This document shows, piece by piece, positions 1-55,873 of a stretch of DNA of 55,873 nucleotides. The notes beneath the pieces are model-generated. The model did no database searches. It worked only from the letters and a program-made list of their open reading frames with translations, and was not told where the DNA came from. The DNA comes from a virus: positions 1-55,873 of IMG/VR virus record IMGVR_UViG_3300028809_000018; one strand, given 5' to 3'. Position 1 is the first letter of the stretch, and every line of letters starts with the position of its first letter. A program made the position numbers and the translations under genes.

Positions 1-50
1 GAATACTCAGAACTAAAAGAAAGAAAAAATGAAAGATAGCAGGTCAGGGG

Positions 51-78
51 CATGATCATTTGCTTTATGTTGATCATG
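51..78. promoter_or_regulatory. Inverted-repeat site in terminal repeat
   Basis: CATGATCA (51-58) and TGATCATG (71-78) form perfect 8-bp arms separated by 12 bases. Each arm contains the palindrome TGATCA, spaced 18 bp apart, which is the geometry of a dimeric DNA-binding site. The mirror copy is at 55796-55823. The 10-mer ATGATCATTT (52-61) recurs over the -10 box of the terminase promoter. Its binding protein is unknown. Confidence 0.5.
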
Positions 79-86
79 AGAGGAGG

Positions 87-115
87 TTGACAGGGGTATA
101 TCCGGGTGTGAAGAT
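87..115 (+). promoter_or_regulatory. Left-end promoter in terminal repeat
   Basis: TTGACA at 87-92, a 17-bp spacer, then GAAGAT at 110-115. The spacer contains the recurring operator core TATATCCGGGT. The GTG at 122 lies 6 nt after the -10 box, so the transcript is probably leaderless or nearly so. It reads into the rightward cluster 122-3575. Confidence 0.75.
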
Positions 116-121
116 GGTGTG

Positions 122-409
122 GTGAGTCGCAAGCAAGCCCTCTGCGTCCACTGCGGGCGCGTCACCAACAACGAGGAGGCGGGCTACGGCTCCGTCGAGG
201 GACAGCCCCTGTGCCACCCCAACGTCACAGGTCGACCGGACTGTTACCACCTCGTGACCGTCTACAAGCACGTCCTAGCCAACTGTCCGATCTGCTCTTG
301 GAGAGAGAAGCCCGGTGTCAAAGTCGAAGCTCATCAGCGTCGTGATCGCACTGTTGACGATGGCCGCGTGCGCACCCGGCGCCCGCCCCGACCCAAATCC
401 GCAGCCTGA
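122..409 (+). CDS. Small zinc-ribbon protein
   Basis: A 95-residue protein whose first part carries CVHCG, then two further Cys/His positions, then CPIC, the layout of a zinc ribbon. Small Cys-rich proteins of this kind are common at the edges of actinophage genomes; their role is unknown. The GTG at 122 was chosen because it sits 6 nt downstream of the -10 box at 110-115, matching other apparently leaderless starts here; the GTG at 119 is equally in frame. The last 30 codons overlap the next gene by 95 bp and are low-complexity and Arg/Pro-rich, so the functional part probably ends near the CPIC motif. It is the first gene transcribed from the left terminal repeat. Confidence 0.6.
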   Translation: MSRKQALCVHCGRVTNNEEAGYGSVEGQPLCHPNVTGRPDCYHLVTVYKHVLANCPICSWREKPGVKVEAHQRRDRTVDDGRVRTRRPPRPKSAA

Positions 410-878
410 CCATGGGCCGCCCGACGGCTTTGAGCTGACCACGCCGACCGGCCCGGTCGACTACCGGGCGCTTCTGTCGGTGGTGAACGATCCCGCGGGT
501 GCGTTCTACTTCGAGGACCGCTGGGTCGACTGTTCGATCATCGGCAAGGGCCGCGACAAGCGCGTGGTGACCGTGAAGGACTCGAAGACGGGCGTCGTGA
601 TGCCCTATCAGAACTTCATCCCCGACATCCGCATCCCCTACAACAAGATCTACGACCTGCCGATCCAGAACATCGAGGGCGCGGCGGCCTTCATCGAGGT
701 GGTGTGCACGGGCCTGCTCTACGCGGGCGACGCACTGATGATGGAGGTCACCCTCGACGACCGCAACCGCCTGGCGCCGGTCATTTCGAGCGTCGAGATG
801 GACGAGATCCCCCGCGATGTGGACCCGAGCCGGCTCTACGCCGCCATCGTGACCGCCACGATCGCTACGGGCGCATGA
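315..878 (+). CDS. Predicted secreted lipoprotein
   Basis: 187 residues beginning with a short basic N-region, a hydrophobic stretch and the lipobox MAAC, so signal peptidase II should process it and lipid should anchor it outside the host membrane. The mature part has no domain I recognise; it contains a conserved-looking YFEDRWVDCS segment and a second Cys, possibly a disulfide. The start is GTG at 315, preceded by GAGAGAG. Phage lipoproteins can act in superinfection exclusion, but that is inference from type only. Its end overlaps the next start as ATGA, so the two are translationally coupled. Confidence 0.7.
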   Translation: MSKSKLISVVIALLTMAACAPGARPDPNPQPDHGPPDGFELTTPTGPVDYRALLSVVNDPAGAFYFEDRWVDCSIIGKGRDKRVVTVKDSKTGVVMPYQNFIPDIRIPYNKIYDLPIQNIEGAAAFIEVVCTGLLYAGDALMMEVTLDDRNRLAPVISSVEMDEIPRDVDPSRLYAAIVTATIATGA

Positions 879-1063
879 TCCGCTTCATCAACATCCTGTT
901 CCTCCTGCTGAACATCGGGAACGCCGTCATGACTTCGGTGGCGTTCCCCGAGCGGGCCGGGCTTCTTCCGGTCCTGGCCTTCGTTCACGCCGTCGGGACC
1001 TGGTTCTACGAGGGCATCTACCTGAAGGGACAGCGGCATGAAGATCATGCTGGCGGGCGATAG
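875..1063 (+). CDS. Small membrane protein
   Basis: 62 residues with two hydrophobic segments: residues 1-18 (FINILFLLLNIGNAVM) and roughly 25-45 (AGLLPVLAFVHAVGTWF). The ATG overlaps the lipoprotein stop codon (ATGA), and the C-terminus overlaps the phosphoesterase start by 26 bp. This compact coupling suggests co-expression with the lipoprotein. It may be a membrane partner of that lipoprotein; no family was recognised. Confidence 0.65.
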   Translation: MIRFINILFLLLNIGNAVMTSVAFPERAGLLPVLAFVHAVGTWFYEGIYLKGQRHEDHAGGR

Positions 1064-1898
1064 CCACGGCGACACCATGTACCTGCGCCAGCTCCTGCAC
1101 CGCTGCGAGGACCAGGGGCTCGACCTGCTGTTCGTCCTGGGAGACTTCGGCTACTGGGAGCACACCGCCGAGGGTGTCCATTTCCTCGACCGGCTCGACT
1201 TCTGGGCCGCCCGCCACGACACTCCCATCTACTTCTTGGACGGCAACCACGACAAGACGTCGCTGCTGCTGGAGAAGTACGGCAACGACGTGGGGCCGGA
1301 CGGGTTCCTGGAGGTGCGCAACTGGATCAGCTACGCGCCCCGCGGGCTGCGCTGGGAGTGGTCGGGGAAGAAGTTCATCGCGCTCGGGGGCGCGTACAGC
1401 GTGGACAAGGGCTGGCGCCTCGACCTAGAGCGCAAGAAGGGCAAGCCCGAGTCGTTGTGGTTCCCGGAGGAGGAGATGTCCGATGTGGACATGGCTGACA
1501 TCCTGGCCGCCGACGACAGCCTGGTCCACATCATGCTCGCCCACGACAAGCCCCGCGCGTCCCAGCCCATGTGGAATCGGAAGGACCTGCCGGGCTGCAT
1601 ACCCAATCAGCAGCGGCTCCAGCGGGCCGCGGTCACCCTTCAGCCCGAACTGTTTGTCCACGGGCACCTTCACTACCGCTACACCGACCACATTCAGGTC
1701 GGGGACATGGACTACTGCCGGGTGGAGGGGCTCGACTGCAACCGGAACGCCGACCATGGCGGGGGCGGGCCGTGGATGGTCGAGGACACGTACCTCATCC
1801 TTGACCTGACGGACGACTTGAACCGCCCCAGGTCCCAGCCCATCGGCAACACCGACAGCGACAAGCGCGGTCGGTACCTATCGGAAGAGGCAGCATGA
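1038..1898 (+). CDS. Calcineurin-like metallophosphoesterase
   Basis: 286 residues with the full metallophosphoesterase signature: GDSHG near residue 7 (D-x-H), GDFG near 35, GNHD near 69, an AHD segment near 170 and VHGHLH near 210. These residues bind two metal ions and hydrolyse phosphomonoester or phosphodiester bonds. The substrate cannot be told; phage members are variously linked to nucleotide, RNA or phosphoprotein turnover. The ATG start agrees with motif I lying at the extreme N-terminus. The last 30 residues are a charged tail. It sits in a left-end cluster with envelope-directed proteins, and its stop overlaps the next start by 4 nt. Confidence 0.85.
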   Translation: MKIMLAGDSHGDTMYLRQLLHRCEDQGLDLLFVLGDFGYWEHTAEGVHFLDRLDFWAARHDTPIYFLDGNHDKTSLLLEKYGNDVGPDGFLEVRNWISYAPRGLRWEWSGKKFIALGGAYSVDKGWRLDLERKKGKPESLWFPEEEMSDVDMADILAADDSLVHIMLAHDKPRASQPMWNRKDLPGCIPNQQRLQRAAVTLQPELFVHGHLHYRYTDHIQVGDMDYCRVEGLDCNRNADHGGGGPWMVEDTYLILDLTDDLNRPRSQPIGNTDSDKRGRYLSEEAA

Positions 1899-2284
1899 CG
1901 CAACGCATCAAGGCGCTTCTGGGCGCCACCCTCATCGCGCTCGGGCTGGTGGTCGCCGTGCCGGCGCCCGCGAGCGCGAGCTTCAGCCAGTGCAACGCCT
2001 TGGCCGTGGAGATCTGCGGTTGGGAGAACGTCAACTGGGGTGGCGTGCACCGGAAGTTCACGGGCACCCGGTACGTCTGCTACACGCTTCAGGGCCAGTA
2101 CTTCGACCAGAAGCTCAGTTCGGTCTGGAATCACCGCCCCCTGGAGGAGCTGCGCCTCTACTCCGGCAACGCCTGCGGGGGCAACATGCTGATCATCAAC
2201 CCCAACTCGGGCAGCTCAAATCTGGGCACGGTGGGCGGCGGCTGGAATGATGTCGCCCGCTCCTGGTCGATCGCTTGGGACTAG
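1895..2284 (+). CDS. Secreted I36-inhibitor/crystallin-like protein
   Basis: 129 residues: basic start, hydrophobic core and an AxA cleavage site (PASASF near residue 28) form a classical Sec signal peptide. The mature ~100 residues carry CGWENVNWGGVHRKF and a downstream WNDVARSWSI, resembling the peptidase inhibitor family I36 (Streptomyces metalloproteinase inhibitor) and beta-gamma-crystallin-like small secreted proteins. Four Cys residues could form two disulfides. If correct, the infected cell exports a protease inhibitor or wall-binding protein, an unusual phage cargo. The start overlaps the preceding stop by 4 nt. The family call is by eye and needs a profile search. Confidence 0.6.
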   Translation: MTQRIKALLGATLIALGLVVAVPAPASASFSQCNALAVEICGWENVNWGGVHRKFTGTRYVCYTLQGQYFDQKLSSVWNHRPLEELRLYSGNACGGNMLIINPNSGSSNLGTVGGGWNDVARSWSIAWD

Positions 2285-2286
2285 TC

Positions 2287-2397
2287 GTGGACACCGCGAC
2301 CGTCCTCGGCATCTGGCTGTGCGCTGGCCTGATCGCCATGCTGATCGTCGGAATTACTGATGCTCTCCTGGCCGACGTCGAGGCTCAATCGGACTAA
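2287..2397 (+). CDS. 36-residue single-pass membrane protein
   Basis: A GTG two bases after the preceding stop opens 36 residues with one hydrophobic helix (VLGIWLCAGLIAMLIVGI) and an acidic C-terminus. The close spacing suggests translational coupling to the secreted I36-like gene. The stop codon TAA is part of the proposed -10 box (TAATCT) of the next gene. No family was recognised; the small size limits confidence. Confidence 0.5.
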   Translation: MDTATVLGIWLCAGLIAMLIVGITDALLADVEAQSD

Positions 2398-2400
2398 TCT
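2395..2400 (+). promoter_or_regulatory. -10 box for leaderless gene at 2407
   Basis: TAATCT lies exactly 6 nt before the GTG at 2407. The same hexamer recurs 6 nt before the ATG at 2710. There is no clear -35 element. The repeat of both sequence and spacing makes a short-leader promoter likely. Confidence 0.5.
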
Positions 2401-2406
2401 GGCCTT

Positions 2407-2700
2407 GTGGCCGGAACCATCTCAATGCGACTAGCCCGCAGGCAGGGTGCCCACCTTGACTGCGGGCAGTTTGCTGACCTGAACCTTGGCGACGGCAACG
2501 CCGAGCACCTGATGGAGTACTGGACGCGAGGTAAGGGCGCCGCGAAGATCCGCTGGGGCACAGACGGGTCTTTTGCCCGATGCGTCCGACAGCTCCGCAA
2601 ATACGTCAAGTTCTCCCCCGAGGGCCTGTGCGCCAAGCTGCACAAACGCGCCACGGGGCAATGGCCCACAGAGGGCGGTAAAGCCGGCATTCCCAGCTAA
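2407..2700 (+). CDS. Conserved actinophage hypothetical protein
   Basis: 97 residues, basic, with two Cys and the segments DGNAEHLMEYW and KLHKRATGQWP. I recognise this as a compact protein recurrent in actinophages, without an assigned function. The GTG start has no Shine-Dalgarno sequence but a TAATCT -10 box 6 nt upstream. It stands alone between a membrane microprotein and a tail-fibre-like gene. The Arg/Lys-rich centre (RCVRQLRKYVKF) could contact nucleic acid, which is only an inference. Confidence 0.65.
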   Translation: MAGTISMRLARRQGAHLDCGQFADLNLGDGNAEHLMEYWTRGKGAAKIRWGTDGSFARCVRQLRKYVKFSPEGLCAKLHKRATGQWPTEGGKAGIPS

Positions 2701-2703
2701 TCT
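2698..2703 (+). promoter_or_regulatory. -10 box for leaderless gene at 2710
   Basis: TAATCT overlaps the preceding stop codon and lies 6 nt before the ATG at 2710, repeating the arrangement at 2395. Confidence 0.5.
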
Positions 2704-2709
2704 GAGCAC

Positions 2710-3225
2710 ATGCCGGGCACTACCACCAACTTCTCCTGGCCGACACCGAGCAACGGTGACCCGGCGCAGGTCGCCATCGACACCACCGCCTCGCTCGCGG
2801 CCATCGACTCGACGCTCGGTGATGACTGGACGACGTTCACCACGACGTGGGCGTCGACCGGCACCGCGGTCGCGATCGGGGACGCCACCACCAGCTCGCG
2901 CTACAAGCTGTTCGGCAAGTGGGCGATCATTGAGTCGCGGATTATCTTCGGCGCCACCACCACGTACGGCACGGGCACGTATTCGTTCACCATCCCCGCC
3001 GGCCTGACGATGGCTAACCTGACCGGCAACCTGCTCCCGCGGGGCTGGGCGCTCGTGGTGGACTCTTCGACCAGCACCCAGTACGTCGGGGTGGCCACGT
3101 ACGTTTCGGGCACTACGGTGGGCATCAGGACCCACGGCGCGACCGCCCTGGTTGGGCAACTCGTTCCCGTGACGTTCGCCTCGGGGGACTCGATTGGTTG
3201 GCACATCGAGGTTGAGCTGCTCTGA
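2710..3225 (+). CDS. Tail-fibre/C1q-like beta-rich protein
   Basis: 171 residues, Thr/Ser/Gly-rich, predicted all-beta, with the opening pattern NFSWPTPSNGDPAQVAIDT. That opening resembles the N-termini of the three tail-tip proteins encoded at 37060-38836 (for example LPYPTENDPAN), so this is probably a fourth member of that group encoded far from the tail operon. It may be a virion surface or receptor-binding accessory protein. The start codon is preceded by a TAATCT -10 box and no ribosome binding site. Confidence 0.55.
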   Translation: MPGTTTNFSWPTPSNGDPAQVAIDTTASLAAIDSTLGDDWTTFTTTWASTGTAVAIGDATTSSRYKLFGKWAIIESRIIFGATTTYGTGTYSFTIPAGLTMANLTGNLLPRGWALVVDSSTSTQYVGVATYVSGTTVGIRTHGATALVGQLVPVTFASGDSIGWHIEVELL

Positions 3226-3245
3226 GTCTGGGGAAGAATGGGAGC

Positions 3246-3575
3246 ATGACGTCCCCGATGCCCGAAGTACACGTACATGTGCACGTAGAGGGCTCCATCG
3301 CGGGCCTGAACGAGATCAAGGAGTCCATTGTGGCCACCAAGGAAGAGGTTCTTGCCCAGGTCGCCGACCTGAAGGCGCTCGCGGTCGAGAACCTCGAAGA
3401 CACCCAGCGCGTGATCGCCAAGCTCGAAGAGGCGATCGCCAACCAGGACCTGACCGCCGTAGCCGAGGCCCTCACGGACCTCAAGGCAACCACCCAGGCG
3501 ACCAACGACGCCATCGAGGCCGCGGACCCGGAGGTTGTCGAGCCCCCGGTCGAGCCGGAGCCCGAGCCGGCGTAA
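3246..3575 (+). CDS. Coiled-coil protein with His-rich start
   Basis: 109 residues. The N-terminus has alternating His (VHVHVHV), followed by about 75 residues of heptad-like Ala/Leu/Glu helix and a Pro/Glu repeat tail (EPPVEPEPEPA). It is acidic, soluble and probably oligomeric. No family was recognised. TTGAGC (3212-3217) and AAGAAT (3234-3239) with a 16-bp spacer form a candidate promoter, with the ATG 6 nt after the -10 box. It is the last gene before the left-cluster terminator. Confidence 0.6.
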   Translation: MTSPMPEVHVHVHVEGSIAGLNEIKESIVATKEEVLAQVADLKALAVENLEDTQRVIAKLEEAIANQDLTAVAEALTDLKATTQATNDAIEAADPEVVEPPVEPEPEPA

Positions 3576-3607
3576 GCTCATCCCCGGTTCACGGGATGGA
3601 CTGGGGT

Positions 3608-3640
3608 AAGGCCCTCACGACTTGTCGTGGGGGCCTTTTT
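3608..3640 (+). terminator. Intrinsic terminator between convergent clusters
   Basis: A GC-rich hairpin (GGCCCTCACGA paired with TCGTGGGGGCC) is followed by TTTTT. It ends the left rightward cluster. The stop codon of the leftward gene 3639-3896 lies at its foot, so it separates convergent transcription. Confidence 0.85.
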
Positions 3641-3896
3641 AGTACCCGCGGCGGGTCAGGAGCCGCTCGCTGGGCGCGGACGAGAGATGCGCCCACTCCA
3701 GGTTGAAGTCGAGCGGCACGAGCCGCCGGCAGATGCGCTTTTCGACGCATCCGATGCACAGCATGCCGGCGCGCTCCTCGGGGTGGGTGATGCAGCGCCA
3801 GATCGCGTCGTCGAGCATGTAGTGCTCTTTGATGACTGACGTGTTGACGTCGCAGTCCATGCAGTGCGAGCCGTGCGGAGTCCCCACTGCCTTCAT
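3639..3896 (-). CDS. Small zinc-binding protein
   Basis: 85 residues with CMDC near residue 12, a Cys near 35 and CIGC near 48, followed by a basic helix CVEKRICRRL, a probable zinc knuckle. The start is ATG at 3896, without a clear ribosome binding site. It is the last gene of the leftward replication block, just after the primase-helicase. Function unknown; a nucleic-acid-binding accessory role is plausible. Confidence 0.6.
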   Translation of the reverse strand: MKAVGTPHGSHCMDCDVNTSVIKEHYMLDDAIWRCITHPEERAGMLCIGCVEKRICRRLVPLDFNLEWAHLSSAPSERLLTRRGY

Positions 3897-3934
3897 CGGC
3901 CGCCCATCAGTCGCCGTCCTTCATCCCGCTCCCA

Positions 3935-6520
3935 TCAGATGCCCCCCATGAATCCATTGTGGCCAATCGCGAGGCCAACGAAGTGGTCCGCGGTCTTGCC
4001 GCGTGGCCGCATTCGCTTATATCCCAACGCTTCCAGGCGCTGGTAGAGCCGCTGTGCCCCAAGTGGACGGTAGGACTGCTCTCGACACCACTTGTGGTAG
4101 AGGTTCTTCACCATGATGGGCTTGATGAGGTAGTCGCCGTTGTTCAAATCGGACAGAAGCGTCTCATCGGTGATCATCTCGTTGAGGAATTCGAGCGCGT
4201 TGTTCTGCTCGACCTTCGCCGCCTCGACCGCCTCCATCACGATCGGCGGGGCGTCGGCGAGGCCGCGCTCCTTGTACTTCAGGAGGCCCTCCAGCATCCA
4301 CATCAGGATGCCGTCGCTCTCCTTCAACAGCTCATCGAGGATGTACGGGTCCTTGTTTTCGATCTTCTGGGTGAACGGGATGACCTTGATCCGGTCCCAG
4401 ATCGCGCCGTCGTCGCCCTGGATGCGGAAGTGGTGGTTGGTGGCCAGCCAGATCACGCACTGCGGAGTCCAGGTCTGATTCTCCTCGTACAGACCGCGCG
4501 AGGTGATCCGGTCCAAGCCGGTCAGGCGCTTCACCAGCGACTCATCCATCCGCACGCCGTAGTCCAGCTCGGACGCCGCGGCCACCCGCGCGCCGCGCAG
4601 GTCGTTGAGGTCGTTGGTGGGGCCGCCCCGCCCGTCGCCCTTGGTCCGGAACAGGCTGTCACCCGCGGTCGCCGCGTACGAGCCCATCACGGTCGACAGC
4701 ATCTCGATGAACCGGGACTTGCCCGTGCCCCCCGGTCCGTGCAGCACGGCGAGGGCGCGCTCGGCGGGGTAGCCGAGCAGGCTGTAGCCCACCATGCGCT
4801 GCAAGAAGTCCTGGGTGGCCGGGTCGGGCAGCACCTCATCGAGGTACTTGTGCCAGCGGTCCGCCTTCGCCTCCGGGTTGAACGAGGCGCCCATCTTCTT
4901 GGTGAGGTGCTGGTCGGGCTCGTGGGGCAGCAGCTCCATCGAGGTGAGGTCGATGGTGCCGTTTTCGACGTTGAGCAGGTTGCGGTCCTGGTCGAATTCA
5001 CGCAGCGGCACGTGCGCGTAGGTCTTGAGCATGCTGACCGCGGCGTTGATCCGGCCGTCGTTGGGGGCGTTGCGCGCCCACGTGCGGTACTTGGGGTCGG
5101 CGCTGACCTGCATGGCGTCGTCGGCGATCTTGTGGGCGACTTCGCGGCAGGCTGTCTTGATCTTCACGCCGTCGGAGTCGAGCTGCCAAGCGCCGTCTTC
5201 GTAGAAGAACCACTTTTTGCGCTCGGGCACGTACGCGATCGGGTACGGCACGTGCTGAAAGAAGAATTCCGCCAGCCTGGAGTCGTCCATGTGGCTCACC
5301 TTGTAGGGCTCGGGTTCGGTCGGAACCGAGTCTACGCCCTTATCCCCCTGCAATGCGATCTCAGTCGATGGAGCCGGCGTGCCCATGAACGTATCGGCGC
5401 TGGTCCGAGGCTCAAGCGGCGTGCCGTAGCCCCGCTTCGCCAGCTCCTTGACAGCGCTGCGCAGGTCCCCGCCGTGGTGATAGTGGGCGTGGACGAAGAG
5501 CTTGGTCAGCGGTTCCTCGCTGGGCAGGCCAGCCGAGGTGGACCACACGTACAGGCCCGGCTTGCCCTGGTAGTCGGTTGAGGCGCTCGCGCCCTCCCTC
5601 ACCGACTTACCGGGTCGCGTCCAGAGCCGCTCGCCGGTCGCGCCGTGCGACTCCAACTGCCAGCCGACAGGCTCCAGGATGTCCGCCCAGTCGGTCCTGA
5701 TACCGAAGTCGTCGCCGACCGATATGGCGCCCTCAGGGCGAAGCTGGAGCACCCGCGGAGCCGGCGGCGGGGGCGGTGGGGGCGTTTCGTCGATCGCGGC
5801 CTTGATGGCGGCGTGGATGGCGTCGCGCACGTCCGGCGGGATCGCGAGGATGGCCTCCGGGCCGCCGTTGATCGCGACCCAGGGCTCGCCCGACGGGTGG
5901 CAGGCGCCGGGCGACGGCGCCACGATCACGTAGCCGCCCTCGCCGCGCGTCTCCGCGCGGGTCTTCAGGTCCGGCCCCTGCGCGATCTTCGTGTTGCCCG
6001 GCACGTCCCCGCCGAGCACGTGATAGAGCAGGTGCAGGCCGCCCGAAGGCGTCCACTCGATGTAGCCCTCCTCCATGAGGGCTCGCCACTCGGGCACGAT
6101 GTGCGCGTCCATGTGCTGTTCGATCAGGAACAGCGTCTCGGACGACGTCCAGCCCGCCTCCAGCTCCAGCATCTCCAGGCCGCCGGACGCCTTCCCGCAG
6201 ATCACGGCGACACCGAGGGGGCTGTCGTCACCCCAGAGTGCGATCACGTCCTGCTCGGACAGGCGGGTCTGCTGGAGGGGCGCCCACGGCATGGTGGGGC
6301 GCTTCGACCCATCCACACGAATCGGGACAACTGAGCACCCGGCGTCCCACCACGGGAACGCGATGTTGCCTTGGGGTTGACGAGAGACTGCCGGCTGTGT
6401 CAATGTCGCTCCTGACAGCGTGTCCTGCGTTACCGAGCCCCCGCCAAGCAACTGGTGGGGGCTCAATGCTTTTGTCTGGGTTACCGTACGCCCGCCGACC
6501 TGGGTCTTGGCAAGCCCCAC
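3935..6520 (-). CDS. Prim-pol primase fused to SF3/D5 helicase
   Basis: 861 residues. Residues ~50-210 form a prim-pol-type primase/polymerase domain with a metal motif LEMLELE near 115 (acidic ExE where many relatives have DxD) and SGGLH near 157. A D5_N-type middle region (about 420-560) precedes a P4/D5 superfamily-3 helicase with Walker A GPGGTGKS near 594, a Walker B-like ASELDY segment near 645 and sensor WLATNH near 690. It would melt the origin, prime and unwind DNA as the phage replisome core, with the host supplying the polymerase. The GTG at 6520 is used; the N-terminal ~45 residues are low-complexity, so a later start is possible. It lies downstream of the SSB-like gene, separated by a hairpin. 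Confidence 0.9.
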   Translation of the reverse strand: MGLAKTQVGGRTVTQTKALSPHQLLGGGSVTQDTLSGATLTQPAVSRQPQGNIAFPWWDAGCSVVPIRVDGSKRPTMPWAPLQQTRLSEQDVIALWGDDSPLGVAVICGKASGGLEMLELEAGWTSSETLFLIEQHMDAHIVPEWRALMEEGYIEWTPSGGLHLLYHVLGGDVPGNTKIAQGPDLKTRAETRGEGGYVIVAPSPGACHPSGEPWVAINGGPEAILAIPPDVRDAIHAAIKAAIDETPPPPPPPAPRVLQLRPEGAISVGDDFGIRTDWADILEPVGWQLESHGATGERLWTRPGKSVREGASASTDYQGKPGLYVWSTSAGLPSEEPLTKLFVHAHYHHGGDLRSAVKELAKRGYGTPLEPRTSADTFMGTPAPSTEIALQGDKGVDSVPTEPEPYKVSHMDDSRLAEFFFQHVPYPIAYVPERKKWFFYEDGAWQLDSDGVKIKTACREVAHKIADDAMQVSADPKYRTWARNAPNDGRINAAVSMLKTYAHVPLREFDQDRNLLNVENGTIDLTSMELLPHEPDQHLTKKMGASFNPEAKADRWHKYLDEVLPDPATQDFLQRMVGYSLLGYPAERALAVLHGPGGTGKSRFIEMLSTVMGSYAATAGDSLFRTKGDGRGGPTNDLNDLRGARVAAASELDYGVRMDESLVKRLTGLDRITSRGLYEENQTWTPQCVIWLATNHHFRIQGDDGAIWDRIKVIPFTQKIENKDPYILDELLKESDGILMWMLEGLLKYKERGLADAPPIVMEAVEAAKVEQNNALEFLNEMITDETLLSDLNNGDYLIKPIMVKNLYHKWCREQSYRPLGAQRLYQRLEALGYKRMRPRGKTADHFVGLAIGHNGFMGGI

Positions 6521-6591
6521 GCGCAGACATACGATGATCGTCGAGATCGGGTTTTGGTCGACACGTTCTCGTCCTTCTCTCCAAGAAGGTC

Positions 6592-6625
6592 AGGAGCCCC
6601 GAAGAGTCACTCCTTCGGGGCTCCT
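6592..6625 (-). terminator. Strong hairpin after SSB-like gene
   Basis: A perfect 13-bp stem (AGGAGCCCCGAAG) with an 8-base loop lies between the SSB-like gene and the primase-helicase. It has no U-tract on the minus strand, so it may be a processing or attenuating hairpin that lowers primase expression relative to SSB rather than a full terminator. Confidence 0.65.
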
Positions 6626-6636
6626 GTCTGTGCGGG

Positions 6637-7206
6637 TTAGAACGGGATGTCCTCATCTGCCCCATGATGGGCGGGCTTGAGCTTTTCCTCGACCTGGCGC
6701 TTGGCCGCCATCTGGGCCAGCAGGCCGCCATCCTCCTGCTCGGACGGGGGCGCCTTGTCGCCAGCCGGGCTGGCGTCCATGAACGCCGCCTCCGCGGTCG
6801 GGGGCTTGTACTTCGCCGTCCAACCGATCTTCGCCGGGTTGGAGCGGAACTTCGCGTTCGCCTTCTCCTCGAATTTGTCGAAGCGCAAGAAGAGCTTGCC
6901 GCCGACCTCGATGTTCTCGGCACCCGCGGCGCGCACCGCGGCGCGGACCGCCTCCAGGCGCTTCCACGACAGCGAGATGGCGCGGACTCCGTCATCCCAC
7001 GCGTCCTCAGGGTCACGCAGATCGGTCTGGAGCTTCAAGCTGAAGTACCACTTTGGCTTGCCGTCGTCCCACGTCTTCGGCTCGCCTGTGTTGATGTCGG
7101 TCTGCTGGAGCTTCTCGGGCGGGGCTATGACGGTCCCCACGACGGCGTCACCCTCCTGATCGAACTGGAAGGACTTGACGCCTCCGCCCATGAAGTCATC
7201 GGACAC
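6637..7206 (-). CDS. SSB-like single-stranded DNA-binding protein
   Basis: 189 residues. The N-terminal ~120 residues look like a beta-barrel with aromatic residues (PKWYFSLKLQTDL, GKLFLRFDKF). A flexible Ala/Pro/Glu linker leads to an acidic tail ending DEDIPF, nearly identical to the C-terminal tip through which bacterial SSB recruits partners. It should coat ssDNA during replication and recombination. Its place directly upstream of the primase-helicase fits. The ATG start is preceded by AAGGAGT. The assignment rests mainly on the tail and neighbourhood. Confidence 0.75.
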   Translation of the reverse strand: MSDDFMGGGVKSFQFDQEGDAVVGTVIAPPEKLQQTDINTGEPKTWDDGKPKWYFSLKLQTDLRDPEDAWDDGVRAISLSWKRLEAVRAAVRAAGAENIEVGGKLFLRFDKFEEKANAKFRSNPAKIGWTAKYKPPTAEAAFMDASPAGDKAPPSEQEDGGLLAQMAAKRQVEEKLKPAHHGADEDIPF

Positions 7207-7240
7207 TTTGGACTCCTTAACTGTCTAAACTGGACTGTTA

Positions 7241-7540
7241 TTACACTCGGTTGAGATCGATCATCTCGGCACGCTCGGGCCAGTGCCACGTGCCGCCGCG
7301 GTGCTTGGTTACGTGCTGGATCAGGTCTGTGTCAGGGATCGGCCGCTCCTCGACCTCCCCCTGATCCTCCTCAACGCCGTGGTTGAAGAAGAGGCCCGTG
7401 GGGTTAAGCACACACAAGCTGATCTCGTAGTCGCTTGAGCCGACCGCGGTCACGATTGCGGCCCGGCACTCGGAGGCGTATTCGCCGCCCGGCGTGCCGT
7501 ACGACACGTAGTGGACGGTGCGCCCGACTGTTGGCCTCAT
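7241..7540 (-). CDS. Conserved actinophage hypothetical protein
   Basis: 99 residues containing VHYVSYGTPGGEY, LNPTGLFFNHG and RGGTWHWPE, a pattern I recognise from small proteins in actinophage replication regions. It is predicted to be beta-rich and is not membrane-associated. The ATG overlaps the upstream stop by 4 nt (ATGA), so it is coupled to 7537-7818. Function not assigned. Confidence 0.7.
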   Translation of the reverse strand: MRPTVGRTVHYVSYGTPGGEYASECRAAIVTAVGSSDYEISLCVLNPTGLFFNHGVEEDQGEVEERPIPDTDLIQHVTKHRGGTWHWPERAEMIDLNRV

Positions 7541-7818
7541 TCGGCGCCACCGTCGGGCTCAATCGGTTGCGTGGCCTGCAATTCGTCGGCGATCGGCGTG
7601 CGCGTCGCCTCCAGCGCCTCGATGCCGTCCAACACGATCGCGTACTTCCAGCTCTGGAAGATGGCGATGGTGTCCTTGGTGACGTCGAGCACGTACAGGA
7701 GGGCTTGGCCCTTCTCCGACTCGATGACCTCGATGTCGACGCCCTGACCGATCAGCTCAATGATGTGCTTCTCGCCACCGTCGAACCATCCATCGGGGAT
7801 TACAACCCTGACTGCCAT
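7537..7818 (-). CDS. Hypothetical protein
   Basis: 93 residues, acidic, with a probable alpha/beta fold (ALLYVLDVTKDTIAIFQSW) and an acidic low-complexity tail. The ATG follows the stop of the nuclease gene directly (TGAATG) and has a GGGAGGAA ribosome binding site. It is part of a three-gene coupled group, nuclease - this gene - 7241, so it may take part in DNA processing. No family was recognised. Confidence 0.65.
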   Translation of the reverse strand: MAVRVVIPDGWFDGGEKHIIELIGQGVDIEVIESEKGQALLYVLDVTKDTIAIFQSWKYAIVLDGIEALEATRTPIADELQATQPIEPDGGAE

Positions 7819-8631
7819 TCAGTTCCTCCCTGGACACCCGTTCGCTCCGGGCTCGATGCCCATGAGCGTATCGCCGCTCGCGAACCACGGGCAGTACCCA
7901 CAGGCGTCGGCTGGTGTCGCGCTGATCTCCCATGGTTTCGTGCCGGCGAGCAGCCGGTCACCGATTCTGTATACGCGCTCGATCATGCGCTCCGCAAGAT
8001 GCCGGCGGTAGATGTCGCGCCAGACATAGATCCCCGAGAGCCAGCCCGCGCGCGGGAGGAACACGAGGGCGATGTCCTTCACGGGCCGCCCGGCGCGCTC
8101 GTGTCCGAGCCCGTACAGGTTGGCCTGGTAGATGTAGCTGGCCGGCGGGCCGTGGGCGCGGATCTTCCGCAACACGTCCGTGCCCGCCGTTTTCCAGTCG
8201 ATGACTCGCTGCTTTTTGCGGTCGTATACGTCGGAATGGCCCTTGATGAGGTCATCCGGCTTGACCGCGATCTCGGTGGACCAGCCATCGATGATGCCGG
8301 CGGACTGGTAGGTGTGTACGGCGCCCTCCATCCAGTGGTGCACCGCGGTCCCGACGATCGCTGGCCACGGGTCCTTCGCCGCGTTCACCTCGGGCGTCTC
8401 CATCAGGCGGTACGCGATGCGCCGATCGCAGGCGTCGCCCATCTCGCTGGGGCCGATCTGGCGCTGGAGCGAGCGGGCCGAGTTGCCGTCAGCGTGCCGG
8501 ATCATCTTCTGCACCAACGTCTTCAGCTCGGCGGCCTCCGCGCCGTCCTGGTCGTCGCACGTGGGGTGGAAGGCGATGCCCTGCTTCACCAGCACGGCGT
8601 CCATGGGCTCATCGCAGAGCAGACAGTTCAT
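7819..8631 (-). CDS. Cas4/RecB-like PD-(D/E)XK nuclease
   Basis: 270 residues from the ATG at 8631, chosen for its GGGGGAGCC ribosome binding site and Cys-rich start CLLCDEP. The core shows GHSDVYDRKKQRVIDWKTAG (near 140-157), the D...DxK active site of RecB-family nucleases, with QANLYGLG as motif IV. A Cys near 68 and a C-terminal CGYCPW...CPG cluster match the Cas4/AddB-type iron-sulfur arrangement. It probably resects DNA ends for phage recombination. Two extra N-terminal Cys pairs suggest an additional zinc knuckle. Confidence 0.85.
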   Translation of the reverse strand: MNCLLCDEPMDAVLVKQGIAFHPTCDDQDGAEAAELKTLVQKMIRHADGNSARSLQRQIGPSEMGDACDRRIAYRLMETPEVNAAKDPWPAIVGTAVHHWMEGAVHTYQSAGIIDGWSTEIAVKPDDLIKGHSDVYDRKKQRVIDWKTAGTDVLRKIRAHGPPASYIYQANLYGLGHERAGRPVKDIALVFLPRAGWLSGIYVWRDIYRRHLAERMIERVYRIGDRLLAGTKPWEISATPADACGYCPWFASGDTLMGIEPGANGCPGRN

Positions 8632-8673
8632 AGGCTCCCCCTTCGTTGCGAGGACCCTACATCCACCCACCGA

Positions 8674-8727
8674 CAGAAAGACGCCCCGCCAAGGCCGGAT
8701 GGGAGTCCGACAGCCCGGCGGGGCGTC
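8674..8727 (-). terminator. Intrinsic terminator after ParB-like gene
   Basis: An 11-bp perfect stem (GACGCCCCGCC with its complement) encloses 26 bases and is followed on the minus strand by TTTCTG. It ends transcription from the ParB-like pair before the nuclease gene. Confidence 0.75.
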
Positions 8728-8789
8728 TTGGGGGGCGTGTGCGAGAAACCATGGGGGAGATCTCGCGCCCCGGAAGGGAGTTGTGCGGG

Positions 8790-9635
8790 CTAGGCATCAA
8801 CCTCTTCGAGCTTAGCAGCGCGGTTCTTCTTGCGCCGCCCCTGGTACATCGGCAGTTCCTTGTTTTCGCGCTGGTTCTTGTTGTAGATCGGCACCAGCGC
8901 GACGTTGATGATCGACCGGAGCATCGGGCCGGGGTTGGCCACCGAGCGGTGGTAGACCCGAGCCTTCTCCAGGATGGTTTCCAGGCCGCCTTCGAACGCC
9001 GCCAGGCGCGTGGTGAACGCCTTGTCGTCGAACTTGCCCGGCCCCTCGCCGTCGTTGTCGTAGTGGTAGATCATCTCGGCGATCGCGTTGATGATCCGGT
9101 GATCGGCCGAGTTGGCGTCCAACGTCCACGCCCGGTCGATGATGGTGAGCGTGCGCTCGAAGGTCCGGAAGCCGTCGGGGCGGTTGACGATCTTCTGCGC
9201 GGTCGACACGGCGTGGAAGGACTTGCCGATCTCCAGGCCGAACGACTCGACGATGGCGTTGATCCGGACCGCGTCCTCCTGGCCCTCGTGCACGAGCATG
9301 CGGAAGTTGTCCGCGTTCGGCACGGTGGTCCGGGTGTTGTACCGACGGAACATCTCCGCCTCTTCGGCCAGCGTCAGACCGGTGTAGACGAGTGCGGTCA
9401 GCTCGGTGGGTGCGTCGCGCACCAGCTTGACCACCTCGGAACGGTGCCAGCCGTCGAGCGCGATGGTCTGGCCGTTGGCCCGCTGACTCATAATGAGCAC
9501 ACCGAGCATCGACTCATCGAATTCGGCGACCATCTTGTTGATGCGGTTGGTGTTCAGCCGGCTGCGCTGCACCCGGTTGTCGATGACGATGTCGGAGACT
9601 TTAATCTTCTTGATCGCCGGCTTGGTCTTGGCCAT
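8790..9635 (-). CDS. ParB/Srx-like domain protein 1
   Basis: 281 residues. The N-terminus has the ParB/sulfiredoxin-type pattern: IKVSDIVIDNRVQR near residue 10, ALDGWHR near 60 and AEEAEMFRRYNTRTT near 90. Such domains in phages can bind DNA, hydrolyse nucleotides or act as nucleases or transcription modulators; the family alone does not decide. The C-terminal half is helical and ends in a basic YQGRRKKNRAAK tail. The start has a perfect AAGGAGAG ribosome binding site. It overlaps the second ParB-like gene by 35 bp; the two are paralogous in domain type but not closely similar. Confidence 0.7.
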   Translation of the reverse strand: MAKTKPAIKKIKVSDIVIDNRVQRSRLNTNRINKMVAEFDESMLGVLIMSQRANGQTIALDGWHRSEVVKLVRDAPTELTALVYTGLTLAEEAEMFRRYNTRTTVPNADNFRMLVHEGQEDAVRINAIVESFGLEIGKSFHAVSTAQKIVNRPDGFRTFERTLTIIDRAWTLDANSADHRIINAIAEMIYHYDNDGEGPGKFDDKAFTTRLAAFEGGLETILEKARVYHRSVANPGPMLRSIINVALVPIYNKNQRENKELPMYQGRRKKNRAAKLEEVDA

Positions 9636-10524
9636 TCTTTCTCTCCTTCAGCCGTGTGAGCTGTACGTTGATTCTGCGGATCGGTGCGGTGATTTTGGTG
9701 ATTTCCTTTTGCCATTTTTCGATCTCCTCCAACGCGTGTTCGGGGGAGATCGCCGCGGCCGTTGGCAATGCGGCCACGATTCCTTGCATCAGGTTCAGCG
9801 ATCGGTTGATCGCCTTGGCCTGCGCCCTGATCGACTGCGAGCCGGCGGGAGGGCGCGGCTTGTCCGCTTCCCGCCTGGCCGCCCGATCCGGGTCGATCAT
9901 GTAGAGGACTTCGTCCGCCAAGCGGTACGGGTATTTTCCGGTCCCGTCGTACTTCTCCAACTCAGCGATGATCAGAGCTACGTTTTCGTGCTCGCTCAGA
10001 AAACGCTGCTCATGGATGCGGTGCATGACCCGCGAGAGGGCCAAAGTGGCTCCCATCGGGATGCCTTCGATCTCCGCCAGGAACACCGCAGGCGTATGCG
10101 GTCCGCGGTACGCCAAGGCGCCGTTGGGCCTGCCTTTCAGGGTTCCCCGCTTGCGGGCATTCGCCCGCCCATAGTTCCGGGACCGGTCGCCCAGAAGAAC
10201 CAACAGTTCGCCCAGATCCATGAACTTTTTCTGCTTGAAGTCTGCCGTCTTGTGCCGCTGCGCGACCTCCTGAAACAGCTTGGCGGTTGTGGGCCAGTCG
10301 TCGGTGGAGATCGCCCAAACTGTCGTCGCGTGCATCCGCTTCAGCGCCTCAACTCGACGCGCGCCGTCGAGGATGAGGTAGCTCCCATCGAGGATGACTG
10401 GGGCCTCTTGCCCGTTTTTCCTGATGGACTGGATGAGCGGCTTCAGGTCCCCCACATCCGAGCGGAAGGCGTAGACGGGGTTGGCGTTGAGAACGTCCTT
10501 CAGGGGGACATTGCCTCCGGCCAC
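9601..10524 (-). CDS. ParB-like domain protein 2
   Basis: 307 residues from the GTG at 10524, which has GAGAGGAG five bases upstream; a TTG five codons earlier is less likely. The N-terminal ~110 residues show the ParB-like NANPVYAFRSDVGDLKPLIQSI...ILDGARRVEAL arrangement. The middle carries basic stretches (RKRGTLKGRPN) and the C-terminus is a long helical, probably coiled-coil region. It is expressed with ParB-like 1, whose start lies inside its 3' end. Its DNA target is unknown; the GTCGG arrays near 50 kb are one candidate worth testing. Confidence 0.65.
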   Translation of the reverse strand: MAGGNVPLKDVLNANPVYAFRSDVGDLKPLIQSIRKNGQEAPVILDGSYLILDGARRVEALKRMHATTVWAISTDDWPTTAKLFQEVAQRHKTADFKQKKFMDLGELLVLLGDRSRNYGRANARKRGTLKGRPNGALAYRGPHTPAVFLAEIEGIPMGATLALSRVMHRIHEQRFLSEHENVALIIAELEKYDGTGKYPYRLADEVLYMIDPDRAARREADKPRPPAGSQSIRAQAKAINRSLNLMQGIVAALPTAAAISPEHALEEIEKWQKEITKITAPIRRINVQLTRLKERKNGQDQAGDQED

Positions 10525-10550
10525 GTCAACTCCTCTCAACAGCTAGGGGG

Positions 10551-10580
10551 CCGGGGCGGCAGGCGCGGTTGCCGCCCCGG
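10551..10580 (-). terminator. GC-rich hairpin, possible terminator
   Basis: CCGGGGCGGCA pairs with TGCCGCCCCGG around an 8-base loop, between gene 10592-11425 and ParB-like 2. It has no U-tract, so it may be an RNA-stabilising or attenuating hairpin. Confidence 0.5.
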
Positions 10581-10591
10581 CAGGGGGAAAG

Positions 10592-11425
10592 CTAGGCGGG
10601 GACGGGGGCTTCTTCGGTCGCCGTCTCGGCGGGATTGGGCAGACCGCTGCGCTCGTAGTCGAGCACCGGCGCGGCGCCCGGCGCGGTCGGGCGGTACTTG
10701 AGGTCGGTCACCTTCATGGTGACCCGCTCGGAGTAGTTCTCGCGGTAGTAGTGGTCGGCACCGTCGTACTCCTCGCGGTTGCGCCGCATCCACTCCTCAT
10801 CGTTTGCGATCTTGCGCTGCACCTCCGCGAACGCCTCCTCCTCGCCGAAGGCGACCGCCTTGTAAACGAGGTACTCCTCGGTCACCACGGGCTGCTCGAC
10901 AGCGAGCCGGAAGAAGTACGCCTTCTTCTCGGGCAGCGGCGGCAGGCCGAGCGCCGGCAGGACCGACTGGATGACGGAGATTGCGAGGCTGCCATCCTTC
11001 GCCGCCTTCTGGGCGATGGCCCTGATCGTCTCCATGGCCGCGGTCAGGTCCGCCGGAGGATTCTCCGGCACAACGAAGGGCACGATGGCGGGGACCTCGA
11101 AGCCCAGATCCTTCAGCGCCCGCAGGTCCGCGCCCCGCTGGGTGAAGGCAGCGACCCGGCGGGTGACCGAGGTGGCTGAGGTGGTGTCGTCGCCGTTCTT
11201 CCACTCGAAGTTCAGCTTGACGTCGAAGTTCCGGCCGTTGCCGCTGTTGAGGCGACCGGGGTTGTCTCCGGGAAGGCCCAAGCGGGACTCGCCCCACAGG
11301 GCGTTGTAGACGGCGGCGCAGTAGCCGTAAACGCCACAGAGATGGTCGGCGACCTCGGCGATCTTCTCGCGGAACGCGACGAGAGCTTCGCTCGGGGCGG
11401 GGGGTTTGGCGGTGAAGGCACCCAT
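10592..11425 (-). CDS. Conserved hypothetical, replication block
   Basis: 277 residues from the ATG at 11425, preceded by GGAGAG. It opens with a Pro-rich tip, then a helical segment (ALVAFREKIAEVADHLCGVYGYCAAVYNALWGESRLG), an alpha/beta middle and a tail rich in Glu/Arg (VQRKIANDEEWMRRNREEYDG). There is no recognisable catalytic motif. Its position at the head of the leftward replication block, before two ParB-like genes, suggests an early, abundant protein. Not identified further. Confidence 0.65.
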   Translation of the reverse strand: MGAFTAKPPAPSEALVAFREKIAEVADHLCGVYGYCAAVYNALWGESRLGLPGDNPGRLNSGNGRNFDVKLNFEWKNGDDTTSATSVTRRVAAFTQRGADLRALKDLGFEVPAIVPFVVPENPPADLTAAMETIRAIAQKAAKDGSLAISVIQSVLPALGLPPLPEKKAYFFRLAVEQPVVTEEYLVYKAVAFGEEEAFAEVQRKIANDEEWMRRNREEYDGADHYYRENYSERVTMKVTDLKYRPTAPGAAPVLDYERSGLPNPAETATEEAPVPA

Positions 11426-11558
11426 GGTTTTCTCTCCAAAAAGAATTGTGAAAGGTTCGGACTGCTTCGGACTGCTTGGTCGATTCTGAGTGGCGGACTC
11501 ATCCCATATCCGCCCGTCCGGCCCTACGACTAATGCCGGCTTCGCCCTCCGGGGCCGG

Positions 11559-11759
11559 TCAGGCGACGGTGTCGGCGGGCGCCGCAACCGGCTCGGCGGA
11601 AACGAGCGTGATCTCGCTCAGGGTGGCGTGGCGCGCGGGAACCGCGGGCGTCACCTCGAAGCGGGCGTAGCGGGCCTGGTTGTTCAGGCTCGCAACGAGC
11701 TTGGTGGGGTCGATGTCGCCGTCAACCTCGACGGCCACGGTGACGCGCTGCTTGGACAT
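11559..11759 (-). CDS. Small hypothetical protein
   Basis: 66 residues from the ATG at 11759 with GGAGAGAGG upstream. The sequence alternates hydrophobic and charged residues (QRVTVAVEVDGDIDPTKL, ARFEVTPAV), predicting a small all-beta or alpha-beta fold. It is the first protein gene after the tRNA and is probably co-transcribed with it. Confidence 0.6.
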   Translation of the reverse strand: MSKQRVTVAVEVDGDIDPTKLVASLNNQARYARFEVTPAVPARHATLSEITLVSAEPVAAPADTVA

Positions 11760-11843
11760 GGTGAAGCCTCTCTCCAATGTGGATTACAGGGAGAAGATGG
11801 GAGTAGCCAAAAATGACATGCCTGCGAAGTACTCCCATCTTCG

Positions 11844-11917
11844 TGGCGGGTAAGGGATTCGAACCCCTGACCTCCAGGTTATGAGCCTGGCGAGCTACCG
11901 AGCTGCTCCAACCCGCT
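11844..11917 (-). tRNA. tRNA-Met(CAT), elongator or Ile2 type
   Basis: A cloverleaf can be drawn: D arm GAGC/GCTC, anticodon stem CCAGG/CCTGG with loop CTCATAA giving anticodon CAT, T arm AGGGG-TTCGAAT-CCCTT, and an acceptor of six pairs plus an A1-C72 mismatch. The anticodon stem lacks the three G-C pairs of initiator tRNA, so this is an elongator Met tRNA or, if C34 is lysidinylated, an Ile tRNA for AUA. CCA is not encoded. Confidence 0.9.
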
Positions 11918-11930
11918 GCGTACGAGTCAA

Positions 11931-11958
11931 ACTCTACACCCGCATATCCCCGTGTCAA
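11931..11958 (-). promoter_or_regulatory. tRNA promoter with internal operator
   Basis: TTGACA (11953-11958) and TAGAGT (11931-11936) are separated by 16 bp, with the tRNA starting 13 nt downstream. The spacer holds GGGGATATGCGGGTG, nearly the same as the spacer of the terminal-repeat promoters, so both should answer to the same regulator. Confidence 0.75.
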
Positions 11959-11977
11959 GAAGAACCTCAGAGATTCT

Positions 11978-12006
11978 TTCGACACCCCCATAAACGGGCA
12001 TATGAT
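11978..12006 (+). promoter_or_regulatory. Terminase promoter
   Basis: TTCGAC (11978-11983), a 17-bp spacer, then TATGAT (12001-12006), with a GTG 6 nt further on. The -10 box is embedded in the 10-mer ATGATCATTT (12002-12011), shared with the terminal repeat. Confidence 0.65.
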
Positions 12007-12012
12007 CATTTT

Positions 12013-13437
12013 GTGGGTATGTCTCTCCAGCAACGGTACGCGATGCTCCCCGAGCCGGTCCGCCGCGACGCCATCGCGTCCCAGCCCGACTACATCAAGG
12101 ACGAGATGCTCCGCGGCGAGTGGTGGTGGACCGCCCGGCCCGAGCAGGTGCCGCCGGAGGACCTGCCCTGGTTTATCTGCCTCGCGCTCGCCGGCCGCGG
12201 CTGGGGCAAGAGTCGCGCCGGCTCGGAGTGGATGGTGGGGCGCATCCTGAAGCACCCTTACGACTCGTTCGGCGTGCCCACCGAATGGTTGGTGATCGGC
12301 GAGACGCTCTCCGACGCCCGCGCGATTTGTCTGGAAGGTCCTGCCGGAATCCTGCGTGTCTTGGAGAGAAAGGGCGTAGAGCACCAATTTCTCAAATCCC
12401 CACGTCCCAGGATTGTTTTCCCGAATGGGGTAAAGCTCCACACCGAGGGCGCGGACGACCCGGACGTCGGTCGAGGGTACAACGCAGCGGGCGCCTGGCT
12501 CGATGAGGTCTGCAAGTGGCGCTACCCCAAGGAATCCTGGGATGAGGGCATCATGCCGTCCCTGCGGGCCAACCTCGTGGGGGACCAGCCGCGGGCGTTT
12601 GTGACGACCACGCCTAAGCCGATCAAGCTCCTCCAGGAGTGGATCAAGCGCACCGACAACTCCATCCACATCATGCGCGGGTCCACATTCGACAATGCCA
12701 ACAACCTCTCGGCCGCCGTCCTGGTCGAGCTGCGCAACCGTTACGAGGGAACCCTCATCGGTCGCCAAGAGCTGTACGGCGAGATGCTCGAAGCGTTCGA
12801 AGGCGCACTGTTCAACCGGCTCGACCTGGAGAACTACCGGGTTACCGATACCCCCGACGGCATCATCAACACCATCGTCGGAGTCGACCCGTCGCTCACG
12901 GGCGAGGACGATGAGATGGGTGTTGTGGTGGTGGCCAACACTCGCGACTACCACATGTACGTGCTCGCCGACCGTTCGATCATGGCCGTGGGTCGGGCCG
13001 CCGCACTGCACGCGTGGCGCGCGGTCGCCGACTACGGCGCCGACATGCTCATCTACGAGGCCAACCTCGGCAAGCGATGGATGCAGACCGTCTTCGAGGA
13101 CGCCTACAAGGAGTCGTGCGACCTGGGGCTGTTCCCCAAGGGCACCCGGCCGCCCATGAAGCCGGTCGACGCAAAGCACGGTAAGCGCACCCGAGCCGAG
13201 CCCGTCGCCATGCGGTCCGAGCAGGGCAAGCTGCACATGGTGGGGCGCATGGAGGACCTGGAGGACCAACTCGTCACCTTCACCTCGTGGGGCGCGGACG
13301 AGTCGCCAGACCGGCTCGACGCCATGGTCCACGCCTGCCGTTGGCTGATGTCCAACGAGAAGAAGGCGTCGGCGATCTCGTCCCCGACGATGAGCGCGAG
13401 CCTTCAGAACCTCTTCGCTCAATCCCGGAACTGGTAA
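12013..13437 (+). CDS. terL: Terminase large subunit
   Basis: 474 residues. ATPase motor: Walker A GRGWGKS near residue 61, Walker B region AGAWLDEVCKW near 157, and TTTPKPIK as coupling motif III. RNase H-like nuclease: VGVDPSLTG near 290 with a later RLDAMVHA Asp. It packages and cuts concatemeric DNA at the portal. The GTG at 12013 lies 6 nt after the -10 box, which implies a leaderless message; the ATG at 12019 is the alternative. No small terminase subunit was recognised next to it; the gene stands alone between convergent leftward genes, away from the portal at 15541. Confidence 0.95.
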   Translation: MGMSLQQRYAMLPEPVRRDAIASQPDYIKDEMLRGEWWWTARPEQVPPEDLPWFICLALAGRGWGKSRAGSEWMVGRILKHPYDSFGVPTEWLVIGETLSDARAICLEGPAGILRVLERKGVEHQFLKSPRPRIVFPNGVKLHTEGADDPDVGRGYNAAGAWLDEVCKWRYPKESWDEGIMPSLRANLVGDQPRAFVTTTPKPIKLLQEWIKRTDNSIHIMRGSTFDNANNLSAAVLVELRNRYEGTLIGRQELYGEMLEAFEGALFNRLDLENYRVTDTPDGIINTIVGVDPSLTGEDDEMGVVVVANTRDYHMYVLADRSIMAVGRAAALHAWRAVADYGADMLIYEANLGKRWMQTVFEDAYKESCDLGLFPKGTRPPMKPVDAKHGKRTRAEPVAMRSEQGKLHMVGRMEDLEDQLVTFTSWGADESPDRLDAMVHACRWLMSNEKKASAISSPTMSASLQNLFAQSRNW

Positions 13438-13440
13438 CGA

Positions 13441-13473
13441 AAAACCCTCCGCACATGGGGTACGGAGGGGTTT
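13441..13473 (+). terminator. Bidirectional terminator after terL
   Basis: AAAACCCTCCG pairs with CGGAGGGGTTT. It is A-rich before and T-rich after, so it can terminate both terL and the convergent leftward genes. A second hairpin (GGCGTGCCTGA/TCAGGCATGCC) follows at about 13481-13505. Confidence 0.8.
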
Positions 13474-13495
13474 CCGGGTTTGGCGTGCCTGATCC

Positions 13496-13687
13496 TCAGG
13501 CATGCCCTCTCATTGTAGTCAGCGTCTTGATGAGCTGGGTCCGCTCCATCTCCAGGCTGTCGATCTGCGCGTGCAGGTAGGCGAGGTGATTGGCGGTTTC
13601 GTTGACTTCGTCTTTCCGGTTTTCGATCGCCCGCTCAATGGCGCCCAGCTCGCGGATCACGCGCCATGTCGGGTCATCGCTCGACAT
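13496..13687 (-). CDS. Short coiled-coil protein
   Basis: 63 residues, almost entirely amphipathic helix (IRELGAIERAIENRKDEVNETANHLAYLHAQID), so a coiled coil is likely. The ATG overlaps the end of 13674-13826 by 14 bp. Its terminal codons form part of a hairpin. The role is unknown; the size and helical content resemble small terminase subunits or SlyX-like proteins, but no DNA-binding motif is visible. Confidence 0.6.
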   Translation of the reverse strand: MSSDDPTWRVIRELGAIERAIENRKDEVNETANHLAYLHAQIDSLEMERTQLIKTLTTMRGHA

Positions 13688-13826
13688 GGGTCAGCTCGCG
13701 CTCGTTGCGCAGGCCCAAGGGCAGGATGCCGACCCAGGTGATCTTCCCGGCGAGCATGCGGAACCCGGCCAGCCAGCGCCGCGGCCACTCGCGCAGGGGG
13801 GGCACGTAAAACTCGTAGTTCTTCAT
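13674..13826 (-). CDS. 50-residue basic protein
   Basis: Starts at the ATG at 13826 (MKNYEFYVPPLREW), overlapping the ligase stop by 4 nt, and ends inside the next gene. It is rich in Trp and Arg (WPRRWLAGFRMLAGKITWVGI), with a hydrophobic middle that may touch the membrane. The gene was found by reading between the ligase and coiled-coil genes; overlaps of 4 and 14 nt support it as a coupled link of the operon. Confidence 0.55.
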   Translation of the reverse strand: MKNYEFYVPPLREWPRRWLAGFRMLAGKITWVGILPLGLRNERELTHVER

Positions 13827-14500
13827 GGCTGGGGTACCCCCATGATCGGCTGAGTCCCGAGCAGGTCCTTCGTCTTGAGCTTGACGATAATCCGTTCACC
13901 CTTGCGGTTGAGCAGGCCCGGCGCGGACACGCCCACGAGGCCCTCCGCGACATGGTCAGCATTCCACTTCGACCGGAAGCCCTGCTGCACGATGCCGATG
14001 GCCTCGTTCAGCGTGCCGGTGTAGACGCGAGGAACGACGTCGAGCCCCATTTTGGCGGCGACGTCTTCGATGGAGGCGCGCTCCAGCCACCAGCCCACGG
14101 GCGCGTCTGTGCGCGGCACGTAGACGTCGAACATCACGAAGGACTGGTCGGCTCGATACACACCGCCCGACTGAATCCCGGCGCCGTAACCCTCGCCGTA
14201 GAGAATGGCGGGCGATTTGCCGAAAACCTGCTCCAGGATCTCTTCCGGGAACAGCTTCTCCAGTACGGGGATGAGCCGGGTGGGCAGTTGCGCGTTGTCG
14301 GTGCGTCCGCCGAACGTGCGCTCGTACCCGGTCCACATGATCCGGATGTTGGTTCCGTCAACCTTCTCGGTGAAGAACCACGGCGCGTTCTGGAGTACCT
14401 CAAACTCGCGGCACGACCAACGGCCGACGATGAGCTTGTTGCGGTCCGGCCCCTTTTCGGTGTTTCGCTCGAAGGGGCCAGGGATCTTTACGTACTCCAT
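13823..14500 (-). CDS. Rnl2-family RNA ligase
   Basis: 225 residues. The nucleotidyltransferase motif I EKVDGTN places the adenylated lysine at K46. Other motifs are FGGRTDN (Ia-like), FDVYV (IIIa), EGLVG (IV) and IVKLKTKD (V). The order and length fit the T4 Rnl2/REL-like ligase core, which seals nicked RNA duplexes using ATP. Its neighbours are a tRNA and tRNA remnants, so it may repair tRNAs cleaved by host anticodon nucleases. The ATG at 14500 overlaps the previous stop (TGATG). Confidence 0.8.
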   Translation of the reverse strand: MEYVKIPGPFERNTEKGPDRNKLIVGRWSCREFEVLQNAPWFFTEKVDGTNIRIMWTGYERTFGGRTDNAQLPTRLIPVLEKLFPEEILEQVFGKSPAILYGEGYGAGIQSGGVYRADQSFVMFDVYVPRTDAPVGWWLERASIEDVAAKMGLDVVPRVYTGTLNEAIGIVQQGFRSKWNADHVAEGLVGVSAPGLLNRKGERIIVKLKTKDLLGTQPIMGVPQP

Positions 14501-14712
14501 CACGCCACCTTCGCATCCCGCTTGAGCATCGACTCCAGGGTCGCGCGAGCCGCCCCGTTCGCCATCGGGTCGTCGTCCCAGCCCTCAAGCTCCGCGACCG
14601 CATCGATGATCACTTCGAGCTGTTGCCGGACGTGCTCATCATCCGCCCACAGTCCCCCATACCGGTCGAGCATTGCCATAGCCGCGTTGACAGCCAGAGT
14701 GCGTGTATCCAT
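14500..14712 (-). CDS. Small acidic hypothetical protein
   Basis: 70 residues from the ATG at 14712, with GGGAG upstream. Mostly helical: an N-terminal AVNAAMAMLDRYG segment, HVRQQLEVIIDAVAEL, then ATLESMLKRDAKVA. The stop overlaps the RNA ligase start, so the two are translationally coupled. No family was recognised. Confidence 0.6.
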   Translation of the reverse strand: MDTRTLAVNAAMAMLDRYGGLWADDEHVRQQLEVIIDAVAELEGWDDDPMANGAARATLESMLKRDAKVA

Positions 14713-14741
14713 TTCAGACTCCCATCTGATGTTGGTAGGGA

Positions 14742-14957
14742 CCACCCGAGTGAGGACCGCGAAAGAAGCGCGGGATTTGAACCCGCAACCTCCGGTTCCA
14801 TATACCGGCGCTCATCCATTGAGCTAGCGTTTGCGTGTAAGCGATCTTCGTTTGGGTGGCCCCTATGTAGTTGTGAGACACCCGAGTGAAGATCGCCGAT
14901 TTTTCATCCCATGAAGAAGCGTGTAGGCGATTTTCTATTGGATGGCTCTCGTGTAGA
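14742..14957 (-). repeat. Tandem decayed tRNA-flank duplication
   Basis: On the minus strand two units share flanks: CCANCCAA...ATCGC(T/C)TACACGC on one side and TTC(or TCC)...CACTCGGGTG on the other. Unit 14742-14865 retains the tRNA body; unit about 14876-14957 has lost most of it. This is what deletion inside a duplicated tRNA gene would leave. Confidence 0.5.
14762..14833 (-). tRNA. Degenerate tRNA-like sequence, anticodon ATG
   Basis: D arm GCTC/GAGC, anticodon stem CCGGT/ACCGG with loop ATATGGA (anticodon ATG, nominally His), and a perfect T arm GCGGG-TTCAAAT-CCCGC. The acceptor stem has only four of seven pairs. A34 in place of G34 is abnormal for tRNA-His. It is more likely a decaying tRNA than an active one, unless its ends are repaired or edited. 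Confidence 0.45.
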
Positions 14958-15072
14958 CCCCAGGAGTCAAACCCGGCTCTCCGCTTTGCGGCGGCGTCGT
15001 CCCCCGACGACTTGATCCACTCAGTACCCCAGTGGCATATATCCCGAAGATACAGAGGCGCCTGGGGCTCTG

Positions 15073-15141
15073 TTGCTGGGCCGGCTTCAGTCTTCCTCAA
15101 CGGATAGGGGGTTGCGCCGCCCAACCGAACCGGCCCAGCAA
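15073..15141. other. Structured element with 12-bp closing stem
   Basis: TTGCTGGGCCGG (15073-15084) is perfectly complementary to 15130-15141. Inside are a GGTTG/CAACC stem with a 7-base loop and a CCTC/GGGG stem, giving a three-way-junction shape of about 69 nt. It lies in the 490-bp tract between the leftward ligase operon and the rightward head genes. The transcribed strand is unknown; it could be a leader element, an RNA remnant or a replication structure. The rest of 14958-15238 shows no gene. Confidence 0.45.
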
Positions 15142-15238
15142 GGAAAACCATACGGGCACATCCGGGTGCCGTCAACCCCAAAACCGCGATGTCCTGAACA
15201 TCCGGTTGGTGCTCTTGACCGCAGTTGACCATTACGCT

Positions 15239-15541
15239 ATGGATGTGATCGTTCTGGGCGTGTTCGTGCTGATGACGCTGTCCTGCGCGTCGCTCACCCG
15301 CCTGGCTGTCTCCGACTCGCTCACCCTCAGGTTTCGGCGCTGGGTGATCGCCCGATTCGGCGAGGACAGCAACTGGACGACGCTCGTGCACTGCCCATGG
15401 TGCGCGTCGATGTGGGTGGGCATACCCCACGTCCTCGCCTGGGGCCTCATAACGCTCCCGTGGGAATGGTGGTGGCTGATGGCGCCCGCCTCGCTCGCGA
15501 TGCGCTACCTGGTTGGGCTTCTGTCGCGGCTGGAGGGCTGA
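15239..15541 (+). CDS. DUF1360-like membrane protein
   Basis: 100 residues. Hydrophobic N-terminus (VIVLGVFVLMTLSCASLTRL), then HCPWCASMWVG, the CxxC signature of DUF1360-type proteins, then a second hydrophobic stretch with WEWWW. Proteins of this type often sit just before the portal gene in actinophages; their role is unknown. The stop overlaps the portal start (TGATG), so it opens the rightward virion operon. Confidence 0.7.
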   Translation: MDVIVLGVFVLMTLSCASLTRLAVSDSLTLRFRRWVIARFGEDSNWTTLVHCPWCASMWVGIPHVLAWGLITLPWEWWWLMAPASLAMRYLVGLLSRLEG

Positions 15542-17475
15542 TGCCGGGGTTCCGCCGGAAAAACGTCGAGGTGATCGAACCCGTCGAGGTCGAGCGCACC
15601 GAGCACAGCCTCATCGCCTCCGCGATGAAGTACCGCTTCGACGACGCCAGCTACAACAACTACCGCTTCCGCGACGAAACGTGGCAGCGCGAGTTGTGGC
15701 GCCTCTACGACATCACGCCCGAGCTGAGGTTCTCCGCCAACTGGGTGGGCTCCGCGTGCTCGCGCGTGGACATCTACGTCGCGGAGGTCGACAAGCTCGG
15801 ACGCGTCCAGGGTCGGGCGAAGAAGAAGGAGATCGCCGCCCTCTCCGACACCATCTTCGGTGGCCCTGTTGCCCGCGCGGAAGCTATTCGGGCCGGGGCC
15901 ATCAACCTGACCGTCGCGGGCGAGTTCTACATCCTCGGTACCACCGCGAAGGACAGCGACAAGTGGTTCGTGCTGTCCAGCTCCGAGATCCGTCGCACCA
16001 AGCAGGGCGACATCTTCTGGGGCGACAAGAAGTACTACGAGGAGATCGTCGACTTGGCGAAGTCGATGGTCACCCGCGTATGGACGCCTCATCCGCAGCG
16101 GATCTGGTGCGCGGACTCGCCCGCCCGGAGCTGCCAGGCGATCCTGCGCGAGCTGGAGCAGTTGACCAAGTACGTCTTCAGCCAGATCGACTCGCGTCTG
16201 GCTGGCGCCGGCATGCTGGTCATCCCCAACAACCTGGACTTCCCGGCTGAGGACGGCATCTCGACCGCGGGTGAGTCGCTGATGATGCGTCTCGCCACCG
16301 CCATGGCCGCCTCACTGAAGGGCGAGGGCACCGCGACCGCGCTGGTTCCGCTGATCCTGGAGGCGGACCCGGAGGACATCGAGCGGTCGTTCAAGCTGAT
16401 CTCGTTCGCCTCCGAGCTGTCCAAGCAGGCGATGGAGCTGCGCACCGAGGCGATCCGCCGGCTGGCTGGCGGCATGGACATCGCGCAGGAGATCTTGACC
16501 GGCCAAGGCGACATGAACCACTGGTCGTCCTGGTTCGTGGACGAAGCCACGGTCAAGATGCACGTCGAGCCCCTGATGAACCGCATCTGCGATGCGCTGA
16601 CGGTGGCGTACCTTGAGCCCGCGCTCAAGGCGATGAAAGAGGACCCGAAGAAGTACGTCTACACCTTCGACACCTCTCCGCTCACCATCCGGCCCCAGCG
16701 ACTTCAGGACGCGCTCAACCTGTACGAGAAGGGCGCCATCGGTTACGAGGCGCTGCGGGTCGCCGGCTACTTCAAGGAGTCGGACGCACCGTCCAATGAG
16801 GAGTCGGTCAAGAAGTTCCTCATGGAGCTGATGCTGCGCGACCCCAACCTGTTCATGCAGGCGGGTTTGCGCGAGCTGATCGGCATTACCCCAGAGATGC
16901 TCCCGCCAGAGGCGCTGACTGCCCCAGTGCCCGGCGGTCCCGGCGGGGCGGGGCCGCCTCCTCCACCCGCCCCGCCACTTGGCATTCAGAACCCCGGCGT
17001 CAGCCCGACGCCGGACAACCTCGGGGCGCCGCCCATGTCGATCGGTGGTGGCATGCCCGCCGCGGGCGCACCGCAGGGCGGTGGCGGGCTCCAGGCCGCC
17101 GCGGTTCCGTTCGGCTCAGACCAGGTCGGCGTGCTGGTCGCCTCCAACGCTGCGGTCCTTCGCGCGCTGGAGATTGCGGGCGGCAAGCTCCTCGATCGAA
17201 CGCACAGGGGTATGCACCCACACACTCCCCGGCACGAGATGCACACACAGGTCCGCGCTCGTGACACCCTGCACGCCGCCTCCCTCCTGGAGGGGGCGTG
17301 GACGCACCTGCCGACGCTCGCGAATCAGTACTCGGAAGGTGTTGACATCGCTGCGTTGCGGGCGACGCTGACGCACTACTGCACGACGCTCCTCACGGAG
17401 GGCATCCCGCACGAGTCGCGCAATCTCCTGCCCATGCTCATCAACGACGGGCATCTCGATGGCCGCCTCTCGTGA
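15541..17475 (+). CDS. Portal protein
   Basis: 644 residues. The body shows portal features: an early YRFRDETWQRELWRLY segment, long helices (ELSKQAMELRTEAIRRL), GQGDMNHWSSWFVDEATVKMHVEPLMNRIC, and a C-terminal Pro/Gly-rich tail before a final helical domain. It forms the dodecameric ring at the capsid vertex and docks the terminase and the head-tail connector. The start at 15541 was chosen by the TGATG coupling to DUF1360; upstream codons are in frame but encode the neighbour's overlap. It is longer than many portals because of the Pro-rich linker and C-terminal domain (about residues 470-644). Confidence 0.9.
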   Translation: MPGFRRKNVEVIEPVEVERTEHSLIASAMKYRFDDASYNNYRFRDETWQRELWRLYDITPELRFSANWVGSACSRVDIYVAEVDKLGRVQGRAKKKEIAALSDTIFGGPVARAEAIRAGAINLTVAGEFYILGTTAKDSDKWFVLSSSEIRRTKQGDIFWGDKKYYEEIVDLAKSMVTRVWTPHPQRIWCADSPARSCQAILRELEQLTKYVFSQIDSRLAGAGMLVIPNNLDFPAEDGISTAGESLMMRLATAMAASLKGEGTATALVPLILEADPEDIERSFKLISFASELSKQAMELRTEAIRRLAGGMDIAQEILTGQGDMNHWSSWFVDEATVKMHVEPLMNRICDALTVAYLEPALKAMKEDPKKYVYTFDTSPLTIRPQRLQDALNLYEKGAIGYEALRVAGYFKESDAPSNEESVKKFLMELMLRDPNLFMQAGLRELIGITPEMLPPEALTAPVPGGPGGAGPPPPPAPPLGIQNPGVSPTPDNLGAPPMSIGGGMPAAGAPQGGGGLQAAAVPFGSDQVGVLVASNAAVLRALEIAGGKLLDRTHRGMHPHTPRHEMHTQVRARDTLHAASLLEGAWTHLPTLANQYSEGVDIAALRATLTHYCTTLLTEGIPHESRNLLPMLINDGHLDGRLS

Positions 17476-18196
17476 TGCTGAGGAGACGGTCTACCAGGCG
17501 GCGAAGGCGGGCCTGAAGCGTTGGCTTGCCCGCGCGCGCGAGGTAGTCATGGCCCCGTTCGTCCGCTTCAAGACTCTCCCCAGCGCAGACGCAATCTATT
17601 CCACCCAGCCGATGTGGAATGACCAGGTAGCCCGAATCATGGCCGCGCTCGACCCAGTCTCGCGCGAGGGATGGATCGCTGCCGATCTGCCGGGAACATA
17701 CGATCCAGGGGACCCGTACGTCCGCGCCGCGCTCGCGATGACCCACAATCTGATCGTCCGCCTGCCGGACGAGACTCACGCCAAGATCGTCGCCATCATC
17801 TTTGATGGCACAAACAAAGGCCAGAGCACCGACGTAATCGCCTCGCGCATCGACAGCCTGTTGACCTACACAGGTTCCGAGAATTGGGACGGTCGGGCTC
17901 GGCTGATTGCTCAGACGGAAACGACGCGGAACTTTGGCGCGGGAATGATCGCTCACGGGCTGCTCGCAGAACGGGCAGGTGCTCGTGTCGCGAAGAAGTG
18001 GATGGCCCATGACGATGACCGTACCCGTACATCCCACATGCGAACCGACGGCCAGGTTCGGCGACTGAGCGAGATGTTCGACGTGACGGATGGGGTGGGC
18101 GAGACGGTACAGATGCTGTATCCCGGCGATCCGACCGCGCCCGCGGATGAAGTCTGCAACTGCCGCTGCTGGCCGAAGGTGGTGAGGCTTCCGTGA
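17459..18196 (+). CDS. MuF-like minor capsid protein
   Basis: 245 residues. The C-terminus carries the classical MuF signature: AQTETTRNFGAG, TRTSHMRTDGQ, LYPGDPTAPADEVCNCRCWP with its CxC. Such proteins attach to the portal inside the capsid and may be ejected. The N-terminal third is helical. It overlaps the portal by 17 bp and the protease gene by 4 nt, as expected in the canonical portal-MuF-protease order. No toxin domain is appended, in contrast to some polymorphic MuF proteins. Confidence 0.9.
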   Translation: MAASRDAEETVYQAAKAGLKRWLARAREVVMAPFVRFKTLPSADAIYSTQPMWNDQVARIMAALDPVSREGWIAADLPGTYDPGDPYVRAALAMTHNLIVRLPDETHAKIVAIIFDGTNKGQSTDVIASRIDSLLTYTGSENWDGRARLIAQTETTRNFGAGMIAHGLLAERAGARVAKKWMAHDDDRTRTSHMRTDGQVRRLSEMFDVTDGVGETVQMLYPGDPTAPADEVCNCRCWPKVVRLP

Positions 18197-20343
18197 GGGA
18201 GATCCCGTTCAACGGACTCTTCGAGCCCTGGGAGGTTCCCACGGGCGATCGTCGCGTCTTCAAGGCGGCGGGCCTGCGCAACCGGGGCCTGCCGATCCCA
18301 CTGATGATGCGGACCAGCTCGGGCGGGCACGAGGGCGCCGAGACGATCGGCTGGATCGACAAGATCGTGAACGGGCCGGGCGGGCGCTGGTACTCCGGCA
18401 AGCTCGCCGACCCGGAGATCGTGCCGTTGGTCAAGAAGGCCGTCTACTTCATCAAAAACAAGGTCATCCGCCCCAGCGTGGACCTCGACCGCTCGTTCAC
18501 CGTCGAGCCCCGCGACCACTCGGACGGCAAGAAGATCGCGTACTTCACCGACGGCAACGTTATCGGCGCCACGCTCGTGCCGATGCCCGCCTTCGACGAG
18601 GTCAACATGAAGCTCACCGAGACGGTCGAGATCGAGCCCGATGAGGAGCAGCTCGTCCTGGTCGCTTCGATCATGACCGAGTTCGCCACCACCGCCGCCT
18701 GGGACTCGCTCCCCATCGCCCCGCGCGAGTACAAATTCGACGCGGATGACGCCGTGAAGCGGATCGCGGCGTGGGCCGGCGTGGGAACCAACAAGCCCGA
18801 CACCGAGAAGTACGCCTCGATGTTCCTGTGGCGCGGCGGCAACCAGACCGGCACCACCCTCGCGCAGGAGGACTTCCGCCTGCCGCTCGGCGACATCGGG
18901 CAGGACGGCCAGGCTTACCTGGTCTACCACGCCATCTACGCCGCCGCGGCGCTTCTGTCCGGCGGCCACGGCGGACTCCCCAACATCCCCGACTCCGACA
19001 AGCAGCACATCATGGGGGTCATCAACCAGATCTATCCGAAGATGGCGCAGCACTTCAACGACCCCAACATGAAGTCGCCATTCATGGAAGGACGGCCCCA
19101 GCAGATGAGCGCTGAGAGCGAAAACCTAACGGAGCGGGTCGAGGAGCAGTCGGAAAAGTTCGGGGTTGACGTCATGGAAGACAACCCTGACCCCACTGAC
19201 TACGCGGGCACCACATTCGCGACCGCAACTGCACCATCCGCCAGTGACTTCGCAAACCCCAGTCTCAAGCGAGCCACTCCATTGACCGTCGTCGGAAACC
19301 GCGTCTTCGGTCACCTCGGAAAGTGGGGCGAATGTCATCTCGGCATTGGTGACAAGTGCGTCATGCTGCCCCACTCGCAGACGGACTACACGCTGTTTAA
19401 GACTGGTTCGATCCAGCTCGACGACGGGTCCACCGTCCGCGTCGGGAAGATCACTGTCGGGACCGGTCATGCTCACCCCAAGTTCGGCATCGTGCCCTCC
19501 CGCGAACACTACGACAACTCGGGCTGGTGCGCCGCGGTCGTCAACGTGGGCGAGGACCAGTTCGGCGTCTGGGTGTCCGGCGTCCTGGTCGACGAGTCGA
19601 AGAAGGCGGAGCTGATGCGCTCGCCGCTGTCCGGCGACTGGCGCCGGTACAACGGCAACCTGGAGCTGGTGGCCGCGCTCGCCGTCAACAGCCCCGGCTT
19701 CCCCGTCTTCGCGCAGGAGGAGGGTGAGGAGTTCAGCCTCGTGGCCGCCGGCTCCATCCCGCTCATCCCCGAGCCGGCTTTCATCGAGGTCCCGTCGGCG
19801 TTCACCGCCGAGTTCTCCTACGAGGAGGTGGTGGAGCAGGTGCGCGCCTCCGTCCTCGCCGAGCAGGACCGCGCCCGCCGCTTCGCCCAGATCAAGGCGG
19901 ACCACGAGCGTCGGGAGCAGGCCCGCCGGGCGGCCCGGCTGGCGGAGTTCGCCCCCATGCCGGCGCCCACCACCCAGCAGCCGGCGGCGCAGGCCCCGCC
20001 CGCCGGGCAACCCCAGCCCGGCCAGCAGCAGCCCGCGGCCGGGCAGGATCTCGACGGCGACGGCGACCCGGACGCGGACCCGAGCACGCCCGGTATCGCG
20101 GAGGTCGATGACCCTGGCCGCGACACGATGTTGGCCCGGATGGCGGATAGCAGCTACGTCGTGATCAACGAGGAAACTGGTGAAGAGGAGGAGCCTGGTC
20201 AGTTCCTCTACAAGCAGGCGACCGAGTCATCGCAGAAGGCTGCGCAGCCGGCGCAGCAAGAGGGACAGCCGCAGGCTCAGGCCGCCCAACCGCAAGCAGC
20301 TCCGCAGCAGCAAGCTCAGCAGGCCCCTCCACCGCAGGGATAA
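18193..20343 (+). CDS. Capsid maturation protease with long tail
   Basis: 716 residues from the GTG at 18193. The N-terminal ~150 residues contain RPSVDLDRSFTVEP and GNVIGATLVPMPAFDEV, typical of actinophage capsid maturation (prohead) proteases. A second region (about 175-300) with YASMFLWRGGNQTGTTLAQEDFRLP and a third with repeated FAVTP-like segments (VNVGEDQFGVWVSGVL) follow. A coiled Ala/Arg helix and a Gln/Pro/Ala-rich tail end it. Only the first part is needed for proteolysis, so the remaining ~500 residues may act as internal scaffold and be cut away. Confidence 0.75.
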   Translation: MREIPFNGLFEPWEVPTGDRRVFKAAGLRNRGLPIPLMMRTSSGGHEGAETIGWIDKIVNGPGGRWYSGKLADPEIVPLVKKAVYFIKNKVIRPSVDLDRSFTVEPRDHSDGKKIAYFTDGNVIGATLVPMPAFDEVNMKLTETVEIEPDEEQLVLVASIMTEFATTAAWDSLPIAPREYKFDADDAVKRIAAWAGVGTNKPDTEKYASMFLWRGGNQTGTTLAQEDFRLPLGDIGQDGQAYLVYHAIYAAAALLSGGHGGLPNIPDSDKQHIMGVINQIYPKMAQHFNDPNMKSPFMEGRPQQMSAESENLTERVEEQSEKFGVDVMEDNPDPTDYAGTTFATATAPSASDFANPSLKRATPLTVVGNRVFGHLGKWGECHLGIGDKCVMLPHSQTDYTLFKTGSIQLDDGSTVRVGKITVGTGHAHPKFGIVPSREHYDNSGWCAAVVNVGEDQFGVWVSGVLVDESKKAELMRSPLSGDWRRYNGNLELVAALAVNSPGFPVFAQEEGEEFSLVAAGSIPLIPEPAFIEVPSAFTAEFSYEEVVEQVRASVLAEQDRARRFAQIKADHERREQARRAARLAEFAPMPAPTTQQPAAQAPPAGQPQPGQQQPAAGQDLDGDGDPDADPSTPGIAEVDDPGRDTMLARMADSSYVVINEETGEEEEPGQFLYKQATESSQKAAQPAQQEGQPQAQAAQPQAAPQQQAQQAPPPQG

Positions 20344-20346
20344 CGG

Positions 20347-23300
20347 ATGAACCCGGTCGTCAGCTTTTGGAAGGAAATCGATCACCCGCGTGATCGGTTG
20401 GGTCGCTTCCGCTCCAAGTGGTCCGTAAAGGGGCCAGCCAAAGAGCTGATCGACGCCATCCTGGAAACGGTTGAACCGCGGCAGTTCGGAAGCCCGCAGC
20501 AGGCGCACGTTTACCTGAACCGGAAGTTTGAGGGCGGCAAGCCGGGCGGCCGGAAGGCTGTTCTCGATTACCTCGGCAACTTCCGGGCCATCAATGCCGA
20601 GATGAAGGCGGGCCAGAACCCGCCCGAGGCGGAGGCGCTGCGCTCCTCGATGCAGCCGTTGCCCGACGACCTGATGCTCACCCAGTCGACGACGCCCCAG
20701 GCGTTTGGCTTGGACGCGTCGAGCCTTGGCCTGCTGGAGGAGCTGACCGGCAAGGTGGTCCGGGACCGGACCTTCACCACGGCGTGGCTCGGTCCGACCA
20801 CCAATAACGGCGGCATCCAGATGCACATTCTGGCGCCAGAGGGGACCAACGCTTCCCACGTCGGTGGCGTTGAGGTACTGCTCAGCGACAAGGTCCCGTA
20901 CCGAATCACGCACGTCAATCAGAACCCCGACGGCACCTACACCGTGGCCGCGATCGCCCTGCCGGAGAGCGAGGGCGCCAACGCCAAGACCATGCGCGAA
21001 GCCATGCTGGAGGGCCAGCGGGAAGGCAACGAAGAGGCTCGGGAGCAGGGTCTGCCCGAGTCGACCGAGGTCATGCCGGCGCAGGACACCACCATCCCGG
21101 AGCGGATGCCTGCCCGCAACCCCGCGGGCGCCGACGTTCTCGCCCCGGTCGAGGCGAAGGGTACAGGCGATTCGTCGGACGGTTTCGAAGCCGACGGCCG
21201 ACAGTCGTGGGTGAAGGACGGGCAACCCATCACCATCGGGCCGGGCCGGTCCGGCGGCGAGATCGGCGTCTACCAAGGCGACCGCATCGTCGCCACCGCG
21301 CCCGACATCGAGATGCTGCCCCAGGCCGCCGCTCGCGCCGACCTGCCCGAGGTGGCCCGCTGGGCACGGTCCAACAAGCAGACGCCCCTCGACCGGATGG
21401 GGCCGTCCGCCAAGGAGGCCGCGGACCGTGCCGCGACCAACCGTGCCGACAGCGAGGAGGCGCGGACGGCGGAGGCGGAGCGCGCCAACGTCCGCAAGGA
21501 GCGCGAGCGCGCCAGCGATGAGCGCTGGGAGGGCCGCGACAAGAAGATCGCCGCCCGGCAGGCCGAGGCCCGCAAGAAGCTGCCCAAGCTCGCCGACCGC
21601 AAGCAGGAGGAGAAGCCCGAGCCGACCGAGGAGGAGAAGGAGCGCCGCATCAAGCGGCTGGAGGACGTCCGCGCCGCCCAGCCCAAGTTCAAGCCCGGCG
21701 ACCGCGGCGGCATCGAGGACCGCGCCGGGGACGAGATCATCGCCGAGCGCAACGCGCCCCGCCCGCTCAAGAAGCTCACCAAGAAGGCTGCCAACAACGC
21801 CTCTTCGGGCGAGCTGATGCGCTCTATGCGCGAGGGCCGGCTCAGTCGCGCCGAGACGAAGAAGCTCATCACCGAGCGCGTGAACGTGCTCAAGCGCATC
21901 CGCGCCGACATGGGCGACTCCGACTCGGACGTCCGCGCCGAGCGGATCGACGCGCGGCTGGTCGAGGAGCAGGACCGGCTTGCCGAACTTGAGGGGACCC
22001 CGCGCAAGTCTCTGAAGAAGCTCGCGCCCGCCAAGTCTGTGCCCGACGGCGTTTCGGAGCCGGTCGAGGCGCCCGCGCCCGCGAAGAAGGCGCTCAAGAA
22101 GGCTGCCAAGGCGGGACCGCGCGGCGCCCAAAAGGGCGACATCATCGAGTGGACCGACGAGAACGCCGACAACAAGGTCATTCGTGGCGAGATCCTCAGC
22201 CGTCAGCGCGACGGTTCGGTCACCGTGCAATGGGACGGCGGCCGACGCGAGACAGGTGTCGATCCGGACGCGGCGAGCATGCGATTCCGACGCCGCGAAG
22301 AGGGCGACGCCCCGATCACGCCCATCAAGAAGGCGCTGAAGAAGGCCGCGCCCGCCAAGGTCGCGAAGAAGGCTGCCCCATCGGTCAGTTTCGAGGACGC
22401 GAAGAACCGGATCGACGACTGGGACAACCCGCCCAGCCGCGAAGAGATCCGCAACATGGTCGACAACGTCAGCACGGCCGATCTCCGTCGGCTTGGCGAA
22501 GACTTCAAGATCAACGGGTGGAAGCGGAAGCGGCTCGACGACCTGCGGGCCGACATCGTTGAGTACGGCGGGCGCCGGATCGACTCCATCGCGGTTCGCG
22601 GCTTCCGCGGTCGCAGGCCAGGCGACGAGACGCCCGGCGATCGTCCGATCAACCTGCCGCGGCGGCCATCGAGCACGCCTTCGGGCGTGGACGACATCGC
22701 TGAGGTGGCACGGATTCGAGCGGAGCGCGACCGTGCGCTCGCTGGTCCTGACGGCGAGATCCGCCGTCGGGGGGAAGAGGAGGAGGCTCGCCCGCCCATT
22801 CCGGCCCGCAAGACTCTGCCGCGGGCGCAACGAAACGCCGACCGCGAAGACGTCATCCGGCAACTCAATGATCACGAAAGTGACATGAACCGCCAGCAGG
22901 CCGCGGATCTCGTGGACCGACTGTCCACGCCCGACCTGCGGGCCGTCGGCAAGGCGTTCAACGTTCCTCGTGCCAACTCGATGAAGCTCGACCAGCTTCG
23001 GCAGGAAATCGTTGAAGCGACCGTCGGGCGCCGCCTGGACTCCATTGCTATCCGCGGTTTCCGTGGACGCGCGCCAGGCGTGGACACGCCAAGCGACCGC
23101 AGCACCGACGCCGAACAGCGCATCATGCGTCAGGAGGGCGGCGGCGGTGCGAGCAACGTCCGCAGTCTGCCCCCCGCCAAGGCGACCAGCGCTCCCGAGC
23201 GCGACCGGCTCGCCACCGTCACTCCGCTGAAGCGGGTCGCGCCCAGCGCCCCCGAGACGCCCCCCGCCAAGAAGGCGCCCGCTAAGACCACAACAGCGCA

Positions 23301-24444
23301 GCGTGACCGTGACCGCCTGGCCGACCTGATCGATCGCGAGTTGGCGAGCAACGATCCCGACCTGGACGCGCGGAAGGGCGTCTCTAATGCACCGACAGAT
23401 CGGGAGCGTCTGACAGCCATCCGCGACCGCCTGCGCAGCGGTGAGCGTTCATACGAGAACTTCAAGGACCTGGCTCAGGGGGATGCTCTACAGCGCCCTC
23501 GACGCGAAGCTGGCCAAGAGTCGGTGTTCGATCGGATCACGCGAGATTTCGAGGGCGGCGCTCCGATCGCCAAGAAGGCGCCCGCTAAGCGGATCAGCAA
23601 GGCGCAGCGCGCAGCCGAGGACGTCGAGCACGAGAAGCGCGAAGACGACACCCTCTTCGACGGCTTCTTGAAGACGATCGAAGACGTCGGCGACGGCCAG
23701 AACCGCATGGTGACGCGCGAGCAGCTCGCTGGTCGCACCAACCTCTCCGACAGCGAGCTGGACCGCACCGTTGCCCGGCTCAAGGAGCAGGGCGACATCA
23801 TCGAGCTGCCCAACCGCTCCGGCCTCACCTTCACGCCCGACGCCTTCGAGCGGCGGCGCGGACAGGAGCGCAACCCGTTCCCCACGCGGGCCGAGCTGAC
23901 CGAGCGGCTGGCCAAGTCCACGCCCGCCAAGAAGGCGCTCCCCAGTGGACGCGATGAGGACGATGCACGGCGCCAGCAGTCGCGCAACCGTGCGGAGTCG
24001 CTGACGGAGCGGATGGATCGTCTGCGCACCCAGCGTGAACAGCTCCAGCGGGAAGAGGCGCGGACGCAGCAAGAGATTGGCGCCAAGCAGGTGCTCGACG
24101 CGGTCAAGAAGGCGCTCCCCACACTCGACGCGGTTGCCGGCCGTCCGCGCAAAGCGCGGACCGATGACCTGGATGAGCTGATCGGCGCCCACAGGGGCGC
24201 GGGGGGGATTCTCGACGAAGCCTTCGAGAACGGCCTTGAGGTCGACTACGAAACGGGGGTCATCACGATCCCCGAGGCGGCACGTTCGCTGCTTCGGGAG
24301 CACCTTCTTAATCGTGAAGGGATCGCGGACGACAATTTGGCCGAAACCACGTTTCCGCTCCGGGGCGAGGAGCGCAGGCGAACGCGTGCCGAATTGAACG
24401 CAGCGCGCCGGCTGTTGAAGCTGGTCGAACAACCATCGAGGTGA
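20347..24444 (+). CDS. Giant Lys-rich head protein with repeats
   Basis: 1365 residues between the maturation protease and major capsid genes, the slot normally held by a scaffold. The start HPRDRLGRFRSKW is a motif seen in internal head proteins. The bulk is highly charged helix with at least eight KKALKKAA/PAKKAPAK stretches like histone H1 tails. Two paralogous ~85-residue repeats (about 680-768 and 834-919) share LRRLGEDF/LRAVGKAF, LRADIVE/LRQEIVE, GRR(I/L)DSIA and RGFRGR, reminiscent of SAP/Rho-N DNA-binding folds. A winged-helix-like segment (QLAGRTNLSDSELDRTVARLKEQGDI) lies near 1130. It is likely an internal scaffold or DNA-condensing capsid protein. Confidence 0.6.
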   Translation: MNPVVSFWKEIDHPRDRLGRFRSKWSVKGPAKELIDAILETVEPRQFGSPQQAHVYLNRKFEGGKPGGRKAVLDYLGNFRAINAEMKAGQNPPEAEALRSSMQPLPDDLMLTQSTTPQAFGLDASSLGLLEELTGKVVRDRTFTTAWLGPTTNNGGIQMHILAPEGTNASHVGGVEVLLSDKVPYRITHVNQNPDGTYTVAAIALPESEGANAKTMREAMLEGQREGNEEAREQGLPESTEVMPAQDTTIPERMPARNPAGADVLAPVEAKGTGDSSDGFEADGRQSWVKDGQPITIGPGRSGGEIGVYQGDRIVATAPDIEMLPQAAARADLPEVARWARSNKQTPLDRMGPSAKEAADRAATNRADSEEARTAEAERANVRKERERASDERWEGRDKKIAARQAEARKKLPKLADRKQEEKPEPTEEEKERRIKRLEDVRAAQPKFKPGDRGGIEDRAGDEIIAERNAPRPLKKLTKKAANNASSGELMRSMREGRLSRAETKKLITERVNVLKRIRADMGDSDSDVRAERIDARLVEEQDRLAELEGTPRKSLKKLAPAKSVPDGVSEPVEAPAPAKKALKKAAKAGPRGAQKGDIIEWTDENADNKVIRGEILSRQRDGSVTVQWDGGRRETGVDPDAASMRFRRREEGDAPITPIKKALKKAAPAKVAKKAAPSVSFEDAKNRIDDWDNPPSREEIRNMVDNVSTADLRRLGEDFKINGWKRKRLDDLRADIVEYGGRRIDSIAVRGFRGRRPGDETPGDRPINLPRRPSSTPSGVDDIAEVARIRAERDRALAGPDGEIRRRGEEEEARPPIPARKTLPRAQRNADREDVIRQLNDHESDMNRQQAADLVDRLSTPDLRAVGKAFNVPRANSMKLDQLRQEIVEATVGRRLDSIAIRGFRGRAPGVDTPSDRSTDAEQRIMRQEGGGGASNVRSLPPAKATSAPERDRLATVTPLKRVAPSAPETPPAKKAPAKTTTAQRDRDRLADLIDRELASNDPDLDARKGVSNAPTDRERLTAIRDRLRSGERSYENFKDLAQGDALQRPRREAGQESVFDRITRDFEGGAPIAKKAPAKRISKAQRAAEDVEHEKREDDTLFDGFLKTIEDVGDGQNRMVTREQLAGRTNLSDSELDRTVARLKEQGDIIELPNRSGLTFTPDAFERRRGQERNPFPTRAELTERLAKSTPAKKALPSGRDEDDARRQQSRNRAESLTERMDRLRTQREQLQREEARTQQEIGAKQVLDAVKKALPTLDAVAGRPRKARTDDLDELIGAHRGAGGILDEAFENGLEVDYETGVITIPEAARSLLREHLLNREGIADDNLAETTFPLRGEERRRTRAELNAARRLLKLVEQPSR

Positions 24445-24472
24445 CGAGTTTGCCTTGAGAGAAGGAGGAGCA

Positions 24473-24634
24473 ATGCCTTGCGGTACCTGTGGTGGCGGGC
24501 AGCCAGCCCCCATGCGCGAGTTCGTCTACACCTCTCCTCGTGGTGAGGAGAAGGTCGTTTCTTCGGAGACAGAAGCCAAGCTCCAGGTTTCCATCAACGG
24601 GGGCGGCTCGTACAAGGTGAAGAAGAAGGACTAG
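24473..24634 (+). CDS. Small CxxC protein before major capsid
   Basis: 53 residues with an N-terminal PCGTCGGG knuckle and a short beta-rich body ending in GGGSYKVKKKD. It has an excellent GAAGGAGGAG ribosome binding site. Too few Cys for a full zinc site on its own; a dimeric site or a partner is possible. It is followed at once by a terminator hairpin. Small proteins of this shape recur upstream of actinophage capsid genes, but I know no function. Confidence 0.6.
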   Translation: MPCGTCGGGQPAPMREFVYTSPRGEEKVVSSETEAKLQVSINGGGSYKVKKKD

Positions 24635-24638
24635 CAGA

Positions 24639-24680
24639 CGGGTCCGTTCCTTGCAATAGGGACGGACCCGCTCTATATTT
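24639..24680 (+). terminator. Hairpin terminator before major capsid gene
   Basis: CGGGTCCGT pairs with ACGGACCCG over a 14-base loop, followed by CTCTATATTT. It would stop read-through from the portal/protease genes and implies an independent promoter for the capsid gene in the 24640-24742 gap, where no clear one is visible. Confidence 0.65.
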
Positions 24681-24742
24681 CGATCAAGCTCCGGGGATGG
24701 TTGTGGGCCTCTCGGCGGACGAAGCATGCCAGAGGACAAAGC

Positions 24743-26389
24743 ATGTTTGACCTGCCGCAGGATCTCAAGATCCTGACGAAGAAGGCCCTCCAGGACTTCA
24801 GCCTGATGGCCGCGGCTGCCCGCGACGAGATCCTGGATGCCACGACCGCCGAGACGGTCACCGACGAGCAAATCGAGGAGCTTGAGCAGCTCAAGAACTT
24901 CTCGGTCGACATCGATGCCGAGCTGAAGGGGCGCCAGGAGCGTGCTGCACGCTTCAACGCCGCGACCGCCGAGGCTGAGGTCGAGGAGGAGGAGCCCGAG
25001 GCTGCCGCTGAGCCGGCTGCCGAGGCTGCGCCTGCTGCCGAGGCTGAGGCTGAGCCGGAGGCCGTGACTGCGGGCTCCGCCAAGACGCCGCGCCTCCAGG
25101 ACGTCATCAACGTCAGCAACAACGGCAACACCGCCGTAGACCTGCCCGTCTCCGAAGCGGTCAAGAACTTCACGTTCATCGCCGCTCCCGACACCGGTTT
25201 CGCCGCGGGCGCCGAGCTGGACGGCTGGGACGACATCACGAAGGCATTCGTGAACCGCTCGCGCACGCACACGCGCGGCGCCCCCGCCCAGCACCACAAC
25301 TTCGCACTCATCAAGCGCGAGTTCGGCGACCTGGACATCCTGGAGAGCGACAGCGACCAGGAGCAGATGCGCAAGGTGGACCTGGTCCGCACGCCGGACG
25401 ACGACGCTCTGCTCGCAGGCGTCGGCTGGTGTGCACCGTCCGAGACGATCTACACCACCTGTTCGCAGGTGACCGCGACCGGCCTCATCTCGGTCCCGGA
25501 GATCGGCGCCCGGCGCGGCGGCATCCGCCACAACCAGGGCATCCAGTTCGACACCATCTTCGGTGGCGGCACTGGCTTCAACATCCTGACCGAGGCTCAG
25601 GTCATCGCGGACACGGTCAAGACCTGTGTGCCGATCCCCTGCCCCGAGTTCATCGACGACCGGCTCAAGGTCGCGGTGCTCTGCCTCACCGGTGACATCC
25701 TCCAGGACCGCGCGTACCCGGAGTTCGTCAAGACGTTCATCCAGGGCGCTGTCGCGACCCAGGCGCACAACGTCAACCGGCAGATCATCGCCGACATGAT
25801 CTCCGACTCCACCGCTGTGACCTTCACGGGCCAGCCGTGGACCTCGGACGGCTCGGTGCTCTCGCAGCACATGGCCGCTGTCGACGTGGCTGCGGTTGAC
25901 ATCCGGTACCGGCTCCGGCTGGACCCGAATGCCAACCTGGAGATCAAGCTCCCGCTGTGGTTCAAGGCTCAGCTCCGGGCCGACTACCTTCGTCAGAACG
26001 CTCGCGTCAGCGACGACCTCGCCGACTCGATCGTGATGAAGATGTACTCGGACCGCAACGTGTCCCCGCAGTTCGTCTACGACTGGCAGGACGCCTTCGC
26101 CCTGGGTGCCTCCGCGGGCTACCCCGGCGCGGACGTGCCGATCAACTCGCTCCCGACCGAGGTGTCCTGGCTGATGTACCCGGCTGGCACGTGGGTGGTC
26201 GCCCGTCTCGACGTGATCCGCCTGGACACGATCTACGACAGCACCAACATCACGACCAACAAGGTCACGGAGCTGTTCGTCGAAGACGGCTTCAAGGCCA
26301 TGCGCTTCTGTCCCATCTCCCGCGTATACACGCACACGATCTGCCCGAACGGCTCGACCGGCGTGCAGCGAGCGGTCACCTGCTCCTAA
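24743..26389 (+). CDS. Major capsid protein
   Basis: 548 residues from the ATG at 24743 (AGAGGA ribosome binding site). Residues 1-115 are a helical, acidic, Ala/Glu-rich segment like an HK97 delta (scaffold) domain, probably removed by the maturation protease. The rest resembles an HK97-fold capsid protein: GWCAPSETIY, an E-loop-like GARRGGIRHNQGIQF, GVPINSLP-like A-domain segments and YTHTICPNGS near the end. At least seven Cys residues, unusual for a capsid shell, could support inter-subunit disulfides or metal sites. Confidence 0.85.
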   Translation: MFDLPQDLKILTKKALQDFSLMAAAARDEILDATTAETVTDEQIEELEQLKNFSVDIDAELKGRQERAARFNAATAEAEVEEEEPEAAAEPAAEAAPAAEAEAEPEAVTAGSAKTPRLQDVINVSNNGNTAVDLPVSEAVKNFTFIAAPDTGFAAGAELDGWDDITKAFVNRSRTHTRGAPAQHHNFALIKREFGDLDILESDSDQEQMRKVDLVRTPDDDALLAGVGWCAPSETIYTTCSQVTATGLISVPEIGARRGGIRHNQGIQFDTIFGGGTGFNILTEAQVIADTVKTCVPIPCPEFIDDRLKVAVLCLTGDILQDRAYPEFVKTFIQGAVATQAHNVNRQIIADMISDSTAVTFTGQPWTSDGSVLSQHMAAVDVAAVDIRYRLRLDPNANLEIKLPLWFKAQLRADYLRQNARVSDDLADSIVMKMYSDRNVSPQFVYDWQDAFALGASAGYPGADVPINSLPTEVSWLMYPAGTWVVARLDVIRLDTIYDSTNITTNKVTELFVEDGFKAMRFCPISRVYTHTICPNGSTGVQRAVTCS

Positions 26390-26394
26390 CGGAT

Positions 26395-26420
26395 CGGGGG
26401 CGGCCTCCGGGTCGCCCCCG
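26395..26420 (+). terminator. GC hairpin after major capsid gene
   Basis: CGGGGGCG pairs with CGCCCCCG around a 10-base loop, six bases after the stop. There is no U-tract. It is probably a partial terminator or 3' stabiliser that keeps capsid mRNA above downstream genes. Confidence 0.55.
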
Positions 26421-26455
26421 TCCGACCTGACCGCTCACGCGAAAGGAGGTGGAGC

Positions 26456-27304
26456 ATGGCAAGCCTTACTGGTCCCCGCTATGTCGCGCGCCCCAACGCG
26501 CCCGTCAGCCGGTCAACGTTCTACAAGGTGTCCACGGGTCCGTTGGACCTGCCCGACCACGCCGGCTCGGGCGGCCTTCAGTACCAGATCTCTTGGTGCG
26601 AAGGCTTCCCGCTGTGCTACGAGGTGCTGTGCCAGACCAACGGCGAGCGCGGAACCAAGACGTTCCCCGGCTCGCCCACCACGGTCGAGGCACTGCCGTT
26701 CGTCGTCTACAGCACCATCACCTGCTCGCCGGTTGGCATGGACGCCGAGCAGCTTCAGACCTACCTGGCCGATCAGCTTGAGGTCGGCGAGCAGGCAACC
26801 GTCGAGCGCGTCTTCTCCGAGCAGCTTTGTGGACAGTTCCCCGGCCTCGCCAACAACGAGGCGACCGCGGACCTGACCGCGGCGACCGACATCGTCAACG
26901 CGGTGTCGATGTTGGAGAACTGGCTCTACGAGACGCAGGAATACGGACCGCGCGGCGTGCTGCACGTGCCGCTGGTGTTCGCCGCCTACTTCTCGAATCT
27001 GCACCTGCTCGACAACCGCGACAGCAACGGCGTCTACCGGACCGCGCTCGGCACGGCTATCAACTTCGGCAACTACGCCGGGACCGATCCGACGGGCGGG
27101 AACCCGGCCGCGGGATCGTCCTACATCTACATCACTGGCCAGACCGCGGTCTGGCGCGCACCGAGCGTCTTCAGCCCCACGCGGGGCGAGATGCTCAAGC
27201 GGACCACCAACGTCGTGACCAGCCTCATGGAGCGCGAGATCATCGTCTCCTTCGACTGCCACGCCGCCGGTACGGAGACTCCGATTTCCGGGGTGGTTGA
27301 GTAA
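26456..27304 (+). CDS. Second capsid-region structural protein
   Basis: 282 residues, starting ASLTGPRYVARPNAPVSRSTF, with six or so Cys and a beta-rich middle (ISWCEGFPLCYEVLCQ; GVLHVPLVFAAYFSNLHLL). Position directly after the major capsid gene and a GAAAGGAGGTGG ribosome binding site indicate high expression. It may be a second shell subunit, a decoration protein or a vertex protein. The name is by position and composition, not by a recognised motif. Confidence 0.6.
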   Translation: MASLTGPRYVARPNAPVSRSTFYKVSTGPLDLPDHAGSGGLQYQISWCEGFPLCYEVLCQTNGERGTKTFPGSPTTVEALPFVVYSTITCSPVGMDAEQLQTYLADQLEVGEQATVERVFSEQLCGQFPGLANNEATADLTAATDIVNAVSMLENWLYETQEYGPRGVLHVPLVFAAYFSNLHLLDNRDSNGVYRTALGTAINFGNYAGTDPTGGNPAAGSSYIYITGQTAVWRAPSVFSPTRGEMLKRTTNVVTSLMEREIIVSFDCHAAGTETPISGVVE

Positions 27305-27501
27305 TGGCCCGGATCGAAGTCGACAACGACGTCCTGGTCCCCACCGCGCAGCTTCTGCTGCAACTGGTGAAGGACCCGGACGACGTCCAGTTCACGCACG
27401 GCCCGCAGGGCTCGGTCTTCGTGGTTCCTGACGCGGTCGCGGAGGAATTCGTGCTCGCCGTCAACGCGACCGAGTCCAAGCCCGAGAAGAAGGCGAAGTA
27501 A
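27304..27501 (+). CDS. Small head-region protein
   Basis: 65 residues with an alternating charged/hydrophobic start (MARIEVDNDVLVPTAQLLLQLVKD) and a Lys-rich tail (KPEKKAK). The ATG overlaps the preceding stop (TAATG). It is probably a small connector or capsid accessory; no family was recognised. Confidence 0.6.
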   Translation: MARIEVDNDVLVPTAQLLLQLVKDPDDVQFTHGPQGSVFVVPDAVAEEFVLAVNATESKPEKKAK

Positions 27502-27503
27502 CC

Positions 27504-28418
27504 ATGCCGTCTTACTGCTTCAAGCCCATCCGGGTGCCTCGGGTCCGGGCCACGCTCCTGGACTCGTGTGGCGCGGTCGTGGAGAGTTCCTGCTCTTCGA
27601 TCACCACGTCGGGCATCGTCACCATCGAGCAGACCGCCGAACTTCAGGACCGGGACGAGTTCTACGAGAAGAACGCCGACGGAGAGTTCTGCGTTGAGGA
27701 CGACGTTCCGCCGATCCTCAAGTGGTACAACCTGACGATCACGTTCTGCGAGGTGGACCCGGAGATGGTCTACTTCATGAACCGCCAGACGCTGATCATG
27801 TCCGATGCGGAGACTCCGGTCGCGATCGGCAACGTGTCCCGGCAGGGCGACATCGCCAACGTCAACTTCGCCTTCGAGGCGTGGACCCGGCTGGCCAACC
27901 AGTCCGACTGCGCCGACGGCGTCAAGTACGGCTACATCCTCTGGCCCTGGGTTGTTGAGGGCACGATGGGCGACGTCACCTACCAGAACGGCACCGCCAA
28001 CTTCGTGGTCAATGCCCGCACCAAGCGGTACTCGCTCTGGGGCCAGGGGCCGTACGCGGTCTACGGCTCGGAGGCCGTCGCGACGCTGGGCGACCCGCTG
28101 CCCCTGCCGACCGCGGTTACGTCGCTCGACCACCGCCAGATGTTCGTCACCACCCTCGCGCCGCCCACCGCTGCGTGTGGCTGCACCGCCGTGGATCTGG
28201 TGCTAACGGCGCCGGTCATCGACGCGCTTGAGGTGACCTACACCCTGCCGGCGGGCACCGCGCCCGCCTACATCGATTGGGGCGACTCTTCCAACACCAC
28301 GGAGGCTGGCCCGACCGCGGTTCACACCTACGCGATGGCGGGGACGTACACCGTGTCGCTCTGGCCAACGGCCTACTCGTCCGCGCCGTACGTCGATGAG
28401 GTCACTGTCGCCCCGTAA
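27504..28418 (+). CDS. Tail tube protein with PKD/Ig-like domain
   Basis: 304 residues. The first ~215 resemble actinophage major tail proteins (SGIVTIEQTAELQDRDEFYEKNADG, YGYILWPWVVEG, PYAVY). The C-terminal ~80 are a PKD/Ig-like fold: YIDWGDSSN, then AVHTYAMAGTYTVSLWP. Such domains project from the tail surface in repeated rings and bind weakly to cell or environmental polymers. Two CC/CxC pairs lie early. Its place ahead of the adaptor, instead of after the tail-terminator genes, is noteworthy, so a role as capsid decoration cannot be excluded. Confidence 0.7.
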   Translation: MPSYCFKPIRVPRVRATLLDSCGAVVESSCSSITTSGIVTIEQTAELQDRDEFYEKNADGEFCVEDDVPPILKWYNLTITFCEVDPEMVYFMNRQTLIMSDAETPVAIGNVSRQGDIANVNFAFEAWTRLANQSDCADGVKYGYILWPWVVEGTMGDVTYQNGTANFVVNARTKRYSLWGQGPYAVYGSEAVATLGDPLPLPTAVTSLDHRQMFVTTLAPPTAACGCTAVDLVLTAPVIDALEVTYTLPAGTAPAYIDWGDSSNTTEAGPTAVHTYAMAGTYTVSLWPTAYSSAPYVDEVTVAP

Positions 28419-28429
28419 GGAGGGAATCC

Positions 28430-29248
28430 ATGGCTGAGGCCATCTCTCCTTGTGACTGGCAGCTTGAGGAGAGCATCTGCTGTCCTGATTGGTCGAGCTA
28501 CAGCGCCGAACTTCAAGCACAAGCCCAGCGGTGGGCCACATACGTCATGTGGTCCGCCACGGGGCGCCAGTTCAACGCCTGCGAGATCACCGTCTACCCG
28601 TGCGGTCGCGACTGCTCGGGCGACTGGTGGTGGAGCGGTGCCGGCGGCTGGTGGTGGAGCGATGGCGTCTTCGTTCCCTACATCTGGCAGGGCCAGTGGT
28701 ACAACGCGTGGTGTGGTTGCGGCGCCGGGCCAGGCTGCTACTCGTGCAAGCCGCGCTGCGCCGCATACCTGCCAGGGCCGGTCGCGGAAGTTGTTAGCGT
28801 AGAAGTTGACGGGTCAATTATTGATCCGAGCGAGTACCGCATCTACGACCAGCAGTGGTTGACGCGGGTCACCAACAGCGACACCGAGAGCGCCGAATGC
28901 TGGCCGATGTGCCAGGACTACAACCGCACCGAGCCCAAGTTCAAGGTGGTCTACGTCCGCGGCACGCCTATCCCGCAGGTGGTGCTCGACGCCGCGGCCG
29001 TCCTCGCGTGCGAGTACGCGAAGGCGTGCCTGGGTCAGGAGTGCATGCTCCCGAGCCGTGTCGTCAACGTGGCGCGGCAGGGCGTGACCGTGACGCTCCA
29101 GTCGATTGACGAGATCCTGCGCGACGGCTTCACGGGCGTCACCAGCGTGGACCAGATCATCGCCAAGGTGAACCCGAGCCGGCTCAAGGCGCGGACGCGG
29201 CTGTACTCCCCAGACGTGCAAGTCGATCGGATGATCACATGGCCATAG
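28430..29248 (+). CDS. Cys/Trp-rich head-to-tail adaptor
   Basis: 272 residues. The helical C-terminal region (PQVVLDAAAVLACEYAKACLGQ, VARQGVTVTLQSIDEIL, GVTSVDQIIAKVNP) matches head-tail adaptor proteins that stack under the portal. The N-terminal half is exceptional: 16 Cys in the whole protein and WWWSGAGGWWW. These may bind metal or form disulfides after release. An AAGGAGGG ribosome binding site precedes the ATG. The end overlaps the small frame at 29239. Confidence 0.65.
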   Translation: MAEAISPCDWQLEESICCPDWSSYSAELQAQAQRWATYVMWSATGRQFNACEITVYPCGRDCSGDWWWSGAGGWWWSDGVFVPYIWQGQWYNAWCGCGAGPGCYSCKPRCAAYLPGPVAEVVSVEVDGSIIDPSEYRIYDQQWLTRVTNSDTESAECWPMCQDYNRTEPKFKVVYVRGTPIPQVVLDAAAVLACEYAKACLGQECMLPSRVVNVARQGVTVTLQSIDEILRDGFTGVTSVDQIIAKVNPSRLKARTRLYSPDVQVDRMITWP

Positions 29249-29382
29249 ACGACGGTGAAGTAGTTGCTAGTGAAAATACTTCACTAGCAACAACTTGGGT
29301 GGTAACTGTTTCAGCATCCATCGAAGTCTCGCGAGACGAAGAAAAGGAGGACGACGATGGCAGCCGGCCTGTCTGCGGTTAA
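29239..29382 (+). CDS. Doubtful 47-residue frame
   Basis: ATG at 29239, overlapping the adaptor stop by 10 bp and the next gene by 26 bp. The predicted peptide (MAIDDGEVVASENTSLATTW) is acidic with no known motif. It has no ribosome binding site of its own. The sequence is AT-rich with a strong hairpin, so the region may be an RNA signal and not a gene. Confidence 0.25.
   Translation: MAIDDGEVVASENTSLATTWVVTVSASIEVSRDEEKEDDDGSRPVCG
29263..29291 (+). promoter_or_regulatory. AT-rich 12-bp hairpin in head operon
   Basis: GTTGCTAGTGAA and TTCACTAGCAAC form a perfect 12-bp stem with a 5-base loop between the adaptor and the next virion gene. Its base composition is far below that of its neighbours. 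There is no U-tract. It could be an RNase III-type processing site or a mobile-element scar. Confidence 0.5.
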
Positions 29383-29746
29383 CCTCGCCAACGCGTGGCT
29401 GAACACGCTATCGGGCACCACGTTCACGGGCGTCAACACGTTCGTGAAGCTCCACACTGGCGACCCTGGCGCATCCGGCACGGCCAACGCGTCCGCCAAC
29501 ACCACCCGCGTCGCACTCACGTGGGGCGCCGCGGCGTCCGGCTCGAAGGCGATCGTTGCCACCCTGCCGGTCTGGAGCACGTGGGCCGCCGGCTCCGAGA
29601 CGCTCAGCTACATCAGCGTCTGGGACAACCTGACGGTTGGCAATTTCCTCTTCTCGGCCCAGCTCACCGTGGCCCGCAGCGTGGCCAACGGTGACAACGT
29701 CACGCTGTCCTCGCTGAGCTTCGCCCTGACGCCTATCGCCGCGTAA
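29357..29746 (+). CDS. Virion protein, connector region
   Basis: 129 residues with the pattern KLHTGDPGASGTANAS and repeated Ala/Ser/Thr beta strands, which I recognise from small proteins in actinophage head-tail clusters. Probably a beta-sandwich decoration or fibre-like virion protein. AAAAGGAGG precedes the ATG. No enzymatic motif. Confidence 0.6.
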   Translation: MAAGLSAVNLANAWLNTLSGTTFTGVNTFVKLHTGDPGASGTANASANTTRVALTWGAAASGSKAIVATLPVWSTWAAGSETLSYISVWDNLTVGNFLFSAQLTVARSVANGDNVTLSSLSFALTPIAA

Positions 29747-29756
29747 GGGGTTCGTC

Positions 29757-30965
29757 ATGGCGACCTTCAACTGGTCCGCGCCAACCCAACCCAACAACTT
29801 CGACAGCACAACCGAGCTGAGTTTGGGCGTGAAGTTCACGTGCTCGGTGGCCGCGCAGTGCACGGGCGTCAACATCTGGATTCCGTCGACGCTGCCCTCC
29901 GGCCCCAGCCCGGCGTTCGTGTCGGTGTGGCCGGGCGCGGGCGGGGCGCCGCTGGCAGTCGGGCAGTTTGAGTGGTCCGACTTCGCGGGGATGGAGGGCA
30001 CGTTTCAGGACGTCCCCTTCACCGATCCAGCGTTCACGCTGTCGATCGGCGTGGAGTACATGGCGGTCGTCCAGACCTTCGAACGTTGGGGTGGCACGCC
30101 CTCGTATCCGTGGCCGGAGACTGTTGGCGCGCTGACGGCGGTCAGCGACAACGGCTGGGTACTGGTCGGCTACGGCTTCCCTAACACGGAGAGCGGCGCC
30201 AACTTTAACTTCAGTGTGTCCCCGATCGTCGAGGCGGGCGTCGGGGTCGACATCGCGGCTACGGTCGCGAGCAACGCGACCATCTCTGCCGCGGCCACAG
30301 TGGAGCATCCGCTCGCGGCGGCCCAGACGGGCACGGCCACCATCACCGCGGGCATGTCGTTGGACGAGTCGCTGGCCGCGGTCCGCTCGGCGGTCGCGAC
30401 CATCACGGCGACGATGAGCGTCACCACGAGCGGCATCGACACGCTTCTGCTTCCGGAGGCGGTCATGTTGCTCGACTGCCTCTGCACCGCGCTCCAGGCG
30501 TACGACAACCCGCCCGAGACGTGCTGCCTGCGCCCTGGCGACACCGTCATCCAGGACGTGGGCATTCCCGGCTTCAGCCAGGACGACTGCTGCCGCGGGC
30601 AGGCATATGTGAAGATCGCCGGCTACTACATGACGGGCGAGGGCAACTCCCCGTTCCCGTCGCCTTCGACCGATGCCCCGATTTCGCCCTGCGGAGTCCC
30701 CGCCTGGGGGCTCCAGCTCGAAATGGGGATCTTCCGCTGCATCCGCACCGACCGCCAGCCCACCTGCACCGAGTACACCGAGGCGGTCATTCGCCAGATG
30801 ACCGATGCGAAGGCGATGCGGTGCGCGCTGGACTGCTTCATCTCGCTGCACGACCCCCAGACGGTGGCGGTGGGCAACTGGTCGCCCGCCGGGCCGGACG
30901 GTGGCTGCGTAGGCTCAACCTGGCAGGTCAGTGTCGAGGTGCTGAATAGCTGCGAGGAGTGCTGA
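29757..30965 (+). CDS. DUF4082-like domain fused to neck protein
   Basis: 402 residues. Residues 1-140 (ELSLGVKFTCSVAAQCTGVNIWI, PFTDPAFTLSIGVEYMAVV) resemble DUF4082, a beta-sandwich often attached to carbohydrate-active proteins. About 150-225 are Ala/Thr-rich repeats, possibly a flexible stalk. The C-terminal ~165 (MLLDCLCTALQAYDNPPETCCLRPGD to the end) look like the separate Cys-rich neck proteins of other actinophages. The fusion would display a sugar-binding-like module at the head-tail junction. About 15 Cys in total. Confidence 0.6.
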   Translation: MATFNWSAPTQPNNFDSTTELSLGVKFTCSVAAQCTGVNIWIPSTLPSGPSPAFVSVWPGAGGAPLAVGQFEWSDFAGMEGTFQDVPFTDPAFTLSIGVEYMAVVQTFERWGGTPSYPWPETVGALTAVSDNGWVLVGYGFPNTESGANFNFSVSPIVEAGVGVDIAATVASNATISAAATVEHPLAAAQTGTATITAGMSLDESLAAVRSAVATITATMSVTTSGIDTLLLPEAVMLLDCLCTALQAYDNPPETCCLRPGDTVIQDVGIPGFSQDDCCRGQAYVKIAGYYMTGEGNSPFPSPSTDAPISPCGVPAWGLQLEMGIFRCIRTDRQPTCTEYTEAVIRQMTDAKAMRCALDCFISLHDPQTVAVGNWSPAGPDGGCVGSTWQVSVEVLNSCEEC

Positions 30966-31264
30966 TGTACCTGGTTCGCATGAACGTCGCGTTTGATCTC
31001 TGGGATGCCGGCGACGTGGCAGTCGTTCCGCCGAAATTCCTGGAGCGGTTTGGGCAGTACGTGACTGTGCTGGAGGCGATGTATGGCGAGGGTGGAAATC
31101 TTCCAACCCAAGGCGGACTCGTACGCCCAGAAGTTGGCCCGCAAGCGGGTGAGCCTGCTGGTGAGGGCAGTCTCGATGGAGGCGAAGATCGCCTTGAGCC
31201 GGTACACGGGGAACACGATCAAGCCGGCGCCGACGGGGGCTCACCGGAGGTCGATCCGCAGTAG
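30965..31264 (+). CDS. Short overlapping connector-region protein
   Basis: 99 residues; the ATG at 30965 overlaps the preceding stop (TGATG). The first 40 residues (MYLVRMNVAFDLWDAGDVAVVPPKFLERFGQYVTVLEAMYG) look like a real protein; the remaining 60 are Gly/Glu-rich and overlap the gp10-like gene by 182 bp. The tail may be incidental. No family assigned. Confidence 0.5.
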   Translation: MYLVRMNVAFDLWDAGDVAVVPPKFLERFGQYVTVLEAMYGEGGNLPTQGGLVRPEVGPQAGEPAGEGSLDGGEDRLEPVHGEHDQAGADGGSPEVDPQ

Positions 31265-31550
31265 CGTGTCCGCGACCGGGCGCTGGAAGATCGTCGGCTC
31301 GGTCGGCTCCAACCTGCCCACCGCGATGGTCGTGCACATCGGCGCCCGGCCCCACGTCATCGCACCGCGGCGGGTGGAGGGCATGAAGTTCTACTGGAAG
31401 GAGAAGGGCCGGTTCGTCTGCATCAAGGCCCCCGTCCAGCACCCTGGCATGCACGGCAAGTTCTACCTGACCGAACCGCTCAAGATCGAAGGCCGGCGCC
31501 TCGGCTTCCGGGTGGTCGTGGCGGCCTACACCGAGCGCCTGTGGCGTTAA
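31083..31550 (+). CDS. HK97 gp10-like tail completion protein
   Basis: 155 residues. Features of HK97 gp10-type proteins: an N-terminal helix (KLARKRVSLLVRAVSMEAKIALSRYTG), TGAHRRSIRSSV, VHIGARPHVIAPRR and FYLTEPLK. These proteins form the ring that terminates or joins the tail to the head. It is basic throughout. Its stop codon forms part of the -10 box for the tail chaperone gene. Confidence 0.8.
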   Translation: MARVEIFQPKADSYAQKLARKRVSLLVRAVSMEAKIALSRYTGNTIKPAPTGAHRRSIRSSVSATGRWKIVGSVGSNLPTAMVVHIGARPHVIAPRRVEGMKFYWKEKGRFVCIKAPVQHPGMHGKFYLTEPLKIEGRRLGFRVVVAAYTERLWR

Positions 31551-31553
31551 GAT
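31548..31553 (+). promoter_or_regulatory. -10 box for leaderless tail chaperone
   Basis: TAAGAT includes the preceding stop codon and lies 6 nt before the ATG at 31560, matching the leaderless arrangement elsewhere. No ribosome binding site is present between the stop and the ATG. Confidence 0.5.
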
Positions 31554-31559
31554 CGCCGC

Positions 31560-31937
31560 ATGGCAGCACGTGGACGTACCCCTAAAGTTTCCGAGGCCAT
31601 CGAAGGCGAGGTCGTGGGGGCAGCCACGACCGAAGAGGTCGAGGTCGTTGATCGAACCATCGGCAAGCTCAAGCTCAAGATGCGCCGACCGACCGACGCT
31701 CAGATCGCGCTCCTGGGGCGCCTCGCGGTCGCGGCGCAGCGCGAGCCCGAGAAGTACTTCAGCCGCCTGGTCGACACCTTCTTCCGCATCGTGGAAAACC
31801 TCCTGGTCGACGCGGGGGATATCGCCGCGGTCGAAGGCGCCATCATCGAAGACAAGTTGACCATCGAAGACATCGTGACGGGCCTGGGAACGAAGGATGC
31901 CACCGCGCCCGCGGGCCGCGTCCGCCGCGCCCGCTGA
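31560..31937 (+). CDS. Tail assembly chaperone (G-like)
   Basis: 125 residues located immediately before a second overlapping frame and the tape measure, the hallmark position of tail assembly chaperones. It has a long helix-rich body (QIALLGRLAVAAQREPEKYFSRLVDTFFRIVENLL) and acidic strands. It would coat the tape measure during tail assembly with its partner. The next frame overlaps by 41 nt in the +1 register. Confidence 0.8.
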   Translation: MAARGRTPKVSEAIEGEVVGAATTEEVEVVDRTIGKLKLKMRRPTDAQIALLGRLAVAAQREPEKYFSRLVDTFFRIVENLLVDAGDIAAVEGAIIEDKLTIEDIVTGLGTKDATAPAGRVRRAR

Positions 31938-32517
31938 GGCCGAGCCAACCCATGTCCCGCTCCCCGAGGTCGAGGCCGATCCGGACAGCTACCTCGGGCC
32001 GGCAGCGCTCGAAGTCGACTTCGCTGAGCAGACATGGCACGTCCCCGCCCTCACGGCCGCGGACTGGTTGGCGGTCCTGTGGGCCGACCCGTTCAACCCT
32101 GATTCGATCTTTCCAGGGCTTGTCGACGACATTGATCTTGATGATGTGATCACCGAGTTGATCTTCAGCGGCGAGCTGGACGGTGACGAAGTCTTCGACA
32201 CCGCCATGGAGATCCTCGAAGCGCACAGCGGCTACCGCTGGTGGTTCGCCCTGCGCCTATCCATCCTCACCAAGGCCGCGTGGGCGCGCATCGGGGGCGT
32301 GCTCGTGCTCTCGGGCGTGGACCCGCGGAGCGTCACCCTCGGGTCATGGCTGAGCGCTGTCCTGGCGATCATCGCGGAGCGCTCCGGGGGCGGCAAAGAG
32401 TTCGCCCAACTGCTCGACAAGCTCAACGAGGCGCCCGAAGGATACGGCCCGTCGCTGGAAGAGCAGATGGTGATGGATGAGGCCGCATTCCTGTCTGCCA
32501 TGAACGCTCCGTACTGA
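31897..32517 (+). CDS. Tail assembly chaperone extension (GT-like)
   Basis: 206 residues if translated from the ATG at 31897; frame +1 relative to the first chaperone and open from 31879, so a programmed +1 (or -2) frameshift between 31879 and 31937 would fuse them. No classical -1 heptamer is in the right register; CCC followed by G near 31909 is a possible +1 site. The body (LTAADWLAVLWADPFNPDSIFPGL, GYRWWFALRLSILTKAAWARIGG) matches second chaperone proteins that recruit the tape measure. Independent initiation (CGAAGG before the ATG) is the alternative. Confidence 0.7.
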   Translation: MPPRPRAASAAPAEAEPTHVPLPEVEADPDSYLGPAALEVDFAEQTWHVPALTAADWLAVLWADPFNPDSIFPGLVDDIDLDDVITELIFSGELDGDEVFDTAMEILEAHSGYRWWFALRLSILTKAAWARIGGVLVLSGVDPRSVTLGSWLSAVLAIIAERSGGGKEFAQLLDKLNEAPEGYGPSLEEQMVMDEAAFLSAMNAPY

Positions 32518-32538
32518 TCGTTTTGCCGCCAAACGCCC

Positions 32539-32544
32539 TACCAT
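32539..32544 (+). promoter_or_regulatory. -10 box for tape measure gene
   Basis: TACCAT ends 6 nt before the ATG at 32551; there is no Shine-Dalgarno sequence. The in-frame GTG at 32545 directly abuts the box and is less likely to be used. Confidence 0.4.
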
Positions 32545-32550
32545 GTGGAC

Positions 32551-34350
32551 ATGGCGGCTAATGTCCTGGGTCGGGCGTACATCGAGGTGCACGCCGACAC
32601 CAAGGCATTCGGACGCGAGCTTCTCCGCGAAACCCAGGCCATCGCCACCCTGGCCGAACGCGAGTCGGGCAACGCGGGCGAGCGGATCGGCAAGGGCCTC
32701 TCCGACGGCATCCAGCGCGAGACGCGACGGGCCGCCCCGAAGGTGGCTGGGACGCTGTACCGGGCGATCGGGCGCGACCTGTTCCGGGTGGGTCGCGGCG
32801 GGCGCCTGCTGCCCCAGCTTCAGGGCGTCCTAGTCGCGGAAGCCATCCAGGTCGGCGGGAAGGTCGGCAAGTCGTTCGCCGGCTCCTTCGCGTCCGGCGC
32901 CATCGACGGCTTCCAGGCGATCTTCAAGACGCTCGGCAACTTCGTCAGCTCGATTGGCTCCTCGGTCGGAAACGTGGGCTCGGGTGGCCCGTTCGCCGCC
33001 ATCCTGGGTGGTCTGATCCTGACCGGCATCCCGGCGATCATCGGCGCGATCATCGCCCTGGCGTCCGCGCTGTCGGGCCTGCTCAACGTCATCTACCTCG
33101 TGCCGGGCGCCCTGTCGGCGATCCTGGCCGCGATCATCCCGCTAGTTGTTGCCTTTCAGGGGTTTGGCGAAGCTATCGGTGCGCTCGCGTCCGGGGATGC
33201 GAAGAAGCTCAACGAAGCCCTCAAGAATCTCACCCCTTCCGCGCGAGCCGTGGTCCGCGACCTCCAGCCGTTGGTGAAGGTTTTCAGGGATATCCGGCGC
33301 TTCGCGCAGGAGGCATTCTTCAAGCCCCTCGTTGGCGTGTTCAAGGAGCTGAAGCCGTTCTTCAGCAACACAATCGCGGGCGGCTTCATGCAGGTGGCCG
33401 CCTCCGCGGGCGAATTCACCAAGCAGCTACTCATGCTTGCCCGCGACCCCGTTGTGACCATGTTCTTCGCCCAGACCTTCGAATTCGCGGCCAGCCTGTT
33501 CCGCACGCTCGGGCCGCCGGTTCTGGCGCTGATCAAGGCGCTGGCAACCCTTTCGCTCGCCACCTTCCCGACCCTCGACAAGCTCGCCAAGGGCTTCGGC
33601 AACATGCTGTTGAAGTTCGGCGCCTGGGTCGACAAGACAGTCAAGAATGGCGACTTCGAAGGCTTCATGGACAAGATGCTCCTCGCCTTCGACAACCTGG
33701 GGCGCCTCATCGATTCAGGCTGGGAGTTCATCAAGTCCCTGATCGGTGGCCCCCAGGAGCAGAAGGAGGCGCAGGACTTCTTCGACCAGCTCATCGATGC
33801 CATCGACTCCCTGACGGCGTTCTTCAAGTCGCCCGACGGAAAGGTCGCCCTCCAGGGAATGATCGACCTCGCGAAGATCTTCTTGACTGGCCTGCTCGCG
33901 ATCCTGGTCGGCGCACTGTCCATTGTGGGCGCCTTCGAGGCGATGGCCCAAGCGTTGCGCGAAGTCCTGCGCCTGCTCGGACTCGTGTCGAGCAACACGA
34001 ACCACATCGTGGCGTTGACCCCGGCACAGCTCAACCTGAACCGCGGCCAGCAGACCCTCGGGTCCGCGCCCGGTCACGCTGACGGCGGCGATTTCAACCG
34101 CGAACACCTCGCCTGGTTCGCGGAGGGCAACAAGCGCGAGTTGGTGCTGCCCATGACCAACCCGCAGCGGGTCCGGGAGATCGCCAGCCAGTCCGGCCTG
34201 ACGTCCATGCTGAACCAGGACATGACCGTCAACGTCTACGTCGGCGATGAGCAGGTGACCGCCCGCGTCGAGAAGGTTGCCAACGCGGCGTTCAAGCAGT
34301 TCGGTCGGTCCTACAAGTTCGGTCCGCGCTTCGTCGGAGTGGGTGGCTGA
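32551..34350 (+). CDS. Tape measure protein
   Basis: 599 residues from the ATG at 32551. A helical N-terminus (IEVHADTKAFGRELLRETQAIATLAERE) matches phage tape-measure families; hydrophobic segments near 150-210 (FAAILGGLILTGIPAIIGAIIAL; NVIYLVPGALSAILAAIIPLVV) are the membrane-insertion region. The end has EHLAWFAEGNKRELVLPM. At about 1.5 angstrom per residue the tail would be near 90 nm, short for a siphovirus. It ends one base into the next start (TGATG). Confidence 0.9.
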   Translation: MAANVLGRAYIEVHADTKAFGRELLRETQAIATLAERESGNAGERIGKGLSDGIQRETRRAAPKVAGTLYRAIGRDLFRVGRGGRLLPQLQGVLVAEAIQVGGKVGKSFAGSFASGAIDGFQAIFKTLGNFVSSIGSSVGNVGSGGPFAAILGGLILTGIPAIIGAIIALASALSGLLNVIYLVPGALSAILAAIIPLVVAFQGFGEAIGALASGDAKKLNEALKNLTPSARAVVRDLQPLVKVFRDIRRFAQEAFFKPLVGVFKELKPFFSNTIAGGFMQVAASAGEFTKQLLMLARDPVVTMFFAQTFEFAASLFRTLGPPVLALIKALATLSLATFPTLDKLAKGFGNMLLKFGAWVDKTVKNGDFEGFMDKMLLAFDNLGRLIDSGWEFIKSLIGGPQEQKEAQDFFDQLIDAIDSLTAFFKSPDGKVALQGMIDLAKIFLTGLLAILVGALSIVGAFEAMAQALREVLRLLGLVSSNTNHIVALTPAQLNLNRGQQTLGSAPGHADGGDFNREHLAWFAEGNKRELVLPMTNPQRVREIASQSGLTSMLNQDMTVNVYVGDEQVTARVEKVANAAFKQFGRSYKFGPRFVGVGG

Positions 34351-35309
34351 TGCCCGATATCTCTGTCACCGCCCAAGACACCTACGGGCGCATCCTGATC
34401 ATCGCGTCCTGGGTGGACACACCATCGATCACCCACGGGCGCGTATTCCGGGTTGAGCCTGACGGCACTGAGACGTTGGTGCGCAACAACATCGCGGTCA
34501 ACGTGGACGGCTACATGGAGCTGTCCGGCGGCCTGATGTACGTGTACGACACCGAGGCGCCGATGAACACGGCCCTCACGTACCGCACCGAGGGCTACGA
34601 CGGGATTACGGGCGTCACCTCCAGCTCGGTCACGTGGACCGAGACGCGACCCTGGCTGAAGTCGCCCTTTCACCCCTGGCAGGACCGGGAACTGCTTCTG
34701 AGGGATGACCTCGGCACGCCCGCGTGCGCGGAGGGCGACAACATCTTCTTCTCCGCCATGGACGCCGAGGTGCGCCCCAACCGTTCGGCGCTGTTCCCGG
34801 TCGATCAGCGGAAGAACCCGATCCCCTCGTACCGCGTGCGTGGCGGCATCTCGTCCTCGCTGCGCCTCATCTCGCGCACCTTCACCGCTCGCGACTACAT
34901 CATCGAGATGAACGCGCCCGGCGACCCGCTGTTCTTCCAAGCGCCCGCGCTCTACGGCATCCCCGACCGCTACATGATGGTCGGCGACTACACGGTGGCG
35001 CGGCTGTCGCCCGACCACCGCCAAGAGTGGCGTGCCAACACGTTGCCGCACACCGAGATTGACGTCCCCGTGGGGCTCGCCGACGGCATCCTCGGCAACC
35101 GTTGGGCCGACATCTGTGACACCTACGAGACGTTCCTCGACGCGGAGAACGCCGGCATCACCTGGTCGATGATCCTGCTCGGCTACGCCGCCGACCCGCC
35201 CCTCGACACCGGATTCCGGCTCTACAGCGACATCCCGGTCGACTTCGCCACTTACGGCGACATCCCCACGGGCGGTCGCACCTACGAGGGCCTCATGGAG
35301 GGCAGCTAA
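34350..35309 (+). CDS. Minor tail protein (distal tail-like)
   Basis: 319 residues right after the tape measure, the usual place of the distal tail protein. Beta-rich, with RTFTARDYIIEMNAPGDPLFFQAPALYGIPDRYMMVGDYTVARLSPDHR in its central part typical of actinophage minor tail proteins. It probably forms the ring joining tube and tip. The start overlaps the tape-measure stop; the stop overlaps the next start (TAATG). Confidence 0.75.
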   Translation: MPDISVTAQDTYGRILIIASWVDTPSITHGRVFRVEPDGTETLVRNNIAVNVDGYMELSGGLMYVYDTEAPMNTALTYRTEGYDGITGVTSSSVTWTETRPWLKSPFHPWQDRELLLRDDLGTPACAEGDNIFFSAMDAEVRPNRSALFPVDQRKNPIPSYRVRGGISSSLRLISRTFTARDYIIEMNAPGDPLFFQAPALYGIPDRYMMVGDYTVARLSPDHRQEWRANTLPHTEIDVPVGLADGILGNRWADICDTYETFLDAENAGITWSMILLGYAADPPLDTGFRLYSDIPVDFATYGDIPTGGRTYEGLMEGS

Positions 35310-36433
35310 TGCTCTCTGGAGGACTAGACCTCGCGTACCGCGACCTCATCGCCTACGGCGCCAACGTCTCGACCCGCATCGAGGTGTGGCGCCAGGGCGT
35401 GCGGATCGACACGTACGGCGACGAAGGGCTGCCCAAGTACGGCGGCGCCGTCCAAGCCACCCTGATGTCCCAGGTGGCCAGGCAGCTCTCCCTCTCCACC
35501 GATGGCACCCTCTTTCCCGACGATGAGGACGACCTGCTCGCGCCGTGGGGCAACGAGCTGCGCGTCTTCCATCTCGTGCGTGCGGGCGCGGGCGTGCCCT
35601 ACGAATTCCCCACCTTCCGCGGCCGGATCAACGACGTCCAGCTCAACGATGAGGGCGACCTCATGATCGACTGCCTCGACCGGGGCGCGGACGTCAACGA
35701 CTCGCAATTCTCCGTGCCCGAGAACGCGATCGCTGGCGCCACGGTCACGTCGGAGTTCCGCCGGCTCGTATCGCAGGGCGTGCTCGACGCAGAGTTCGGC
35801 ACCTTCGACTTCATCACCGAAATCACGCCCGTGCTCACCTGGGAGTGGGACCGCGGGTCCGCCTGCGACGACCTGGCCGCCGCGGGCAACGCCTTCTGGT
35901 ACGCCCTCGCCAACGGCGACTACGTGATGCGGTACGTCCCGTGGACGATAAACCAGACGCCGCTGCTCACCATGACCCAAGGCGAAGGCGGCTACCTCAC
36001 CACGGCGGTTCCGTCGCTCAGCCGCGAAAACGTCTACAACATCGTCACCGTCGTCGGTGAGCGCGCCGACGGCGGCGACCCGGTCTGGGCCGTCCTCGCC
36101 GACAACGACCCCGCCAGCAAGACCTATGTGGACGGTGGATTCGGCCGCAAGGGGAAGCTGATCAACCTCCAGACCGTCATCACTAGCGGCCAGGCACAGA
36201 TCCTCGCCCGCGCCGCGCTCCGGCAGGCGAAGTCGCTGTCCCGGTCCTGGAGCCTCACGCTTCCCATTGATCCCTCGATCGAACTGGGAGACTGCTTCTC
36301 GATCGTCGCGCGAGGGCTGGGACCTGATGTCCAAGTGGTCCACCAGTTCACCCTTCCCCTGCTCGGCGCGGAGGAGATGACGATGCAGACGCGAGCCCTA
36401 CAGCCCGTCGACGTTCAGGTGGAGGAGGTATGA
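35309..36433 (+). CDS. DUF5047-like minor tail protein
   Basis: 374 residues. Pattern IEVWRQGVRIDTYGDEGLP, LAPWGNELRVFHLV and FRGRINDVQ agrees with DUF5047-type minor tail proteins of actinophages, thought to form the tip hub. A second half (WEWDRGSACDDLAAAGNAFWYALANGDYVMRYV; SLTLPIDPSIELGD) resembles the gp27/siphovirus hub beta barrels. Coupled to neighbours at both ends by 1-4 nt overlaps. Confidence 0.8.
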   Translation: MLSGGLDLAYRDLIAYGANVSTRIEVWRQGVRIDTYGDEGLPKYGGAVQATLMSQVARQLSLSTDGTLFPDDEDDLLAPWGNELRVFHLVRAGAGVPYEFPTFRGRINDVQLNDEGDLMIDCLDRGADVNDSQFSVPENAIAGATVTSEFRRLVSQGVLDAEFGTFDFITEITPVLTWEWDRGSACDDLAAAGNAFWYALANGDYVMRYVPWTINQTPLLTMTQGEGGYLTTAVPSLSRENVYNIVTVVGERADGGDPVWAVLADNDPASKTYVDGGFGRKGKLINLQTVITSGQAQILARAALRQAKSLSRSWSLTLPIDPSIELGDCFSIVARGLGPDVQVVHQFTLPLLGAEEMTMQTRALQPVDVQVEEV

Positions 36434-37056
36434 GCGCAGCCGGAGATCTCAAGTCGAATCAGCCGCCCGACACGGGCGTGCGAATGGGGCAGGTCGCGCT
36501 CGCAAGCGACGGCTCCGTCACCGTCACCGTCAACGGCGTGGTGGTCAACTGCGGGTTCATCAACCCCAACGCCTACGCCGACGGCGCCCCAGTGCTTCTC
36601 CTGCGCTACAAGAAGTCGTGGGTGGCCATGGGCACGGTGACCGATGCCGCGGCACCCACGTACATCGCGGAGGCGGCTGAGCTGACCGACTCGGCCTCCA
36701 TCACCACCACCGAGACAGTCATCGCCACCGTGACCGGCGCTCTGAAGACGGGGCGGCTCTACCATGTGTGGATCACCACCCACGTGGGCTCGGACTCCGC
36801 CGCGAACGGTGCCTCCATCCGCATCCGCGAAGATGCACTCGCCGGGACGGTGCTCAACCAGACCGACGGTGAGCTGACCGTCAACGTGGGCGGCGTTGGC
36901 ACGCCCTGGACGTTCCTGGGGCGCTACACCGCGGTCGCCGACGGCAGCAAGACGTTCGTGGGCACACTCCAGCGCGTTGCGGGCGCCGGCAACCTGCGCC
37001 GCGAGGCGTCAGCCAACCGTCCTACGATCATGTGGATCGAATATGTCTCGGGGTGA
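36430..37056 (+). CDS. Minor tail/tip protein
   Basis: 208 residues. A small OB/barrel-like start (MGQVALASDGSVTVTVNGVVVNCG) followed by a beta-sandwich (TVTGALKTGRLYHVWITTHVGSD, RRASANRP-like end with IMWIEYVSG) found in actinophage tail-tip proteins. It probably binds the hub and exposes a surface domain. ATGA overlap with the upstream gene. Confidence 0.65.
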   Translation: MSAAGDLKSNQPPDTGVRMGQVALASDGSVTVTVNGVVVNCGFINPNAYADGAPVLLLRYKKSWVAMGTVTDAAAPTYIAEAAELTDSASITTTETVIATVTGALKTGRLYHVWITTHVGSDSAANGASIRIREDALAGTVLNQTDGELTVNVGGVGTPWTFLGRYTAVADGSKTFVGTLQRVAGAGNLRREASANRPTIMWIEYVSG

Positions 37057-37059
37057 CGC

Positions 37060-37626
37060 ATGGCTGATGTGACCAACCCATGGGAGATTCCGTACCCCGA
37101 GGGCACGGACATCCTTTGCGATGGCTACCTCTACATCCAGGGGATCGCCGAGCGCGTGGACGAGATCCTCGACGAGTTTGACGTGACGCTGGCCAACGCG
37201 ATCGTGCGCCCGCTCGCGCGCATCTCGACAACCACCTCGCAGACGGTGCAGCTCAACGGAAGCATCTCGTTCTCCACGGTGGACTTCGACACGGCGAACC
37301 TGGCTTCGCAGTACATCTTCGGCACCCTCACGGCGCCGGATCAGTCGATCTGTGTCTTCGGTCTGCACGGTGTCTGGGAGGCGACCCCAGCCTCGGCTGG
37401 TGCCCAGTACCAGAACCAGGTCCTGCTGCCCGACCGCTTCCAGGAGGCGTACTACACACAGGCTGACCGTTCGTCGGCTGCCCGCGGCGGCCACACCGAG
37501 ATGGACCAGAACACCGCGGCCGGACTGGACGTCCAGTCCGCGGCCGTGTTCTACAGCGGCCAGGCGGTGGCGCCTGTGGTTTCGAGCGCCATCTTCTGGA
37601 TTCTCAAGATCGGAGACGTCGTCTAA
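37060..37626 (+). CDS. Tail-tip/fibre protein A
   Basis: 188 residues. N-terminal helix (YLYIQGIAERVDEILDEFDVTLAN) then a jelly-roll-like beta region. First of three consecutive genes of the same design: WEIPYPEGTD here, LPYPTENDPAN in B and IRYPYQSEVVD in C. They share an initial Y-P-(x) adaptor and a variable surface, as expected for receptor-binding modules diversified by duplication. The start is three bases after the preceding stop. Confidence 0.65.
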   Translation: MADVTNPWEIPYPEGTDILCDGYLYIQGIAERVDEILDEFDVTLANAIVRPLARISTTTSQTVQLNGSISFSTVDFDTANLASQYIFGTLTAPDQSICVFGLHGVWEATPASAGAQYQNQVLLPDRFQEAYYTQADRSSAARGGHTEMDQNTAAGLDVQSAAVFYSGQAVAPVVSSAIFWILKIGDVV

Positions 37627-38264
37627 TGGAGCAGACGACCAGCCAGCACCTTCCGTACCCGACGGAGAACGACCCGGCCAACGCGGCGCTCCAGCTTCAA
37701 GTGCTCGCGGAGGCCATCGACGCCAAGCTGGTGGCGCAGTTCGCTTTGGCCCGTCAGGCATTCAACGTCCCCGCCATCATGGTGAATTTGAGCGCCAACC
37801 AGACCGGCATCAGCAACGGCACCACCACCGACATCCTCTTCGATCAGATCCTCTTCGAGTACCCGAGCGGAGCGTGGTCGCTGACGCCCCAGTTCCCGTT
37901 CTTCCCGGAGACGGGCTATTACCGGATCGGCCTCTTCGTCAACAGCGTCCCGTCGGGCGGTGTCACGGCCAACTCCGCGTGCACCATCACCCTGCGGTAC
38001 CCGTACGTGCAGCAGATCCCGTACACCCTCTACACGATTGAGTCCTATCAGGACCGTTGCTACCAGTCCAACACCTCGGGCGAGTACCAGCTCATCGAGG
38101 CAATGGTGCGATGCGACGTCGTCAACACCACGCCCGCGTACCCGAGCGCGCAGGACTACTCGGGCATCACGGCCACCATCAACCACGCCAACGTGGCCAG
38201 CACGGTCAACGTCCTTGCCGGGTCGAAGATGTGGGCGTGGAAGACTAGCGAACTGGAGGACTGA
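37626..38264 (+). CDS. Tail-tip/fibre protein B
   Basis: 212 residues. Opens with TSQHLPYPTENDPANAALQLQVLAEAIDAKL, the phage fibre N-terminal adaptor, followed by a beta-sandwich with TGYYRIGLFVNS and YTLYTIESYQD strands. Paralogous in design to its neighbours. The ATG overlaps the preceding stop (TAATG). Receptor-binding role inferred from position at the tail tip. Confidence 0.7.
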   Translation: MEQTTSQHLPYPTENDPANAALQLQVLAEAIDAKLVAQFALARQAFNVPAIMVNLSANQTGISNGTTTDILFDQILFEYPSGAWSLTPQFPFFPETGYYRIGLFVNSVPSGGVTANSACTITLRYPYVQQIPYTLYTIESYQDRCYQSNTSGEYQLIEAMVRCDVVNTTPAYPSAQDYSGITATINHANVASTVNVLAGSKMWAWKTSELED

Positions 38265-38836
38265 TGGGCGGCACGACCTCGCTGGGCATCCGGTACCCGT
38301 ACCAGAGTGAAGTCGTTGACTCGGTCGACTACGCCAACCTAGCGACCGACGTCAACGCGCTCCTGATCGACCTGGACACCATCGCCACACTGGCCAACAC
38401 CCGGCCCAGTGTGCACATTCAGAGCGGCTCGCGGACCGGCTTCACCACGGGCCTCAATCAGGTGCTCCAGAACTTCACCCTGGTCTGGGATACCGGCAAC
38501 TTCTGGGACCCAGCCCAGACGGATCGAATCATCCTGCGCGATCCGGGGCTCTACTACGTGTTCATCGGCGGTTCGTTCCGCACACTGGCCAGCACCACCA
38601 CCTCGTTCCGCATCGCCATCCTCGCCAACGCGGGAACCGAATGGCAGTCGCGGAAGATCGACACATTGGCCAGCTCGGGCAACGGAAACGACTCCGCGGT
38701 GTCTGGCATGGTGATCGCCAGCGTCGCCGACACCACCATTCAATTCCGTTGCCAGTGGACCGGAACGGGCGGCCCGGTCAGCGTCACAAGCGGCAACATC
38801 AAGGCGTACCTCATTCGGGAGTTGGCTGATCTGTGA
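38264..38836 (+). CDS. Tail-tip/fibre protein C
   Basis: 190 residues. Adaptor SLGIRYPYQSEVVDSVDYANLATDVNALLIDLD, then a C1q/TNF-like beta-sandwich (RIILRDPGLYYVFIGGSFRT, FRIAILANAGTEWQS). The last protein of the tail operon; its stop overlaps the glycosyltransferase start, so virion and modification genes are coupled. The left-end protein at 2710-3225 has the same overall design. Confidence 0.7.
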   Translation: MGGTTSLGIRYPYQSEVVDSVDYANLATDVNALLIDLDTIATLANTRPSVHIQSGSRTGFTTGLNQVLQNFTLVWDTGNFWDPAQTDRIILRDPGLYYVFIGGSFRTLASTTTSFRIAILANAGTEWQSRKIDTLASSGNGNDSAVSGMVIASVADTTIQFRCQWTGTGGPVSVTSGNIKAYLIRELADL

Positions 38837-39891
38837 GAGTTCTGGTCATCCCGTCGGACAATTCTGGCTGCGGGATGTACCGGCTGGCCTGGCCAGCCCA
38901 GTACCTCGCGGCGCAGGGTCACGACATCGGGATCTGCTATTTCGGGCAGCGCGGAATCCTGGAGATCCATTCGCGCGACGGCGTTCATGTCGACGGGATC
39001 TCCATGCCGCCGGGCGTGGACGTGGTTGTCGTCCAGCGGGTGTCCAACCGGCTGTTCGTCGAGGCGATCAAGGCGCTGCGGAGCATGGGCATCGCGGTGG
39101 TCATGGACATGGACGACGACCTCGGGCGCATCCACAAGAGCCACGTGGCGTACAAGCTCTACAACCCGAAGGTCCGGTTCGGCGACCCGCCCCCGCTGCA
39201 CCACCACGAGCACGTCCAGGCCGCCGCGGACGCGGCCACGATGGTCACCTCGACCACCCCGGCGCTCCAGGCCCAGTACGCCCGGCACGGCCGCGGCGCC
39301 ATCCTCGACAACTATGTCTGCGGAAGCGATCTTGACATCCCGCACGACGACAGCGACACCATCGGCTGGGCCGGCGACACCAAGACCCGCGCCGACGACT
39401 GGCAGGTGGTGGGTGACGCCCTCCGGAAGATGATCAACGAGGGCAACACCTTCTTTGTGGTCGGCGCGGAGGGCAACCTCGGGGAGCAGTTGAAGCTCCC
39501 CTTCGAGCCCAGCTACACCGGATACGTCCACGTCACCAAGTTCACGACCGCAATGTCCCGGTTCGGCATCGGGATGGCGCCCCTGTTCCCTTCGCGCTTC
39601 AACGAAGCCAAGTCCAGGCTCAAGCCGATCCAGATGGCCGCCGTCGGCATGCCTTGGGTGGGCTCCCCGTCGTACGCCTACCGGCGCTTCCACGAGGAGT
39701 CCGGCACGGGTATATTGGCGTCCAATCCGCAGGAGTGGTACCAGGCCCTGAAGCGCCTGGTCAACGAGCCCAACCTGCGCATGGAGATGGGAGCACAGGG
39801 GCGTGAGTACATGAAGACACAGACGATCGAAGCCAACGCGTGGCGTTGGTGGGAGGCGTGGACCGAGGCGCTGAAGCTGGAGCGCGGATGA
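38833..39891 (+). CDS. GT-B type glycosyltransferase
   Basis: 352 residues from the GTG at 38833. N-terminal Rossmann half (MRVLVIPSDNSGCGMYRLAWPAQYLAAQGHD), MDMDDDLGRIHKSH, then a C-terminal half with GWAGDTKTRADDW, a donor-binding RFNEAKSRLKPIQMAAVGMPWVGS and a final helix. The layout fits GT4-like enzymes using nucleotide sugars. Together with the next genes it probably decorates virion proteins or host glycans; glycosylated virions are known in actinophages that carry such genes. Confidence 0.8.
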   Translation: MRVLVIPSDNSGCGMYRLAWPAQYLAAQGHDIGICYFGQRGILEIHSRDGVHVDGISMPPGVDVVVVQRVSNRLFVEAIKALRSMGIAVVMDMDDDLGRIHKSHVAYKLYNPKVRFGDPPPLHHHEHVQAAADAATMVTSTTPALQAQYARHGRGAILDNYVCGSDLDIPHDDSDTIGWAGDTKTRADDWQVVGDALRKMINEGNTFFVVGAEGNLGEQLKLPFEPSYTGYVHVTKFTTAMSRFGIGMAPLFPSRFNEAKSRLKPIQMAAVGMPWVGSPSYAYRRFHEESGTGILASNPQEWYQALKRLVNEPNLRMEMGAQGREYMKTQTIEANAWRWWEAWTEALKLERG

Positions 39892-40193
39892 GACTGCAAC
39901 CTGATCCCGAAGACGTGCTAGCCGTCCTGCTGAGGAACGACACCGACTCCGGCGCCGCCGATATCCGCGGCTACCTCAAGGCCCTGCTCGCCACGCTCTA
40001 CCGCGAAGATTCGGACTTCAGCGGGAAGCGCCCGTTCGGCAACTCGGGCTGGAAGTATGACCTCTACATCGCGCTCGGGCTCGCCGGGATGATCAACATT
40101 ACGTTCGATGAGGACGACTACATCGACACACTGGAGTCCGCGGAGATGGACTACGCCGACGAACTGATCTACGCAGCGATCGATGCCCTATGA
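39888..40193 (+). CDS. Small acidic protein in glycosylation cassette
   Basis: 101 residues from the ATG at 39888 (ATGA overlap). Helical and acidic: PEDVLAVLLRNDTDSGAADIRGYLKALLATLYRED, then KYDLYIALGLAGMINITFDEDDYIDTLE. No catalytic motif. It is sandwiched between two glycosyltransferases with overlaps at both ends, so an accessory or regulatory subunit is likely. Confidence 0.65.
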   Translation: MRLQPDPEDVLAVLLRNDTDSGAADIRGYLKALLATLYREDSDFSGKRPFGNSGWKYDLYIALGLAGMINITFDEDDYIDTLESAEMDYADELIYAAIDAL

Positions 40194-40855
40194 GACTGGC
40201 GGTCATCACCACGAAGGGCACCCGCCAGAGTCTCGTAGCCTGCTACACCGCCATCGCCACCCAGACCGATGAGGTATTCATTGTCCACAATGGCATGAAC
40301 AGCGATGGCGTCCTTCAGATGCGCGAAGCCGGCGCCATCGTCATGCCCTACCTCTTCGACTGGAATCACTTCAACCTGTCGAAGGCGTGGAATCAGGGCA
40401 TTCGCGCTGCGGGCGCGGTCGCCCGCGGGCGCGGTCACAAGGAGTGGTTCACCGCGGTCCTGAACGATGACGCCATCGTGCCCGACGGCTGGATGGATGC
40501 GGTGGTGCGCGACATGGAGATGCAGGGCGCCCACGCCGGTTCCTCTGGCTGCCACCACCCCGGCGGCTCGTTCCGCCAGTCCACGCCCATCATGCACACC
40601 GACACCATGCGCGGCTGGGCCTTCGTGCTGCGCGGCTCCTCGGGCATCACGGCCGATCCGCAGTTCGTCTGGTGGTACGGCGACAACGACATCGCGTGCC
40701 AGGCGGCCAAGGCGGGCGGCCTGTCTCGGGTGCAAGGCTGGCCGGTCCCCAACCTGGCTGAGAACGAGTCCATGATCCAGTCAGAATGGCTGCTGGAGCA
40801 AGCCACCGAGGACCGGTCGCGCTTCGAGGAGAAGTGGGGGTTCCTGCCGTGGTGA
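40190..40855 (+). CDS. GT2-like glycosyltransferase, short
   Basis: 221 residues. GT-A fold: MRLAVITTKGTRQSLVACYTAIATQTDEVFIVHNG, NHFNLSKAWNQGI and LNDDA as the metal/nucleotide-sugar motif, then FVWWYGDNDIACQAAKAGG for the acceptor side. It probably transfers one sugar from a nucleotide donor. It overlaps both neighbours by 1-4 nt. Confidence 0.8.
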   Translation: MRLAVITTKGTRQSLVACYTAIATQTDEVFIVHNGMNSDGVLQMREAGAIVMPYLFDWNHFNLSKAWNQGIRAAGAVARGRGHKEWFTAVLNDDAIVPDGWMDAVVRDMEMQGAHAGSSGCHHPGGSFRQSTPIMHTDTMRGWAFVLRGSSGITADPQFVWWYGDNDIACQAAKAGGLSRVQGWPVPNLAENESMIQSEWLLEQATEDRSRFEEKWGFLPW

Positions 40856-41487
40856 TGGACAAGCACGAGTTTCTACGGCTGATGCACAACCTCATCCGAC
40901 CCGAGATCTACCTCGAAATCGGCGTCCAATATGGTCAGTCCCTTCGGCTCGCGAAGTTCTCGCGCGTCGCCATCGGAATCGACCCAAACCCTCAGGTAAC
41001 CGAGGCCCCCAGCAACATGCGTCTCTATGAGATGCACTCGTCTGAGTTCTACGACCGGGAACTGTGGACCGAGAACGAGCCAGCGGGCCTCGCGTTCATC
41101 GACGGATCGCACCTGTTCGAAGACGCCGTCGACGACTTCGATCTGGTTCTCAATTCGACCGACCGCGACTCGGTGGCTGTATTTGATGACGTACTTCCCC
41201 GGAACGAGGTGGAGGCTAGCCGCACTCCCAACCTGAACGTGTGGGCGGGAGACGTCTGGCGTCTGCACCCATACCTCACCGCGCGCCACCCACGCACCAC
41301 GTTCGTCCTGGTTGATGTTGAGCCGACAGGCGTGATGGTCGCGTACGACCTCAACTGGTCCCATGATCGTCACATCTACGAGTATGCCAACGATCCTGTG
41401 CCCGAATCCGTCCTGACGCGCAAGCACGCCGTGAGCGGAATGACCGCGCTCACCATGGTTTCCGAGTGGATCGACGCGAAGTGGTGA
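40855..41487 (+). CDS. Class I SAM-dependent methyltransferase
   Basis: 210 residues. EIGVQYGQSLRLAKFSRVAIGIDPNP contains SAM motif I and the acidic residue after strand 2; LAFIDGSHLFEDAVDDFDLVL is motif III of the Methyltransf_24/cephalosporin-hydroxylase-like group, and VAVFDDVLPRNEVE follows. In this cassette it most likely O-methylates the added sugars. The ATG at 40855 overlaps the stop (TGATG); the GTG one codon earlier is possible. Confidence 0.75.
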   Translation: MDKHEFLRLMHNLIRPEIYLEIGVQYGQSLRLAKFSRVAIGIDPNPQVTEAPSNMRLYEMHSSEFYDRELWTENEPAGLAFIDGSHLFEDAVDDFDLVLNSTDRDSVAVFDDVLPRNEVEASRTPNLNVWAGDVWRLHPYLTARHPRTTFVLVDVEPTGVMVAYDLNWSHDRHIYEYANDPVPESVLTRKHAVSGMTALTMVSEWIDAKW

Positions 41488-42089
41488 AGCCCTCGGTCAC
41501 AGTTGTCATCCCCGTCCACCCCATGCGCATACGCAACGGCCTACTGCGCCGTGCCACCGACTCGGTTTGGGCGCAGACGTGCCTGCCGGACGCGCTTGTT
41601 GTGGTCGTGGACTGCGAAGGTCAGGGGGCGGCGCGGACCAGGCAACGCGGGCTCGACCAGGTGACCACCGAGTACGTCACGTTCTTCGACAGTGACGACA
41701 AAATGAAGCCCCAGCACCTTCAGCGCCTCCTCCAGGTCATCGAAGACGCTGGCGCCTCGTACGTCTACTCCTGGTTCGAACCCGTCGGATTCGGCCGCGA
41801 TCCGCTCGGGCACTTCGGCAAGCCCTTCGACCCCCACAACCCTCACCATACGACCACCGTCGTCATGTGCGAGACGGCCGTGGCCAAGGAGGTCGGCTTC
41901 ACGGCGCCCGAGCCGGGCGCGAAGACGGGCAACGAAGACTGGCTGTTCACCGTCGGCTACTGCCGGCTCGCGGTCGAGCGCGGGCTCAAGATGGTCCACC
42001 TGCCCGAGCGGACCTGGGAGTACCACCTCCACACGGCCAACACGTCGGGCATGCCCAACCGCGGAGATGCGCTCAGCGTGCCGCGTTAA
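41484..42089 (+). CDS. GT2 family glycosyltransferase
   Basis: 201 residues from the GTG at 41484 (GTGA overlap). Typical GT2: SVTVVIPVHPMRIRNGLLRRATDSVWAQT, ALVVVVDCEGQGAARTRQRGLDQVTTEYVTFFDSDDKM with the DSDD metal motif, and GNEDWLFTVGYCRLAVERG near the catalytic base. Third glycosyltransferase of the cassette; the next gene is the endolysin. Confidence 0.85.
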   Translation: MKPSVTVVIPVHPMRIRNGLLRRATDSVWAQTCLPDALVVVVDCEGQGAARTRQRGLDQVTTEYVTFFDSDDKMKPQHLQRLLQVIEDAGASYVYSWFEPVGFGRDPLGHFGKPFDPHNPHHTTTVVMCETAVAKEVGFTAPEPGAKTGNEDWLFTVGYCRLAVERGLKMVHLPERTWEYHLHTANTSGMPNRGDALSVPR

Positions 42090-42117
42090 CTCACAAATCG
42101 GGCGTAGCCTGTGAATC

Positions 42118-42927
42118 ATGGCGCTACCCGTCCATGACGTGACTATGCCGATCTCGCTGTCGGGGCAGTCCAATGGCAAGCTCGCCGCTGACCGCCTGGT
42201 CGACACCGCCGGGCAGGCCGGCGGCCCCATCGTGCGCCTGTGCCGGCCCGCTTACCGGGCCTGGAGGGCCATGTGCGCCGCGGCGAAGTCCGCCGGGCAC
42301 ATCTTCAAGGCCGTGTCCTACTACGACTCGTACCGCCCGTACAGCGTGCAGGAAACCATCTTCAAGCAGCGCTACCGGCGCGTGGGCTACGAGACGGCGA
42401 TCTGGTGGGACGGCTCCTACTGGGTGCACCACACGGGCGCTGTCGCGGCCATCCCTGGCACGTCAAACCATGGCTGGGCGTTGGCCGTCGACATCGGCGA
42501 GGAGAAGGACGGCGACTCGGGCACCGAATCCATCGATCAGGGCTCGGTCGACTGGCTGGTGCGCAACGCATGGCGTTACGGCTTCTCGGCTGAGGTGCAG
42601 TCCGAGCCCTGGCACTGGCGCTACTACGCAGGAGACGACGTACCGCAAGCGGTGCTCGATTACGAAGGAGGAGAAGTGGCCGGATACGGCTTCGCAACAC
42701 AGGAGCAGGCGAACGACGTATGGCGTCGCACAGGCAGCATGCAGCGGATCTTGACAGACGACGTGGTTCCGCGGCTGGAAGCGATCAAGCAGCAGTTGGT
42801 GCTCCAGCTCGCGATCCTGGAGGAAATCAGGACAACCGTGGAGGCCATCGAGCCTGGAGAGGGCGGATCGTTCCCGGCCTTCCCGTGGACGGTGACGTTC
42901 GAAGGCAATGGGACCGTTACGTCCTAA
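42118..42927 (+). CDS. Endolysin, M15 (VanY-like) peptidase
   Basis: 269 residues. Zinc peptidase motif HGWALAVDIG (H118, D125) and EPWHWRYY (His near 166) define an M15 D,D- or L,D-carboxypeptidase/endopeptidase that cuts peptidoglycan stem peptides. SYYDSYRPYSVQ is the usual substrate-side motif. The C-terminal ~80 residues are a linker plus a helical segment (RILTDDVVPRLEAIKQQLVLQLAILEEI), perhaps an oligomerisation domain in place of a known wall-binding repeat. TAGCCT lies 7 nt before the ATG; there is no ribosome binding site. Confidence 0.9.
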   Translation: MALPVHDVTMPISLSGQSNGKLAADRLVDTAGQAGGPIVRLCRPAYRAWRAMCAAAKSAGHIFKAVSYYDSYRPYSVQETIFKQRYRRVGYETAIWWDGSYWVHHTGAVAAIPGTSNHGWALAVDIGEEKDGDSGTESIDQGSVDWLVRNAWRYGFSAEVQSEPWHWRYYAGDDVPQAVLDYEGGEVAGYGFATQEQANDVWRRTGSMQRILTDDVVPRLEAIKQQLVLQLAILEEIRTTVEAIEPGEGGSFPAFPWTVTFEGNGTVTS

Positions 42928-42983
42928 AACGGCGCGTCTGGGCGACGACGCGAAGTTCGGCAAATTTCGCACTAGGACGTGAA

Positions 42984-43292
42984 ATGTCTGCACTTTCTGC
43001 CAAGATCGAAGACATGAAGAACCTATCGTGGCCCATGGCGCTGGTGCTCAGCCTCGTGGTGGTCGTGATCGGCACTTTGGCCTTTGTGGGCAAGGATGTG
43101 CGGACCGTCTCGGACGCGATTCTCTTCATCCTGGTGGCTCTCGGGTACGCCGAACTGCGCGAGATCAAGTCCAACACCAACGGCAACAACACCAAGATGC
43201 TCGAAGAGCTGGCAGAGTACCGCCGGCAGGCCGCCCGGCTCACCGACAAGGCCCTGGAGTCCGCGCCCCTCGTGCCTCCGGAGTCGAAGTGA
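42984..43292 (+). CDS. Candidate holin
   Basis: 102 residues: two transmembrane segments (WPMALVLSLVVVVIGTLAFVG and AILFILVALGYAEL), then a helical, charged cytoplasmic tail (NNTKMLEELAEYRRQAARLTDKALE). Size, topology and position directly after the endolysin fit a holin that opens the membrane at lysis. The ATG at 42984 follows ACGTGAA with no strong ribosome binding site. Confidence 0.7.
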   Translation: MSALSAKIEDMKNLSWPMALVLSLVVVVIGTLAFVGKDVRTVSDAILFILVALGYAELREIKSNTNGNNTKMLEELAEYRRQAARLTDKALESAPLVPPESK

Positions 43293-43735
43293 CCACGACC
43301 AGGACCTATTCCTGGACGCTCAAGCCCCCCGCGGAGCAGCTCGACGACTTCAGCCGGCGCGCTCGCAAGGTGCTCGCGTGGGCGTGCGAGGGCGACACCC
43401 GCATCTCGTGCCAGGGCGTGACCGGCGAGGCGTTCGGCGTCGTCGAGATCTCGTTTGCCGTCACGGGCAGGGACCTGTGGGCGACCGGGCAGATCTCGCA
43501 GGACCTCATCAACACGGTCACGATGCGCCTGAAGAACCCCGCCGACATCGACTTCACCCGCGAGCGCCCGCCTGTGCACGGCAACCGCGGCTACGGCTAC
43601 GGGCGCTCCAAGCGGATCAACGGGACGTACGGCGCCGGGGAGCGGGCGTTTGATCCGACCCGGCTACTGGTCCCCGACGACGCCGCTCGTGATGCTCCGC
43701 CTCCGCCAGAGACTGAGCCTCCGACATCGGCGTAG
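43289..43735 (+). CDS. Hypothetical protein after holin
   Basis: 148 residues from the GTG at 43289 (GTGA overlap). A compact alpha/beta body (RARKVLAWACEGDTRISCQG, FGVVEISFAVTGRDLWATGQIS) and a disordered Pro-rich end (PPPPETEPPTSA). No known motif. Linked to the lysis genes by overlap. Its 3' end overlaps the convergent gene 43617-43838. Confidence 0.6.
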   Translation: MTTTRTYSWTLKPPAEQLDDFSRRARKVLAWACEGDTRISCQGVTGEAFGVVEISFAVTGRDLWATGQISQDLINTVTMRLKNPADIDFTRERPPVHGNRGYGYGRSKRINGTYGAGERAFDPTRLLVPDDAARDAPPPPETEPPTSA

Positions 43736-43838
43736 ACACCCGCCCGCACGAGCAGCCCCAATACCAAAGCCCGCCCTCGCCGTTGACGACGGGGCGGGCT
43801 ACGGTCATGTGTCCCCAGTTTGGTTTCCGGTACGCCAC
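43617..43838 (-). CDS. Small CSCG protein, convergent overlap
   Basis: 73 residues from a GTG that directly follows the stop of 43839-44249 (TGAGTG). The core GGLWYWGCSCGRVSTPMSEAQSLAEAEHHERRR resembles small actinophage zinc-knuckle proteins. Its 3' end overlaps the rightward gene by 119 bp on the opposite strand, and the terminator hairpin lies inside it; both lower confidence. Confidence 0.45.
   Translation of the reverse strand: MAYRKPNWGHMTVARPVVNGEGGLWYWGCSCGRVSTPMSEAQSLAEAEHHERRRRGPVAGSDQTPAPRRRTSR
43768..43800. terminator. Hairpin between convergent transcripts
   Basis: AGCCCGCCC and GGGCGGGCT form a 9-bp stem around 15 bases after the last rightward gene. There is no long U-tract on either strand. 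It probably acts as a two-way block between lysis and right-arm transcription. Confidence 0.6.
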
Positions 43839-44249
43839 TCACCAGTAGTACCACTTGGCGCAGCTACGTGCTTGGTGACCGAGGAGCACCTCCTCGACGT
43901 CTCCGTTGGCGCGGTAGTCCTTCAGCGCGCGGCGGGCGTATGCACGCTCGCGTGTGCGCTCGGGGTTGTGCCAGACGCGCTCGATGTACCAACGGGGTGG
44001 CGGGGTAGGGCAGCAGAAACGGTGACCAGTTGGGTAATCGGGCTCCCACATGCACTGATCGCTCTTGCGGCGCCAGTGCTGGTTGTCCCAGGCTCGATAG
44101 GTTTTGAGATCGGGCTCAGCCGGCAGATTGCAGGGCCGGTCCTGGCGAATCAGCCAGGTTTTGAGGTATCCGAAGTCTCGGCAGTAGTGGACCTGCTCCC
44201 ACTTGGTGGCGATAACCCACCACGGTTTGTCTTTGGTCGTTCTCGACAT
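43839..44249 (-). CDS. Trp/Cys-rich hypothetical protein
   Basis: 136 residues from the ATG at 44249 (GAAAGGG ribosome binding site). Rich in Trp, Tyr and Arg, with Cys at several points (HYCRDFG, PCNLP, QCMWEP, FCCPTPPPRWY). Possibly a zinc-stabilised fold. Last-but-one gene of the leftward right arm. No family was recognised. Confidence 0.6.
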   Translation of the reverse strand: MSRTTKDKPWWVIATKWEQVHYCRDFGYLKTWLIRQDRPCNLPAEPDLKTYRAWDNQHWRRKSDQCMWEPDYPTGHRFCCPTPPPRWYIERVWHNPERTRERAYARRALKDYRANGDVEEVLLGHQARSCAKWYYW

Positions 44250-44308
44250 GGCACCCTTTCGGGCGCGGACCATCCGCGCTTACCTGTGCGTCATGTCGAT
44301 CACCTCCC

Positions 44309-44737
44309 TCAGTAGTAGGCGCGGCGGTACATCGCCCGCTGCTTCTCCATCTCGGCGGCACGCTTGGCCAGGAGCGCTTCGTTCTTCTTGCGATCCAGGA
44401 TCTCCAGCACCTCCTGCTTGTGCTCGTACGAGAGCAGCTCGGGGGCCGTCTTATACAGCTCCAGGATGGCTGTCTCGTGCGCGAGCTTCTTCTCGCGCTC
44501 AAGCCGGCGGTTGCGGGCCACCTTCGGCTCCCGGAACAGGGTGCTGGACAGCGCCCGCCGGATCGCCTTGTAGGCCAGGAGCCCAAGCAGGTAAAGCACC
44601 ACGCCGGGCCACACGAGTCCCCAGAGGCCGCAGAATTGCCAGCTCGGCTCGTCTTCCGTCTTCGCGGCCTTGACGTAGGCGATCCGCGTCATCACGAGCA
44701 GCCCGATCAGGTACAGAGCGATCAGCAAGGTCACCAT
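44309..44737 (-). CDS. Two-pass membrane protein with charged tail
   Basis: 142 residues: transmembrane segments near 1-20 (TLLIALYLIGLLVMT) and 38-58 (LWGLVWPGVVLYLLGLLAYKAI), then a long basic/acidic helix (LERE KKLAHETAILELYK, ILDRKKNEALLAKRAAEMEKQR). The ATG overlaps the end of the exonuclease gene by 7 bp. It may anchor a cytoplasmic coiled coil. Gap 44250-44308 holds no gene. Confidence 0.65.
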   Translation of the reverse strand: MVTLLIALYLIGLLVMTRIAYVKAAKTEDEPSWQFCGLWGLVWPGVVLYLLGLLAYKAIRRALSSTLFREPKVARNRRLEREKKLAHETAILELYKTAPELLSYEHKQEVLEILDRKKNEALLAKRAAEMEKQRAMYRRAYY

Positions 44738-45312
44738 GGGAACATCCAGTTGAATACGTCGCGGGTGTGCTTGGCGTCGTCGAGCGCGTGGTGACGCGCC
44801 CCGACCTGTACCGGCCGCGCTCCGCGGCCAGTGTCCTTGGCCATCTTCGTGAAGATCTCGACCGATGGCTGGAGTACCTGCTGAATGTCGTAGATCAGCA
44901 TGGGCAACGGCGGGCGGTGATCGTTGAAGGTGCCGAAAAGCTGGCTCAGGACAACGTAATCGAAGCCCGAGTACGAGCCCCAGATCTCCGGCTCGCCCTC
45001 CTGCACGAGGAACTGGTAGACCTCCTCGCGGAGCCCGTCCTCGCCCTCGACGCGCTTCACGAAGGCGATGTCTTCGTGCTCGTGGTCCCAGTCCGCCACA
45101 CCGATCGCGCCGACCTCGCTGGCGGGGATCAGAGGCAGGGTGGGCCAGATGTTCTGACGCATCCAGCCGTCCCGGACCATCGGTCCGAGCGGGGCGTCCA
45201 CGTTGATGCCGTAGTACTCGCGACCATCCTCAGCCACAATGCCAATCGAGATGAGATCGATCGGGTGGCCTGCGCCGCGGTTCAGGAATTCGGTGTCCAA
45301 CCAGTACTTCAT
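44731..45312 (-). CDS. Rv2179c/DnaQ-like 3'-5' exoribonuclease
   Basis: 193 residues. DEDD exonuclease motifs: WLDTEF at residues 4-9 (ExoI), GSYSGFDYVVLSQLFG near 120 (ExoII) and HHALDDAKHTRDVF near 175 (ExoIII, DEDDh type). The opening resembles the mycobacterial Rv2179c RNase-T-like family. It would trim RNA or ssDNA 3' ends, for example tRNAs or mRNA. Overlaps the next microprotein by 4 nt. Confidence 0.8.
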   Translation of the reverse strand: MKYWLDTEFLNRGAGHPIDLISIGIVAEDGREYYGINVDAPLGPMVRDGWMRQNIWPTLPLIPASEVGAIGVADWDHEHEDIAFVKRVEGEDGLREEVYQFLVQEGEPEIWGSYSGFDYVVLSQLFGTFNDHRPPLPMLIYDIQQVLQPSVEIFTKMAKDTGRGARPVQVGARHHALDDAKHTRDVFNWMFPW

Positions 45313-45413
45313 TTCCGTCTCCCCCTTCGGAGTACTGCGATCCAGATGGCGGTCATGACACCTACGGCGGTAAACACCACCGCCAACTGGAGCAGCTTGT
45401 CGTTGACGCCCAT
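45309..45413 (-). CDS. 34-residue membrane microprotein
   Basis: MGVNDKLLQLAVVFTAVGVMTAIWI-type single hydrophobic helix and an Arg/Lys end. The ATG overlaps the stop of the 25-residue microprotein (TGATG), and its own stop overlaps the exonuclease start. Too short for homology; supported by an unbroken chain of coupled starts. Could be a small holin- or antiholin-like or membrane-modulating peptide. Confidence 0.5.
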   Translation of the reverse strand: MGVNDKLLQLAVVFTAVGVMTAIWIAVLRRGRRK

Positions 45414-45490
45414 CAGTCTTTCTCGCTCAGGATTCCCATGACCGCGAAGCCGGCGCAGATGAGCAGAATGATCAACCAGAGCCACATCAT
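45413..45490 (-). CDS. 25-residue membrane microprotein
   Basis: MMWLWLIILLICAGFAVMG followed by ILSEKD: one transmembrane helix with a charged end. The ATG overlaps the zinc-ribbon stop as ATGA. Together with the 34-residue gene it makes a pair of extremely short, coupled membrane proteins between soluble proteins. Confidence 0.5.
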   Translation of the reverse strand: MMWLWLIILLICAGFAVMGILSEKD

Positions 45491-45675
45491 CGCTTCGCCT
45501 TCGCGCAGTCGGGACAGAGGTCGAGCATCTCGGTTTCGAGATGAACGAAGCCGTCGGATTTGGCGGCCTTGCGAGCCTCGACAACCGAGTGGGCCTTGAT
45601 GAGCTGACCGTGCTCGTTTACGGGGACCGCGCCGCAGTCGTCACACTCGACCCAAACCCCACGGCGGGAGGTCAT
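45487..45675 (-). CDS. Zinc-ribbon protein
   Basis: 62 residues from the ATG at 45675. WVECDDCGAV and DLCPDCAKAKR supply four Cys for one zinc. Between them is a helix (SVVEARKAAKSDG). Such stand-alone ribbons often bind nucleic acid or act as adaptors. Coupled by 4-nt overlaps on both sides. Confidence 0.7.
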   Translation of the reverse strand: MTSRRGVWVECDDCGAVPVNEHGQLIKAHSVVEARKAAKSDGFVHLETEMLDLCPDCAKAKR

Positions 45676-46595
45676 CGCTGGCCTGTGTGAACCTGTGTGC
45701 CCTGCGGAGCGATCACGATGGTGCACTGCCCGGCCGCGGCGCACGCCTTGGCCTTCTCCAGCTCCAGCTTCGCGATCTCAAGCTGAAGCCACACCTCGTT
45801 GGAGTAGAGCGACTGCTGCGCCTGCGCCGCACGCACCCGGCCCTCAGCTTCCGCGACCTGCGCGGCGGCGTTCTCCAGGGCCTTCTGCTTGTTGTTGCGC
45901 GCCTCCTGGATGCCGGCGTCGGTGTAGTCGATGTCCTTCACGAGGATCTGCACAGGCGGGCAGTCCGGCGATCCCCGGCGGAACGTGGGGCCGCAGAAGT
46001 AGTCCCCGCCGGTCAGGCGCTTCAGCTCAACCGCAAATTCAGCGGAGATCCGCTCCTGCACCTCGGCGAGGACGGTGCCGGCGACGAGAGCGTCCGCGCT
46101 GTAGTTGCGGATCACCGAGCGGGAAGCCTTCTCCAAGGCCGGGACGACCGTGTTGAGCAGCATCACGCGCCAGCCGTCGTCGGTGTCGGCCTGGTAGCGG
46201 CGGCCCATGTTCTCCCACCACTGCACGACCGGCGAGTTCGCGTCCGTGCAGGTCGTGTTGAGCGCCATGTTGGTCTGCGACCACACGTTCACCTGGACGC
46301 CCGACGGCTGGTTCGGCTCGGGCTTGCTGGCCACAGTGACGGGCACATTGGTGTCGCCGTCCTGGGGGGCGATGTTCCACGTGCGCAGGTTGTCGGGGAG
46401 CCAGACGATGGAGTTGTTGGCGATCCAGTCGTCGGACGTACCAGGGTCCACGCAGTGATCGAACTTGAAGCCGTCGACTTGGCCTTCGGCGTAGTAGAGC
46501 CCGATGGCGTCGGGCGGGGCGATTTCGGAACAGGCGGTGGTCGACACGAGTCCCACGACGGCGAGCGCCGCGAGGAGGGCCTTCTTCCAGCTCAC
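45672..46595 (-). CDS. SPFH/band-7-like lipoprotein
   Basis: 307 residues from the GTG at 46595 (GTGA overlap). Signal peptide with lipobox STTAC at about residue 22. The mature N-terminal region (SEIAPPDAIGLYYAEGQVDG), a central NVWSQTNMALNTTC and a C-terminal DIDYTDAGIQEARNNKQKALENAAAQVAEAEGRVRAAQ helix follow the order of SPFH (prohibitin/flotillin-like) proteins, which form membrane rings. An outward-anchored SPFH protein in a phage is unusual; it may remodel the host envelope or shield against superinfection. The family call is by pattern only. Confidence 0.6.
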   Translation of the reverse strand: MSWKKALLAALAVVGLVSTTACSEIAPPDAIGLYYAEGQVDGFKFDHCVDPGTSDDWIANNSIVWLPDNLRTWNIAPQDGDTNVPVTVASKPEPNQPSGVQVNVWSQTNMALNTTCTDANSPVVQWWENMGRRYQADTDDGWRVMLLNTVVPALEKASRSVIRNYSADALVAGTVLAEVQERISAEFAVELKRLTGGDYFCGPTFRRGSPDCPPVQILVKDIDYTDAGIQEARNNKQKALENAAAQVAEAEGRVRAAQAQQSLYSNEVWLQLEIAKLELEKAKACAAAGQCTIVIAPQGTQVHTGQR

Positions 46596-46900
46596 TTCTT
46601 CTTCTCCAATTCGTAGACGTTGGCCCGCCATTCGCGGACCTGCTGGTGGTGCTCGGGGGTGAGGAATGTTGCCTGGACGTCGAACTGGGTCGGCGGGCGG
46701 GTCATCTCCTCAAACAGCCCTTCCGCCGTTGCTACCAGCTCTTCCCGGCGCCGCGTCTTCATGACCGACTCGCCGGTGACGTGCTGGTACGTCTTGCGCT
46801 TGCCCATGGCGAAGCCCGCCTGATAGGCCAGCCAGTACAGGACGGCCAGGCCGCCGACTGCGAGCAGCATTCCGAGCGCGTAGAAGATGACGCGTCCCAT
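46592..46900 (-). CDS. Single-pass membrane protein
   Basis: 102 residues from the ATG at 46900 (TGATG). One transmembrane helix at residues ~3-28 (VIFYALGMLLAVGGLAVLYWLAYQAG), then a cytoplasmic basic segment (GKRKTYQHVTG) and acidic helices. It directly precedes the SPFH-like lipoprotein and may be its membrane partner. Confidence 0.65.
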   Translation of the reverse strand: MGRVIFYALGMLLAVGGLAVLYWLAYQAGFAMGKRKTYQHVTGESVMKTRRREELVATAEGLFEEMTRPPTQFDVQATFLTPEHHQQVREWRANVYELEKKK

Positions 46901-47226
46901 CAGGAGCCCTCCTTCTTGAACCACTTCTCGGGGTCGTCATCCGCGGACACCATCTCGTCCACGAGAGCCTTGGCGCGCTCGCGCGCCTTGGGCCACGCCG
47001 TGTTCATGAGGAACCGCATCAGGTGGTCGTAGGTGCAGTTGGCCTGGATGTAGCGGTAGGCCATGTCTGCGTGAGCCTGGCTGAGGGCCATGACGGGAGC
47101 GCCTTCGCCGTCCCCGCCGTCCCCCATCCAGGTCACCAAGTGGATGTTGGCGAGCTGCTCGATGAGCTGCTTCTCCACGTTCGCGAGGTGCGCGTCCGTG
47201 ATCTGCTCAGGCGTCATGGCTTTCAT
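46900..47226 (-). CDS. Hypothetical helical protein
   Basis: 108 residues, all-helical prediction (TDAHLANVEKQLIEQLANIHL; HADMAYRYIQANCTYDHLMRFLM), with an acidic tail. Start at the ATG at 47226; a second ATG three codons later is possible. No family was recognised. Coupled to both neighbours. Confidence 0.6.
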   Translation of the reverse strand: MKAMTPEQITDAHLANVEKQLIEQLANIHLVTWMGDGGDGEGAPVMALSQAHADMAYRYIQANCTYDHLMRFLMNTAWPKARERAKALVDEMVSADDDPEKWFKKEGS

Positions 47227-47618
47227 GATTGCGTAGGCAGGCGACGTTGCGCAGGCTCCCCGGCGACGAGCGCGGACACGGTCAGCGCCGCGTTGACGCA
47301 GTTGGTGTGGTTGCTGAGCATGCCCTTGTTGATGCCGCCGTTGACGGCAACGATCTGGTCGGCGACGCGCCGGCCAGTGTTGATGGCCGCCTGCTCGTGC
47401 ACGCCGCGCACGGCGCCGAGAAGCCGGGGGATCATCGCCATCGAGGCGCGGACCGCGGCATCGCGAGCAGCGTTGAACGCCGTCTCGTTGACGAGTCCGA
47501 TGAGGTTGTTTGTCTCGGCCGCATCGAGCCCCGCCTGCTGCGCCATGTGGCCGATGTTGGCCATCGTGGCGGGGTCGAGGACGTTCTGGACGTCAACGGA
47601 AACGGCGTTCGTGGTCAT
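47223..47618 (-). CDS. Hypothetical helical protein
   Basis: 131 residues from the ATG at 47618, which has a perfect AAGGAGAG ribosome binding site. Predicted helical, rich in Ala/Asn, with segments IGHMAQQAGLDAAETNNLIGLV and AARDAAVRASMAMIPRLLGAV. The amphipathic helices might associate with membranes. Not recognised. Confidence 0.65.
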   Translation of the reverse strand: MTTNAVSVDVQNVLDPATMANIGHMAQQAGLDAAETNNLIGLVNETAFNAARDAAVRASMAMIPRLLGAVRGVHEQAAINTGRRVADQIVAVNGGINKGMLSNHTNCVNAALTVSALVAGEPAQRRLPTQS

Positions 47619-47692
47619 GGTCTTCTCTCCTTGATGGTTTCCGGGGGTGGGCCTGGCCGCCCGCTTCCCCTCTGTCGCGGGCGGCCAGGGGC

Positions 47693-47932
47693 TTACTCGG
47701 GACGGGGGACGCCGACCTTGTCCTGCACCCACGAGATGCCCTCGCGAGCCTTGTCGGCGGCCAGGTCGACCGCTCCGACGGTCGCCGCGGCGGCCTCCTG
47801 GAGCGGGGTGGGCTCGGCGCCCTCCTCGACGTCCTCGATGAAGGCGTCCACGGCCCGGCGGGCGAGTACGACTGCGCCAACGACGGCGCCGCCGACAACT
47901 CCGGCGACTACGAGGGCGGTCTTGAGCTTCAT
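47693..47932 (-). CDS. Membrane-anchored small protein
   Basis: 79 residues: one transmembrane helix (TALVVAGVVGGAVVGAVVLARRA), then an acidic segment and an amphipathic helix. GAGGAGAG precedes the ATG. It is the first gene after the promoter at 47969-47997 and so the leader of the leftward run to 43.6 kb. Confidence 0.65.
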   Translation of the reverse strand: MKLKTALVVAGVVGGAVVGAVVLARRAVDAFIEDVEEGAEPTPLQEAAAATVGAVDLAADKAREGISWVQDKVGVPRPE

Positions 47933-47952
47933 GCTTCTCTCCTCAGAACGTT

Positions 47953-47997
47953 ACCTGGATATACGGGTAGCGTAAGGTCTGGGATGGCCCGAGTCAA
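47953..47997 (-). promoter_or_regulatory. Promoter with downstream operator
   Basis: TTGACT (47992-47997), a 17-bp spacer, TACGCT (47969-47974), then an ACCCGTATATCCAGGT operator at 47953-47968 placed over the expected start point. The geometry suits repression. The -35 box overlaps the stop codon of 47994-48191. Confidence 0.75.
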
Positions 47998-48191
47998 GGG
48001 CGATGATGACAAGGGAGATGAATCTCTTCAGCCCACCAGAAGGCACTTTCGCGACTCTTGGTGTGCGTCACGTGGGGGCACCGTCCACATTGGAAGTACC
48101 AGCGCCCGCCGAACTTGTAGACACGGTGCTTCCGAACCCGTTCAGGCGCAGGAGCTGGACCATGTCGCTCAGAAACATGAAGCTGTGCCAC
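47994..48191 (-). CDS. Zinc-binding protein nested in resolvase 3' end
   Basis: 65 residues from a GTG at 48191 with an ideal AAGGAGG seven bases upstream, although 124 bp lie within the 3' end of the resolvase-like gene in another frame. The core WYFQCGRCPHVTHTKSRESAFWWAEEIHLPCHH supplies CxxC plus C/H ligands. The strong ribosome binding site argues it is a true overlapping gene. Confidence 0.65.
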   Translation of the reverse strand: MAQLHVSERHGPAPAPERVRKHRVYKFGGRWYFQCGRCPHVTHTKSRESAFWWAEEIHLPCHHRP

Positions 48192-48649
48192 TCGCCCGCC
48201 TCCTTCTTCTTGCCGGGCGGGCAGAACAGGACCCGAGAGCCCAGCTCAGCCCGCAAGATCAACAGGATGTCGCCCTTGCGGGGCGCGTGATGGACCGGCG
48301 GCAGGTCCGTGAAGCCGGCGATCTCGCGGAAGTACGTCACCGCGACCCACTGCTCCACCGTGCGCCGTCCACGCCCCCGCGGCTTCACCACAACCACGCC
48401 GATGCTGGCCTTTGCGTTGGCCTTCTCGACCTCCACCTCGCGCAAATAGCCCGAGTAGTTGATGGTGCCGTGGTCGCCGGAGGTCGACTTGACCTCCCAG
48501 CACACGCCCGGCGTCCCCGTGATGTCGCCCTTGTCGAGCGCGCCCTGAAGCGAGCGCCGCTCGGCGTAGGGCCACCCGTTTTCGACAAGAAAGGCCGCGA
48601 CCGCTGACTCAGCAGCGGTCCCGGCCCTCTTCGGCTTGTTGACCATCAC
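48068..48649 (-). CDS. Holliday-junction-resolvase-like nuclease
   Basis: 193 residues. The N-terminal core KRAGTAAESAVAAFLVENGWPYAERRSLQGALDKGDITGTPGVCWEVKSTSG shows the E, D and ExK ligands of Hjc/VRR-type PD-(D/E)XK resolvases (E near 15, D near 41, EVK near 52). It would cut branched DNA before packaging. The Thr/Ser/Gly-rich C-terminus overlaps the next gene. Overlaps 48646-49038 by 4 nt. Confidence 0.75.
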   Translation of the reverse strand: MMVNKPKRAGTAAESAVAAFLVENGWPYAERRSLQGALDKGDITGTPGVCWEVKSTSGDHGTINYSGYLREVEVEKANAKASIGVVVVKPRGRGRRTVEQWVAVTYFREIAGFTDLPPVHHAPRKGDILLILRAELGSRVLFCPPGKKKEAGEWHSFMFLSDMVQLLRLNGFGSTVSTSSAGAGTSNVDGAPT

Positions 48650-49038
48650 ACCCGCTTGAATTGGCGGACCTGGTATTCGGCGTACAGCGCCGGGTTGTCC
48701 CGCTTGAGCCGCTCGGCGTTCAGCTCATCGACCACCTTGGGCTCGATGTACTGCTGCGCGAGGTTGGGGCGGTCCTTGATGAAGTCCTTGGTGCGCAGGC
48801 GGTTGATGCGGTGCCAGGTATAGACCGGGCGGCCGGCGAACGTCGCTTCGTCCGCGTCGGCGGCCTTCAGCACGTCCTGGAGCTTGCCGCGGATCTCGGC
48901 GAGCTGCTTCTCCCACTCCTTGATGGTGTCGGCGAGAAACTCCTCCTGCTTCACCAGATCGGCGTACAGGTCCAAGCTCACCGACTTGGGCTCAGGGATC
49001 GCGATGTCAGTTGTGGTCGACGGTGCGATGTCGGTCAT
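48646..49038 (-). CDS. Recombination-accessory-like helical protein
   Basis: 130 residues from the ATG at 49038 (GGAGGAG ribosome binding site). Helical with EEFLADTIKEWEKQLAEIRGKLQDVL, then ADEATFAGRPVYTWHRINRLRTKDFIKDRP. The latter resembles the C-terminal segment that follows YqaJ-type viral recombinases in actinobacterial phages, so a role with the resolvase is likely. The match is by memory of the pattern. Confidence 0.55.
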   Translation of the reverse strand: MTDIAPSTTTDIAIPEPKSVSLDLYADLVKQEEFLADTIKEWEKQLAEIRGKLQDVLKAADADEATFAGRPVYTWHRINRLRTKDFIKDRPNLAQQYIEPKVVDELNAERLKRDNPALYAEYQVRQFKRV

Positions 49039-49273
49039 TCTGCTCCTCCAGATCAAACAGCGGCTGGTCGTCCGGCATGGGCGCGGACTTGGCCAGGCGC
49101 GGGCGTGGTGTCTTGATGCACTCGGGACACAGGGTGGCGTTCTCCCGGAAAGCCTCCTCCTCCAGGATGTGCCATCCCCGCGCCCGCGCTCCCTGCAACG
49201 TGAGGGGCTTAGACCCGCGGCTGCTGTAGCTGGCCCCGCAGCCGCACAGGAGCCCCTCAAACGAATCCCACAT
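49007..49273 (-). CDS. Zinc-finger protein
   Basis: 88 residues with LLCGCGASYSS near the start and TLCPECIKTPRPR near 48, one zinc site, then a tail with QPLFDLEEQ, which resembles a beta-clamp binding peptide (Q-x-x-L-F). It overlaps the next start by 32 bp. If the clamp peptide is real, the protein could be recruited to host replication forks. Confidence 0.55.
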   Translation of the reverse strand: MWDSFEGLLCGCGASYSSRGSKPLTLQGARARGWHILEEEAFRENATLCPECIKTPRPRLAKSAPMPDDQPLFDLEEQNDRHRTVDHN

Positions 49274-49281
49274 GGGCTACA

Positions 49282-49581
49282 TCATGCCGCGTAGTGGCGT
49301 GGCTTGTGGCGCGACAATGCGAGTCGGTGCTCCTGCGGGTACCGCCAGGCGCGCGCGAGCAGGCGCAGCGCCCCCGCGGGTGCTTCCATTAGCAACATTT
49401 GAACCTTCAACATCCAGATTCCCTCCTCCCCCGTTCGCATCTCCGGGTTGGCTCGACGGTGCAGCGCGCCCACGAGCGTGGGCAGGCCGATGGACAGCAC
49501 GATGATGATGGCGAGTCCCCAAATCACGACTGGTGCGAGCGCTTCGAGCGTCGCGCCGGTACTGCTGGCATCACTGGCCAT
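49282..49581 (-). CDS. Membrane protein at edge of GTCGG tract
   Basis: 99 residues from the ATG at 49581. One transmembrane helix near 14-38 (LAPVVIWGLAIIIVLSIGLPTLVGAL), a short acidic segment, then amphipathic helices (WMLKVQMLLMEAPAGALRLLARAWRY) and a basic end. No clear ribosome binding site. The frame stays open upstream for 1 kb only because the GTCGG tract lacks minus-strand stops in it. Confidence 0.55.
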   Translation of the reverse strand: MASDASSTGATLEALAPVVIWGLAIIIVLSIGLPTLVGALHRRANPEMRTGEEGIWMLKVQMLLMEAPAGALRLLARAWRYPQEHRLALSRHKPRHYAA

Positions 49582-49629
49582 TGTGGACCAACTTTCGGTT
49601 TGTCGAACAGATACGGCTTGGCACGGCTT

Positions 49630-50240
49630 GTCGGGTCGGCCAGACATGGGTCGTCGAGACTGGTGAGGTCCGAGGGGGGTAGTCGGGCTGGGGTGGCGTG
49701 GGATGAAGCTGTGTTGACGCGTCAGAACGGAGCGTAACGAACGGATCTGTGATGTCGGGCATGGTCGGGTCTGGGTAGCAGGGATCAGTCGGGGGGGCCA
49801 GGAGTGGCAGGGTGAGTCGGCGGTAGGCGTGGCGATGCGGCGTCGCGTGATGAGATGTCGGAGCGTGTTGGGGGGAAACGTGTTGTCGGAATGGGTCGGC
49901 GAGAACACGGCTCGGGCTGGCTGGTCGGAGGGATGAGGGATGAGCGGATCAGTCGGCGTGACGTGGTCTGTGCTGGCCCGCAGAGGGTAGTCGGAACAGG
50001 GACGTGCTGCGCGGATCGGGCTCGAATTGTCGGGTTGGCAAGTGCGGGGCGAGTCGGCCAGTCGGATTGAGGCGAGGCGCCGTGGATTGTCGGTATGGGG
50101 CGCCGTGGATTGTCGGACTGGAATGGGTTGTCGGGCGTGAAGGGTGCCGGTCAGGCAAGTCGGGAGTGGAAGGGGAGGGCCGGGGTAGTCGGGTCGAGAT
50201 GAGTCGAGCGGGGAGGGCCAGTCGGCGTGGGGTCGGGTTG
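49630..50240. repeat. Strand-biased GTCGG word array, block 1
   Basis: About 23 plus-strand GTCGG words, often as (T/C/A)(A/T)GTCGG, at irregular 6-40 bp spacing in about 610 bp, for example 49682, 49788, 49816, 49990, 50029, 50089, 50112, 50130, 50159 and 50188. The complement CCGAC is nearly absent on this strand. The leftward RNA would be C-rich and G-poor. No convincing gene or ribosome binding site. Possible roles: protein-binding array, origin, or Rho-utilisation-like leader. Confidence 0.7.
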
Positions 50241-50250
50241 ACATGTCGAA

Positions 50251-50274
50251 GGGGGCCAGCCTAAGCCGGCCCCC
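50251..50274 (-). terminator. Hairpin after gene 50283-51086
   Basis: GGGGGCC and GGCCCCC pair, with inner GC/GC pairs, eight bases beyond the stop of the leftward gene. There is no U-tract. It separates that gene from the GTCGG tract. Confidence 0.65.
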
Positions 50275-50282
50275 GTGACGAA

Positions 50283-51086
50283 TCAGGAAACGCGATCCCA
50301 GCGGGTCACGGTGTAGCGGCCATACGTCTGCGAACGGCTGGCCCCCAGGCCCTGCTGCTCGCCGCCCACCCAGATCTGCGCCCACTGCTTCTCGGTGAAG
50401 TCGTAATCGCTGATCACGGTGAACTTGATGACAGCCCGCTGCACCATCTCCTGGTACTGGATGGCCGAACCGAACCGGGTGTTGACGAAGTGCTGGTTCA
50501 CCTTGTCCGGCGAGGTGACGGGCGAACCGTCCTCGCGCCACAGGTCGAGGTGATCCTCGACCACCATGACGTGCTCGGCCATGAAGTTGAGTAGGCCCTT
50601 GTTTGTCTTGCCCCATCCGCGCCCGTCGAGCCGGCCCGCGGCGACGGCAACGCTGGCTGCCTCCTTCAGCGCCGCCTTGAGCTGGCGGCCCTCGATGTAG
50701 AGCTGGTGGGCGTCCGGCTTCGAGCAGATCGGGCCGTCACCGAGGCAGTCCTTGCAGCGCGTCCGGTAGAACCCGTTGAGGTTCTGGGTGGCGGCCAGCT
50801 CGGCGGTCGCCTCCTCCTTCGTGATGCCGCGCTTTTCGACGATCTCCAGCACCGCGCGCTGGATTTGCTGCTCCTTGTCGATGCCGAGCTTGGTGCGCAG
50901 CCAACCCTCGACCACGCGCGGGTCGGAGGGCACGCCGCCGAGGATCTGCTTGAGGAACAGCTCACCTTCGAATCGGTGCGACCACGCCTCGGCCGCCTCG
51001 CTGGCGAACACGGACGGGCGCGGGGGGAGGATTTCGTGCAGGCTGACGCCCGCGAGGTCGGGTGTGATGACGTCGGTCTTGGGCAT
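50283..51086 (-). CDS. Hypothetical protein between GTCGG arrays
   Basis: 267 residues. Helical N-terminal half (SHRFEGELFLKQILGG; LGIDKEQQIQRAVLEIVEKRGITKEEATAELAATQNLNGFYRTRCKDCLGDGPIC), with a CxxC...C cluster near 120-130 that may bind metal, then an alpha/beta region (QYQEMVQRAVIKFTVISDYDFTEKQWAQIW). A strong AAGGAGAG ribosome binding site. It is flanked on both sides by GTCGG arrays, so it may bind or depend on them. Not recognised. Confidence 0.65.
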   Translation of the reverse strand: MPKTDVITPDLAGVSLHEILPPRPSVFASEAAEAWSHRFEGELFLKQILGGVPSDPRVVEGWLRTKLGIDKEQQIQRAVLEIVEKRGITKEEATAELAATQNLNGFYRTRCKDCLGDGPICSKPDAHQLYIEGRQLKAALKEAASVAVAAGRLDGRGWGKTNKGLLNFMAEHVMVVEDHLDLWREDGSPVTSPDKVNQHFVNTRFGSAIQYQEMVQRAVIKFTVISDYDFTEKQWAQIWVGGEQQGLGASRSQTYGRYTVTRWDRVS

Positions 51087-51107
51087 TGCTTCTCTCCTTT
51101 GTGGAAT

Positions 51108-51460
51108 GTCGGATCAGTGGTGGCCCGATACGGGTTGTCGGTTAGATCGGGATGGGATAGTCGGCGTCGGGTCGAAGTGCAGTGTCGAGGCGGATTGAGC
51201 AGGAGGGACTTGTCGGTGCCGGGCCGCGTGGCGGTGGGTGGGCCAGTCGGGTTGATGTGGGGGGAACTGGCAAGGAACGTCGGATGGGGCTCGACGGGGC
51301 TGGTGGTGCGGTGGGTGGTCAACAGGCAAGGAATGTCAGGGACCGCATAGTCAAGCCGAGCTGAGCAGAGGTGGGTAGGCTGGTCGGTGCCGAGGCGTCC
51401 GGATTAGTCGCTCCGGGCTGAGCGGTGGTGGGTGGCGTTGTCGGAACTGAAGCGCGTCGG
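51108..51460. repeat. Strand-biased GTCGG word array, block 2
   Basis: Ten GTCGG words (51108, 51137, 51160, 51166, 51212, 51246, 51279, 51383, 51440, 51456) plus near variants (TAGTCAA, TAGTCGC, TAGTCGT, ATGTCAG) on the plus strand, with the same orientation and composition as block 1. It lies directly upstream of the start region of 50283-51086. No gene is visible in it. Confidence 0.7.
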
Positions 51461-51751
51461 CTAGTCGTTCTTGATGGCGCTGAAGTACTTCTCCATCCAC
51501 TCGCGGATTGCGCGAGCGGCATCTTCGGGCGTGGACCCGCGGGTGGAGCCCTCCGCGGACAGCATTCGCGCCACACCCGTCTCGTCGAAGGCCCGGATGA
51601 GGCCCGTGAGCGCGTCCAAGCGGATGAGCCGGAGGCGCTCCTCGGTGAGCAGGAGCCGATCGCGGTCCAACGTCTCCACAAGGGACATGCCGTGGTGGCG
51701 TGCCTTCAATGTGGAGGCGTTGAAACGCGAATAGGTGTCGAGGTCGATCAC
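51461..51751 (-). CDS. Helical hypothetical protein
   Basis: 96 residues: MIDLDTYSRFNASTLKARHHG, then long helices (RLRLIRLDALTGLIRAFDE; PEDAARAIREWMEKYFSAI). Charged and soluble. The ATG overlaps the preceding stop (ATGA). No family was recognised. Last gene before array block 2. Confidence 0.6.
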   Translation of the reverse strand: MIDLDTYSRFNASTLKARHHGMSLVETLDRDRLLLTEERLRLIRLDALTGLIRAFDETGVARMLSAEGSTRGSTPEDAARAIREWMEKYFSAIKND

Positions 51752-52221
51752 GTGAACTTGATGCCCGTCTCGCGGGTGATGATCTCTTTGAAACGGTCGA
51801 AGTCTTCGACGTAATCGTCCGCCTCATCGCTCCAGACCGAGCCGGCGAGGTGATGGAAGAGCGCCTCGGCTTGCTTCTTGTTCAGCCCGAGCAGCTCCCT
51901 GGCCATGTCCGAGTACGGGTAGTACCACTTCTCGTTGCCGTCGAGGTCCACGCTGATCACGTACGGATTGCCCATCGACCACGCCCGTCCGGTTCCCTCG
52001 CGCTCGTCCTGCGCCCGCATCTCGCGGATCTTCTGGCGCCCGGCCGCGGTCGGCTTGCCCGACCCGTCAACCAGATCGGACATGAACACGGCCCAGCCGG
52101 CGAAACAGAACCGGGTGTTGCAGTTGTGCTGCACCCAGTCTTTCTGGCTCCAGTGCTGGGGCGTGTCTTCGATCTGCGCGACGATGAGCCGGATCAGCTC
52201 CTCGTTGAGTGCCGTCTTCAT
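51748..52221 (-). CDS. FCFAGWA-family protein 1
   Basis: 157 residues. Pattern: N-terminal helix (LNEELIRLIVAQIEDTPQHWSQKDWV), then CNTRFCFAGWAVFMSDL, a variable region, and ELLGLNKKQAEALFHHLAG. I recognise this C-x-AGWA...LLGL...QA..LF plan from many actinobacterial and phage hypotheticals. It is paralogous to the next gene. Function unknown; the Cys pair and C-terminal helices suggest a small binding module. Confidence 0.7.
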   Translation of the reverse strand: MKTALNEELIRLIVAQIEDTPQHWSQKDWVQHNCNTRFCFAGWAVFMSDLVDGSGKPTAAGRQKIREMRAQDEREGTGRAWSMGNPYVISVDLDGNEKWYYPYSDMARELLGLNKKQAEALFHHLAGSVWSDEADDYVEDFDRFKEIITRETGIKFT

Positions 52222-52856
52222 GACTGGGCCACCTTCATCATCCGGTCCATGTAGTCGGCGTTGATGAGCTGTGAGGTCTGCACCCGGCCGTCGCCACCGT
52301 GGGTGAGCTTCTCGTGCTCCGCCCAGTAGACGATCAGCGAGTCGTGATCGTCCGCGGTGCCGCCGACCTCCTGGATGGGGCCGCAGTCAGAGCAGTTGAG
52401 CGTCCACGCGATCGTCTGCATCCCCCGCGTCTTGACGTCGAGCTTGCCGTCAGGGAATGACAGGCCGGTCATGCGCTTCAGATGCCGCTTGTACGAGTCC
52501 CAGGTGCCGTCGCCGACCCAGCCGGAGAACAGGACGCTGGCCTGATCCCCGGTGAAGCCGAGCAGGTCTTCCGCGACCTCGCTCCACGGGAACGCGTCGT
52601 CGGTTTCGTCGGCGATGTTGACGATGTCCAGCCCCTCCGGCGCGACGTTGGCGGCGTGCTGGATGGCGACGATGTTGGGGCGCCCCTTCTCGTCCAGGTA
52701 ATCGGACAGGTGTAGCGCCCAGCCGGCGAAACAGAACTGGGTGGGGCACGAGTCGCCCCCCTTGCGGGACCACACCTCCTGATCCCACTGGCCGGGGCTC
52801 ATCTCGATCGCCTCGACGATCTGGCGGATGAGCGGGACATTCAGTTCTTCGGCCAT
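52218..52856 (-). CDS. FCFAGWA-family protein 2
   Basis: 212 residues from the ATG at 52856 (GAGAGAAGGA). Same plan as protein 1: PLIRQIVEAIEMSPGQWDQEVW, CPTQFCFAGWALHLSDYL, DLLGFTGDQASVLFSGW. It adds a C-terminal domain (TIAWTLNCSDCGPIQEVGGTADDHDSLIVYWAEHEK) with a CxxC that looks like a small zinc ribbon. Expressed from the promoter at 52991-53019 through a leader with a hairpin. Confidence 0.7.
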   Translation of the reverse strand: MAEELNVPLIRQIVEAIEMSPGQWDQEVWSRKGGDSCPTQFCFAGWALHLSDYLDEKGRPNIVAIQHAANVAPEGLDIVNIADETDDAFPWSEVAEDLLGFTGDQASVLFSGWVGDGTWDSYKRHLKRMTGLSFPDGKLDVKTRGMQTIAWTLNCSDCGPIQEVGGTADDHDSLIVYWAEHEKLTHGGDGRVQTSQLINADYMDRMMKVAQS

Positions 52857-52883
52857 TCCTTCTCTCCCATCGGTCAGCAGAAA

Positions 52884-52911
52884 GGGGCCGCGCCTCAAGG
52901 GCAGCGGCCCC
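52884..52911 (-). terminator. Leader hairpin with U-rich end
   Basis: GGGGCCGC pairs with GCGGCCCC over a 12-base loop and is followed on the minus strand by TTTCT. It lies between the promoter at 53.0 kb and the gene it would serve, so it may be an attenuator as well as the terminator of the HTH gene. Confidence 0.65.
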
Positions 52912-52990
52912 CCTCGCTCGTGGTGCCACTTGGCGCGGACCCAATCGAGTCAGGATTGTTGCCGGGCTGCGCGGTGGCTCTTACGGGCAA

Positions 52991-53019
52991 ACAGTAGGTG
53001 GATATGCGGGTGTCGTCAA
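52991..53019 (-). promoter_or_regulatory. Promoter with operator in spacer
   Basis: TTGACG (53014-53019), 17 bp, TACTGT (52991-52996). The spacer is filled by ACACCCGCATATCCACC, the recurring operator. The -35 box lies just before the stop of the HTH gene. Confidence 0.75.
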
Positions 53020-53023
53020 GACC

Positions 53024-53365
53024 TTAGACGACATCGGCCTCAAGTTCTTCTTCACGGGCCTTTCCGCGCACGAGAAGCCGAGCGATGGTCTGACTCGTCT
53101 GGCCGCTGGCAGCGGCGATCTGGGCCGGCTTCATGGTGATCCTGGCGTCGCGGGCCGCGGCCTTGCGGGTGTCCGCGGCCAGACCCATCAGTTGGTCCCG
53201 CATGAGGTTGATGAGGTCCCCGCCCACCCGGATCTGATCGACCGGGTCGAGGCCCTCCAGGGCGTTGATGAGGCAGGCGCGCAGTTGAGCCTGCTCGGGT
53301 GTGTCACCTCCGTGATCGCGCACCCATTTGGCGGTGGGGGCGCATATCGCGCTGACGTCGATCAT
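53024..53365 (-). CDS. Helix-turn-helix DNA-binding protein
   Basis: 113 residues from the ATG at 53365 with CAGGAGAAG upstream. The N-terminal ~70 residues are helical and probably dimerise (QLRACLINALEGLDPVDQIRVGGDLINLMRDQL). Residues ~77-104 (MKPAQIAAASGQTSQTIARLLVRGKAR) match a helix-turn-helix of the IAxxxGxSxxTIxRxL kind. It is the only clear regulator in the window and lies 30 bp from a perfect operator palindrome, so autoregulation and control of the other operator-bearing promoters is a reasonable hypothesis. Confidence 0.75.
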   Translation of the reverse strand: MIDVSAICAPTAKWVRDHGGDTPEQAQLRACLINALEGLDPVDQIRVGGDLINLMRDQLMGLAADTRKAAARDARITMKPAQIAAASGQTSQTIARLLVRGKAREEELEADVV

Positions 53366-53395
53366 GTCTTCTCCTGTGCTGGTGGCGGATGCACA

Positions 53396-53425
53396 GCACG
53401 CTACCCGAATATCCGGGTAGCGTGC
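53396..53425. promoter_or_regulatory. Operator palindrome before HTH gene
   Basis: GCACGCTACCCG (53396-53407) and CGGGTAGCGTGC (53414-53425) are perfect 12-bp arms with AATATC between. The core CCCG-AATATC-CGGG is the most symmetric copy of the motif found in the terminal repeats and three other promoters. It is the likely reference binding site. Confidence 0.8.
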
Positions 53426-53445
53426 GTGACCTGCGCGTATGTGCC

Positions 53446-53847
53446 TCAGAGCTGTCGTTCGATCAACACAGCGAGCCGACCGAACGGGATCTGGTAGCGA
53501 TCGTTGAGGAGGGTGAGGGAGAACTTCTCCGAAAGCTCGCCCGGCTCGTGCTGGGCCTTGATCTCGGGGTTGATGGACAGCAGGCCCGCCCACTTGCGTA
53601 CCGCGTGGGGCAGGGTGCACGCAGACGAGTCGGCGGGGTTGTCGACGGCTACGTAACCGGTGACGCCCGCGGTCGGGTAGGGCGAGCGTTTGACGATGCC
53701 CTGCTCGGCGCCCAACTCGGTCAGCACACCAAGGCAGCAGAACACCTGAAGTCCTGAATCCTCAACGCGATTGAGGTACGCCCGCCCCTGCGGGAACTTG
53801 CCCGACATGAGCCGGCGCACCCACTCATCGCGTATGTGCGGATTCAC
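53446..53847 (-). CDS. CCLGVLC-family paralog 5
   Basis: 133 residues, last gene of the right-end operon. Plan shared by all five: WVRRLMSGKFPQGRAYL, then FCCLGVLTELG, a variable beta region, LPHAVRKWAGL and a final SLTLLNDRYQIPFGRLAVLIERQL. Here the second Cys of the core (CCLGVLC) is replaced by T, so it is the most diverged copy. GTG start overlapping the preceding stop. Function unknown. Confidence 0.7.
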   Translation of the reverse strand: MNPHIRDEWVRRLMSGKFPQGRAYLNRVEDSGLQVFCCLGVLTELGAEQGIVKRSPYPTAGVTGYVAVDNPADSSACTLPHAVRKWAGLLSINPEIKAQHEPGELSEKFSLTLLNDRYQIPFGRLAVLIERQL

Positions 53848-54296
53848 AGACCGACCTCAATCAGACCAGCGATCTGGTTGAAGTCGAGTTTCAGGTCATC
53901 GTTGAGGTTGGACAGCGACCGGTTGTACTCCTGCCCGTCGCCCAGGTCGTGGGCGTCGGTGCACATCTCATCGCACTCTTCGTCGCACGTATGCGTGTAG
54001 GTGATGTTCGGGTCGGCGGACTCCAGGCCCGCCCACTGCTGCACCTGGGGCGGCAAGGCGCCCGTCTCGCTACCCGAGCCGTAGATCATGCACGAGTCGC
54101 TGCCCGCATACACGCGCTTGCCGATGATGCCGTCGGCGACGGCGATCTCACACAGCACGCCAAGGCAGCAGTGACCCACAACCTCTTTCAGGCTGCCATC
54201 GTCATGTCGGGTAATCGCCGACAAGTAGCCTTCAGCCTGCTTGTACTCACCGGAGCGCAGGGCCGCGACCCAGCGCTCTTTGATGTCCTGCTTCAT
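53844..54296 (-). CDS. CCLGVLC-family paralog 4
   Basis: 150 residues: WVAALRSGEYKQAEGYL, CCLGVLCEIAVADGI, LPPQVQQWAGLES and SLSNLNDDLKLDFNQIAGLIEVGL. An insertion before the last block carries four extra acidic/Cys residues (CDEECDEMC), probably an added metal site absent in the sisters. Coupled by 4-nt overlaps. Confidence 0.75.
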   Translation of the reverse strand: MKQDIKERWVAALRSGEYKQAEGYLSAITRHDDGSLKEVVGHCCLGVLCEIAVADGIIGKRVYAGSDSCMIYGSGSETGALPPQVQQWAGLESADPNITYTHTCDEECDEMCTDAHDLGDGQEYNRSLSNLNDDLKLDFNQIAGLIEVGL

Positions 54297-54736
54297 GCTG
54301 CCGGAACCTCCTGAAGGTGGTCGCGCTCGATGACGTCGGCGATCTGGGCGAACGCGTAGCCCGCGGAATCGTTGAGGTCGACGAAGCTGGCGGGGTAGTC
54401 GTCGCCATCCTCGTCTGCGTAAACCTCGGACGTGATCTGCGGGTCAACAACACTGCCCGGCTGCCACTCCAGGCCCGCCCACTCCCGAACGGCGAGGGGC
54501 AGGGACGTGCACGAGGAGTCGTCGGAAGCGTCCACGGTCTGGTAGTAGGTGTCCTCGTCGCCGTCGTACCACTTCCGCTCGACGATGCCGTCGGCGACAG
54601 CGATCTCGCACAGCACGCCGAGACAGCAGAACTTCGTCTTGCCGTCCTCGCCCTTGCGCGCGAGACGTTCCTTGCCCTGCTCGTAGTCGCCGGAGCGCAG
54701 GGCATCCACCCAGCGTTGGGCGATGTCGCGGTTCAT
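54293..54736 (-). CDS. CCLGVLC-family paralog 3
   Basis: 147 residues: WVDALRSGDYEQGKERL, FCCLGVLCEIAVADGIV, LPLAVREWAGLEW, SFVDLNDSAGYAFAQIADVIERDHL. Strongly acidic. Its closest sisters are the genes on either side, and identical words such as CCLGVLCEIAVADGI indicate recent duplication. Confidence 0.75.
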   Translation of the reverse strand: MNRDIAQRWVDALRSGDYEQGKERLARKGEDGKTKFCCLGVLCEIAVADGIVERKWYDGDEDTYYQTVDASDDSSCTSLPLAVREWAGLEWQPGSVVDPQITSEVYADEDGDDYPASFVDLNDSAGYAFAQIADVIERDHLQEVPAA

Positions 54737-55161
54737 GCTGCCGCCTCCTGCGGGATGAGCTGTTCTTCGATGACGGTGGCGATCTGGTCGAAGTTGTAGT
54801 TGCGCTCATCGTTGAGCGCGGCCATGGTTGTTCTCATCTGCTGCATCCCGCCAACGGCCGGGACGGAGACGCGCGGGTTGCTGTACTCCAGGCCCGCCCA
54901 CTTCATGACCGCCTCGGGCAGGTAGTTGTAGCCCACGGTGTTGTCATCGACGCCCCTATACCGGCGGGCGAGTGACACGCCGTTGTTGTCCTCCTCCGCG
55001 GTCACGATGCCGTCCTTGAGCGCAATCTCGCACAGCACCCCGAGGCAGCAATGGCTCGCGGGCGTGCCATCCGCGTTGAGGCGTGTCAGGCGCCCCTGAC
55101 CCTGCTTGTAGTCGCCGGAGCGCAGGGCGCGGACCCAGCGCTCGCCGATGTCGCGGTTCAC
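54733..55161 (-). CDS. CCLGVLC-family paralog 2
   Basis: 142 residues from the GTG at 55161, which overlaps the preceding stop (GTGA) and aligns with the sister starts (NRDIGERWVRALRSGDYKQGQGRL). Then CCLGVLCEIALKDGIV, LPEAVMKWAGLEYSNP, MAALNDERNYNFDQIATVIEEQL. Upstream in-frame codons overlap paralog 1 and are not needed. Confidence 0.75.
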   Translation of the reverse strand: MNRDIGERWVRALRSGDYKQGQGRLTRLNADGTPASHCCLGVLCEIALKDGIVTAEEDNNGVSLARRYRGVDDNTVGYNYLPEAVMKWAGLEYSNPRVSVPAVGGMQQMRTTMAALNDERNYNFDQIATVIEEQLIPQEAAA

Positions 55162-55700
55162 AGGTACTTCTCGATCAGGTCGGCGATGAACGCGAACGAG
55201 AATCCGCGGTCGTTGAGCGACGCCAGCGTCGTCCATTCGGTGGGTTTGTCGTTGGCGCCGTGACGCGGCGCGCTCGGGTTGGCCGCCTGGTGGGCGTGGA
55301 CCGCGGAGATCGGGATGATCGGGTCCCTCGTGGGCAGCTTCGCCCAGTCCTTGAACGGGATTGGGGGCATCGAGCGGTCATTGGCGCCGCCGGGGCCGGT
55401 GAAGGTGATGACGTCGCTGCCTCCGCGCTGCTCGGCAGAGAGGCCGGGGACCTTGTTGCGTACGGCAATGTCGCACAGCACGCCGAGGCAGCAGTACTGC
55501 TTCTCGCCGCTCTTGGCGACCTTCGCGAGCTTGCCTTGGCCCTGCTTGTACTCGCCGGAGCGCAGGGCGCTCAGCCATTGCGCCTTGATGCCCGGCTCCA
55601 TGCGGCCGATGCGGGCGCGAGCGTCGCCGGGGCTCAGATACGACGCGATCGATTCGATCGATTCGACGTTCGATGGGTAGACGAAGGTGTCGGTAGCCAT
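55158..55700 (-). CDS. CCLGVLC-family paralog 1
   Basis: 180 residues from the ATG at 55700 with AAGGAGAG upstream; first gene of the operon driven by the right terminal repeat. It has a unique ~45-residue N-terminal extension before WLSALRSGEYKQGQGKL, then YCCLGVLCDIAVRNKV, IPFKDWAKLP and LASLNDRGFSFAFIADLIEKYL. Early position and duplication suggest host-takeover or anti-defence roles, which is inference only. Confidence 0.75.
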   Translation of the reverse strand: MATDTFVYPSNVESIESIASYLSPGDARARIGRMEPGIKAQWLSALRSGEYKQGQGKLAKVAKSGEKQYCCLGVLCDIAVRNKVPGLSAEQRGGSDVITFTGPGGANDRSMPPIPFKDWAKLPTRDPIIPISAVHAHQAANPSAPRHGANDKPTEWTTLASLNDRGFSFAFIADLIEKYL

Positions 55701-55733
55701 GATCAGCTTCTCTCCTTGAAGACTGGCTGAGGG

Positions 55734-55741
55734 GGATATCC
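55734..55741. promoter_or_regulatory. GGATATCC site in right leader
   Basis: A perfect 8-bp palindrome containing the ATATCC core of the operator family, in the 5' leader between the right-end promoter and the first gene. It is a possible second, partial operator that the left end lacks. Confidence 0.4.
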
Positions 55742-55746
55742 ACCTC

Positions 55747-55873
55747 ACTCACCACACCATCTTCACACCCGGATATACCCCTGTCAACCTCCTCTCATGA
55801 TCAACATAAAGCAAATGATCATGCCCCTGACCTGCTATCTTTCATTTTTTCTTTCTTTTAGTTCTGAGTATTC
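55747..55873. repeat. Right terminal inverted repeat, 127 bp
   Basis: Perfect inverted copy of bases 1-127. Its promoter points leftward into the operon of five paralogs that starts at 55700. The first transcribed sequence after the repeat differs from the left end: on the right there is a 5' leader with a ribosome binding site, whereas on the left translation can begin inside the repeat. Confidence 0.95.
55759..55787 (-). promoter_or_regulatory. Right-end promoter in terminal repeat
   Basis: Identical copy of the left-end promoter: -35 at 55782-55787 and -10 at 55759-55764 on the minus strand, with the same operator core in the spacer. It drives the leftward operon beginning at 55700. A further GGATATCC palindrome lies at 55734-55741 in the leader. 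Confidence 0.75.

What the first reader, a model, noticed from the sequence alone, without database searches (positions are those of the whole stretch)
49630..51460. Two strand-specific GTCGG arrays flanking one gene
About 33 GTCGG words lie in two gene-free tracts (49630-50240 and 51108-51460), all on one strand and mostly preceded by AG or TG. By composition one or two would be expected. Spacing is irregular, so it is neither a CRISPR nor a tandem repeat. The leftward RNA is C-rich and G-poor, like Rho-utilisation sites; alternatively it is a landing array for a DNA-binding protein (two ParB-like proteins are encoded) or a replication origin. I know no described phage element of this form.
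Basis: partly seen in the sequence, partly recalled or inferred. Interest (0 to 1): 0.8.

Follow-up and report, generated by a model that had tools for sequence, protein, structure and literature searches.

The report
C-rich RNA-guide array, VIPR-like phage system
The repeated GTCGG words mark the starts of short coded RNA segments around a CRISPR-related (RAMP) phage gene, and relatives of these segments spell out key genes of rival phages, so this looks like a weapon between phages: a C-rich form of the very recently described VIPR systems.

Summary
In detail: 33 GTCGG words on one strand in two tracts, none reversed. It is a fragment of a larger pattern. Read along the neighbouring genes (minus strand), the tracts are C-rich ladders of units CGAC-NNN-(YC-NNN)m. 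Unit lengths are quantised at 8+5m, so the "irregular" spacing is regular in steps of five. The gene between them (50283-51086) is a RAMP-fold protein: its model matches Cas7/Csm3 structures, and its profile matches Vipr of phage SUSP1. In IMG/VR, 47 of 61 loci with this gene carry such ladders, against 1 of 67 related loci without it. The closest described system is VIPR (preprint, April 2026), whose guide RNA alternates GGY with NN. Here the scaffold is (c)YC with NN, C-rich instead of G-rich, in densely packed GAC-headed units. Under the published 1-nt-skip rule, 5 of 187 long guides of relatives match other phages perfectly, against about 0.17 expected; other skips of 0-3 give none. Targets are terminase, Vipr itself, tape measure and a methylase, always with the skipped base at the codon wobble position. 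One guide matches the terminase Walker A motif in at least 120 viral contigs. No target was found for this window's own, shorter guides. RNA expression, binding and strand are inferred.

The parts
51103..51460 (-). Upstream guide array: C-rich ladder with 11 GAC-headed units of 1-7 pentamers NNN-YC. It starts directly after the stop codon of gene 51461-51751 and ends at the Shine-Dalgarno region of the RAMP gene.
   Evidence: Sequence; HMM parse; C at the register position 98% in window units; lag-5 autocorrelation of C 0.18.
50283..51086 (-). RAMP-fold (Vipr-like) protein, 267 aa, C-terminal glycine-rich loop GLGASRSQTYGRY; predicted to bind the array RNA.
   Evidence: AlphaFold2 pLDDT 86, pTM 0.81; Foldseek PDB top hits Cas7 of type VII and Csm3, E 1e-7 to 1e-5, probability 1.0; weak PADLOC hits only to RAMPs; hhalign to SUSP1-type Viprs 99.7%, E 2e-26.
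50251..50274 (-). GC-rich hairpin (10-bp stem, 4-nt loop) just after the RAMP stop codon and before the downstream array; terminator, attenuator or processing element (function inferred).
   Evidence: Stretch 50236-50285 folds at -29.1 kcal/mol, z -5.5; hairpins seen by eye at the same place in several relatives.
49632..50250 (-). Downstream guide array: C-rich ladder with about 21 GAC-headed units of 1-7 pentamers.
   Evidence: Sequence; HMM parse; lag-5 autocorrelation of C 0.23; sense RNA unstructured, z +1.9.
51461..51751 (-). Small gene (96 aa) in the position where most relatives carry a conserved accessory gene; not homologous to it.
   Evidence: No Pfam or PHROG hit; the accessory-family HMM finds nothing in the window.

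Best explanation
The locus is a VIPR-like RNA-guided system carried by a tailed phage. The C-rich strand of both tracts is transcribed with the leftward genes (inferred). The RAMP protein 50283-51086 oligomerises on that RNA, one subunit per pentamer, gripping the conserved (c)YC scaffold and presenting two variable bases per pentamer (inferred from the 5-nt register and the fold). Each GAC header begins one guide. The exposed dinucleotides read double-stranded DNA non-contiguously, two bases paired and one skipped, so conserved protein motifs are recognised despite wobble changes (supported here by target matches of relatives' guides). The ribonucleoprotein probably represses essential genes of competing phages or prophages, including rival Vipr genes (by analogy with SUSP1 VIPR).
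For: Ladder grammar in 96 arrays of 54 loci. Ladders near 53 of 61 homologues and in 47 of 61 carrier loci versus 1 of 67 non-carrier loci; 68 of 74 nearby arrays have the C-rich strand in the gene's sense. RAMP fold and homology to Vipr. 1-nt-skip rule: 5 of 187 full-length guides of 8-9 pentamers match perfectly, about 0.17 expected from 300 shuffles, none for skips 0, 2, 3 and one for skip 4. Targets: terminase Walker A VRGPHGLGK, a second terminase, tape measure, C5 DNA methylase IENVPGLL, Vipr KVAEGWLK; skipped base at codon wobble in all. The L130 guide pattern matches at least 120 viral contigs, 120 of 120 encoding VRGPHGLGK in frame. The Vipr-targeting guide spares its owner's gene by a mismatched header-proximal dinucleotide. 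Published mechanism: PMC13142463.
Against: No target was found for the window's own guides, which have at most 7 pentamers and cannot be searched specifically. Four guides of 11-12 pentamers had no exact match in all of IMG/VR, though long units may be two merged guides. RNA strand and expression are inferred: in L164, L165 and L169 some arrays run against the RAMP gene. Seven-pentamer guides show no excess (5 versus 3.8). No structured 3' tail like that of SUSP1 was identified, and the window lacks the accessory gene of its relatives.
Confidence: 0.85

Rival explanations
1. RAMP-protein-coated RNA without guide function: the protein forms a filament on the YC ladder as autoregulation, RNA decoy or packaging, and the NNN positions are simply unconstrained.
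For: Explains register, association with the gene and free N positions. Most guides have no target in the searched sequences.
Against: Does not explain five perfect 8-9 dinucleotide matches only under the published skip rule, their wobble phase, or their location in conserved motifs of essential phage genes.
Confidence: 0.1
2. C-rich Rho-utilisation or untranslated leader tracts controlling transcription termination.
For: C-rich, G-poor, unstructured leftward RNA at gene boundaries.
Against: Rut sites (from general knowledge) need no strict 5-nt register, no CGAC header and no RAMP gene next door; only 1 of 67 related loci lacking the gene has a ladder, in 1.2 Mb.
Confidence: 0.03
3. Landing array for a DNA-binding protein (ParB-like) or a replication origin.
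For: Many copies of a short word in a skewed intergenic tract; a ParB-like protein is encoded at 9601-10524.
Against: The arrays follow the RAMP gene across phages, occur in several intergenic sites of one genome (L151, L154, L155, L170), lack the palindromes of parS-type sites, and have hypervariable content in a fixed register.
Confidence: 0.02

Closest known systems
VIPR systems (Vipr protein + vrRNA), SUSP1 and P. fulva prophage, bioRxiv 2026.04.26.720920 (PMC13142463)
   Same: Phage-borne single-RRM RAMP protein flanked by intergenic RNA of pentameric repeats with conserved scaffold and hypervariable dinucleotides; target matches follow the same 1-nt-skip rule with the skipped base at wobble; some guides aim at rival Vipr genes.
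   Different: SUSP1, LittleE, Trine and Pipp arrays are G-rich YNNGG on the Vipr-sense strand; here the sense strand is C-rich NN(c)YC. Units are headed by GAC and packed head to tail (modal 6-7 pentamers) rather than about 100-nt RNAs of 9-16 repeats with a structured 3' tail. The protein is 210-280 aa rather than about 195. Accessory gene differs. Whether one of the seven published types covers it cannot be told: the supplement was not readable.
Type III / type VII CRISPR effectors (Csm3, Cas7)
   Same: Cas7/Csm3 fold with glycine-rich loop; polymer on a guide RNA implied; periodic interruption of pairing.
   Different: No repeats of CRISPR length, no adaptation or cas genes seen beside it, non-contiguous code, period 5 in the RNA.
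TIGR-Tas (PMC12045711)
   Same: Phage-encoded compact RNA-guided system with an unusual array.
   Different: From general knowledge, Nop-domain protein and box C/D-like RNA; neither was seen here.

Membership tests
VIPR | Small RAMP-fold Vipr protein with glycine-rich loop | tested here: met
   Model and Foldseek; G245, R250 and G255 invariant in 53 homologues; hhalign with SUSP1-type Viprs E 2e-26 over 140 columns.
VIPR | Flanking RNA of pentamers alternating conserved scaffold and hypervariable dinucleotide | tested here: met
   Register C 97%, Y position C/T about 84%, first two N near uniform; 47 of 61 carrier loci.
VIPR | Scaffold consensus GGY (YNNGG) | tested here: not met
   Scaffold is (c)YC on the gene-sense strand; the reverse strand reads GR-N-NN without the Y. 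The paper allows 'a related consensus' without detail in the main text.
VIPR | Non-contiguous recognition with 1-nt skip in dsDNA | tested here: met
   By sequence matching in relatives only: 5 perfect guides versus 0.17 expected, wobble phase in all. Not shown for the window's own guides.
VIPR | Invariant structured 3' tail of the guide RNA | tested here: inconclusive
   Only a hairpin between gene and downstream array was found; the units themselves carry no tail beyond the GAC header.
VIPR | Accessory (vap) gene next to vipr | tested here: inconclusive
   A conserved all-helical protein of about 180 aa adjoins the gene in 42 of 65 loci, 51 with HMM hits, unrelated to any PDB fold; absent from the window.
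VIPR | Guide RNA transcribed and bound by Vipr | not testable with these tools
   Needs small-RNA sequencing and pull-down.
CRISPR-Cas | Direct repeats separated by contiguous spacers | tested here: not met
   Only the 3-4 nt header recurs; unit length varies in steps of 5.
TIGR-Tas | Nop-domain Tas protein | tested here: not met
   The protein has a RAMP fold and no Pfam domain.

The most novel reading that the evidence does not exclude
A distinct, undescribed branch of VIPR with its own RNA scaffold alphabet (C-based NN(c)YC, GAC-headed dense guide arrays, own helical accessory protein), implying that the RAMP-RNA code has been re-lettered between G and C in evolution while the 1-nt-skip DNA rule was kept, and that guides are aimed at universal protein motifs such as the terminase Walker A.
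Probability: 0.5. Interest if true: 0.85.

Novelty: new variant of a known kind. Interest (0 to 1): 0.75.

Why it matters
VIPR is proposed as the ancestor of CRISPR RAMP complexes but is known mainly from G-rich YNNGG guides. A C-rich branch with tens of short guides per phage would show that the protein-RNA register can change its letters while the DNA-reading rule stays. It gives natural guide-scaffold variants for structure work, and predicts a large network of phage-phage targeting among phages of soil bacteria. The guide that reads VRGPHGLGK shows how skipping the wobble base lets one short RNA cover the terminases of very many unrelated phages.

Tried and rejected
Pfam, PHROGs and NCBIfam named nothing for the 267-aa protein; a PDB sequence search found nothing; Rfam found nothing credible (one 19-bit match over the hairpin). 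A single-sequence IMG/VR scan failed and the profile scan succeeded. Reading all three N as paired, or the last two, or skips 0, 2, 3, gave no perfect long matches from header guides; skip 4 gave one. Exact IMG/VR scans of four long guides (11-12 pentamers) gave zero. Window guides: no full match, no self-match. Accessory protein: no PDB fold match and no Pfam family. Protein comparison failed internally, so hhalign was run in the Python box (an earlier run aligned only one column and was discarded). CGAC spacings of 5n (10, 15, 20) were recognised as incidental GAC triplets after YC and handled by the HMM parse.

Full report
OBSERVATION. No other intergenic gap of 90 bases or more in the window contains the word. 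The window is a 55,873-base IMG/VR phage record with terminase, portal, major head, tape measure and D5-type primase genes.

THE PATTERN. Printed on the minus strand, the sense of the flanking genes, the word is CCGAC. Relatives found through the major head protein include five that carry a homologue of the intervening gene. At least four of these have clear CCGAC tracts beside it, and the fifth only three copies upstream. One of them (G007) made the hidden order visible: CCGAC NNN CC NNN YC NNN CC NNN CC NNN. A profile scan gave 61 homologous loci. In 96 deduplicated arrays of 54 loci, distances between successive CGAC peak at 8, 13, 18, 23, 28, 33, 38, 43, 48 and one above each. C stands at offsets 8, 13, 18, 23, 28, 33 in about 80% of all units; the lag-5 autocorrelation of C is 0.173, against 0.000 with s.d. 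0.004 in shuffles. In well-formed units the register C is 97% and the base before it is mostly C or T. The third N is C-biased and the first two N are near uniform, so the pentamer is best written NN(c)YC. Single loci keep the same register, the window at 98%. An HMM parse gives GAC-headed units with a mode of 6-7 pentamers; shuffled arrays give a mode of 1. Thus the irregular spacing is quantised.

ASSOCIATION. Ladders passing a register test occur in 47 of 61 loci with the gene, against 1 of 67 loci of related phages without it. Of 74 arrays within 1.5 kb of the gene, 68 have the C-rich strand in the gene's sense. Even the distant homologue in Microcystis phage Mae-JY09 (31% identity) is followed by a CGAC/YC ladder. 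Arrays also fill other intergenic gaps in the same genomes (L151, L154, L155, L170).

THE PROTEIN. The 267-aa product has no family in Pfam or PHROGs. Its C-terminus, GLGASRSQ-YGRY, is a RAMP-type glycine-rich loop. Weak PADLOC hits are all RAMPs: Csm4, Cmr6, Csm3, type IV Cas7, Cas6. AlphaFold2 on a 53-sequence alignment gives pLDDT 86. Foldseek returns Cas7 of the type VII complex and Csm3 as best hits, E 1e-7 to 1e-5, and among viral models a protein annotated 'Cas system-associated RAMP'.

CLOSEST KNOWN. A literature search found VIPR (PMC13142463): phage RAMP 'Vipr', vrRNAs of YNNGG pentamers, dsDNA recognised by the NN with one skipped base, skip at codon wobble, targets in competing phages. 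I located the SUSP1 locus (KT454805.2) and confirmed its YNNGG tracts on the vipr-sense strand. Mycobacterium phage LittleE and Gordonia phages Trine and Pipp have the same G-rich form. Profile comparison of our family with these Viprs gives 99.7% probability, E 2e-26, 140 columns. So the protein is a Vipr homologue, but the RNA scaffold is C-rich, (c)YC instead of GGY, in packed GAC-headed units. The paper's main text says other types use 'GGY/NN motifs, or a related consensus' and mentions staggered arrays. Its supplement could not be opened, so coverage of this variant is unknown.

TARGETS. I tested which reading of the variable bases finds targets in about 3.7 Mb of related phage DNA (7.4 million positions on both strands, arrays masked). 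For header guides of exactly 8 or 9 pentamers, full-length perfect matches with NN and one skipped base number 5 of 187; 300 shuffles give 0.17 in total. Skips 0, 2 and 3 give none and skip 4 gives one. The rule was fixed beforehand by the publication. Seven-pentamer guides show no excess, so the evidence rests on five guides. They hit: a terminase large subunit Walker A (VRGPHGLGK, in two phages); another terminase; a tape-measure gene; a C5 DNA methylase (IENVPGLL); and the RAMP gene itself at KVAEGWLK in about ten other phages. In all five the skipped base is the third codon position. The owner of the last guide has a mismatched dinucleotide at the header-proximal pentamer in its own RAMP gene. 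Those 120 are not independent evidence for the rule, since they follow from one conserved motif; they show the reach of the guide.

STRAND. C-rich RNA is favoured because arrays mostly lie in the sense of the flanking genes, begin directly at a stop codon (TAG|CCGAC at 51460 in the window) and leave no room for an antisense promoter. The C-rich strand is less structured than shuffles (z +1.9) and the G-rich strand is more structured. In L164 an upstream array is divergent from the gene, with a gap of about 100 bases between them and a hairpin with T-run at its end; in L165 an array follows minus-strand genes. This is inference, not proof.

ACCESSORY GENE. In 42 of 65 loci a conserved protein of about 180 aa adjoins the RAMP gene (51 loci with weak HMM hits), in most separated from it by the array. 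It is predicted all-helical with pLDDT 94.5 and has no PDB fold relative. The window lacks it.

SHOWN AND INFERRED. Shown by computation: grammar, co-occurrence, fold, homology to Vipr, matches of relatives' guides under the 1-nt-skip rule. Inferred: transcription, strand, protein-RNA binding, repression of rivals. For this window no target is known; its guides have at most 7 pentamers, too short to search specifically, and none matches its own genome well.

Noticed in passing
window 53446-55748 (-): Five adjacent paralogous genes (about 130-190 aa) sharing the motif ...RWV.ALRSG.Y.QG...CCLGVLC.IA..., a tandem family at the end of the leftward module.
   Followed up: no
window 51748-52856 (-): Two adjacent paralogues of PHROG 889 (unknown function) just upstream of the array.
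   Followed up: no
L127:4934-5464 and 41 further loci: Conserved all-helical protein of about 180 aa beside the RAMP gene, no Pfam or PDB relative; probable accessory protein of this VIPR-like branch.
   Followed up: partly
L050 (IMGVR_UViG_3300048917_000390): The one related locus with a YC ladder array among those without a detected RAMP gene; it is a 22-kb fragment.
   Followed up: no
L155, L170, L151, L154: Ladder arrays fill several further intergenic gaps, so a single phage may carry more than a hundred guides.
   Followed up: partly
L081 (Microcystis phage Mae-JY09, PP395641.1, 37713-38976): A deposited phage genome carries a homologue and ladder at its very end, annotated only as hypothetical protein.
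   Followed up: partly
L177 versus L178: Loci with 96% identical RAMP genes and about 88% identity around them do not align over about 560 bases of L177 (about 140 of L178) within the array, suggesting fast turnover of guides.
   Followed up: partly
L190 (Actinomadura sp. KC216), array at 1-416: An 11-pentamer guide reads, with wobble skips, like the tyrosine-integrase motif LTPHGLRHT; no exact match in IMG/VR.
   Followed up: partly
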